38,614 nucleotides of DNA, from the NCBI GenBank assembly GCA_030145345.1, contig JAQYVT010000020.1, forward strand, positions 1-38,614, given 5' to 3'. The notes beneath the pieces were generated by a model. The model searched no databases. It saw only the letters and a list, made by a program, of their open reading frames with translations, and was not told the DNA's origin. This document shows positions 1 through 38,614 of the stretch, one piece after another. Position numbers and translations under genes: made by a program. The stretch's first letter is position 1; each line of letters begins with the position of its first letter. The DNA is from Desulfobacterales bacterium (GTDB lineage: Bacteria; Desulfobacterota; Desulfobacteria; Desulfobacterales; UBA11574).

Positions 1-270
1 AATGGACTGAGGCTGAAAATCGGCATCGGCATATCAACTGGAAAGGTATTTTCCGGCATTTTGGGCTCATTGAGAATCAAAGAATTTACGTCCATCGGAA
101 TGCCGGTCAATATCGCCGCTCGGCTGCAAAGCATGGCAAAGGGCGGTGAAATTCTCATCAGCGATGCGACGTTTCAAAAGCTTTCGGGCGAAATAAAAGT
201 TGAAACCCTCCCTTCAGTCACCGTAAAAGGGATTGACCAACCGATTACCGCTTACAAAGTTAACCCCTAA
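1..270 (+). CDS. Class III adenylate/guanylate cyclase, C-terminal fragment
   Basis: The frame is open from the first base of the window to a TAA at 268-270, so the 5' part of the gene lies outside. The 89 visible residues match the C-terminal half of a class III nucleotidyl cyclase catalytic domain: a GIGISTG motif and GxVFSG strand near the left edge, then FTSIGMPVNIAARLQ (the region carrying the conserved Asn and Arg that contact the transition state), then the ILISDATF and VKGIDQPITAYKV segments typical of the end of the domain. The protein stops right after the domain, so sensor or transmembrane parts, if any, are upstream. The domain call is firm; the cyclic nucleotide produced and the signal sensed cannot be told from this piece. 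Confidence 0.85.
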   Translation, partial: NGLRLKIGIGISTGKVFSGILGSLRIKEFTSIGMPVNIAARLQSMAKGGEILISDATFQKLSGEIKVETLPSVTVKGIDQPITAYKVNP

Positions 271-276
271 TTGATC

Positions 277-535
277 GTAAACAAACTGGGAAAAACATTA
301 TACGTGTTTAGGTTTTTTATAATGCTTCTATAGATGAAATATAAATTTCTTAATACAATCTCAGTTTGTTTACCCTTCGGGAAAGCTTATGATACCCCAT
401 CTCCTTCGTTATCAAGGGCTCGCAGTAGACGACTACGGCATCGCCCTTGATGCCTCGGATCTGGGGCATCCTAAACTTTCGCTCCATTAGGGTTGAACCC
501 TAATGGAGCGCAAACAAACTGGGAAAAACATTATA
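277..535. repeat. Repeat-rich intergenic block with 24-bp direct repeats
   Basis: No gene is supported between 271 and 577. A perfect 24-bp direct repeat (279-302 and 512-535, starting AAACAAACTGGG) brackets about 210 bp. An inverted copy of its left end, CAGTTTGTTTAC, lies at 362-373. Inside is a nested hairpin: 391-399 pairs with 462-470 (one mismatch), and 411-419 (ATCAAGGGC) pairs perfectly with 443-451. The layout looks like a small non-autonomous fold-back element or a remnant of one, but I see no transposase and cannot name the family. Confidence 0.6.
480..510. repeat. Perfect 15-bp inverted repeat with a 1-nt centre
   Basis: Bases 480-494 (CGCTCCATTAGGGTT) are the exact reverse complement of 496-510 and only one base separates them. 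There is no T-run after it on either strand, so it is not a classic intrinsic terminator for the cyclase (plus) or the lipoprotein gene (minus). It directly precedes the right copy of the 24-bp direct repeat and is probably part of the same mobile or structural element. Confidence 0.7.
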
Positions 536-577
536 AGTGGTTTTTTAGCGCAAGATAGACTTTTTATGCCCGTGGAA

Positions 578-1537
578 TTAATCTTTTGGCCGAACCGTAA
601 AGCCTGTCCGAATGTCTTGGCCTGAAATACGAACCGCTTCAGCAGTGTCGGGATAGACGGCAGTTATTTCTATCTCTCCGGTCTTAAGACCCGGTATAAA
701 AAATCGGTGACCTTCTATGCCCTGGAACGTATCGGTACTGTTATAAACTTCAAATATGTCTCCGGGCTTTATCCCCACCCGTTCTCCATAGGATAGGATG
801 ATCTTATCGTCAACGGTCGAAGTAATGTATCCTGTCCAGGGATCTAACACCACGGTGTTGCATATTTTTTCACCCATATCAACTGCAATGTGCTTAAAAA
901 TATCATCTTTTATATACGCCTTAATTTCAGCGTCTGCACCGGTGGATTCCAGGTCTGATTCATCGATTTCGATTTCGCGCATAAAACTTTCGTCGAGAAG
1001 CTTTGCGCCGGTCTCGGTATCGTATACGACAGCTACAATCTGCACTTGGACATAGTGATAAATGTCTTTAAACCACCAGATCCCCTTTTTCCTTTTATCG
1101 ATTCTGACATCGTTTAACGCTCCGGTTACAATTGAATTCAAACCGGACCGTCTGCCGGACTTGGCCAGATCATAGTTGTCGATCCGTCCGGATGCCGTCC
1201 TGGGTAACGTTACCAAGAAATCGGGATAGCCGGAATCGCCCGGTTTTTCCAGAAGGACGTCCGGGCATGAAGACATTATCTTTTCCGTCAGATCGATCAA
1301 AAAGCTTTGTTGCATCTCCGTATCAGCAAAAGCGGTTTTGTTTTCAAAAAGCGTGATGCCAATCCTTTTTTTCAAGTCACTGTCCGGAGCCCGAAGATCT
1401 CTGACCATTCGCTTGGTTTTTCTCTCCATGGACGAATACGTTGTGCACCCTGCAGCCAATGATAACATTAGGGATAAAAATAAAATAGCAGCAACGTGAT
1501 ACCGATTTGCACCGTGGGTTTTGGTTGTTTTAGACAT
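578..1537 (-). CDS. Putative lipoprotein, FlgT/CsgG-like features
   Basis: A 319-residue protein with an N-terminal hydrophobic stretch (about residues 14-29) ending in a lipobox, LAAG followed by Cys31, so it should be exported and lipid-anchored. No enzymatic motif is evident. The C-terminal third, with GERVGIKPGDIFEVY and a KTGEIEI strand, resembles the beta-rich end of FlgT/CsgG-like envelope proteins, a weak similarity judged by eye. The ATG at 1535-1537 has AGGGGA a few bases upstream and shares its A with the TAA stop of queF (TAATG arrangement), so the two are translationally coupled. The coupling to a queuosine gene is probably genomic convenience. Exact function unknown. Confidence 0.7.
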   Translation of the reverse strand: MSKTTKTHGANRYHVAAILFLSLMLSLAAGCTTYSSMERKTKRMVRDLRAPDSDLKKRIGITLFENKTAFADTEMQQSFLIDLTEKIMSSCPDVLLEKPGDSGYPDFLVTLPRTASGRIDNYDLAKSGRRSGLNSIVTGALNDVRIDKRKKGIWWFKDIYHYVQVQIVAVVYDTETGAKLLDESFMREIEIDESDLESTGADAEIKAYIKDDIFKHIAVDMGEKICNTVVLDPWTGYITSTVDDKIILSYGERVGIKPGDIFEVYNSTDTFQGIEGHRFFIPGLKTGEIEITAVYPDTAEAVRISGQDIRTGFTVRPKD

Positions 1538-1944
1538 TATATATTCCCCTCGAACACCGCCGTAACTCTGGCCGTGATTCCGCCTCTGGCTGTGAAATCC
1601 CCGGTAACCTCCATAAATTTGGGCGCCAGAACGGCAACAAGATCATCGAGAATCCGGTTGGTCACATGCTCATAAAAAATACCGACATTCCGGTACTGCA
1701 ACAGATAAAACTTCAAGGATTTCAGTTCAACGATTTTCTCGTCCGGCCGGTACTTGATGGTGATGCACCCCATGTCGGGCAATCCGGTCATGGGACATAC
1801 CGATGTATATTCCGGTTGCCGGATGACGATATCAACGTCTCTTTGGGATCGATATTGATATTCGATGGGGGTCAGAACGTCGGTCTTTACAATGTCCGGA
1901 CTTTCAATATTGTATTTTATATGCTTTTCAAAGGTCTGTGTCAT
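1537..1944 (-). CDS. queF: NADPH-dependent 7-cyano-7-deazaguanine reductase (preQ0 reductase)
   Basis: QueF reduces the nitrile of preQ0 to the amine preQ1 in queuosine biosynthesis in the cytoplasm. This 135-residue protein is of the short, single-domain (YkvM-type) class. It has the [11 protein letters not shown] motif, with the catalytic Cys that forms the thioimide intermediate and the nearby Asp, and the [14 protein letters not shown] segment that carries the QueF NADPH-binding signature. The ATG at 1942-1944 has a GGAG ribosome site 7 bases away. It is the first gene of a two-gene unit with the lipoprotein gene. I looked for a preQ1 riboswitch just upstream and did not see one. No other queuosine genes are in the window. 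Confidence 0.95.
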
Positions 1945-2122
1945 TTTTTTGCTCCATTATAATTTACCCTTTTAATAATTAAGAAAACGTTTGGTGTCAA
2001 ATAAACCCTTATTATTTTTTAATGCCGGGGGCAAGGCGGTTAGAGAGAGTCTTGACATCGAAGGAATTTTCTGCTAACGGATCAATTTTATTGTAAAAAC
2101 CCCTAACAAAAAGGTACCGCAA

Positions 2123-2296
2123 ATGAGTTCTATCGATGAGCTGATTCTCAGATCCACCAAAGAAATCGTCGTGAAATTTATCGAAACCGGAAGGCTGGGT
2201 CCCGCCAATTTTCACGAGACATTCAAGTCTATCTACCAAACTGTGGAAGAAACAGCGAAAGGTTTGGAAGAAAGTCCTGAAAAATCAGAAGCGTAA
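2123..2296 (+). CDS. Small conserved-looking helical protein (57 aa)
   Basis: A short frame running ATG at 2123 to TAA at 2296, preceded by AAGGT seven bases upstream. The 57-residue product begins MSSIDELILRSTKEIVVKFI and continues with GRLGPANFHETFKSIY and an acidic, helical tail (VEETAKGLEE). Composition and helical periodicity look like a real cytoplasmic protein, whereas the opposite strand frame at the same place is not convincing. The sequence has the flavour of short N-terminal regions of MucR-like or conjugation-associated helical proteins, but I cannot assign a family. It sits alone between queF (divergent) and polA (convergent). Confidence 0.6.
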   Translation: MSSIDELILRSTKEIVVKFIETGRLGPANFHETFKSIYQTVEETAKGLEESPEKSEA

Positions 2297-2346
2297 GCGG
2301 TAACGGTTTCGAAAAAATCGAATACGTGTTTAATGAGAAATCCGGG

Positions 2347-5025
2347 TTAATGGGCTTCAGCCCAATTACTGCCCGATACCACATTCACCTTCAGGGGCAC
2401 CTTGAGGTCCCAGATCCCTTCCATGGTTTTTTTCACAAGATTGTTAACGGGTTCGAGCTCTTCAGGCGGAACTTCAAACACGATTTCATCATGCACTGAA
2501 AGGAGCATCGCAGTTTTAAAGCCGTTTTCTTCGAAGGCGGCATCCACATGGATCATGGCCAGTTTTATAAGGTCGGCGGCTGTCCCCTGCACCGGCGTAT
2601 TGATGGCGGTACGTTCTGCAAACTCCCGGACCATTTTGTTGGGACTGTTGATATCCGGCAGAAGTCTGATGCGGCCCAAAAGGGTACTGGTTTTTTGGGT
2701 TTTTCTGGCATCTTCGATGGTCTGGTCGATAAACCTTTTCACACCTTTATACCTGGAGAAATAATTGTCGATATAGGTTTTGGCCATTTTACGGCTGATG
2801 CCCAGCTCTTTGGAAAGGCCGTAAGGACTCATACCATATACAATACCGAAATTGATCACTTTGGCCTGCCGTCGCAATTCCGACGTTATAAACGACGGAA
2901 AGACCTGGAACACTTCCGTTGCCGTTCGTGTATGAATGTCCTCATCCCTTTTAAAGGCTTGAATCAAAATTTCATCATCGGCATAATGGGCCAGAATCCG
3001 GAGTTCTATCTGGGAATAATCTGCGGAAACCAGCGTCCACCCCTTTCTGGGAACAAATGCTCTGCGAATTTCTACCCCCTCTTCGGTTCGGATGGGTATA
3101 TTCTGAAGGTTCGGGTCAGAGCTGCTCAATCTTCCGGTGGCGGTCACCGTTTGATTGTAGGAGGTATGAATTCTTCCGGTTTCCGGATGAACGAGATCGA
3201 GCAGGGCATCCGTATAGGTCGATTTCAACTTGGCAAGGGTTCTGTATCTTAAAATAAGTTCAGGGAGTTCATGCTTGTCTGCAAGGGATGTCAACACGTT
3301 AACATCCGTTGAATACCCGGTTTTTTTCTTGGTCTTTTTTTGAACCGGCAGTTTGAGTTTTTCAAACAGTATCTTTCCAAGTTGCTGGGTCGATTTTATG
3401 TTAAATTCTTCACCGGCGACTGAATATATCATTTTTTCGAGCAACTCGAGCTGGTGTTCAAACGATTTTGAGAGATCCTGGAGCTTTTCCCGGTCAACAC
3501 CGATGCCGGTCATTTCCATTTTCATCAAAACAGGCACCAGGGGCATTTCGACGGTTTCAAACAGTTCCATCAAACCGGAGGCTTTGATTTTCGGCATCAG
3601 AACATGATAGGCCGCTAATGTAACATCTGCATCTTCGCAAGAATAGGGGGCGGCCTTTTCAATGGGAATTTCTGCAAAACTCATGTTCTTTTTGCCTTTG
3701 CCTGCAACGTCCTCGTAAGTAATTGTTTTGTGATCCAGAAAATCGAGGGCGATCTGGTCCAGGTTGTGGGCACGTTTTGAAGGGTCGATGAGATAGGATG
3801 CCAACATGGTGTCGAAGATAACGCCGGCCAGGTTTATTCCGTGTCGCTTGAGAACCATCCAGTCATACTTTATATTTTGACCGACCTTTTTGATCTTGGG
3901 ATTTTCCAGCACCGGTTTCAACTGTTTCAATACTTCTTTAAGCGCCAGCTGTGCAGGTGCATCGGGATACGTATGGGCACAGGGAATATAAAACGCCTCA
4001 TGAGGCTTAATGGAAACGGACAAACCCACGATCCGTGCCGCCATGGGATTCTTGGAGGTGGTTTCGGTGTCGACGGCGAATATTTCGGTTGTTTCCAGGC
4101 GAACGAGCAGATCCGACAGTGCCGGCTTGTCAAATATCGGACGGTAATTTTTATTTGAAAGATCGGCCTTCTGAGGGAAGGCTCGCTGCAATTGCCTGAA
4201 TTCCAGCATTTTAAAAAGGCCAGACAGCTCGCTGTTGTCCGGTGGTTGGCATTTTAAGTTTTCAGGATTAAATGGAACCGGCGCATCCGTATCGATTTTA
4301 ACCAGTTTTTTGCTCAAAAATGCCTGGTCTTTGTATTGAACAAGATTTTGATGCTGTTTTTTCTTGGTAATCGTGTCGATTTGTTCATAAAGATGCTCAA
4401 TGTTTCCGTAGGTTTGAATCAAAGACAGGGCGGTTTTGGATCCGATGCCGGGAACGCCGGGGATATTGTCCGACGCATCGCCGGAAAGCGCCATAACATC
4501 GATCATTTGTTCGGGCTCAACACCAAAAGATTTTCTAACGCCTTCTAAATCGATGATTTTTTCTTTCATGGGATCCCAGATACTGGTCGTGTCGGTGACC
4601 AGCTGTACGAAATCTTTGTCCCCGGTGACCATTACCACCGAAAATCCGGCCGCTTCAGCCTGTCGTCTAAACGTGCCGATAAGATCATCTGCCTCAAAAC
4701 CCTGCATTTCCATAACCGGGATGTTGAATCCATGGGTGATTTTCTTTATATAGGGGACTTGAACCGACAAGTCTTCAGGCATGGGGGGACGATTGGCTTT
4801 GTAGTCCGGGTATATTTCGTGCCGGAAGGTGGGCCCCTTGGCATCAAAAAACATCACCACATACTCCGGGGATCGATCTTCAATGAGTTTTATCAACATT
4901 CGGGTGAACCCGAAGGCTGCATTTGTTGGAAGGCCCTTTGAATTGCTCAACCCCCGTATGGCGTGGTAGGCACGGTAAATATATGCACTGCCGTCTATAA
5001 GATATACTGTTCGGTTATTTTTCAT
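2347..5025 (-). CDS. polA: DNA polymerase I
   Basis: Full-length (892 aa) three-domain Pol I, acting in repair and Okazaki fragment maturation. Residues 1-290 are the 5'-nuclease, with YLIDGSAYIYRAYHA, EADDLIGT and the helix-hairpin-helix around GVPGIGSKTA (about 191-200). Residues about 300-490 are the 3'-5' exonuclease and look active: D319 and E321 in AVDTETT, D388 in IKYDW, and Y461 with D465 in YSCEDAD. The polymerase domain has motif A SADYSQIELR (D669), motif B RRQAKVINFGIVYG (718-731) and motif C SVHDEI (D846). ATG at 5023-5025, with no strong ribosome site. The neighbours are convergent or divergent, so it is probably monocistronic. Confidence 0.98.
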   Translation of the reverse strand: MKNNRTVYLIDGSAYIYRAYHAIRGLSNSKGLPTNAAFGFTRMLIKLIEDRSPEYVVMFFDAKGPTFRHEIYPDYKANRPPMPEDLSVQVPYIKKITHGFNIPVMEMQGFEADDLIGTFRRQAEAAGFSVVMVTGDKDFVQLVTDTTSIWDPMKEKIIDLEGVRKSFGVEPEQMIDVMALSGDASDNIPGVPGIGSKTALSLIQTYGNIEHLYEQIDTITKKKQHQNLVQYKDQAFLSKKLVKIDTDAPVPFNPENLKCQPPDNSELSGLFKMLEFRQLQRAFPQKADLSNKNYRPIFDKPALSDLLVRLETTEIFAVDTETTSKNPMAARIVGLSVSIKPHEAFYIPCAHTYPDAPAQLALKEVLKQLKPVLENPKIKKVGQNIKYDWMVLKRHGINLAGVIFDTMLASYLIDPSKRAHNLDQIALDFLDHKTITYEDVAGKGKKNMSFAEIPIEKAAPYSCEDADVTLAAYHVLMPKIKASGLMELFETVEMPLVPVLMKMEMTGIGVDREKLQDLSKSFEHQLELLEKMIYSVAGEEFNIKSTQQLGKILFEKLKLPVQKKTKKKTGYSTDVNVLTSLADKHELPELILRYRTLAKLKSTYTDALLDLVHPETGRIHTSYNQTVTATGRLSSSDPNLQNIPIRTEEGVEIRRAFVPRKGWTLVSADYSQIELRILAHYADDEILIQAFKRDEDIHTRTATEVFQVFPSFITSELRRQAKVINFGIVYGMSPYGLSKELGISRKMAKTYIDNYFSRYKGVKRFIDQTIEDARKTQKTSTLLGRIRLLPDINSPNKMVREFAERTAINTPVQGTAADLIKLAMIHVDAAFEENGFKTAMLLSVHDEIVFEVPPEELEPVNNLVKKTMEGIWDLKVPLKVNVVSGSNWAEAH

Positions 5026-5104
5026 AGGGTTTCAGGTGGTGCTGCAGGCTGTGTTCGTTCCGGCGTGGTGCCGGTTGACACGGCTCCTTTGTTGCATTAA
5101 TTTT

Positions 5105-5265
5105 GATGGCGTCGTAAAAAGTCCCATCTACTGCGTTGTAGTATTTTTTCAGACACTCGGCATACTACATGAATGGCCTCGTTCCTGAAAAAATACTACG
5201 CCTTGGATATGAACCTTTTTACTTAGCCATCTATAGTTGAATTCATGACTTTTTACGAGATCATC
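5105..5265. repeat. MITE-like fold-back element upstream of polA
   Basis: Outer arms 5105-5123 and 5247-5265 are inverted repeats matching at 16 of 19 positions (TCGTAAAAAGTC in common). Inner arms 5138-5152 and 5185-5199 (GTAGTATTTTTTCAG) are perfect 15-bp inverted repeats. The whole 161-bp unit could fold into one long interrupted hairpin. A solitary related end, ACTTTTTACGAGTCCGTCA, occurs at 17140-17158, which suggests a dispersed repeat family in this genome. It occupies most of the 5026-5349 gap between polA and the divergent CoA-binding gene; no gene is seen in that gap. Confidence 0.7.
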
Positions 5266-5349
5266 AATCTTTAACCACAATATATTGTTGGGCGTTCTGT
5301 TCCTATCATTAATAGAGTAAAACAGCAAGATGGCTTAAGGAATTATACC

Positions 5350-5784
5350 ATGAAACCCGCCAAGATAATTACCGAAGATGATGAAATCAAAAGAACACTC
5401 GAAAACGCACGGACCATTGCCATTGTGGGTTTAAGCCCCAAACCTGAACGGGACTCCAACAGGGTCGCCAGATATCTCAAAAATCAAGGATACAGAATAA
5501 TTCCGGTCCGGCCCGGGCAAAAAGAAATTTTGGGAGAAAAAGCTTACGCCACACTGGATGATATCCGGGAAAACGTGGATATTGTAGATGTATTCAGAAA
5601 TTCCGCACAGATTGTGCCCCATGCCCTCGAAGCCGCCCGCCTGTCTCCAAAGGTCTTCTGGATGCAGCTGAACATCGAAAACCCGGAAGCCGCAGCACTG
5701 TTAACAGAAGCCGGCGTTGATGTGGTGACGAACAAATGCATAAAGATCGAACATGAAAAGCTCTGTAAAAAGAACGTCTTATAG
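5350..5784 (+). CDS. CoA-binding domain protein (YccU-like)
   Basis: A 144-residue single-domain protein with a Rossmann-type CoA-binding fold related to the N-terminal domain of succinyl-CoA synthetase alpha. The nucleotide-binding loop is IAIVGLSPKPERDS (about 24-37), followed by the conserved YRIIPVRPG, the DIVDVFRNS strand and the VFWMQLNIENPEA segment that characterise the YccU family. The ATG at 5350 has AAGGA nine bases upstream. Its 3' end overlaps the start of the small Cys-rich gene by 32 bases, so the two are probably co-translated. Homologues bind CoA, but their physiological role is not settled. Confidence 0.9.
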   Translation: MKPAKIITEDDEIKRTLENARTIAIVGLSPKPERDSNRVARYLKNQGYRIIPVRPGQKEILGEKAYATLDDIRENVDIVDVFRNSAQIVPHALEAARLSPKVFWMQLNIENPEAAALLTEAGVDVVTNKCIKIEHEKLCKKNVL

Positions 5785-5977
5785 AGAAAAACGCCGCATT
5801 GCCAAACAAAGCGGCTGCCACTGCTGCAGGGAGAAACCCCCGTTCTGCTGGAGATGCCGGTGCGGCTTTGCCATGTGTCAAAAATGCATGTTGGAAAATA
5901 TCTGGGGGATGTCTTGCAACGGAATCACCTGGGAATGCCCGGACTGCGGTGGAAACAATGGGTTCGGCAACCAATAA
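5753..5977 (+). CDS. Cys-rich putative zinc-binding mini-protein (74 aa)
   Basis: The product has 11 Cys in 74 residues, arranged as CHCC, CWRCRC, CQKC, C and CPDCGG, which fits one or two structural zinc ribbons. The N-terminal 19 residues are basic (KRTSYREKRRIAKQSG). It starts at an ATG inside the end of the CoA-binding gene, in another frame, with only a weak ribosome site, consistent with translational coupling. Cysteine spacing this regular is unlikely in a chance frame. Possible roles include a nucleic-acid-binding or partner-docking peptide; the sequence shows nothing more specific. Confidence 0.65.
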   Translation: MKSSVKRTSYREKRRIAKQSGCHCCREKPPFCWRCRCGFAMCQKCMLENIWGMSCNGITWECPDCGGNNGFGNQ

Positions 5978-6010
5978 TCGACCGATATAATAAATTTACG
6001 GCTCAGTTTT

Positions 6011-6655
6011 TCATGTGACGTCTTCCTGCCGCCCTATTTCTAAATCAAGGATCTTTGCGATTTCTTTCAAACTGTGTATATGAAACTCAGCGGAAAGGGA
6101 TCTGTTTTGATACGCCACAAACGGCACCCCCGCCGCTTTTGCCGCAACTTCGTCGAGGTTCGAATCCCCGATATATATCGCATGGTTCGATTCTATTCCA
6201 AAATGTTCCAGAACCTTGATCAGCGGGTCTGGGTGAGGCTTGGGGCGCTCCACGTCCATGGAACTGACCACAAGGTCAAAATACCCTTCCAGGCCGTGTT
6301 CCTTGAGAACCCGGTCCATGGTGTCCGATCGGTTGGTTGCAACTGCGGTTTTATATGTCGGCCTGAGCATTTTAAGTAGCTGTTTTAAATTGGGTTCCAT
6401 GACCATATATTTTAAAAACGGGAGATAGCTCATATTTTTCCGATAACTCTGGGCCGCCCGGATATCGTCCGGGTCATTAAAGAGGAATTCAATGGACTGG
6501 TCTGCGGTATGGCTGTGACAGTAAGCAAATTGATCGGGGGTCAATGCCGGCTGGCCGAAATGGTCCAATATCTGATTATAGTAAGCAATGTTTGCCTTTT
6601 TTGTGTCGAACATGACGCCGTCACAATCAAAAGCAACAACTTTGATATTTTTCAT
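6011..6655 (-). CDS. HAD-superfamily hydrolase, phosphoglycolate phosphatase-like
   Basis: A 214-residue HAD phosphatase. Motif I is VVAFDCDGVMFD, with nucleophile D10 and acid D12; motif II is the Thr of AVATNRSD; motif III is the Lys of ERPKPHPDP; motif IV is IYIGDSNLDE. The helical insert between motifs I and II is the subclass I cap of phosphoglycolate phosphatase and beta-phosphoglucomutase relatives, so a small phosphorylated metabolite is the likely substrate. I chose the ATG at 6653-6655 because motif I then falls at the usual distance from the N-terminus and the start lies one base after the stop of the selenoprotein gene. A further in-frame start at 6703 would lie inside that gene. 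The two are co-transcribed and probably coupled. Confidence 0.88.
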   Translation of the reverse strand: MKNIKVVAFDCDGVMFDTKKANIAYYNQILDHFGQPALTPDQFAYCHSHTADQSIEFLFNDPDDIRAAQSYRKNMSYLPFLKYMVMEPNLKQLLKMLRPTYKTAVATNRSDTMDRVLKEHGLEGYFDLVVSSMDVERPKPHPDPLIKVLEHFGIESNHAIYIGDSNLDEVAAKAAGVPFVAYQNRSLSAEFHIHSLKEIAKILDLEIGRQEDVT

Positions 6656-6656
6656 T

Positions 6657-7388
6657 TTATTTTTTTGGGTTTGCCGGCCGGTCTGAGATATAACCGTAAA
6701 CATAGATTTTAATCTCCGGCCGTAATTTGCTGTCCGTTGTTAATTTGATGGTATCGAAATAGCGACCCTTATCATTTTTCAGGTTTTCAACCGTCAGACC
6801 ATATTCCATATTTTCTGAGGATTTATTTTTTTCCAGCGAATAACGGATGTGTTTTCCATTAATTGCCGTGACGCCGGAAATTTTGAACGGATACTTTTTT
6901 TCAGGTATGATCTTTACGGTTGATTTTATTTTATCGCCGGAAAAACCGCGCAGCGTGACCCGCTTCGGTACGATGGTAACAAAGTTTTCGACATTACCAG
7001 AAACGGTCAAGTGAAGCACGGGTTTGTCGGGTGTATCGGTTTTGACCCGAATTGTTTTGGTGAGCGTTCTTCCACCGTATCCCGATGTATCGACTTTAAT
7101 AACAATCTTTCCCTCGCCGCCGGCGGGGATCTGTCTCGGGTATGAGACAGCGGTACACCCTCAGCCGGTTTTGACGCTCTCGATCTTCAGCAGAGCGGTT
7201 CCTTTGTTTTGTATGACAAAATCATGTGTTATTTTAGTGCCGTCTGTAACCGGAGCAAAGGTGTAACGGCTTTCCGGTACAACGGCGGATGGTGATTGAG
7301 GTGTTTGTTTCGAGACGCCAAACGCGCTGGTTTGGAAAAAAACCATGCAGAACAGTAGAAAAAAGGCAGCATAGATTTTAAATTTCAT
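6657..7388 (-). CDS. DUF1573-family exported protein, apparent selenoprotein (Sec76)
   Basis: Read as one 243-residue gene with an in-frame TGA at 7163-7161 decoded as selenocysteine. The ATG at 7386-7388 has AGGA upstream. Residues 1-24 form a signal peptide, then comes the DUF1573 core: THDFVIQNKGTALLKIESVKTG, Sec76, GCTAVSYP, IPAGGEGKI and the VKTDTPDKPVLHL strand. In the family the motif is Cys-Gly-Cys-Thr and the TGA lies exactly at the first Cys, giving U-G-C-T. The frame is unbroken for 167 codons after the TGA and the two halves are exactly in phase. A stem-loop follows the TGA. The Sec-Gly-Cys pair suggests thiol/selenol redox chemistry in the periplasm. Alternatives are a Cys-to-stop mutation or a sequencing error. 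The HAD gene starts one base downstream. Confidence 0.85.
7125..7163 (-). promoter_or_regulatory. Candidate bacterial SECIS for the DUF1573 gene
   Basis: Starting from the UGA (7163-7161), ten bases are followed by a perfect 7-bp stem, CTGTCTC (7150-7144) with GAGACAG (7137-7131), closed by a 6-nt loop (7143-7138). GGG at 7160-7158 can pair with CCC at 7128-7126 to give a lower stem. The apical loop lies about 18-23 nt past the UGA, within the range known for bacterial SECIS elements. It lacks a G in the first two loop positions, which many SECIS loops have. Confidence 0.6.
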
Positions 7389-7483
7389 TTTAAAAAATTC
7401 CTAGACATAATACGCTATAATACGGTTTAAAAAATTCGATTCTCGAGCCCATTATCCGGTTGTCCGACAGGGCATGAACAGCT

Positions 7484-7512
7484 TATTTAAGTTGCATCCT
7501 TTGGAATGTCAA
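7484..7512 (-). promoter_or_regulatory. Predicted sigma-70 promoter with overlapping direct repeat
   Basis: On the minus strand a perfect -35 hexamer TTGACA (7512-7507) is separated by 17 bases from TAAATA (7489-7484), placing a start near 7476, about 90 bases ahead of the DUF1573 start codon. A 10-bp direct repeat, GATGCAACTT, occurs at 7520-7511 and 7498-7489, exactly 22 bp apart (two helical turns). One copy touches the -35 and the other abuts the -10, as expected for an operator. The regulator is unknown. Confidence 0.55.
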
Positions 7513-7606
7513 GTTGCATCTTTTTATTTTAAGCCGACCCGTTCTGTTCGGCCTGTGCCAGGGTCGACACGGAAAAAGCCAGGCAAATCGTATCTGAATC
7601 CAGGAT

Positions 7607-10048
7607 TTAAGTCATAAAAAACGGGTCCACGTCCAGCACAACCTTGACATCCCGGTTTTGGATGGCTGCCCGGTTCTCAAACCACATCTTATGAAGAAAC
7701 CTGTGGAGCGGTTTTACATTTTGGCCTTTTAGTAATATTTGCCACCGGTAGTGGTTGGCGATCTTTGGAATCGGGGCTTCAATGGGGCCTAAAATCTCCA
7801 AAGATCTCAAGAAGGCGCTATCGGTTCTTTTTAAATCAAAGCAGAGGTCTCCCAGCGCCTGGGCATGGTGCCGGGTTTTTTCTTTGTTTTTCCCGGAAAT
7901 TTTAAGTTGGACCATCCTTGAAAATGGGGGATAATTAAGATTTTCGCGGAATCCGATCTCATCGTTGTAAAAGGCCTGAAAGTCCTGTGCGGTCGCATAT
8001 AAGATGCTGGAATGAATTGGGTTATAGGTTTGAAGGATTACATTTCCAGGTACAGACCCCCGCCCGGCACGCCCGGCGACCTGGGCCAGAAGCTGAAAGG
8101 TTCGTTCTGCGGCTCGAAAGTCGGGAAAGTTGAGAGAGAGGTCTGCACAGATAATCCCCACCAGGGTAATATTCGGATAGTCATGTCCTTTGGCCACCAT
8201 CTGAGTCCCCACCAAAATATCGATGGTTTGGTTTCTCAGGCCTTTTAATATTTTGATGATGGATCCTTTTCTCCGGGTGGTATCACGATCCATCCTGGCC
8301 ACGGTGGCATCCGGAAAAAGGGTCTTCACCGTAGATTCGATCTTTTCAGTGCCGAGTCCCAGCAGCCGGATCTTTGAGGACCCGCAGGTCTTGCAGTTCG
8401 ATACCGCCGCCCGTGTAAAACCACAGTAATGACATTTATATGCATTGGCCGTTTGGTGCAGTGTCAGAGAAATGTCACAGTTTTTACATTGTATGGCTTC
8501 ACCGCAGGCTGAGCAGACCGGATAGCTGGCGAAGCCCCGCCGGTTCAGAAAAAGGAGAACCTGCTCACCGTGTGCAAGGGTTGTTCTCATTGCCTCGTGG
8601 AGTTCGGGCGTAATAAAACGCCGGATTCCCCTGACATCTCTATTTTTTCGCAGATCGACCATTGTTATTTTGGGCATCGGTCGTTTTTCAACACGTTTCT
8701 TTAGTGTAACGCCCTTAAATTTATTTGTTTTAACATTATAGTAGGACTGTAGAGACGGCGTGGCGGATCCCAGAAGGGCAACGCCGTTTTGGAGCTTTGC
8801 CCTTACCACGGCAAGATCTCTGGCATTGTATCGCAAACCACTGTCCTGTTTGTAGGATGTGTCATGTTCTTCGTCGACGATGATAATTCCGATATTTTTA
8901 AACGGTGCAAAGACGGCAGATCTGGCACCAATGGCAATGGCGACCTCACCCCGGACAATTTGGGTCCACTGATCATAGCGTTCTCCGGGGGAAAGTGCGC
9001 TGTGAAGAACGGCGACGCCCTCACCAAATCGTGCCCGAAACCGCCGCTCCATCTGTGATATAAGGGCGATTTCAGGAACCAGAACTAAAACGGAATAACC
9101 GCCCTTGATGGCCTTTGCCGCAAGCTGCATGTAAACTTCGGTCTTGCCGCTGCCGGTCACGCCGGTTAAAAGGCAGGGTGAAAATTTTCGACCCAGAGAT
9201 GCCATTACGGTGGAGACCACCGTTGTCTGTTCTTGGGTCAGGCTGTGGGGAATGTCCGGGTTGATGGTTTCACCAAAGGGATCGCGATAAACCCTTTTAT
9301 AAAAAATTGAAATATAACCGTCCGCTTCTATACGTTTGATTAGGTTCGGGGCAGACGGAACCACGGCCTTTAATTTTCTCACCGAGATTTCACCCTGAGC
9401 TTCGATCATCTCAAGGATTTTTTTTCTTGAATCGGAAAGGCCGTCTACAGGCATATTTGAACCGGTCAACGCGACATGCCGTTCTACCTTGGGCTTTGTT
9501 GTTCCACCTTTAAGCTTACACGTATGCGCAATAAGCCCTTGACCTTCCATGGCATACATCAGGGCATTCGGGATTTGCTTATGGAGTTTTTTTCGGAGTT
9601 CCTTTAGGCGGCAGGGCGCTGCCGTCAGCAGATTTAAAATCTCGCTTTCCAAAGGTGTCGCCGAATTCTTGACAAGCGCTCGTTCCCCTTTTGCCGTAAG
9701 GGTCACAATATGATCGTCACAAACATTGAGTCCACCCGGCAGTGCGCACTTAATGACATCTCCGATGGGATGCAGGTAGTAATCGGCAATCCATCTAAAG
9801 AATGGTATCATGGATGAGGGAAACAGCGGTGCTTCGTCAAGGATATCCAGAACCGTTTTTATCTCTTCCGGATGGATGTTTTTGCAGAAACCCAAAATAT
9901 ATCCCGTTACCCTGCGCCGACCAAACGGAACCAGGACCCTTTTTCCTGTGGTGGCCAGGGCTGAAAGGTCTTCCGGAACGCTGTATGTATACGTGTTATG
10001 TACCGGAAGGGCTATGGCAACCTCTATGTAAATCGAAGGGGATGTCAC
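7607..10048 (-). CDS. priA: Primosomal protein N' (replication restart helicase PriA)
   Basis: Full-length (813 aa) 3'-5' superfamily 2 helicase that reloads the replisome at stalled forks. The N-terminal 3'-DNA-end-binding domain (about 1-110, with YTYSVPEDL and GKRVLVPFGRR) is followed by a winged-helix region. The helicase core has Walker A GVTGSGKT (K302), the DEEH box (392-395), LLGSATPSL and the late motif QVAGRAGRG. Eight zinc-binding Cys of the PriA insertion are present (C512, C515, C521, C524, C539, C542, C552, C555). The start is GTG at 10048; no better start is visible. Convergent or co-oriented neighbours are far away, so it is probably transcribed alone or with the DUF1573/HAD pair about 220 bp downstream. 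Confidence 0.97.
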   Translation of the reverse strand: MTSPSIYIEVAIALPVHNTYTYSVPEDLSALATTGKRVLVPFGRRRVTGYILGFCKNIHPEEIKTVLDILDEAPLFPSSMIPFFRWIADYYLHPIGDVIKCALPGGLNVCDDHIVTLTAKGERALVKNSATPLESEILNLLTAAPCRLKELRKKLHKQIPNALMYAMEGQGLIAHTCKLKGGTTKPKVERHVALTGSNMPVDGLSDSRKKILEMIEAQGEISVRKLKAVVPSAPNLIKRIEADGYISIFYKRVYRDPFGETINPDIPHSLTQEQTTVVSTVMASLGRKFSPCLLTGVTGSGKTEVYMQLAAKAIKGGYSVLVLVPEIALISQMERRFRARFGEGVAVLHSALSPGERYDQWTQIVRGEVAIAIGARSAVFAPFKNIGIIIVDEEHDTSYKQDSGLRYNARDLAVVRAKLQNGVALLGSATPSLQSYYNVKTNKFKGVTLKKRVEKRPMPKITMVDLRKNRDVRGIRRFITPELHEAMRTTLAHGEQVLLFLNRRGFASYPVCSACGEAIQCKNCDISLTLHQTANAYKCHYCGFTRAAVSNCKTCGSSKIRLLGLGTEKIESTVKTLFPDATVARMDRDTTRRKGSIIKILKGLRNQTIDILVGTQMVAKGHDYPNITLVGIICADLSLNFPDFRAAERTFQLLAQVAGRAGRGSVPGNVILQTYNPIHSSILYATAQDFQAFYNDEIGFRENLNYPPFSRMVQLKISGKNKEKTRHHAQALGDLCFDLKRTDSAFLRSLEILGPIEAPIPKIANHYRWQILLKGQNVKPLHRFLHKMWFENRAAIQNRDVKVVLDVDPFFMT

Positions 10049-10471
10049 TGGGTTAAGCGCCTTGTTGTTATGGGTATGTAGAAAGCATGATGGCTATCAG
10101 TGGCTTTTTCCTTGACAGCCAACCGGCTTTTCTTTAAGCTGTTATCTGGAAACTATGCGTGAAAATTAGATATTTTAAAAACATTTCGATTCAATCACAA
10201 TACCATTGAAATCGGATAAGATCGTTCAGCGTTTTTTATAAAGCCTTCCCAAACATAGCGTTAACGTCGATATTTTTCAACCATTTCTAAATCAGTTATG
10301 CGCATCGCCGGTTTTCAAAAAATTAACGTCTTCGTATTCTCAAAACACACACCCGAAAAAAATCCAAATATCCTGCTTGGGCGATCCGCGCTGCAACTTT
10401 TTATGAACCCCCTTAAAAAGGAGATAAAATAAACATCTCGGAAATTCTACAACCGATTAAAGGAGGAAAAT
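10049..10471. other. Intergenic region, divergent priA / small membrane protein
   Basis: I see no gene, RNA or repeat here. A TTGACA at 10112-10117 followed after 17 bases by TAAGCT is a poor promoter candidate on the plus strand. Just before the next gene are two purine-rich tracts: AAGGAGAT near 10420, followed by a frame too short to call, and the ribosome site AAAGGAGG of the gene at 10472. Confidence 0.5.
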
Positions 10472-10774
10472 ATGCATAAAATTGCAAAACAATCCATGGT
10501 ATTTTTGTTGATTGCAACGCTTGTTCTGGTTCCATTCGGGACTTCGGCCCTGGCACGGGAGGTGTCCCTGGACGAGAAAAATACCGCCGGCGCCATGACC
10601 GCTGATCTTGTGTTTGTGAGACCGTTGGGGATCGTTGCCACCGTCTTGGGGTGCGCCGTTTTTGTTGTATCTCTCCCCTTCTCGGCGCTGGGGAGTAATA
10701 CCCAAGAGGCATCCCAAAAGCTGGTGAAAGAACCCGCCCAATTTACCTTTAAACGGCCGCTGGGAGAGTTTTAG
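10472..10774 (+). CDS. Small exported/membrane protein of unknown function (100 aa)
   Basis: The ATG has an ideal ribosome site (AAAGGAGG, 7 bases away). Residues 1-28 form a signal peptide (KQSMVFLLIATLVLVPFG, with ALA before ARE). A second hydrophobic helix, residues about 51-70 (RPLGIVATVLGCAVFVVSLP), is followed by FSALGSNTQEASQKLV and a conserved-looking FKRPLGEF end. The arrangement resembles a family of roughly 100-residue hypothetical proteins in deltaproteobacteria that databases sometimes label multidrug transporter; that name is not supported by anything visible. The product is probably anchored in the inner membrane. The IMPase-like gene follows after 63 bp and may be co-transcribed. 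Confidence 0.8.
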   Translation: MHKIAKQSMVFLLIATLVLVPFGTSALAREVSLDEKNTAGAMTADLVFVRPLGIVATVLGCAVFVVSLPFSALGSNTQEASQKLVKEPAQFTFKRPLGEF

Positions 10775-10837
10775 ATTTTTTATAATTCATTCAGCTTTTC
10801 ATGAAGATGGATCGTCACGTTTAAACAAGGAGGTCAG

Positions 10838-11638
10838 ATGGCTGCTAAAAAACGTCATGGGATTGAAGTGTTGACTCAATTCGCAATGGAAGTGATCCGC
10901 CGTTCAGGTGAAGAGGCGCTTTTGTATTATGGCAAAGGCAATTCCCGCATTAAATTTGATGAAGAGCTTGTTACGGAGGCGGATTCCCATCTAATGGAAT
11001 TTTTTCAGGATCAACTGGACAATCGTTTTCCTGAGCACCAGGTGTTTAAAAACAATCAATCGAACACGGATTATACCCATGATGAAAAGCGCTATATCTG
11101 GATATTTGACCCATTGGACGGTGTGGCCAACTTTCAGGCGGGCATTCCCATATGGGGCATCTCTTTGGCGCTCATTGAAAATTTTTGGCCGATTTTCGGC
11201 GTGTTTTATATGCCTGCAACCGGCGATCTTTTTCATGCACGGGCCGACCAAAACGCTTTTCTGGGAACTGAAGAAATTCACGTTTCAGATCTGAAGAATA
11301 TCAACGACGAGAGTCTTCTCTTCACGTATTCACGATTTCACCACCGTTACCGTTCAACATTTCCGGGAAAAATCCGCGATCTGGGGTGCACCGGCGCACA
11401 CATATGTTATGTGGCCATGGGTCGTGCAGAAGCGGCCGTGATCGCCAATGAGTCCTATCAGGATCTTGCTGCCGCCGGCATTATTCTTGAGGCGGCCGGC
11501 GGAAAAATCTGCAAGATGGATGGGAGCGACTTTTTCATCAATGAATATCTGGATGGTCAAAAGATCAATGACCGCCTTCTGGTTATGGCTCCGGGTATTT
11601 ACTCCCAAGTTCGAAACAGTCTTCAAGAGAGTTCTTAA
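10838..11638 (+). CDS. Inositol monophosphatase-family protein with altered metal site
   Basis: A 266-residue member of the Mg2+-dependent IMPase/fructose-1,6-bisphosphatase superfamily. The signature IFDPLDGVANF (D91, D94) is present, and the later YQDLAAAGIILEAAGG carries the third Asp of the metal site. Odd point: the family normally has a Gly-Glu-Glu loop about 20 residues before the signature, whose Glu binds metal. Here that loop reads HQVFKNNQSN, with no Glu, so the activity may be changed or lost. An excellent ribosome site (AAGGAGGT) precedes the ATG. The TAA stop abuts the ATG of the following VOC gene, so the two form a coupled pair. Substrate unknown. Confidence 0.85.
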   Translation: MAAKKRHGIEVLTQFAMEVIRRSGEEALLYYGKGNSRIKFDEELVTEADSHLMEFFQDQLDNRFPEHQVFKNNQSNTDYTHDEKRYIWIFDPLDGVANFQAGIPIWGISLALIENFWPIFGVFYMPATGDLFHARADQNAFLGTEEIHVSDLKNINDESLLFTYSRFHHRYRSTFPGKIRDLGCTGAHICYVAMGRAEAAVIANESYQDLAAAGIILEAAGGKICKMDGSDFFINEYLDGQKINDRLLVMAPGIYSQVRNSLQESS

Positions 11639-12214
11639 ATGATTTCAAGAATCGATCATATCTCAATCGCCGTGAAAGATTATGCAAACGCACGCCATTT
11701 TTTTGAAGATATACTCGGGGCGATCCCCGGGGCGGGCGATAAAAACCATCATTTGAAATATCATTGGCAAATTTTTTCATTTGGAGACCTCTCTCGTCTC
11801 GAGTTGATAAGTTCTACCGGTCACGGAAGTTTTCTGTCCAATTTCTTTAAAAAAAATAAAAACGGCGGGTTTCACCATATTTCCCTGCAGACCCCGGATA
11901 TCCAAAAAACAATGCAGAAGCTGGATGATCATAATATTTCTTATTTCGGGTATAATGAATATGGCGATTTCTGGAAGGAGATCTTTATTCATCCCAAAGA
12001 TGCCTTTGGCGTTCTCATCCAGATTGCGGAATTTGATCCGGACGACTGGCTGGACAAAGCCGCTGTATTTCCCAAAGGACAAAAATGGGCGGTGGGTGAG
12101 CATAGAGATGGCTGTACGTTAAATTTTGCCCATCCCGGCGGGGGAAAAGTTAAACTTAAATTGACAAAAAAAGAAATTAAAAGACTTATCCGTGAATTAG
12201 AGGAATCCTATTGA
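11639..12214 (+). CDS. VOC-superfamily protein (glyoxalase / methylmalonyl-CoA epimerase-like)
   Basis: The 191-residue product begins ISRIDHISIAVKDYANARHFF, the standard opening beta-alpha unit of vicinal-oxygen-chelate enzymes with a metal-ligand His. It continues with HHISLQTPDIQKTMQKL, the second module with another His, and ends with a Glu-containing strand, FGVLIQIAEF. The extra C-terminal 60 residues are unlike the 130-150-residue epimerases, so methylmalonyl-CoA epimerase is only one option. The ATG directly follows the TAA of the IMPase-like gene. The 3' end overlaps the convergent hydrolase gene by 7 bases. Confidence 0.85.
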   Translation: MISRIDHISIAVKDYANARHFFEDILGAIPGAGDKNHHLKYHWQIFSFGDLSRLELISSTGHGSFLSNFFKKNKNGGFHHISLQTPDIQKTMQKLDDHNISYFGYNEYGDFWKEIFIHPKDAFGVLIQIAEFDPDDWLDKAAVFPKGQKWAVGEHRDGCTLNFAHPGGGKVKLKLTKKEIKRLIRELEESY

Positions 12215-13110
12215 GGATTGAGCTGCTCAAGCATCCACCGGGATAGAACGCTTGCAAGCTTTTTTTGGTGATTGCTGAAACGGTGATTGGCGTCGGGTAT
12301 TTTGATCACCGTCACATCGGTGGCGGGCGTTCCGCTGCTGCGGATCCGGTCAGCCACTTCAGGATTGGCCAGCCGGTCGGCAAGCCCGTGAACGATGAGA
12401 ACCGGTTTGGAAATTCGGGCGATGTTCCGGTATGGGTCAGAAACCGTTTCCGGTCCTCTAAGGCTCACCACGTGGTCGGCGGTGTAAAGCGCTTTACCCA
12501 AAGGGCCGAGATTGATGAGCATCCATTGGTCTCCTTTTCCCTTGGCCACCAAATCTTGGGCCTGGCGGAGAACCCGGGTTGCAGTTTCGAGACCGAATAT
12601 ATGTATATTCCACTCGAACAGATTGCCCGGAGGACCGGTTAAAAGCACGCCTTTTATCCTGGGGTCTCCGGTTTTCGCCAGATAGTATAGCACCCGGTTG
12701 GTTCCCATGCTGTGACCGTAGAGGAAGATGGAATTATATCCAAGTTGTGCCATTTTATGGACTGCCGCTGCAATGTCATGGCGGTTATCTTCAAAACGGT
12801 TCTTTTTGGGACCCCGGTCATGATCCCGCATATTGAGGGCAAGGGTGGCAAACCCTCGATCTGCAAACGCTTCCGGAAGAAAGCCCATGATGCCAGAATA
12901 AAAATTGCCGCTGTAGCCGTGAATCATGACCACCCCGGCATTTTTTTCGGACTTATGGGGCGTTCGCATAACACCGGTTAGCTGAATTCCATCGGTGGTT
13001 TTCAGGCGAACCAGCGCTACCCCGATATCTCCAGCCGCCCGGGCCGGCGAGTTTATGTGCATAAAGACAAGCAGGCAGACCAGTATAGAATGTTTGAAAA
13101 ATCGCATCAT
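12208..13110 (-). CDS. Exported alpha/beta hydrolase
   Basis: A 300-residue serine hydrolase. A signal peptide (MRFFKHSILVCLLVFMHINS, cut near ARA) precedes the core. The oxyanion region is VVMIHGYSGN, the nucleophile elbow is YGHSMGTN, the acid lies in VHGLADRLANPE and the catalytic His in DANHRFSNH. The absence of a lid-rich insert and the HGY/GHSMG pattern suit small esterases or lysophospholipase-like enzymes; the substrate is not predictable. I chose the ATG at 13108-13110 because AGAGGTC lies just upstream and the signal peptide then begins properly. A longer frame to 13179 has no ribosome site. A second ATG follows immediately at 13107. Convergent with the VOC gene. Confidence 0.85.
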   Translation of the reverse strand: MMRFFKHSILVCLLVFMHINSPARAAGDIGVALVRLKTTDGIQLTGVMRTPHKSEKNAGVVMIHGYSGNFYSGIMGFLPEAFADRGFATLALNMRDHDRGPKKNRFEDNRHDIAAAVHKMAQLGYNSIFLYGHSMGTNRVLYYLAKTGDPRIKGVLLTGPPGNLFEWNIHIFGLETATRVLRQAQDLVAKGKGDQWMLINLGPLGKALYTADHVVSLRGPETVSDPYRNIARISKPVLIVHGLADRLANPEVADRIRSSGTPATDVTVIKIPDANHRFSNHQKKLASVLSRWMLEQLNPQ

Positions 13111-13230
13111 GACCTCTTTGTTGTATTTATGACCACAATTGTTTGGCGGTTTGAGCCTTTTGCAAACTTCTAAACGCAACGCATAAATTTATCAAGAAAA
13201 TAGTTATGTTGTAATCTACAGGAGGTAAAA

Positions 13231-13641
13231 ATGTTCGTTCATAAAACCGAAGTTCAAGTTCGTTTTGGTGATACCGATCCCTATGGTGTTGTTTACTTCG
13301 TCGCCTATTTCCGATATTTTCATCAGGGCATTGAAGAATTCCTGCGTCATATCGGCATAAACCCTGGGACTTTTTTTCGAAACAAGGAAGAAAAATTCGG
13401 CATGCCCAAAGTGGCTGCCGACTGCAACTTTTTAGCCCCGGCCTATTATGGGGATTTACTGGAGATGCATACCTCCATAAAAGAAATCAGGGGAAAAGCC
13501 ATCATTTTTCAGTTCCATTTTTACCGACCGCCAAAAACGCGCTTGCTGGCCGAAGGGAGTGTTACCTTCGTGGCCATCGATCATACCTGGAAGGCGATAC
13601 CGTTGCCCAAAATTATCGCCGAGAAATTAGAGGGTCTTTAG
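13231..13641 (+). CDS. Hotdog-fold acyl-CoA thioesterase (YbgC/4-HBT family)
   Basis: A 136-residue single hotdog domain. The diagnostic RFGDTDPYGVVYFVAYF near residues 11-27 contains the catalytic Asp of the 4-hydroxybenzoyl-CoA thioesterase/YbgC family and the helix that follows it. The later strand LLAEGSVTFVAID completes the fold. Such enzymes hydrolyse short-chain or aromatic acyl-CoAs in the cytoplasm. The ATG is preceded by an ideal ribosome site (GGAGGT). It is divergent from the alpha/beta hydrolase, with 120 bp between them, and convergent with selD. Confidence 0.9.
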   Translation: MFVHKTEVQVRFGDTDPYGVVYFVAYFRYFHQGIEEFLRHIGINPGTFFRNKEEKFGMPKVAADCNFLAPAYYGDLLEMHTSIKEIRGKAIIFQFHFYRPPKTRLLAEGSVTFVAIDHTWKAIPLPKIIAEKLEGL

Positions 13642-13677
13642 CCCGGATTTCCCCCACCTTAATAAGGCGCAAGCAAA

Positions 13678-13695
13678 ACTTTTTCATGAAAAAGT
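13678..13695. repeat. Perfect 18-bp palindrome between convergent genes
   Basis: ACTTTTTCATGAAAAAGT is its own reverse complement. It lies between the convergent thioesterase and selD genes. Without a GC-rich stem it is a poor intrinsic terminator, although A- and T-runs on both strands could give weak bidirectional termination. A short operator is the other option. Confidence 0.5.
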
Positions 13696-13832
13696 CGGGT
13701 TAAGAGAGTTCGAGGGGTTCATAGTCCGATGGAATAGACGCTTTTTTAGCGGGCCCCAATGGATGCCTATTTAAATTGCCTCGATGGGGAAAAGGGATCG
13801 GGGGGCTAATACGTTGCTCCCTGGCCGGGCAT

Positions 13833-14891
13833 TTATTTAAATACCAGATGCGTCGCCGCTTTCACTTCACGAACACGGCCGATGATTTTGGCCGCCGCCA
13901 CCTTCCCGGCATGTAATGCTTTGATGAGATTTTCTCCCTGGGCTTCAGATACTGCCACTAAAAGGCCGCCGCTGGTTTGCGGGTCAAATAAAATTTCCTG
14001 ATGCCACAACGGAACGTCGGCCTCAATCCGCATATATTTTTCCACCATCTGTCTGTTGGAGGCATTTACGCCGGTTCTCATCCCTTTTTTATAGACCGCC
14101 AGCGCCTCGTCCAGGATCGGTAAACGGGCAACTTCGATTTCCAGGCAGACTTCAGAAGCTTTGGCCATTTCAAAGCCGTGCCCGGACAACCCGAATCCGG
14201 TTACATCGGTGGCGGCATGTATGTCGAAACCCGCCATGACCTCAGCAGCAGTTCGGTTGAGGGTTGAAGTGGCTGCCACACAGGCATCCATGGCCTTCTT
14301 GGAGACCCATAGTTTCAAATTAGCATTGAACAGTACGCCGCTTCCGATGGGTTTGGTGAGAATCAACACATCTCCCGGCCGGGCGCCCCGGTTGGTCCAG
14401 AATTTGTCGGGATGGACGACGCCGGTCACCGCTAACCCGAATTTGGGTTCTTCGTCTTCGATGGAATGCCCCCCTGCCAGCACCGCTCCTGCTTCGGTAA
14501 TCTTGTTTAAAGCGCCGGCGACGATTTGATGCAGGACATCCAAGGGGAGCTTCTTGGCGGGAAAACTGACCAGATTCAGGCAGGCGATGGGACGGCCGCC
14601 CATGGCATAAACATCGCTGATGGCGTTTGCAGCCGCAATCTGGCCGAATACATACGGATCGTTCACCGGGGGCGTGATATAATCGGCCGTCATAATGACG
14701 GCCAGATCGTCGGTCAATCGATAAATGCCCGCATCATCACTGGTTTCATAGCCCACCAGTAAGTTGGGATCTTCATGTTTGGGTAAACCCGCCAACAGAT
14801 TACCGAGCCCGACCGGGTCGATTTTTGCGGCTCAACCGCAGGTTTTTGACAGGCTCAGCAGGGTCGGCTTTTTGAAAAGGTTTAGTTTCAC
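13833..14891 (-). CDS. selD: Selenide, water dikinase (selenophosphate synthase), Sec-containing
   Basis: SelD makes selenophosphate from selenide and ATP, the Se donor for Sec-tRNA. The usual reading would start at TTG 14795 and lose the active site. Extending upstream in frame through a TGA at 14834-14832 gives a GTG start at 14891 with GGAG 10 bases ahead. The N-terminus then reads MKLNLFKK...SKTCGUAAKIDP, where Sec20 replaces the catalytic Cys of the SelD C-G-(C/U)-A-A-K-I motif and Lys23 is the conserved Lys. The remainder is typical: ETSDDAGIYRL, AMGGRPIACL, AGGHSIEDEEPKFGL, DVTGFGLSGHGFEMA and FDPQTSGGLL. Product length is 352 aa. It is the last gene of a minus-strand group with C_GCAxxG, rhodanese and MauE-like genes. 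Confidence 0.95.
14805..14834 (-). promoter_or_regulatory. Candidate bacterial SECIS in selD
   Basis: The UGA itself begins a stem: GAGCC (14833-14829) pairs with GGCTC (14809-14805). Above an asymmetric bulge, CGAC (14820-14817) pairs with GTCG (14813-14810) around a 3-nt loop, CCG. The apical loop is about 15-20 nt past the UGA, in the expected range for bacterial Sec insertion elements. Confidence 0.6.
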
Positions 14892-15018
14892 TGCATGAAT
14901 GCTCCATGGTTGAAATTGTTGTACGCGCTTATTATTCTTCAACTTTAATGCTAAGGTCAAGATCTTTCATCAAAATGGTGTTGGATATGCCACCGGCAAA
15001 TTTTGAAATAACAGGTGG

Positions 15019-15597
15019 TTATGACCGAAAGATGTTGGTCAGTTGATGGATCCGTCCATCGATATTGGAATCGGATTGATTCACATAGGTCCAGTCAGCC
15101 TTTTCAATCAGTTCTGATTTTTGTTCCAGGATACGGCGGGCGGCCTGTTCGGCAACGGTTCCCGCCTTTTGGGCACACAGTCGGTAGTAGCGCTGTGTTC
15201 CGAGCTTGATATTCTTCGTTAACACCCGGCAGCAGGTGGCACCGAAACAGGCCTTGAACCGGTCGTGAAGTTCCCTGGAAGCCTTGTAAACCGCTCGGTT
15301 GTTGAAAAATCCGGGGCCATTGCGCCCCAAAAACAACCCCAGGGAAATAATTCCGGCGCTTAACGCGCCGCACGTACAGCCGCTGCCCCCGAATCCTTCC
15401 GGCAAACCCGAGGTGAGCCGCACGGCCATCTCAGGAGACAGACCGCCTTTGAGTCCTTGATTCAGGACCGTCAGAACCGCCTCGGAACACATGAGTTGTT
15501 TGGTCGTGAACAGGTTTTCGGTACGTTGCCGGATTTTTTTAATCAGTGCTTCCGCACTGCGGTCCACACGGTAATTTTCGGGGTTTGGTCGTATCAT
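15019..15597 (-). CDS. C_GCAxxG_C_C family redox-type protein
   Basis: A 192-residue protein with the Cys pattern that names this family: MCSEAVLTVLNQGL near residue 36, then GFGGSGCTCGALSAGIISLGL, then CFGATCCRVL and a final YRLCAQKA. Members are thought to carry redox-active or metal-binding cysteines and are common in anaerobes; a precise activity is not established. No signal peptide is seen, so it is cytoplasmic. The ATG at 15595-15597 has a weak ribosome site. It lies 80 bp after the rhodanese gene, with a hairpin between, and 127 bp before selD on the same strand, so a link to selenium or sulfur handling is possible but inferred. Confidence 0.85.
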   Translation of the reverse strand: MIRPNPENYRVDRSAEALIKKIRQRTENLFTTKQLMCSEAVLTVLNQGLKGGLSPEMAVRLTSGLPEGFGGSGCTCGALSAGIISLGLFLGRNGPGFFNNRAVYKASRELHDRFKACFGATCCRVLTKNIKLGTQRYYRLCAQKAGTVAEQAARRILEQKSELIEKADWTYVNQSDSNIDGRIHQLTNIFRS

Positions 15598-15622
15598 AAT
15601 ACATTCTTAAAGACATACGACA

Positions 15623-15648
15623 CCGAACCTGGGATATCACGGGTTCGG
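15623..15648. other. Hairpin between rhodanese and C_GCAxxG genes
   Basis: CCGAACC (15623-15629) and GGTTCGG (15642-15648) form a 7-bp inverted repeat with a 12-nt loop. There is no T-run on the minus strand, so it is more likely an RNA-stability or processing structure than a terminator. Confidence 0.45.
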
Positions 15649-15677
15649 CGTGTGTGCCCCTGACCGATCTCGAATCC

Positions 15678-16211
15678 TTATTTTGCCTTCTCTACCGGAT
15701 AGTCCGCGCCTTTCCAGGCAAAAATTCCGCCCGGAAAGCGCAGAACATTTTTGTAGCCCAGCTTCTGGGCCCACATGGCCCCATTGTGGCTGCGGGTACA
15801 CTTTACAAACCCGCAGTAGATGACGATGGTTTTTGACAGGTCGGGACCGAGCAGCGCCTTGAAATCGTCAATGGTTTTTCCGTCCGTCTGTTTGGTATCC
15901 CACGCTTTCATCTCGGGAATGGGAAACAGAAACTGCTCGGCACCGGGAACATGCGTTTTTTTATAGCTGGCATCATAGGGCATGGTATCGATAATAAGAA
16001 TATCCTTGCCGGAATCGATCAGGTCTTTAAGTTCCTTGGTTGTGATCACGTCGTAACCGCCCTGCTGGACTTCCCGGACCAACTTGACGGTTTCCTGCTC
16101 TTTCACGACCTCTTTTTCAAATTTGTTTTTGGCGAATGCCGGATTTGCCGGTTGCATCAGAAACAGTCCAACGGCCATAAAGCCGAAAATAAATTTTCCC
16201 ATTCGAATCAT
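15678..16211 (-). CDS. Exported rhodanese-domain protein
   Basis: A 177-residue protein with a signal peptide (KFIFGFMAVGLFLMQPANPAFA) and one rhodanese domain. ITTKELKDLIDSGKDILIIDTMP opens the domain, VPGAEQFLFP follows, and the active-site loop is VIYCGFVKCTRSHNGA. That loop has two cysteines (C-x4-C), and the first aligns with the persulfide-forming Cys. The domain closes with FPGGIFAWKGADYPVEK. It should act in the periplasm on sulfur, or by analogy selenium, transfer. The start at ATG 16209-16211 is chosen over GTG 16214 because AAGGAGG is then well spaced and the ATG overlaps the MauE-like stop (TGATG). Tight coupling to that membrane protein suggests they work together. Confidence 0.88.
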   Translation of the reverse strand: MIRMGKFIFGFMAVGLFLMQPANPAFAKNKFEKEVVKEQETVKLVREVQQGGYDVITTKELKDLIDSGKDILIIDTMPYDASYKKTHVPGAEQFLFPIPEMKAWDTKQTDGKTIDDFKALLGPDLSKTIVIYCGFVKCTRSHNGAMWAQKLGYKNVLRFPGGIFAWKGADYPVEKAK

Positions 16212-16768
16212 CACGCCTCCTTCTTTTTAAAGCTTCTAAACCGATTTGTTAACGGTTTGGGTGTCATGCTTTTGCGATACCGCCAAAAATAAAGGTAAAA
16301 GATACCCAACATCATGGCCATGTCCTGTAAAAGGGCCGATCGCAGCCCGCGAGAAGCCCGGGCTTCCGAATCGTTGGGACCCAAACACCCGCAATCGACA
16401 TCGAGTCCCAGCCAGATACCATAACTCAAAATAACGATAAAAAACCCCAACAAGCCGGTGACGACGGCCAGAGATCCACGGATATCGGCCAAGAGTCCCA
16501 GTCCCGCGAGAACTTCTATTATGGACAAGAAAATGGCCGCCGTCAGGGTCAAGGGATCGGGCAACAAACCATAATTTTCGATAATAACAGCAAAAAATTG
16601 GGGGGCCATTAGCTTGGAGATGCCGGACCATAGAAAAATAACACTCAACAGGATACGGAAAACGTTGTAAATCAAGGTGGATAAAAAGATATTTCTCAGG
16701 TCATGAAGCCCTTCATCTTTTCGGCTGGCAATCGCTCCACCTGCTTCACCCATTATTGAACGCATCAT
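16211..16768 (-). CDS. MauE/DoxX-like integral membrane protein
   Basis: A 185-residue inner-membrane protein with four hydrophobic segments: FRILLSVIFLWSGISKL, LTLTAAIFLSIIEVLAGLGLL, LAVVTGLLGFFIVILSYGIWL and DMAMMLGIFYLYFW. The DVDCGCLGP motif after the third segment is the conserved Cys-Gly-Cys of MauE-type proteins, which pass reducing or oxidising equivalents across the membrane. The F-x-W-S-G-x-x-K motif early on is shared with DoxX. ATG 16766-16768 is preferred to the TTG two codons upstream. It is the first gene of the group leading to rhodanese, C_GCAxxG and selD. A role in thiol redox for the exported rhodanese is an inference from the gene coupling. Confidence 0.82.
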   Translation of the reverse strand: MMRSIMGEAGGAIASRKDEGLHDLRNIFLSTLIYNVFRILLSVIFLWSGISKLMAPQFFAVIIENYGLLPDPLTLTAAIFLSIIEVLAGLGLLADIRGSLAVVTGLLGFFIVILSYGIWLGLDVDCGCLGPNDSEARASRGLRSALLQDMAMMLGIFYLYFWRYRKSMTPKPLTNRFRSFKKKEA

Positions 16769-17272
16769 TTCCAAATTTTCCTGATTCAGGTTGGATGTTA
16801 CACCCCCATGCGGCGAAAATGCGCTGTGGGATGTTAAGGACCGTTTGATAAGCGGTTAAATTTCACACCGACATGAACTGCAACATCAACCGCATACCCC
16901 GCAAGCGTATTGAAACGAAGTTTTCCTCGTGAAACCTATCGGTCTTTTCTGGTTAACCGGGGTTTAAATTGCGTTTCAACGGGGCTGCAGGGACCCTCAA
17001 ATTTTACATGGGAGAAATATAGTATAAGGATAGGCGATGTGTAAAATTGATAATTTCAATACTTGGGCTGGAAATGATTGACCCTGTCGATGCCATGAAG
17101 AGATTAAGCCTGCGCTCGAATCTTATGGGCTCGAAAAAAACTTTTTACGAGTCCGTCAGCGTTAACAGCTTGATTTTTTATATTTCCAAGTTTAAGGTCT
17201 TATGGGACAATAGATAAACGCGCTTCGTTGGGCGGCAGATGAATCCTATAATATTTATTTATCGGTGAAAAA
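16769..17272. other. Intergenic region with solitary repeat end at 17140-17158
   Basis: No coding region is convincing in these 504 bp between divergent genes. It contains one end (ACTTTTTACGAGTCCGTCA, 17140-17158) related to the outer arm of the fold-back element at 5105-5265, without its partner arm. Near the right end, TATAAT at 17247-17252 is a consensus -10 for the following plus-strand gene, but the -35 position holds only TTCGTT. Confidence 0.5.
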
Positions 17273-17560
17273 ATGGCAAAAATATTCAATGGTAAAAAGA
17301 CGGGAAAATTGGGGACTGAAAAGAACCCCGCTGTTGTTCGTGTACAAACAGAAGAAAGAATGAAAGAAGTCGCATCAATCTTTGAAGAAAACGGGTGGAA
17401 ATATACCGTCGGATTGGAACCGGATAACCCGGAAGACATTACAGATTTAGAAAGATTATTGAATCCGCCAAAACCACAGATCTCCGAAAAGAAAGCCGGG
17501 CGCAATGACCCCTGCCCGTGTGGAAGCGGGATTAAGTATAAAAAATGTTGTGGTAAATAA
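17273..17560 (+). CDS. SEC-C motif protein, PBPRA1643 family (95 aa)
   Basis: A 95-residue protein ending in a complete SEC-C zinc motif, [20 protein letters not shown], the same metal-binding tail found on SecA. The N-terminal [29 protein letters not shown] and the following alpha-beta segment match the small stand-alone family named after PBPRA1643. Function is unknown; zinc-dependent protein or nucleic-acid contacts are likely. The ATG has GGTGA upstream and a TATAAT about 20 bases before it. Downstream, a bulged hairpin (17597-17619) followed by a T-run at 17632-17639 may act as a weak terminator. Confidence 0.9.
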
Positions 17561-17767
17561 GGCTGTTTTACATTCCGAAAGATGGGTCTGTGCGTGACCG
17601 CCGGCTTGACCCGGACGGTTTCAAATCGTGACTTTTTTTAACAAATGAAAAACGACCCAACAGGTGAGAAGCTATAAGGCTTTAATTGCTATTTAACGGT
17701 CTAAAACAATTGATTTTATTTTACTCCGTCACTATTTGAAACGCTCAATTTAGGCATAATAAAATTG

Positions 17768-18388
17768 CTATGTAAAAACAGGCATTACCGAATCCCCAAA
17801 AAACTCGTAAAAAAAAGAGCGGTACCCTCTGATATTTTCCACGATATCTTCACTTCTTGTATGCTCCGGTGTGTCACTGACAAATTTAAACATAAAGCAC
17901 TTTGTCCGGAACTTCCTGCAGGCCTGGACCACTGAGGCCCCTTCCATATCGATTAAGTCGGCATTTTTGGAGATTTCTTTTCGTTCGTCTGGAGCAAGAA
18001 TCGCTCTGTCGCTGGTGGCGAGCTTTGCGGTCCGGAACCCCTCTAGGGTATCCGGTTTATGAATACGGGGTTTTCCCGATTTCAGTTCAGGTCTGTCGTA
18101 TTCGATAATTTCATCGATATGAAATATTTCACCCAGATAATGGCCGGCGCCTGCTGCTCCCACCGCACCCAAATTACAGATGCAGGCCGGCGTATACTTT
18201 TGACAGCAGTAGGCGGTTGCCATGGCTGCATTTGCTTTGCCGATGCCCGAAATGATCAAGAGAAGATTATCATTTTGAAATAGCCGAAACGGTGTGTTCC
18301 GGGTTTGCTTTAAAGACATCCCCAGAACAAACGGTTTTGCTTCAAGCAGGGTGGCCATGACCATTGCAGTTACAATATTTTTTTCCAC
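17768..18388 (-). CDS. mqnB: Futalosine hydrolase
   Basis: MqnB cleaves hypoxanthine from futalosine to give dehypoxanthine futalosine. The 206-residue protein belongs to the nucleoside phosphorylase/MTAN fold: IISGIGKANAAMAT, CNLGAVGAAGAG and the substrate-binding DLIDMEGASVVQACRKF are present. The start is GTG 18386-18388 with GAGGAG eight bases upstream, overlapping the end of mqnD by 19 bases. As the last gene of the menaquinone operon it confirms that the route goes through futalosine or aminofutalosine. Hydrolysis of aminofutalosine directly, or of futalosine after deamination, cannot be told apart here. Confidence 0.93.
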   Translation of the reverse strand: MEKNIVTAMVMATLLEAKPFVLGMSLKQTRNTPFRLFQNDNLLLIISGIGKANAAMATAYCCQKYTPACICNLGAVGAAGAGHYLGEIFHIDEIIEYDRPELKSGKPRIHKPDTLEGFRTAKLATSDRAILAPDERKEISKNADLIDMEGASVVQACRKFRTKCFMFKFVSDTPEHTRSEDIVENIRGYRSFFYEFFGDSVMPVFT

Positions 18389-19170
18389 CGTGCCATCTCC
18401 TCAAGGGCTTGTATCGCTTTTCGACCGGTTTCTCCAAGTGATACGGTAAAATTGTTGACATACAGGTCGATGTGTCCATCAATGACCCGATCATCCATTT
18501 CCTGGGCATGCAATTTAACAAATTCCCTGGACGCATGTCTGTTTTCCAAAGCATATTGCACCGAATTCCGAAGCACAGATTCAATATCATTTTTCAGATC
18601 GATGGCCGGACGATCTCGTCTGACAGCAATACATCCCAAAGGGATCGGAAGCCCTGTTTCACCTTCCCACCACTTGCCAAGATCGATGATCTCGACACAG
18701 TCATATTCCGGATAGATGAACCGGCCCTCGTGAATGATCAGGCCGGCATCGTATTTTCCCATTTGTACTTTTTCAAGGATGTTGTCAAACCGGGTAATTT
18801 CGACGTTGCGGATTTCAGGACGCCACAGTTTTAATAGAAGATAGGCTGTTGTATATTCACCGGGCACGGCGATTTTTGCTTCGGGCAAGGATAGATCCGC
18901 CGACCTTGCCACAAGAAGCGGTCCGCATCCATACCCCAGCGCCGAGCCTGCATCCAGGATTTCGTAGTTTTGTCTTAGTTTAAGATAGGCAAAGAAGGAA
19001 AGCTTTGAAACAGGAAATGTTTTAGAAAAAGCTTTTTTATTGAGGTCCTCCACGTCGTGCATATGGGGAATAAAACGCAAATCTCCCGTATCGATAGCGT
19101 CGTGAAGCATTGCATGAAATATAAAGGTATCATTGGGACATGTTGAAAAAGCGATATCGAGTGTTGTCAT
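18370..19170 (-). CDS. mqnD: 1,4-dihydroxy-6-naphthoate synthase
   Basis: MqnD converts cyclic dehypoxanthine futalosine to 1,4-dihydroxy-6-naphthoate. The 266-residue protein has the periplasmic-binding-protein-like fold of MqnA/MqnD. The opening IAFSTCPNDTFIFHAM is diagnostic of MqnD, followed by KLSFFAYLKL, LGYGCGPLLVAR, AVPGEYTTAYLLLKLW and GLIIHEGRF. The ATG at 19168-19170 lies 120 bp after mqnC, the largest gap in the operon, with no obvious terminator in it. Overlaps mqnB at its 3' end. Confidence 0.96.
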   Translation of the reverse strand: MTTLDIAFSTCPNDTFIFHAMLHDAIDTGDLRFIPHMHDVEDLNKKAFSKTFPVSKLSFFAYLKLRQNYEILDAGSALGYGCGPLLVARSADLSLPEAKIAVPGEYTTAYLLLKLWRPEIRNVEITRFDNILEKVQMGKYDAGLIIHEGRFIYPEYDCVEIIDLGKWWEGETGLPIPLGCIAVRRDRPAIDLKNDIESVLRNSVQYALENRHASREFVKLHAQEMDDRVIDGHIDLYVNNFTVSLGETGRKAIQALEEMARWKKIL

Positions 19171-19290
19171 AAGACTTCTTTCCCAAATTGGCAGAGGAGG
19201 ACGGGCATAGACCCGTGGGGATCTATGCAGAATTCAAGTTGTTAATGAGGATGCAATACGTCGTTATGAAACATCCACCCAAGCTGATGT

Positions 19291-20370
19291 TCACCGGAAA
19301 TTCCGTATGGCCCGATATTGAGAATCCCTTTGAACAGGAATTTTTCCGGCGTTTTTAATGATATGGACAAGCTCCTTTTGGTGGGTCCGGGTGGTTATTC
19401 CTGTCGCCTTCACCACAACCTCTTCCATGAGCACGCCGCCCATGTCGTTGGCCCCCATGGTCAGGGCGATCTGTGCGAGCTTCAAACCTTCGGTCAGCCA
19501 TCCCGCCTGAATATGGGTGATATTGTCAAGGAATATCCTCGCGATGGCCACGATTTTAAGATAATCCATACCCGTTGCCGGGAGGAGATCCGCCATGCGC
19601 GTCCTTGCAGGTGAAAAAGACCAGGGAATAAAGGCCTTCAAAACGCCGGTTCGGTCCTGAACATCGCGGATGACCTCAAGATGTTCTATCTTCTCTTTAA
19701 GGGTCTCTCCCATGCCGTATGTCATGGTCGCGGATGACGTCATTTCATTTTGACATAGGGCGTGTATGACCTCCCGCCATTCATCCACGGTGATTTTTTT
19801 CGGGCTCACCTTGGCGCGGATTCTGTCAACCAAAAGATCTGATGCCCCCGGTACGGAATCGAGGCCGGCCGCTTTTAATGCTTTTACGACATCATCGGTC
19901 GTCAGCGAGTTTTTGCGTGAAATATGTACAATTTCCGCAGGAGAAAAGGAGTGAAGGTAGATTTCCGGGAAACGATTTTTCACGGACGTCACCATATGGA
20001 TGTAGGTATCCAGTGTGTAATCGGGGTGAAGTCCGCCCTGAAGCATCACCTGGGTTCCTCCGGCAGCAACCAGCTCCTCAACCTTCCGGCAAATTTCATC
20101 CATGGTCAGTTCATAAGATTCAATGAGATTTGCCCGGGAATGAAATGCGCAGAAAGCACAGGCCGCCTCACAAATATTGGTGAAGTTTACAATCCGATCG
20201 ACGATGAATCCCACCGCTTCTTTGGGGAATGCCAATTTTCTTCTCATATCTCCGGCTCTTCCCAGATCGATGATGTCCCAGGAAAATAGATCCAGAGCTT
20301 CTTTGGCGGTGATTCTGCTGCCCCCGTATATCTTATGATAAAGATCGCTTTTTTGAATCATGTTACCCAT
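19291..20370 (-). CDS. mqnC: Cyclic dehypoxanthine futalosine synthase (radical SAM)
   Basis: MqnC performs the radical SAM cyclisation of dehypoxanthine futalosine. The 359-residue protein has the radical SAM Fe4S4 motif in NFTNICEAACAFCAF (Cys-x3-Cys-x2-Cys). The MqnC-type segments are MLQGGLHPDYTLDTYI, HSFSPAEIVHISR, AAGLDSVPGASDLLVDRIR and LKAFIPWSFSP. The ATG at 20368-20370 follows the mqnA TAG by two bases. The stop is TGA (19293-19291); reading through it as Sec gives only a short unrelated tail, so it is a true stop. Confidence 0.96.
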   Translation of the reverse strand: MGNMIQKSDLYHKIYGGSRITAKEALDLFSWDIIDLGRAGDMRRKLAFPKEAVGFIVDRIVNFTNICEAACAFCAFHSRANLIESYELTMDEICRKVEELVAAGGTQVMLQGGLHPDYTLDTYIHMVTSVKNRFPEIYLHSFSPAEIVHISRKNSLTTDDVVKALKAAGLDSVPGASDLLVDRIRAKVSPKKITVDEWREVIHALCQNEMTSSATMTYGMGETLKEKIEHLEVIRDVQDRTGVLKAFIPWSFSPARTRMADLLPATGMDYLKIVAIARIFLDNITHIQAGWLTEGLKLAQIALTMGANDMGGVLMEEVVVKATGITTRTHQKELVHIIKNAGKIPVQRDSQYRAIRNFR

Positions 20371-20372
20371 TT

Positions 20373-21185
20373 CTATTCAAAAGACAACTGCTTTAATTCT
20401 GTCACCTTTTTTATCAGACCCATGTCTCCTGCCATTGAATAGTAAAACATTAAGGCATCTTTCAAATCCGCGTCGAACTTAAACTGCAACAGATCAAAGT
20501 AGCTGTTTATGTCGTAGATAATATCCGGATATTTTGCGCTTGCCTTTGAAACGACCTGCGCTTTATCCGCTTCGAGGTGGCGCAAAGAGCTGTGATATGA
20601 AGACACCACCGCTCTGATTTCCGACGCGTATTTTTCAACGATGCTTTCTCTGACCGCAAACACGGCAAATACCACAGGGAAGCCGGTCTTGCGAAGCCAC
20701 AGGTCGCCGAGATCATACATATAGGATACCGGTTCAGAGGATATTGCCATGGCATCGTTGCCGATAACCAGAGCGGCGTCCATATCTTTAAGCACCGGCC
20801 TCGGATGGGTGGAGATGTAAACCGGCTCTGCATGGTAATAATTTTTAAGAAGAACTTTCAACAGCACCGCTGACGTATGAGATGCGCTGGTAATGCCCAC
20901 TTTTTTGTGATTCAATTCTTCGATGGGAATTTTGCTCGCAAGAATCACCGATCCCACATATCCCACCGAACTCAAGCAGAATTGGGGAAGGAGGGCCACA
21001 TCATCCGCAATTTCCGCACAGGTTGCAGAGGAAATGGGGCTCATATCGAGTTTCCGGTCCGCCATCATTTTATTGAGCATGCACGGATACCCCGGATAGA
21101 TATCGATCCCTGGGACAGGTTTTTTTTCAAACATCTGGTAATAAAAGGGATAGCAGTTAAGATAGTCGATATACCCGAGCCTCAT
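20373..21185 (-). CDS. mqnA: Chorismate dehydratase
   Basis: MqnA dehydrates chorismate to 3-[(1-carboxyvinyl)oxy]benzoate, the committed step of the futalosine pathway. The 270-residue product starts RLGYIDYLNCYPFYYQMF, the conserved opening of MqnA, then has MSPISSATCAEI, LPQFCLSSVGYVGSV, VGITSASHTSAVLLKVLL and the AALVIGNDAM loop. The ATG overlaps the mqnE stop by four bases (ATGA), so translation is coupled. It is smaller than transporter-type binding proteins and has no signal peptide, consistent with an enzyme. Confidence 0.96.
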   Translation of the reverse strand: MRLGYIDYLNCYPFYYQMFEKKPVPGIDIYPGYPCMLNKMMADRKLDMSPISSATCAEIADDVALLPQFCLSSVGYVGSVILASKIPIEELNHKKVGITSASHTSAVLLKVLLKNYYHAEPVYISTHPRPVLKDMDAALVIGNDAMAISSEPVSYMYDLGDLWLRKTGFPVVFAVFAVRESIVEKYASEIRAVVSSYHSSLRHLEADKAQVVSKASAKYPDIIYDINSYFDLLQFKFDADLKDALMFYYSMAGDMGLIKKVTELKQLSFE

Positions 21186-22300
21186 ACAACGTCCTCTTTC
21201 AGGTGGGCCGATACATTGGGGTAACTGGCGGTTGTTCGTTCCGGTATGAGTTGGGCTTCATGAATAAGTCTTCTTAAAAACGGCTCGGATCCAAAATCGG
21301 GTGTCTGTGCACCGGCAGCATGAACCACTTTTTCATTGTGATACGTTGCGCCGATATCATCAACGCCGAACCGGAGAAGTACTTGAGCCATTTTATCACC
21401 CAGATACATCCACAATGCCTTTAGATGGGGGACATTGTGAAGAAAAATCCGGCTCGCAGCATAGAGCCGGATGTCATCGTAGCCGGTGGTTTCTCGACGT
21501 GCATCTATTTTTGTGTTTTCTCCGTGAAACTGTAAGGGCACAAAGGTTTTGAATCCTCCGGTCTCATCCTGGAGATCGCGAATCTGTAAAAGGTGATCCA
21601 CAATATCGACCGGGGTCTCGAGATGGTTATACAGCAGGGTGGCATTGGTCTTAAGGCCCATTTTGTGCGCTGTCCGCATGACGGACAGCCATTTTGACCC
21701 TGATATTTTCTTCGGTGCGATGATATCGCGGACCCGGGGCGAAAAAATTTCAGCACCGCCCCCGGGGAGAGCTTCGACACCGGCATCCATCAGCCGTTTG
21801 AACACGTCTTCAAGGGGAATTTTGTTTTTTTTCGCAAAATAATCGTACTCAACCGCCGTAAAACCGACAATGTGAATATCCGGTTTTATCTTTTTTATGC
21901 GTCTTAACATCTGCTCGAAATAATCGATACCCAGATCGGGATGGAGCCCGCCCACGATATGAACTTCATCAATTCCCATTAAAACAGCCTTTCGTATCCT
22001 CCGGTCAATTTCGTCTAGAGACAGCAGAAACGCGTTTTCGTCGTTTTCATCACAGGAATAGGCGCATAACGGGCATCGCAGCTCACATATATTGGTGTAA
22101 TTGAGATTCATGTTTACACCATAGTATGCAATGTCTCCGTGCAATCGTGTCCGGATATGATTCGCAATGGCGCCAAGGTCGAGGATGTCGTCGGTTGTGA
22201 GCATGTAGAGGGCATCTTCTTTGCTGACGGGAACGTTGTTGCAAACTTTTTCGGCAATGCTGCGGAGTGTTTTATTCTGTAGTGTATCCAGGAATTCCAC
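21182..22300 (-). CDS. mqnE: Aminofutalosine synthase (radical SAM)
   Basis: MqnE joins the MqnA product to the adenosyl moiety of SAM, giving aminofutalosine. The 372-residue protein has the radical SAM motif NICELRCPLCAY (C72, C76, C79), preceded by NMNLNYTN, and the MqnE signatures HIVGGLHPDLGIDYF, IVGFTAVEYDYFAKK and EALPGGGAEIF. I prefer the GTG at 22298-22300: it lies one base after the ubiX TAA and has AAAAGGA nine bases upstream. The alternative is a TTG at 22330 inside ubiX. The 3' end overlaps mqnA by four bases. Confidence 0.95.
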   Translation of the reverse strand: MEFLDTLQNKTLRSIAEKVCNNVPVSKEDALYMLTTDDILDLGAIANHIRTRLHGDIAYYGVNMNLNYTNICELRCPLCAYSCDENDENAFLLSLDEIDRRIRKAVLMGIDEVHIVGGLHPDLGIDYFEQMLRRIKKIKPDIHIVGFTAVEYDYFAKKNKIPLEDVFKRLMDAGVEALPGGGAEIFSPRVRDIIAPKKISGSKWLSVMRTAHKMGLKTNATLLYNHLETPVDIVDHLLQIRDLQDETGGFKTFVPLQFHGENTKIDARRETTGYDDIRLYAASRIFLHNVPHLKALWMYLGDKMAQVLLRFGVDDIGATYHNEKVVHAAGAQTPDFGSEPFLRRLIHEAQLIPERTTASYPNVSAHLKEDVV

Positions 22301-22301
22301 G

Positions 22302-22904
22302 TTATATGTTCCTTTTCCCCCAGCTTTCAAACAGGTCGTGCTGTCTGCCCAAGAGGTTCAGCACCTTTCCCACAACAAAGTTGATCACGTCATCCAGGGA
22401 TTCCGGCCGGGTGTAAAACCCGGGAACCGGCGGCACGATCTCAATTCCTGCCAGCGCGGCCTTGTGCAAATTTTCGGTATGAACAACACTCAGCGGTGTT
22501 TCTCTGGGCACGATGATGCATCTGCGGTTTTCTTTTAATGCCACGTCACAGGCTCTGGTAATCAGTGAATCGGCATATCCATGGACAATGGCGGACAGTG
22601 TTTTCATGGAGCAGGGCATGACAACCATCGCTTCAAATTTTGCAGATCCACTGGCAACCGGGGTAAAGAAATCATGGTTTTCAAATTCGCTTAAAAGATT
22701 ATGGTTGTCCGTAACGCCTCGTTTTAAAATCAGTTCTTTCAAGGATGTAAAGGATTCCTTTTCATCGAGCATTTCGTATTCAATAATCTGTCCGGCAGCC
22801 TGTGAAACAATTGCTGCCACCCGCTCGTTTGAATTGAGGAGTTCTTCAATCAAACGAATGCCCATGATGGGTCCGCTGGCGCCTGAAATTCCGACAACGA
22901 TCAT
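22302..22904 (-). CDS. ubiX: UbiX-type flavin prenyltransferase
   Basis: A 200-residue flavoprotein that makes the prenylated FMN cofactor needed by UbiD-type decarboxylases. GISGASGPIMGIRLIEELL is the classic FMN-binding start; VMPCSMKTLSAIVHGYADSLITRACDVALKE and RRCIIVPRETPLSVVHTENL are the other UbiX hallmarks. In futalosine-pathway operons its partner is the decarboxylase acting on the naphthoate ring (SCO4490-4492-type arrangement; also named MqnM in that context). Gene order UbiD, prenyltransferase, UbiX in one unit fits this. The ATG is at 22902-22904; mqnE starts one base after its stop. Confidence 0.95.
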   Translation of the reverse strand: MIVVGISGASGPIMGIRLIEELLNSNERVAAIVSQAAGQIIEYEMLDEKESFTSLKELILKRGVTDNHNLLSEFENHDFFTPVASGSAKFEAMVVMPCSMKTLSAIVHGYADSLITRACDVALKENRRCIIVPRETPLSVVHTENLHKAALAGIEIVPPVPGFYTRPESLDDVINFVVGKVLNLLGRQHDLFESWGKRNI

Positions 22905-22939
22905 TGTGTTCAGCCTTATGTTAATTCTCTGTTCGACGT

Positions 22940-23791
22940 TTATAAAATTTGTCCGAGCAAAACATCCGTAAGGGTTCCGAAAAAGAGTATCGGGGATATG
23001 TACATGTTGACTTTGAAAAAATTCTTTACAGCCAAAGCGATGTTTTTACGCCTGGCAAGTCTCTGTTGGTATGAAAATATTATTCCGATCAATAAAACCG
23101 AAGTCCAGTAGGGAACACTCTTTTGAGTCAGAAAACCCGCATATATCATCGCGCTTATGGAGCAAATATAGCAGGCTGCGGAGATGACAAGGGCCTTTTT
23201 CTTTCCCAGGCGAACCGGTATGGAGTGAAGATCTTCTTTAACATCAAAATTGATGTCCTGTATGGCGTATACGATGTCGAGCCCGGCTATCCAGGTCAAA
23301 ATAACCACCCCCAAAACCAAAGGAACACGTCCAAATTCTCCGGTGACGGCAATATATCCGCCGATGGGGGCGGCGGCTTCAACCAGGCCGAGATAAAAAT
23401 GGGACGAAGCGCTGAAGCGTTTAAGATAGGAATAGGTGAACAGCATTAAAACCGCTGGAAAAGACAGATAAAAACAGAGACTGTTGAGCATGAATGAAGC
23501 ACCCACAAGCACCAGCGAGGATATTACCGCCGTCATCCATACCACCGAAGACCCAACCACCCCTTTTGGAACCAGCCGGTCACGGGTGCGGGGATTTTTC
23601 GCATCGATTTTTGCATCGATGACTCGGTTGAATGACATGCCGGCAGTTCTGGCTGCCGCCAGAGCGACGATGACCCAGAACCAGATTTTAAACGTTCCGC
23701 CACCGGCAAACAGCACACCCAACAATGCAAAGGGAAAGGCAAAAAAGGTCTGCTCGATCATAATGAGCTCGGAGAATTTCTTAAAATCCAT
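22940..23791 (-). CDS. mqnP: UbiA-family prenyltransferase for menaquinone (MqnP-type)
   Basis: A 283-residue, multi-pass membrane prenyltransferase. The two Mg-diphosphate motifs are SFNRVIDAKIDAKNPRTRDR and DINFDVKEDLHSIPVRLG. Hydrophobic helices fill the rest. In this operon it should attach the polyprenyl chain to the dihydroxynaphthoate ring. The ATG at 23789-23791 lies inside the last codons of the UbiD gene (11-base overlap) behind GGAAGGA. A longer frame to 23896 begins within ubiD and would add a highly basic leader, so I reject that start. Assignment to 4-hydroxybenzoate/ubiquinone is unlikely given the mqn neighbours. Confidence 0.92.
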   Translation of the reverse strand: MDFKKFSELIMIEQTFFAFPFALLGVLFAGGGTFKIWFWVIVALAAARTAGMSFNRVIDAKIDAKNPRTRDRLVPKGVVGSSVVWMTAVISSLVLVGASFMLNSLCFYLSFPAVLMLFTYSYLKRFSASSHFYLGLVEAAAPIGGYIAVTGEFGRVPLVLGVVILTWIAGLDIVYAIQDINFDVKEDLHSIPVRLGKKKALVISAACYICSISAMIYAGFLTQKSVPYWTSVLLIGIIFSYQQRLARRKNIALAVKNFFKVNMYISPILFFGTLTDVLLGQIL

Positions 23792-25226
23792 ATTCCTTCC
23801 ACCGGGCGCTGACTTTTTCGATGATTTCTTCAGACATTTTGATTTCTTCAGGCCATTCCCGACCCATACCTTCTTCCCGGGTTTTTCTTGTGGCATCTAT
23901 CCCCATTTTTCCGCCAAAATTCGGGTAGGCCGCAGAATGGTCCAGAGCATCCAGGGGCCCTTCCGATATCAGCAGATCTCTTTTGGGATCCACGTTATTA
24001 AGGAGCTTCCAGACCAGTGTAGTCGAATCCCGAAGATCCATATCTTTATCGAATACGGCAATATATTTCGTGGAGGCCATCTGTCCGAGGCCCCAGAGGG
24101 CATGGATGACTTTTTTTGCTTGGCCGGGAAACTTCTTGTCGATGGATATCAGGGCGCAGTTATGAAACACGCCTTCCATGGGGAGCTCCATATCGACTAT
24201 TTCCGGAACGAGCATCTTTAACACCGGCAGAAAGATTCTTTCCGTTGCCTTTGCCATATAACAGTCTTCCATGGGCGGCTTCCCCACAACCGTCGAAGGA
24301 TAAACAGCGTCATTCCTGCAGGTTATACAGGTTACATGAAATACCGGATACAGATCGGCAGGCGAGTAGAATCCGGTATGATCTCCGAACGGACCTTCAA
24401 CCCGATCCTCATTGGGATCTACGTACCCTTCAATGATAAAGTCGGATTCGGCGGGGACAAAGATGTCCACCGTTTTTGCTCGAGTGATTTCAATGGGGTG
24501 TGACCCGATAAAACCTGCAAGTAAGAATTCATCGATATCCGGCGGCAGGGGTGCGGTTGCCGCATAGGTCACCAAGGGGGGGCCACCAAGGGCCACCGCC
24601 ACTTCCATGCGCTCTTTCCGGGATTTGTATTTATCAAAATGGCGGCTGCCGTCTTTATTGTACTGCCAGTGCATACCGGTCGTGGCATTATCATATTTAT
24701 GCATGCGATACATGCCGGCATTCTGAGTACTGCTTTCAAGGTCCTTTGTAATGACAACCGGAAGGGTGATAAACGGACCGCCGTCGTGTGGCCAGCAGGT
24801 GAGAATGGGGAGCATATCCAGCAATGGCCCGTCCGGACCGTAAACCTGCTGCTGACACGGTGCATGTTTCACCTTTTTGGGGGTAATGCCGGCCAGCTCT
24901 TTCAAGTCGAAAAACATCCGTATTTTTTGCGTGAAACTGCCTGGCGGCTTTATTTTGATGAGTGATTCAATGCGACGGCCGATATCATCGAAGGACTCGC
25001 ACCCCAACGCCATTTCCATCCGCCGAAAGCTGCCGAAGGCATTGATCAACAGCGGAAATGAGGCGCCTTTGATGTTTTCAAAAAGCAAGGCGGGACCGTT
25101 GGTTTTACTCATCCGGTCTGCGATTTCCGTTATTTCCAATACTGGATCGACTTCTGCGGAAATCCTTTTTAGTTCGCCTTCGGATTCGAGGTTTTTGATA
25201 AATTGCTGTGTGTTTTTAAACGTCAT
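23781..25226 (-). CDS. ubiD: UbiD-family decarboxylase of menaquinone synthesis (SCO4490-type)
   Basis: A 481-residue prenyl-FMN-dependent decarboxylase. The core shows MYRMHKYD, GMHWQYNKDGSRH, VALGGPPLVTYAATAPLP, the ITRAKTVDIFVPAESDFIIEG strand and EDRVEGPFGDHTGFYS, where the catalytic Glu/Arg network of UbiD lies. The end contains KIGID-type residues (GGKMGIDATRKT). In a futalosine operon it most likely removes the carboxylate from the (prenylated) dihydroxynaphthoate; this homologue has been called MqnL. It is the first gene of the eight-gene operon. The ATG at 25224-25226 is about 50 bases from an AT-rich upstream stretch. Confidence 0.93.
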   Translation of the reverse strand: MTFKNTQQFIKNLESEGELKRISAEVDPVLEITEIADRMSKTNGPALLFENIKGASFPLLINAFGSFRRMEMALGCESFDDIGRRIESLIKIKPPGSFTQKIRMFFDLKELAGITPKKVKHAPCQQQVYGPDGPLLDMLPILTCWPHDGGPFITLPVVITKDLESSTQNAGMYRMHKYDNATTGMHWQYNKDGSRHFDKYKSRKERMEVAVALGGPPLVTYAATAPLPPDIDEFLLAGFIGSHPIEITRAKTVDIFVPAESDFIIEGYVDPNEDRVEGPFGDHTGFYSPADLYPVFHVTCITCRNDAVYPSTVVGKPPMEDCYMAKATERIFLPVLKMLVPEIVDMELPMEGVFHNCALISIDKKFPGQAKKVIHALWGLGQMASTKYIAVFDKDMDLRDSTTLVWKLLNNVDPKRDLLISEGPLDALDHSAAYPNFGGKMGIDATRKTREEGMGREWPEEIKMSEEIIEKVSARWKEYGF

Positions 25227-25332
25227 CGATAAGGGTCCTAAACAAAAAATTAGACTTTAGAATTTTAGGCAAATTAGAAAATATAAATAAATCCAAAGAT
25301 GGTGTCAAGTTGGAAAAAATTGGGGATTTTGG

Positions 25333-26178
25333 TTAGAGGAGGACAAAATAATTTTGTTCGGACCTGATCCGCTCCACAGTGTTTATATCCACATCGAAGG
25401 GCGTTTCCGGCAACACCGGCTCTGGCAACCTATTTAGATAAAAAGGCGTGTCCTCGATTTTCAGATTGTAAGCAATAACCATCAGAATTTCCAGGGTCAG
25501 AACATCTTGAATATTATACGCCAGCAGCGTCTGAAGAGCCTTTTCGTTGGTGTATTTTCGGTAATCATCCCAAAGCAGGACGGCAAAATATCCGTCAATA
25601 CCGGTTAAATCTCCCCGATGGAATCCCAACCGGGTTTCGCAGCCTTTCAGGCCCCCCTTATACCCCAAGCTTGAGAGCACATATCTTAAATCGATATGTG
25701 CTTGACTCAGCTTAATCCCGAAATATCTTTCGATAAAAGGGAGATCGAAACTCTTGCCGTTGTAAGTTACAATGACCTTGTATTTCCGTATATCCTCCGG
25801 GAAGTCATGGAGATTGCGGTCTTTGACATAATAGAAAATCGATTCTCCATCATAAAGCGCGATGGTGGTGATGGTTTCGTAATACCGGCTTAGTCCCGTT
25901 GTCTCGATATCCAGATAAACGGTGGCGTCTCTGAATTCAGGGAAAAACCGCCAGTGGTGGCTGGAGGGGCTTAACTCGAAAAAGTAGTTCGGGTTAATGG
26001 CATCATACTGTTTGTTTGATTCCCGGAGGTGCTCGACCACCGCATTCCGTTTTTTTGGGGATAGACCTGCTGTTCGGTCATCTGTAACGTCATCCCAGCT
26101 TTGAATTCCGGACGCCCACAATCGCTTTTCTGTGTTGATCCCGATGCCGGGGATATGGAGAAATGTGTTTTTAAGCAA
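25333..26178 (-). CDS. RNase H-fold DEDD exonuclease-like protein (YprB-type)
   Basis: A 281-residue protein with an N-terminal helix-hairpin-helix-like segment (HIPGIGINTEKRLWASGI) followed by a 3'-5' exonuclease fold. The first strand is ATVYLDIETTGL (Asp and Glu), then VIVTYNGKSFDLPFIERYF (Asp), then LAYNIQDVLTLEIL (last Asp), which makes a complete DEDD set. The architecture resembles YprB-like and RecB-nuclease-related proteins of unknown substrate. The start is TTG 26176-26178; no ATG or GTG is available between it and the stop upstream. It follows the flavodoxin gene by 8 bases, so it is probably in the same transcript. Confidence 0.85.
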   Translation of the reverse strand: MLKNTFLHIPGIGINTEKRLWASGIQSWDDVTDDRTAGLSPKKRNAVVEHLRESNKQYDAINPNYFFELSPSSHHWRFFPEFRDATVYLDIETTGLSRYYETITTIALYDGESIFYYVKDRNLHDFPEDIRKYKVIVTYNGKSFDLPFIERYFGIKLSQAHIDLRYVLSSLGYKGGLKGCETRLGFHRGDLTGIDGYFAVLLWDDYRKYTNEKALQTLLAYNIQDVLTLEILMVIAYNLKIEDTPFYLNRLPEPVLPETPFDVDINTVERIRSEQNYFVLL

Positions 26179-26186
26179 AGATCCAG

Positions 26187-26669
26187 TTAACCACTTAAAA
26201 TTTTAGCCAATTCTGCAACTCTTCGGCCCAGTTTCATCCCGTTTTCCAGGGTGCCGCTGTCCGGTGATCCCACGCAGGACGTCCCAAAATGTCCGGTGGC
26301 TGACATGGGATCACCGACAATAACCATGCCGTAAATCAACATCGCCTGGATAATGGACATCATGGTGGTCTCCTTACCGCCCGAAGGGTCTGCGGAAGTT
26401 GCAAAGGCGGCCCCAATCTTGCCTTCCATTTTTTTGCGTACACCCACAAATTCGTCGAATATCCTTTTGAGCTGGGCAGCCATTATTCCGAAATAGACGG
26501 GAGATCCGGCGATGACGCCGTCCGAGGCAACAAAATCCTCCTGGGTTACGTCATCGGTATGTTTCAAAACACCCCTAAAGCCCTGGACACTCTCAACGCC
26601 GTTTACAATAGCCTCCGCCAGTTTTTTTGTATTACCGCCTTTTGAAAAATAGAGAACCAGAATCTGCAT
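26187..26669 (-). CDS. Flavodoxin-like / NAD(P)H:quinone oxidoreductase-type flavoprotein
   Basis: A 160-residue flavodoxin fold. ILVLYFSKGGNTKKLAEAI (residues 3-21) is the FMN phosphate loop; GVIAGSPVYFGIMAAQLKRIFDEF is the WrbA/flavodoxin-type second loop, and GAAFATSADPSGG the third. It could be a WrbA-type quinone reductase or an electron-carrying flavodoxin; proximity to the menaquinone operon is suggestive only. An ideal ribosome site (AAGGAGG) precedes the ATG at 26667-26669. Confidence 0.88.
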   Translation of the reverse strand: MQILVLYFSKGGNTKKLAEAIVNGVESVQGFRGVLKHTDDVTQEDFVASDGVIAGSPVYFGIMAAQLKRIFDEFVGVRKKMEGKIGAAFATSADPSGGKETTMMSIIQAMLIYGMVIVGDPMSATGHFGTSCVGSPDSGTLENGMKLGRRVAELAKILSG

Positions 26670-26694
26670 TTAAAACCTCCTTAATTAACGTGCC

Positions 26695-27036
26695 TTAGCA
26701 GGACAAATGGAATCCTGCACAAACATTTTTACCTTCTTTAAAGAGCCGGTTGAAGGTCTTTACCGCTTTGGATGTCTTCTCCTCGATCAATTCAACATCA
26801 TTTTCTTGAAGGAATTCCCTTAACGATCGGGTCGATTTCATCATACCGGGCTGGCCTTTACCCAGCACCAAAACACCGGGTTTGGCCTCAATAATATCTT
26901 TGATATCATTAAGTTCCACCTTATGACCACGATTCCTCCACCAGGTGGAAACCACTTTGCCTTGAATGATTTTAATATCATCGTTGTAGGTGATTCCATT
27001 TACAACGATATTTCCAAAAGAAAACTTTTCGATCAT
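26695..27036 (-). CDS. Mth938-domain (DUF498) protein
   Basis: A 113-residue protein of the Mth938/DUF498 fold. IEKFSFGNIVVNGITYNDDI begins the domain, then VVSTWWRNRGHKVELNDI, and GVLVLGKGQPGMM is the conserved glycine-rich turn. I start at ATG 27034-27036, the usual N-terminus of the family; a frame extending to 27171 would overlap the thioesterase gene and add unrelated sequence. Function is unknown for most members, though some take part in respiratory-complex assembly. The C-terminus ends with an unusual VCAGFHLSC bearing two Cys. It precedes the flavodoxin-like gene by 25 bases. Confidence 0.85.
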   Translation of the reverse strand: MIEKFSFGNIVVNGITYNDDIKIIQGKVVSTWWRNRGHKVELNDIKDIIEAKPGVLVLGKGQPGMMKSTRSLREFLQENDVELIEEKTSKAVKTFNRLFKEGKNVCAGFHLSC

Positions 27037-27088
27037 CACCCAAGCCTTACCCCCTGCTGGGTGCCTGAATGAAACGTTCTGTTCAGGC

Positions 27089-27589
27089 TCAATCCAACTG
27101 CGGGGAGGTTTGAAACGGCTTCTCGTCGTCGTATACTTTCCAGTACGGTTTCTCAGCTTCCCATTTGTCAAGAATTTCCTGGGGAGGGCGAACGACGATG
27201 GCTTTGCATTCGGCGGTTATCGTTCCGTCTGGAAGACGGATCTCTCCGGCAACCTGTGCCCGGCTTGAACTCTGTTTAATCACCCAGCCGACCGCCGTTA
27301 ATGGGGTGTTGGTTGGGGTGGGACGGCGAAACGTGACTTCCAGTTTGAGGGCAACCATCAAAGCATCTTTGCCTGATTTCAACATGACCGCACGGCCGGA
27401 TGTCTCGTCCAATATTGCCGAAACGATTCCCCCGTGCACAACGCCCGGATAACCGTTGAAATGATCAGGGACCGTCACCGTCGAACGTATTTCCTGGACC
27501 TGGTGATCTTCGTACCATCTCATCTTTAATGAAACATCATTCTCGAGTCCGCAGAGAAAACACCCGCGTGAGTTTTTCTGTTTTTGCAT
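27089..27589 (-). CDS. PaaI-type hotdog thioesterase
   Basis: A 166-residue hotdog-fold protein. GYPGVVHGGIVSAILDETSGRA is the PaaI signature (HGG and the Asp/Glu that follow). The N-terminal CFLCGLEN pair of Cys is shared by a subgroup of these thioesterases. It would hydrolyse acyl-CoA; substrate unknown. The ATG at 27587-27589 with GAGGTG nine bases upstream is preferred to an upstream start at 27640. It is the first gene of a probable minus-strand unit with Mth938, flavodoxin-like and exonuclease genes. Confidence 0.87.
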   Translation of the reverse strand: MQKQKNSRGCFLCGLENDVSLKMRWYEDHQVQEIRSTVTVPDHFNGYPGVVHGGIVSAILDETSGRAVMLKSGKDALMVALKLEVTFRRPTPTNTPLTAVGWVIKQSSSRAQVAGEIRLPDGTITAECKAIVVRPPQEILDKWEAEKPYWKVYDDEKPFQTSPQLD

Positions 27590-27685
27590 CTGTTGATTCA
27601 CCTCGAATGATTTATACTCATATATCCAGCAAAGGGTCAAGCCCGTCCTTGACCCGTGTTTGAGAAAATATTATAGTATCGTGGA

Positions 27686-27701
27686 TACGCAAGATTGCGT
27701 A
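27686..27701. repeat. Short inverted repeat beside the palindromic element
   Basis: TACGCAA-GA-TTGCGTA is a perfect 7-bp inverted repeat immediately left of the larger nested element. It could be a regulator operator for the divergent genes or part of the neighbouring element. Confidence 0.4.
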
Positions 27702-27709
27702 GAATAAAG

Positions 27710-27923
27710 GTACGTGTTCAGGGGGTGCGCTCCCCCGCTTCACTTCGGTGTCTACGTGTCTGGTCTTTTCAATGACTTAGCAGCGGGGGCATTCCTGCCC
27801 CCTCCGCGTTCTCCCGCAAAAAGCATGCGGGAGCCGCGGTCTCCCCCACTGCTAAGTCGTTGAAATAACGGAGCCACTCCGCCAATATCGTTACACGGGG
27901 AAGCGCACCCCCTGAACACGTAC
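27710..27923. repeat. 214-bp nested palindromic (fold-back) element
   Basis: The ends (27710-27730 and 27903-27923) are perfect 21-bp inverted repeats, extended by a C/G run with one extra base. A second pair inside, 27768-27783 and 27849-27864, matches at 15 of 16. Further local hairpins are GGGGGC/GCCCCC (27785-27790, 27797-27802) and CTCCCGC/GCGGGAG (27811-27817, 27827-27833). As RNA or single-stranded DNA it would fold into a multi-branched hairpin. Short frames inside it are by-products of symmetry. It fills most of the gap before the sigma-54 activator (27590-27946), where no gene is seen. Probably a MITE-like element; a structured RNA is possible. Confidence 0.75.
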
Positions 27924-27946
27924 GAATAAAGCATCCGATTTTTACC

Positions 27947-29689
27947 ATGGACAAAAACATTACATACGAGCAGATTTTTCACGCAACCAGCAACGGTGTC
28001 GTCATCACCGATGCATCCGGTAAAATCGTCTATATCAATCAGCGTGCTGAAAAAATTCTCGACCTACGCGCAAAAAAGCACGCCGGAACTTATATTTCAA
28101 AGCTTCTGCCGTTAACCGGTCCCCAGGTTATGGCGTGTCTGAGAACCGGCAAGTCTAGGTTGGGCCATCACATCATCGGAAAGAAAGTCGATCTGGTGCT
28201 CAATATTACCTTGATTCGTTCACGTAAGCAAATCAAGGGTGCGGTGTGCAATTTTCAGGAATTGAAGCAATTTGAAAGTGCGGCTAAAAAACTGGAATCT
28301 TACCGGTGTCTGAATCGTCAGTTAGAAACCATTTTTAAGGCGTCTTCCGACGGAATTTGGGTCTGCAATGGTAAAGGCAAAGTTATCGATATCAATGAGG
28401 CCTCGGAGAAACTCAATGGAATTCAGGCGCAGCAGATCATCGGCAAGAACATATCCGATCTTGTAAACGGCGGTCTCTTTGATCGTTCGGTCACCCTGGA
28501 GGTCTTGGAAACCAAACGCCAGGTCAGTGTGCTCCAGCATATGAAACGGACCCATAAAATTATATTGGCCACCGGTACACCTGTTTTTGATGAAAAGGGG
28601 GATGTTTTTTTAGTGGTGGTCAATGAACGGGATATGACTCAATTGAATGCCATCCAGGATCAGCTGGAACAGTCCCGTATGGTCACGGAAAAAATCAAGG
28701 ACGAATTGGCCGAACTTAGCGTATTGGAATTGAAAGATCAGGAGATCATCGCGGATGATGAGAATATGCGACAGGTACTTCACCTTACCCTCAAACTTGC
28801 CCACATAGGAGCTTCGGATATTTTGATTCTTGGAGAATCCGGAACCGGCAAGGGGCTTTTGGCCAAATTCATTCATAAAAACAGCAACCGCGGCAAGAAG
28901 CCCTTTATTCAGATCAACTGTGCGGCCTTGCCGGAAAATCTTCTGGAAGCCGAACTCTTTGGTTACGAGAAAGGTGCTTTTACCGGGGCCCGGCAAGAGG
29001 GTAAAGCCGGTCTTTTCGAACTGGCCCAAGACGGAACGCTGTTTTTGGATGAGATCGGTGACCTGCCACATTCCCTCCAGGCAAAACTGCTGAAATACCT
29101 GGATGATCATGAGGTCATGCGCCTGGGAGGACTCAAACCCAAAAAAATCGACTGTACGATTATTGCCGCAACGAATCGAGATCTGGAGACTCGGGTACAA
29201 CAGAAACGGTTTCGACAGGATCTGTTCTACCGGCTAAATACCTTTACCATAAGGATTCCGCCACTTCGGGAAAGGCCGGATGATATTTTCGAGCTTGTCC
29301 ACTTCTACATGAAAAAATACGGGAAAGAATATGGATTAAACCGCCGAATTTCTCCGGATGCCTTGAAAATGCTGCAGGCGTTCCCCTTTCCCGGCAATGT
29401 GCGTGAATTGAAAAACATCCTTAAAAAGGCGGTGGTCATGAGTGAACGCGAATCCGTTGATGAGATAATCCATCAAAGCCTGTCGGCCGATGCCGGCCAA
29501 TACATTGCCTCATCTGTTCAACCCCATCAGGGAAGGGGGCTGACCCACCGGATCTTTGATTTAGAGAAGGAAATTTTACAAAATGCCATGACATGCTGCA
29601 GGTCGACCCGAGAAATGGCGCGTTACTTAAAGATCAGTCAGCCGACCGTTGTACGTAAACTGAAAAAGCATCGACTTTATCGGGAATAG
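27947..29689 (+). CDS. Sigma-54-dependent transcriptional activator with two PAS domains
   Basis: A 580-residue enhancer-binding protein. PAS domains lie at about 4-110 (IFHATSNGVVITDASGKIVYIN) and 125-235 (IFKASSDGIWVCNGKGKVIDIN). The AAA+ domain follows: Walker A GESGTGKG (296-303), the sigma-54-contacting loop GAFTGA (343-348), Walker B LFLDEIG (D368, E369) and the arginine region FRQDLFYRLN. The C-terminal HTH (about 545-578, TREMARYLKISQPTVVRKLK) resembles TyrR/PrdR-type regulators. There is no receiver domain, so a small ligand bound by a PAS or by partners is the likely signal. It is followed by a terminator, a palindrome and a sigma-54 promoter, so its target is very probably the next operon. 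Confidence 0.95.
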   Translation: MDKNITYEQIFHATSNGVVITDASGKIVYINQRAEKILDLRAKKHAGTYISKLLPLTGPQVMACLRTGKSRLGHHIIGKKVDLVLNITLIRSRKQIKGAVCNFQELKQFESAAKKLESYRCLNRQLETIFKASSDGIWVCNGKGKVIDINEASEKLNGIQAQQIIGKNISDLVNGGLFDRSVTLEVLETKRQVSVLQHMKRTHKIILATGTPVFDEKGDVFLVVVNERDMTQLNAIQDQLEQSRMVTEKIKDELAELSVLELKDQEIIADDENMRQVLHLTLKLAHIGASDILILGESGTGKGLLAKFIHKNSNRGKKPFIQINCAALPENLLEAELFGYEKGAFTGARQEGKAGLFELAQDGTLFLDEIGDLPHSLQAKLLKYLDDHEVMRLGGLKPKKIDCTIIAATNRDLETRVQQKRFRQDLFYRLNTFTIRIPPLRERPDDIFELVHFYMKKYGKEYGLNRRISPDALKMLQAFPFPGNVRELKNILKKAVVMSERESVDEIIHQSLSADAGQYIASSVQPHQGRGLTHRIFDLEKEILQNAMTCCRSTREMARYLKISQPTVVRKLKKHRLYRE

Positions 29690-29779
29690 ATGCAATAGTG
29701 AATCGCAATGCTTTTTAACCTATTGATAAAAATTAAAATATAGTGTCTTTCTTGTCGATGCATTATTGAATCGCACCTT

Positions 29780-29805
29780 AAGCCCTGCTTTTGGGGCTTT
29801 TTTTT
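29780..29805 (+). terminator. Intrinsic terminator of the sigma-54 activator gene
   Basis: AAGCCC (29780-29785) and GGGCTT (29794-29799) form a 6-bp stem with an 8-nt loop, followed directly by a T-run to 29805. It lies about 90 bases after the activator stop and before the sigma-54 promoter, so it separates the two units. Confidence 0.8.
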
Positions 29806-29814
29806 CGTTTTTTT

Positions 29815-29832
29815 TGATTCATATATGAATCA
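29815..29832. promoter_or_regulatory. 18-bp palindrome, candidate enhancer for the sigma-54 activator
   Basis: TGATTCATATATGAATCA is perfectly palindromic and lies 78 bp upstream of the -24 element, a common distance for sigma-54 enhancer sites. Related half-sites (TGAATCGCA) occur at 29699-29707 and 29767-29775 near the end of the regulator gene. Binding by the neighbouring regulator is an inference. Confidence 0.55.
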
Positions 29833-29909
29833 ATCCGCTCAAATCCATGCTTTCCAACAAAATTCATAACCCTCTGTAATAACATCTATTGTATCCACTA
29901 AAACGAATT

Positions 29910-29926
29910 TTGGCACGATTGTTGCT
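29910..29926 (+). promoter_or_regulatory. Sigma-54 (-24/-12) promoter
   Basis: TTGGCACGATTGTTGCT matches the TTGGCACG-N4-TTGCT consensus at every defined position. Expected transcription start is about 29938, about 50 bases before the aminotransferase ATG, leaving room for the AAGGAG ribosome site. With the adjacent activator this is the best-supported promoter in the window. Confidence 0.9.
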
Positions 29927-29987
29927 GAATTGATGATGAAATCGTATTTCGACGTAACCCACTTCACCTCTACGCAAGGAGTTTCCG

Positions 29988-31295
29988 ATGAACCACGCAA
30001 CAAATAATACACTTAAAGAATTGCGAGACAAATACATACCCCCCGGGCATGGAAGCCTGACTTCCACTTATGTGGCATCAGCCAAAGGCGCACTGGTCCG
30101 GGATGTGGAGGGCCGGGAGTTCATCGACTTCACCAGCGGAATCGGCGTGATGAATGTCGGGCATTCCCATCCCAAAGTGGTCGCGGCCATCAAAGATCAG
30201 GCAGAGAAGTTCACGCACACGTGCTTCATGGTACTCCCCTATGAGCCGGTTGTGGCTCTGGCCGAGAAGCTGTGTGCTGCAACCCCGGGTGATTTTCCGA
30301 AAACAGCTCTTTTCATAAACAGCGGGGCCGAGGCCGTTGAAAATGCAGTCAAAATTGCCCGGTACTATACCCAAAGACCCGCGGTCATCGCTTTTGAAAA
30401 CGGTTATCACGGGCGCACCCTCTTGACCATGAGCCTTACCAGCAAGGTCAAGCCTTACAAGTTCGGCTTCGGTCCTTTTGCGCCGGAAGTCTATCGGATG
30501 CCGTTTGCTTACTGTTATCGCTGTCCCTTCGGTCTCGAGTATCCGGGCTGCGATATCGCCTGTGCGGATCATCTGAAAGAATTCTTCATCAGCCATGTGG
30601 CCGCAGAAAAAGTTGCCGCGGTTATTGCAGAGCCCATTACAGGTGAAGGCGGTTTTATAACGCCACCGCCGGAATATTTCCCCAAACTGATCAAAATATG
30701 CCGTGACAACGGGATTCTGTTTATCAGTGACGAAATTCAAACCGGTATGGGGCGTACCGGCAGGATGTTCGCCATGGAGCATTGGAACGAGGCGCCGGAT
30801 CTGATGACCGTTGCCAAAAGCCTCGCCGCAGGGATGCCCCTGAGTGCGGTGGTGGGGAGAAAAGAAATAATGGCGGCGGTGCACCCGTTTGGCTTGGGTG
30901 GCACCTATGGCGGGAATCCGGTTGCCTGCCGTGCGGGTCTTGCCGTAATGGAAATCTTTGAAGAGGAAAATCTGGTTCAAACTGCTGAAGTTCTGGGGAA
31001 GAAGTTAAGGACCCGTTTTGATGCCTTTCAAAAGGAATATGAGCTCGTTGGGGACGTTCGTGGAATGGGTCCCATGCTGGCTTTGGAACTGGTTAAAGAC
31101 CGGGAGACCAAAGCGCCCGCCACCGATGCGGCCAAGGCGCTGGTAAAATTTTGTTATGACAACGGACTGATTATACTGTCCTGCGGCAACTATGGAAACG
31201 TTATTCGAACCTTGATGCCCCTGGTCATAACAGACGAACTGCTGGATAAAGGTCTGACCATAATAGAAGAAGGGCTCAGGTCCCTTTCGAAATGA
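29988..31295 (+). CDS. Class III PLP aminotransferase (4-aminobutyrate aminotransferase-like)
   Basis: A 435-residue fold type I aminotransferase. Key parts are FTSGIGVMNVGHSHPKV, INSGAEAVENAVKIAR (PLP phosphate contacts), AFENGYHGRTLLTMSLT, AVIAEPITGEGGF, FISDEIQTGMGRTG (Asp to the pyridine N) and the Schiff-base Lys277 in VAKSLAAGMP. It resembles GabT and related omega-amino-acid transaminases that release an aldehyde. Insertion YCYRCPFGLEYPGCDIAC has four Cys, an uncommon but known feature of some members. It is the first gene after the sigma-54 promoter and is followed by a small gene, an ABC amino-acid importer and an aldehyde oxidoreductase. Substrate cannot be told from sequence. Confidence 0.93.
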   Translation: MNHATNNTLKELRDKYIPPGHGSLTSTYVASAKGALVRDVEGREFIDFTSGIGVMNVGHSHPKVVAAIKDQAEKFTHTCFMVLPYEPVVALAEKLCAATPGDFPKTALFINSGAEAVENAVKIARYYTQRPAVIAFENGYHGRTLLTMSLTSKVKPYKFGFGPFAPEVYRMPFAYCYRCPFGLEYPGCDIACADHLKEFFISHVAAEKVAAVIAEPITGEGGFITPPPEYFPKLIKICRDNGILFISDEIQTGMGRTGRMFAMEHWNEAPDLMTVAKSLAAGMPLSAVVGRKEIMAAVHPFGLGGTYGGNPVACRAGLAVMEIFEEENLVQTAEVLGKKLRTRFDAFQKEYELVGDVRGMGPMLALELVKDRETKAPATDAAKALVKFCYDNGLIILSCGNYGNVIRTLMPLVITDELLDKGLTIIEEGLRSLSK

Positions 31296-31296
31296 T

Positions 31297-31617
31297 ATGA
31301 ACGTACGGCGCAAACTCAATTCACCTGTGTTCGAGAAGATCAAACGGACGCTCGATCCTGCCTACAGTTACGTGATTTTTGAAAAGTCCAGCGGATCGAG
31401 CGATGAAAATGAGTTTCAAGAAGTTTTTGATGTCATCTCACGTTTGAAACTGGGAATTTTTGAATGGACGATTCATCACGACAAGACCAAAGGCGTGGCC
31501 ATACTGGTGGTAAAAGTCGATCCTGGCCGGACAGATAAGATTTTGGAAGAATTTCTTAATATGGGAATGCCAAAGGATATTACCTTTTATTCCTTTGGCA
31601 GTCGCATTGAGGTTTGA
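31297..31617 (+). CDS. Unknown 106-aa protein within the aminotransferase operon
   Basis: I do not recognise a family. The product has no signal peptide, membrane segment or Cys. It shows an alternating pattern, with SYVIFEK, IFEWTIHHD, VAILVVKVD and ITFYSFGSRIEV strands and two helices, compatible with a small ferredoxin-like alpha-beta fold that could bind ligand as an ACT-like domain does. The ATG follows the aminotransferase stop by one base with no ribosome site of its own, so it is coupled to that gene. The importer follows after 53 bp. A regulatory or accessory role for the aminotransferase or importer is a guess. Confidence 0.75.
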   Translation: MNVRRKLNSPVFEKIKRTLDPAYSYVIFEKSSGSSDENEFQEVFDVISRLKLGIFEWTIHHDKTKGVAILVVKVDPGRTDKILEEFLNMGMPKDITFYSFGSRIEV

Positions 31618-31670
31618 ATGTTTGAAATTGAAAAAACCTTAACTTTCAAAACCAAAGGAGGAAGTAAAAA

Positions 31671-32930
31671 ATGAAAACCAACTTTAAATTCTGGGGAAAG
31701 CTGATCGCCATTTTTGCAATCATCACTTTTCTTGCCGTCCTACCGCAATCACCTTCAGTATGGGCGACGGACAATGTGGTTAAAGTGGGCAATATCATAC
31801 CGCTGTCCGGACCTTCGGCATCGGTGGGCCAGCAGGGTAAAAACGCCCGTGAAATGGCGGTCGAAGAGATCAATGCTGCCGGTGGCATTAAGTCTTTAGG
31901 AGGGGCCAAGCTGGAAATGGTTTACGCCGACTCTGAATCCAAACCGGAAAAGGGTGTTGCCGAGGCCGAACGTTTTATTAATACTGAAAAGGTCAATGTG
32001 TTAACCGGCTGCTGGAACTCCGCAGTGAGTTATCCGACGTCTGCAGTGGCCGAGCGTTACGGAATTCCGTTCATCGTTCCGGTGTCTGTCGCCGACAAAA
32101 TCACCGAACAGGGTTTCAAGAATGTATTCAGAATTGCCGCCAAAGACAGTTGGTGGACGCGTGACCAGTTTGCCTTTCTCAAAGACATGGAAAAAGAATT
32201 TAATACCAAGGTGGAAAAACTGGCCTTTGTATATGAAAACGGTGACTGGGGTAAAGGTTTTGCCGGACAATGGAAGGCGCTGGCTGAAAAAGGGGGTTAC
32301 AAAGTCGTTCTGGATGAACCCTATCCGTCTACATCCACAGACCTGAGTCCGGTAGTTCAAAAGATTAAACGCGCCCGCCCCGATGTGTTGATGCTGGTCT
32401 CCAATGCGGCGGACGCAATTTTGCTGACCAATACCCTGGCCGAGTATAAAGTTAAATTAAAAGCGATCATCGCCAGCGGGGGTGGACATGCTGACCCGTC
32501 TTTTTTGAAGGCAGCAGGGAAGAACGGACAGTATCTCTTTGATATCGTTGAATGGGAGACCGACGTCAACAAACCCGGTGCCAAGGAGGCCAATGCCAAG
32601 TATAATGCCAAGTATGGATCCAACCTTACCGGCGAAGCTGTCGATGCTTACCTGGCCATGTATGTCCTCAAAGACGCTTTGGAGCGGGCGGGGTCCTTGG
32701 ATCCGGCTAAAATTCGCCAGGCACTGGCGACCACAAATTTGACGGGGGGGCCTGGCATGATCGTCGGCTACGATGCGGTTGAATTCGACGAGACCGGCCA
32801 GAACAAGCACGCTGCATTGGTGATGGTTCAGATCAACGATCTGGGCAAGGGTTTGGAACGAATCACCGTATGGCCAAAAAGTGCCCGTCGCGGCGGTTAT
32901 AAGCCTATATTTCCCATGCCGAAAAAGTAA
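31671..32930 (+). CDS. Branched-chain-amino-acid-type ABC transporter substrate-binding protein
   Basis: A 419-residue periplasmic binding protein of the LivJ/Peripla_BP_6 family. The signal peptide covers residues 1-32 (ending SPSVWA). The mature part starts with NVVKVGNIIPLSGPSASVGQ and has the family features MAVEEINAAGGI, LTGCWNSAVSYPTSAVAERYG and IASGGGHADPSFLKAAG. The ideal ribosome site AAGGAGG precedes the ATG. The ligand could be a branched, aromatic or other amino acid or an amide; this family is broad. A stem-loop follows the gene. Confidence 0.93.
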   Translation: MKTNFKFWGKLIAIFAIITFLAVLPQSPSVWATDNVVKVGNIIPLSGPSASVGQQGKNAREMAVEEINAAGGIKSLGGAKLEMVYADSESKPEKGVAEAERFINTEKVNVLTGCWNSAVSYPTSAVAERYGIPFIVPVSVADKITEQGFKNVFRIAAKDSWWTRDQFAFLKDMEKEFNTKVEKLAFVYENGDWGKGFAGQWKALAEKGGYKVVLDEPYPSTSTDLSPVVQKIKRARPDVLMLVSNAADAILLTNTLAEYKVKLKAIIASGGGHADPSFLKAAGKNGQYLFDIVEWETDVNKPGAKEANAKYNAKYGSNLTGEAVDAYLAMYVLKDALERAGSLDPAKIRQALATTNLTGGPGMIVGYDAVEFDETGQNKHAALVMVQINDLGKGLERITVWPKSARRGGYKPIFPMPKK

Positions 32931-32952
32931 CCGACAACGCGTCTTTTAAACC

Positions 32953-32981
32953 GGGAGCGTCGCTCACAAGACGACGCTCCC
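32953..32981 (+). other. Intercistronic hairpin after the binding-protein gene
   Basis: GGGAGCGTCG (32953-32962) and CGACGCTCCC (32972-32981) form a perfect 10-bp stem with a 9-nt loop. Such hairpins between the binding protein and the permease genes often stabilise the upstream mRNA or cause partial termination, so that the binding protein is made in excess. There is a T-run at 32994-33000. Confidence 0.7.
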
Positions 32982-33017
32982 CCATAATCGTTCCTTTTTT
33001 CTTAGTGAGTTTATGAG

Positions 33018-33905
33018 ATGATCTATATTCTGGAAGATGCGATCAACGGTGTTCTCATGGGGTCGATTTACGGCCTCACGGCCTTAGGGCTGACCCTGAT
33101 TTTCGGTGTCCTGAAGGTCATTAACTTTGCTCACGGGTCGCTTCTGATGGTCGGTATGTATGCAGCATACTGGGCCATCATACTGACCGGGGTGCATCCA
33201 TATGTTGCGCTGATTATCGTCGCTCCTGTAATGTATCTCTTCGGATATTATCTCCAGGACATCGTCATCAAACCCATTTTCAAAGCTGAAAAGGATGTTC
33301 GTGAGCCGATTACGGTGATTATCGTAACCACTGGTGTCTGGTATATTCTGGACAACCTTACCCTGCTCATATTCGGCCCGACGTACCGCAATATTCAGGA
33401 CAATCCCCTGAAAGGAAAAATGCTGGAAATTGGGGAGATGTTTATATCCGTTCCCAAGCTATGGGGATTTGTAACGGCGGTTGTCACAGCAGCGGCGGTC
33501 TACTGGTTCCTGCAAAAGACCCGCATGGGTCGGGCCATACGGGCCACCAGCCTCGATCGCGAAGCCGCCAGCCTGATGGGCATCAATCAGTTCAAGGTAT
33601 ATAACGTCGCTTTCGGGATCGGAACGGCCACCGCCGGAATTGCGGCGGTGACCCTTGTACCGTTTTATAATATTTTCCCCTCTGTCGGGGTGCTTTTCGA
33701 CATTAAAGGATTCATCATTGTGGTTCTGGGGGGGTTGGGAAGTATCGGCGGAGCGATCTTGGGCGGGATTATCATCGGTCTGATCGAATCCATTGCTCCC
33801 CAGTTTATGACAGCCACATGGACGGAAGCCATTGTTTACGGCCTGTTTCTGGTGGTCCTTTTCGTCAAGCCTTCGGGGCTGTTCGGAGTTAAATACGACT
33901 GGTAG
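33018..33905 (+). CDS. livH: ABC transporter permease, LivH type
   Basis: A 295-residue inner-membrane permease of the LivH family with about eight hydrophobic helices. The start GVLMGSIYGLTALGLTLIFGVLKVINFAHGSLLMVG and the coupling loop RAIRATSLDREAASLMGIN are typical, as is GSIGGAILGGIIIGLIES near the end. It pairs with LivM to form the channel. The gene symbol reflects family only; substrate is not proven. The binding-protein gene lies 87 bp upstream, across the hairpin, and livM follows after 24 bp. Confidence 0.93.
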   Translation: MIYILEDAINGVLMGSIYGLTALGLTLIFGVLKVINFAHGSLLMVGMYAAYWAIILTGVHPYVALIIVAPVMYLFGYYLQDIVIKPIFKAEKDVREPITVIIVTTGVWYILDNLTLLIFGPTYRNIQDNPLKGKMLEIGEMFISVPKLWGFVTAVVTAAAVYWFLQKTRMGRAIRATSLDREAASLMGINQFKVYNVAFGIGTATAGIAAVTLVPFYNIFPSVGVLFDIKGFIIVVLGGLGSIGGAILGGIIIGLIESIAPQFMTATWTEAIVYGLFLVVLFVKPSGLFGVKYDW

Positions 33906-33929
33906 TGTATAATTTATTCAGGTAATATC

Positions 33930-34955
33930 ATGACGCGTCAAAATATAAACAGATTTGCCTTGATCCTGGTGGGAGTTGTCGCCTTTGGTCTGCCACTGGT
34001 GCTCCGCAGTCCTACGTATCTCCATATATTAATTCTACTTTATTTGTATGCCTATCTGACTTCGAGCTGGAATCTGGTGGGCGGTTTTGCCGGCGTGCTC
34101 CCGTTGGGGCACTCCGCTTTTATCGGCATCGGTGCTTATGCATCGACAATTTTGTCGCTTCAGTACGGAATCAGTCCATGGATCGGCATGATAGTGGGCG
34201 GCATTCTGGCTGCCATCGTAGGTATTCTAATCGGCTTCCCCACATTTAAAATGCGAGGGGCCTATTTTGCCCTGGCGACCATTGCTTTTGGTGAGGGGAT
34301 TCGAGTCATGGTGGAAAACGTCGATAACCTCGGACCATTAAAAATTAATGGACCGAGAGGGTTGCAGATCCCACCCACCAATATTGGATTTGGCAACTAT
34401 ATGTTTGCCGGCAAGGAGCCTTATTACTATATTATACTGGTAATGCTTCTGGGGATCCTTGCAATAACCTATTTTATTTCACGCTCAAAACTGGGTTACT
34501 ACTTGAACGCCGGCGGTGAAGAACCCGAAGCCGCCATGGCACTGGGGGTTAACGTTGCCCGAGCCAAACTGATTGCCATGGCAATGAGTTCCTTTTTTAC
34601 CGCCTTGGCCGGGACCTTTTATGCTCAATTTACTCTTTATATACATCCAAAGAGCGTAATTTCTCTGGATTTTTCTTTTGAAATCGCTTTCATTGCGCTT
34701 ATCGGCGGAAGAGGATCCATTGCCGGGCCGGTGCTGGGAGCGCTGCTTCTCCGGCCGGTCAGCGATTTTTCACGGATTTACTTCGGTTCAACACTGCCGG
34801 GACTCCACCTGATTATATTCGGCACGGTCCTGATACTTGTCATGATTTTTCAGCCTCGCGGTCTCCAAGAACCCCTGACCAGAGCCTACAACAGGCTACT
34901 GGATAAAATCTTCGGGGGGACTGAGCAGAAAGAGATAACGCATGAATATTCTTGA
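33930..34955 (+). CDS. livM: ABC transporter permease, LivM type
   Basis: A 341-residue permease with about ten hydrophobic segments. LTSSWNLVGGFAGVLPLGHSAFIGIGAYAS is the characteristic LivM opening motif, and GGEEPEAAMALGVNVARAKL is the cytoplasmic loop contacting the ATPase. ALIGGRGSIAGPVLGALLL lies near the end. The 3' end overlaps livG by 14 bases, so translation is coupled. Confidence 0.93.
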   Translation: MTRQNINRFALILVGVVAFGLPLVLRSPTYLHILILLYLYAYLTSSWNLVGGFAGVLPLGHSAFIGIGAYASTILSLQYGISPWIGMIVGGILAAIVGILIGFPTFKMRGAYFALATIAFGEGIRVMVENVDNLGPLKINGPRGLQIPPTNIGFGNYMFAGKEPYYYIILVMLLGILAITYFISRSKLGYYLNAGGEEPEAAMALGVNVARAKLIAMAMSSFFTALAGTFYAQFTLYIHPKSVISLDFSFEIAFIALIGGRGSIAGPVLGALLLRPVSDFSRIYFGSTLPGLHLIIFGTVLILVMIFQPRGLQEPLTRAYNRLLDKIFGGTEQKEITHEYS

Positions 34956-35667
34956 AATAAAAAATCTAGTAAAGGATTTTGGCGGTCTTCGGGCCGTTGA
35001 TACATTGAGCCTCAGCATTGAAGAAGGGCAGATTCTGGGTCTGATAGGCCCCAATGGCGCCGGCAAATCCACGGCATTTAATTGTATTGCCGGTGTATAT
35101 CCGCCGACCGGGGGTGACATCTATTTTGCCGGTGAAAAAATTAACCGGAGCAAGCCCTGGAATCTTTGCAAAAAGGGCTTGGCCCGAACCTTCCAGATTG
35201 TGAAGCCCTTCTCCTCCAAAAGTGTGCTTTACAATGTTATGGTTGGAAGCTTTGTCACCACGGATAAAACTTCCGTTGCCAAGGAAAAGGCACTAAACGT
35301 TTTGAGACTGCTTCAGTTTGAAGATAAAAAGGACGAGAGGGCCGGCAATCTGACCATTGCCGAACGCAAGCGCCTGGAGATTGCCCGTGCCCTGGCCACT
35401 GAACCTAAACTGCTGCTGTTCGATGAAGTGATGGCGGGTTTAAGGCCTGCCGAGGTGGATGAGATGGTACAGATTATTCAAAACCTGCGCCATCAGGGCA
35501 TTACTATTTTTGTCATTGAACACATTATGCGTGCAATCATGGCTCTTTCCGACCGGATCGTGGTGATCCATTTTGGCAAGAAAATTGCCGAGGGTTCTCC
35601 CCAGGAGGTCGCTTCTGATGAAAACGTGATCAAAGCATACCTGGGAGATGAATATGTCGTTTCTTGA
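34942..35667 (+). CDS. livG: ABC transporter ATP-binding protein, LivG type
   Basis: A 241-residue ATPase. Walker A is GPNGAGKS, the Q-loop lies near FQIVKPFSSKS and Walker B is LLLFDEVMAGL. The usual signature motif (LSYGQ/LSGGQ) is here NLTIAERKRLE, which is an unusual but functional-looking variant of LivG. It energises uptake with LivF. Its ATG is inside the livM end and its own stop lies inside the start of livF. Confidence 0.93.
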   Translation: MNILEIKNLVKDFGGLRAVDTLSLSIEEGQILGLIGPNGAGKSTAFNCIAGVYPPTGGDIYFAGEKINRSKPWNLCKKGLARTFQIVKPFSSKSVLYNVMVGSFVTTDKTSVAKEKALNVLRLLQFEDKKDERAGNLTIAERKRLEIARALATEPKLLLFDEVMAGLRPAEVDEMVQIIQNLRHQGITIFVIEHIMRAIMALSDRIVVIHFGKKIAEGSPQEVASDENVIKAYLGDEYVVS

Positions 35668-36364
35668 GGTTAAAAATATCGATGTTTATTATGGAGACGT
35701 ACAGGTTATTTTCGACCTTTCTCTGGAAATAGCGGAAGGAGAAGTGGTCAGTATTATTGGCGGTAACGGCGCAGGCAAGTCGACATTGTTGAAAACGATT
35801 TCCGGGTTAATGCATCCGGCCAAAGGGGAAATTTTTTTCGAAGACACTGCAATCCAAACCGCGCCTCCGGAAAAAATTGTGGAATGTGGGATCGTACAGG
35901 TACCGGAGGGGCGGCGGCTTTTTACCTTGATGTCTGTGAAAGACAACCTCATCGTAGGGGCGTACAACAGCCGTGCCGATCAGTACGCGAATACCACCAT
36001 TGAAGACGTCTATACCCTGCTTCCACGGCTGCAAGAAAGAGAATCCCAGTTGGCAATGACCCTATCAGGGGGTGAACAGCAGATGGTGGCCATTGGTCGA
36101 GGCCTCATGGCCAAGCCAAAGTTGTTGATGCTCGATGAACCTTCGTTGGGTCTTGCTCCGATCCTAATAAAAGACATTTTCCAAACAGTACGCAAGATTG
36201 CAGACCAGGGTACTACCGTGCTTTTGGTAGAGCAGGATGTTATACATTCACTCAGGTTGAGTGACCGTGGGTATGTGTTGGAGCATGGCCGCATTGCCAT
36301 GGAAGGTCCGGCCAAAGATCTGCTGAACGATCCCCACATCAAGACCGCCTATCTCGGGTTATAA
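35654..36364 (+). CDS. livF: ABC transporter ATP-binding protein, LivF type
   Basis: A 236-residue ATPase. Walker A is GGNGAGKS, the signature is LSGGEQQ and Walker B is LLMLDEPSLGL, all standard. I prefer ATG 35654 to ATG 35648 because GGAG (35644-35647) is correctly spaced from the former and touches the latter. It overlaps the livG stop by 14 bases. It ends the importer set; 122 bp separate it from the oxidoreductase gene, and I see no terminator in that gap. Confidence 0.93.
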   Translation: MSFLEVKNIDVYYGDVQVIFDLSLEIAEGEVVSIIGGNGAGKSTLLKTISGLMHPAKGEIFFEDTAIQTAPPEKIVECGIVQVPEGRRLFTLMSVKDNLIVGAYNSRADQYANTTIEDVYTLLPRLQERESQLAMTLSGGEQQMVAIGRGLMAKPKLLMLDEPSLGLAPILIKDIFQTVRKIADQGTTVLLVEQDVIHSLRLSDRGYVLEHGRIAMEGPAKDLLNDPHIKTAYLGL

Positions 36365-36486
36365 TCTGTTTTAGTATGATGTCGAACTGTTCACCGGCAA
36401 CAAAATGTAAACCACATAAACTTTCGCCTAAACAGACCCCGTAAATTCATCCGTGTATAAATACTTGTTAACCGAGGGGTGAAAAA

Positions 36487-38265
36487 ATGTATGGATTTTA
36501 TGGAAAAATTTTAAAAATAGATTTGAACGAGGAAACCTTTAGGATTGAAACGGTTGACGACCAAATCCTGAAAACCTGTCTGGGCGGGAAAGGGCTTGCG
36601 ACGCATCTTTTGCTCGACCTTAATCCGCCGCGGGTCGATCCCCTGGGTCCTGAGAATCTTCTTATTTTCGCTTCAGGACCGGTTACGGGAAGTCCGGTAT
36701 GGGGCTCATGCCGTCATGGCGTTTATACCAAATCCCCCCAGACCGGTTATTTCTCGGAATCTTATTCAGGCGGTACGGTGGCCGAACATATGAGTGGTAC
36801 GGGGTTCGATGCCATGGTCATAACCGGTGCTGCCAAGAGACCGGTTTGGCTCGAAATCTGTGAAGCGGCGGTTCATTTTCATTCTGCGGAAGATCTTTGG
36901 GGCCGGGATACCTTTAAAACCGAAGACCGTGTTAAAGAATGGATCAAGCAACATCGCCCTGAAACGAAAAAGTGCGGCGTGGTCTGCATCGGACCGGCCG
37001 GTGAAAATAAGGTCAGCTTTGCGGTCTTGGAGAACGATTACTGGCGCAGTGCCGGGCGGACCGGAACCGGTGCGGTGGCCGGTTCAAAAAACGTCAAGGC
37101 CATTGCCTTTTGGGGAAACCGGAAAAAAGCGTTTGCCGACGTCGATCTGTTGAAAGATTTTGCGAAATCCCTGGCTCAAGGCGCTAAAGAAGACCCGGGC
37201 GTAAAGGCGTATAAAACCATGGGCACGCCGATGCTGGTGGATATTATGAACAACGCCGGCGGATTTCCCACCCGTTACTGGAAAAAGGGGAAATATGAAC
37301 ATTTTGAAAAAATAAATGCCGGAGCGCTTCACGAGCGCTGCGAGGTAAAACCCCATGCCTGTTTGAAGTGTTTTATGGCATGCGGCAGGCTATCCACCAT
37401 AAAGGAAGGGAGACACCAAGGACTTAAAATAGAGGGACCGGAGTATGAAACGATCTATGCCTTTGGCGGCCTCTGTGAAATCGACAGCATAGAGGAAATC
37501 GCATACCTAAACGATATCTGCGATCGTCTTGGCATGGATACCATCAGTGGCGGCAACCTTGCCGCTCTGACCATCGAGGCCTCCCGGCAAGGAAAAATCG
37601 ATTATCAGATTGACTACGGCCAGGTCGATTCGATTGCGCAGCTTTTGGAAGATATTGCCCATCGTCGCGGGATTGGCGACACATTGGCCCGTGGCATTAA
37701 GTTCACAGCCAGAGAATGGCAAATGGAGGATCAGGCGATACATGTTAAAGGTCTGGAACCGGCCGGTTATGACCCGCGGGTTTTGAAAGGAATGGGTCTG
37801 GCTTACGGATCGTCCGCCCGGGGCGCCTGCCACCTTCGTGCCACCTTCTATAAAGCTGAACTCAGCGGGATTGTCGATCCGGAGCGGATCGACGGAAAGG
37901 CAGAGATATTCACGGAGTGGGAGGATCGTTTGACCCTTTTTGATACATTTATTTTGTGCCGGTTCTATCGGGATCTCTACCAGTGGGACACGCTGTCAAC
38001 CATCATCAAGGGGACCACCGGCATGGAACTTGATGTCGGAGAAATGCGATCCATTGCCGCATCGATTGTCGATAATACCCGACGGTTTAATTTAAGGGAA
38101 GGCCTTACCCTTCAAGAGGATGGTATCCCCAGGCGTTTTTTCCGTGAGGCGTTACCTGAAACCCGGAAAATTATCACCGAAGATCAAATGAAACAGCTGA
38201 TGAACGATTATTACAGGGCGCGCGGCTGGAACGAGAATGGAGAACCACCAACGTCTGAATTTTAA
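36487..38265 (+). CDS. Aldehyde:ferredoxin oxidoreductase, tungsten type
   Basis: A 592-residue member of the AOR family (W-bis-pterin, Fe4S4), which oxidises aldehydes to acids with ferredoxin. The [4Fe-4S] cluster Cys are all present: C292, C295 and C299 in ACLKCFMACG, and C491 in FILCRFY, matching the C-x2-C-x3-C plus late Cys of the Pyrococcus enzyme. Other typical parts are GKILKIDLNEE, LGGKGLATHLL, FASGPVTGSPVWG and the pterin-contact region EPAGYDPRVLKGMGLAYG. AGGGGTG precedes the ATG. Transcription from the upstream sigma-54 promoter is likely but not shown; it could have its own promoter. It is convergent with the edge gene (3-base overlap). Confidence 0.95.
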   Translation: MYGFYGKILKIDLNEETFRIETVDDQILKTCLGGKGLATHLLLDLNPPRVDPLGPENLLIFASGPVTGSPVWGSCRHGVYTKSPQTGYFSESYSGGTVAEHMSGTGFDAMVITGAAKRPVWLEICEAAVHFHSAEDLWGRDTFKTEDRVKEWIKQHRPETKKCGVVCIGPAGENKVSFAVLENDYWRSAGRTGTGAVAGSKNVKAIAFWGNRKKAFADVDLLKDFAKSLAQGAKEDPGVKAYKTMGTPMLVDIMNNAGGFPTRYWKKGKYEHFEKINAGALHERCEVKPHACLKCFMACGRLSTIKEGRHQGLKIEGPEYETIYAFGGLCEIDSIEEIAYLNDICDRLGMDTISGGNLAALTIEASRQGKIDYQIDYGQVDSIAQLLEDIAHRRGIGDTLARGIKFTAREWQMEDQAIHVKGLEPAGYDPRVLKGMGLAYGSSARGACHLRATFYKAELSGIVDPERIDGKAEIFTEWEDRLTLFDTFILCRFYRDLYQWDTLSTIIKGTTGMELDVGEMRSIAASIVDNTRRFNLREGLTLQEDGIPRRFFREALPETRKIITEDQMKQLMNDYYRARGWNENGEPPTSEF

Positions 38266-38613
38266 AGATCGTCACATTTTTTTAATAACGACTCATTTGA
38301 AGGCAAGGCGCCTTTGAGGAACATGGCCACCGATTCGACGACGCTTTCAGGAAAGTCGGGCTCAAATGCGTCGATTTCGGCTTTCCCAAAAGGCAAACAA
38401 AGTTGAAATTCCCCGAACTCATCACAATGGGAGATTCCCTCCAGAAAAACTAAAAACATCGAACACCACGGGCAGGGTCTAATGAACGATCTTGGAGTGA
38501 GTTTTATAACAATCCGGACACTGGGCAGTATAACCGCCAAGGGTATTCTCATATAACGCGCCGCCTTGTAAGCCAAATCCTCCGGATGTCGGGGTTATTT
38601 CGATGACGACCTT
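38262..38613 (-). pseudogene. Partial gene with double CxxC motif, apparent frameshift
   Basis: The gene enters from the right edge on the minus strand. From 38613 one frame gives VVIEITPTSGGFGLQGG and QCPDCYKTHSKIVH, then TAG at 38481-38479. A second frame, open from about 38576 to the TAA at 38264-38262, carries RPCPWCSMFLVFLEG, CDEFGEF and an acidic C-terminus. A CPDC and a CPWC, about 15-20 residues apart across the two frames, would make a zinc ribbon if joined near 38480-38500. The simplest reading is one gene broken by a frameshift or sequencing error. Two overlapping genes is the alternative. Function unknown. Confidence 0.5.
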
Positions 38614-38614
38614 T

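Follow-up and report, generated by a model that had tools for sequence, protein, structure and literature searches.

The first DUF1573 selenoprotein was, according to later papers, described by Zhang and Gladyshev in 2007, and the original description of OS_HP2 is said to concern an organism of the Olavius-associated kind. In two reviews (PMC9312934 and PMC13188914), a DUF1573 domain protein (PF07610) with the motif UGC stands among the known selenoproteins, credited in both to Zhang and Gladyshev 2007, and a 2008 survey (PMC2398784) gives the entry OS_HP2 as pfam07610 with UxC. The sole other paper found to name DUF1573 (PMC10434189) reports just an iron-dependent expression change in a Bacteroides gene cluster. 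NCBIfam carries the family as NF041425, "OS_HP2 family (seleno)protein", one feature of which is a Sec or Cys residue opening the motif U/C-G-C. The OS_HP2 selenoprotein family has been described since 2007–2008, and it is common among the relatives of the host treated here.

We analysed a 38,614-nucleotide stretch of DNA from a Desulfobacterales bacterium (hereafter, the window), in which a gene interrupted by TGA almost certainly encodes a member of the OS_HP2 (DUF1573) family with the UGA decoded as selenocysteine (Sec). The first-pass annotation knew of no described DUF1573 selenoprotein, a claim of novelty that fails because the gene product matches NF041425 and because the reviews and the survey already list such a protein. 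The present analysis adds the conserved priA–OS_HP2–HAD gene order, a model with two Ig/PapD-like domains, a fusion to OmpA in a relative, and, in three distant loci, a DsbA-like neighbor with the motif UPYC.

An OS_HP2 gene with one in-frame UGA

Translation of the window gives a single frame of 243 codons with one in-frame TGA (Table 1), which falls exactly where the CGCT motif of DUF1573 has its first Cys, the joined frame reading ...KIESVKTG-U-GCTAVSYPRQIPAGGEG... around it. The joined 243-residue protein matches PF07610 (DUF1573) at residues 39–133 with 67.1 bits (E 1.5e-18), above the gathering cut-off of 26.1 bits, and a six-frame search of the genome returned this gene, with one TGA inside, as the only DUF1573 match. 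The initial assignment of the TGA to the first Cys of CGCT, with both halves in the same frame, is confirmed in this way. Against NF041425 the protein scores 147.2 bits, compared with a curated cut-off of 100, over the whole profile (residues 37–134), and the Sec/Cys feature is present: residue 76 is the TGA codon, and GCT comes next. In comparison with the described family, the domain, the Sec in place of the leading Cys of CGCT and the U-G-C motif are the same, and no difference of kind was found; the homologue of the Olavius-associated Delta 1 bacterium (L060), found in a genome scan, is 53% identical and has its TGA at the same place. The non-Sec DUF1573 (PF07610) proteins share the domain, with Cys replacing Sec in the two Cys forms, L096 (CGCT) and L116 (CACA).

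Table 1 Features on the analysed DNA, in window positions
Feature	Position	Strand	Details
OS_HP2/DUF1573 selenoprotein gene	6657..7388	-	243 codons + TAA; ATG 7388-7386
In-frame UGA, read as selenocysteine	7161..7163	-	residue 76, position 1 of U-G-C-T
N-terminal hydrophobic stretch, putative signal peptide	7317..7388	-	residues 1-24; from sequence and model helix 2-20
OS_HP2/DUF1573 domain, first Ig/PapD-like beta-sandwich, bearing U-G-C	6987..7280	-	from profile and model
SECIS-like hairpin	7131..7150	-	CUGUCUC-AUACCC-GAGACAG; starts 10 nt after the UGA codon; covariation
HAD-type phosphatase gene (HAD_2), conserved downstream neighbor	6011..6655	-	probable start ATG 6655-6653
priA, conserved upstream neighbor	7607..10048	-	from locus comparison
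selD in-frame TGA (Sec)	14832..14834	-	within CGUAAK; selD body 13833-14831 and upstream

Selenocysteine machinery of the host

The host encodes the whole bacterial selenoprotein gene set, that is, selA (611 bits), selB (384 bits), tRNA-Sec (selC, 75 bits) and selD. The earlier expectation that this host decodes UGA as Sec, open to refutation by a genome lacking selA, selB or selC, is thus upheld, all three having been located. The selD gene itself contains an in-frame TGA in its active-site motif, and a Sec-bearing SelD with CGUAAK is a kind of SelD already known.

Conservation of the UGA codon and a hairpin 3' of it

The OS_HP2 family was found by genome search in 343 of the 389 genomes of the same order. 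Among the best 150 places listed for the order, a sample biased by having been ranked by score, 138 contain exactly one in-frame TGA and 12 contain none; elsewhere in the phylum, TGA forms occur in other families too, together with many forms that have no TGA. In the extracted loci the TGA occupies the same codon and is followed by Gly-Cys, with the same flanking residues in dozens of relatives, and for this reason it is not a matter of chance. Homologues with TGA and homologues with Cys at residue 76 both exist, and the region around this residue, for which unrelated homologues would have been a contrary sign, aligns cleanly: U/C76 and C78 are invariant in an alignment of 38 sequences, the two Cys forms included. 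Downstream of the UGA, comparison of the window with four relatives gives a dN/dS of about 0.2–0.4, and the sequence 3' of the codon is, on these estimates, under purifying selection.

The hairpin that follows the UGA codon shows covariation among 60 sequences, in which 85% of the cells are paired and 41 cells are changed on both sides, as against a shuffled mean of 13.5; the covariation score was reached by none of 500 shuffles. Sliding the pairing partner by 1–3 columns lowers the pairing to 26–46%. RNAalifold, unaided, recovers the inner five pairs, which carry the covariation signal, the outer two being frequently open in relatives, and the fold of the single sequence is just mildly better than its shuffles (z -2.1). 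Bacterial SECIS models have a G in the first two positions of the apical loop; the loop here (AUACCC) begins without one, as does that of many relatives. Rfam, applied to the window at gathering thresholds, returned no match. We regard the hairpin as a candidate SECIS, which probably serves SelB.

That the UGA might instead be a true stop or a sequencing error, leaving a pseudogene or two separate genes, has nothing in its favor except the stop itself and is exceedingly improbable, given the same UGA in many independent genomes, the purifying selection after it, the covarying hairpin and the presence of the Sec genes; we rejected pseudogene and error on the conservation of the UGA, the downstream selection and the Sec machinery. 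The substitution of Sec for the first Cys of CGCT, as first annotated, is accordingly supported by the machinery, the conserved UGA, the covarying hairpin and the purifying selection.

Predicted structure and location

The AlphaFold2 model computed on the alignment (pLDDT 93) comprises an N-terminal helix (residues 2–20) and two beta-sandwich domains, both predicted to be Ig/PapD-like, with the U-G-C placed on the first. Residues 34–136 resemble Ig domains of the PapD-like / ASPM-SPD2-Hydin kind, with matches to VesB (4lk4; Z 12.4, rmsd 1.9 over 96 residues) and HYDIN (2e6j; Z 10.8, with an rmsd of 2.0 over 99), the likeness to VesB, HYDIN and PapD being one of fold alone, with no function implied. 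Both domains match a Porphyromonas gingivalis structure of Ig-like fold (2qsv; Z 11.1, with a poor global rmsd of 12.3 over 194), which is also the best sequence-profile match, a weak one (E 0.0013).

With its putative signal peptide, the OS_HP2 product is predicted to be exported, most probably to the periplasm. In the related locus L048 (1174–2373, minus strand), an OmpA domain is fused ahead of the TGA-containing DUF1573 domain, and a periplasmic location may therefore be assigned to the domain. Two further loci, L044 and L082, look by eye similar to this OmpA fusion.

The two Ig-like domains (pLDDT 93), the PapD-, HYDIN- and VesB-like matches and the OmpA fusion would all suit a protein that serves in the periplasm as an Ig/PapD-like scaffold or a chaperone-like binder; Sec would then be decoded, and the U-G-C would only form a fixed selenylsulfide. 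Sec is costly, yet it has been retained across the order, and fixed bridges seldom need it; we consider such a structural role unlikely.

Gene neighborhood

The ATG of the HAD phosphatase gene (6655) begins one base past the OS_HP2 stop, which suggests that the two genes are translationally coupled. Of the loci of the order that extend far enough, nearly all have the phosphatase gene downstream and most have priA upstream, in a comparison that contains some genomes twice. The order priA–OS_HP2–HAD (window positions 6011–10048, minus strand) is thus kept across much of the taxonomic order, and it breaks down in more distant loci. Three of these distant loci, L081, L085 and L086, which are similar to one another, encode a DUF1573 protein that is longer (about 443 aa) and also contains a TGA; directly downstream lies a gene for a DsbA-like thioredoxin, which has an in-frame TGA of its own in the motif UPYC. 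The L085 copy of this thioredoxin, tested against Pfam, scores 93 bits for Thioredoxin_4 and 81 bits for DSBA. When all fetched loci were scanned with one motif pattern, by which other forms could be missed, a CxxC/UxxC thioredoxin-like motif near the gene appeared only in these three.

The neighborhood also bears on whether the U-G-C, with Sec decoded, binds a soft metal ion (e.g., Hg, Cu, or Zn) and performs no redox chemistry. CxC pairs often bind metals, and the ORF upstream of the gene in one relative, L099, resembles by eye a cation-efflux protein; in the order, the neighbors are priA and the HAD phosphatase, with no metal genes, and the DsbA-like UPYC protein in the three distant loci points rather to thiol redox. 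We therefore hold metal binding to be quite unlikely; together with the structural selenylsulfide, it is the main rival to a redox role.

Proposed function

The preferred explanation, to which we assign a probability of about 0.65, is that the gene encodes an exported, Sec-decoded OS_HP2 protein with a thiol-redox role of its U-G-C in the periplasm, a role that we infer from three features: Sec is used, the U/C pair is invariant, and a DsbA-like neighbor occurs. The first-pass suggestion of a redox-active U-G-C is on this view plausible. In the predicted course of events, SelB would read the UGA as Sec with the hairpin acting as SECIS, and the product would be exported to the periplasm, where the U-G-C, carried by the first of the two Ig/PapD-like domains, would cycle between the selenol/thiol and selenylsulfide states. 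OS_HP2 would thereby act as a thiol-disulfide reductase or an electron carrier, possibly with DsbA-like partners. The DsbA-like neighbor is confined to the three mutually similar loci, most of the order having priA and the HAD phosphatase, and these latter neighbors say nothing about redox. More specifically, OS_HP2 might be a U-G-C oxidoreductase built on an Ig fold and not on a thioredoxin fold, acting in a relay in the periplasm with the Sec-containing DsbA-like protein as its partner, substrate or electron donor, a speculation that we put forward as rather unlikely. The priA–OS_HP2–HAD order, and the DsbA-like UPYC neighbor in the distant branch, provide testable leads on the function of OS_HP2.

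Genes adjoining selD

Adjoining selD, at 15019–16774 on the minus strand, are genes for a C-GCAxxG-C-C family protein, a rhodanese and a MauE/DoxX membrane protein; no in-frame TGA extension was found in these three. The rhodanese resembles the rhodanese part of the selenoprotein TsoB.
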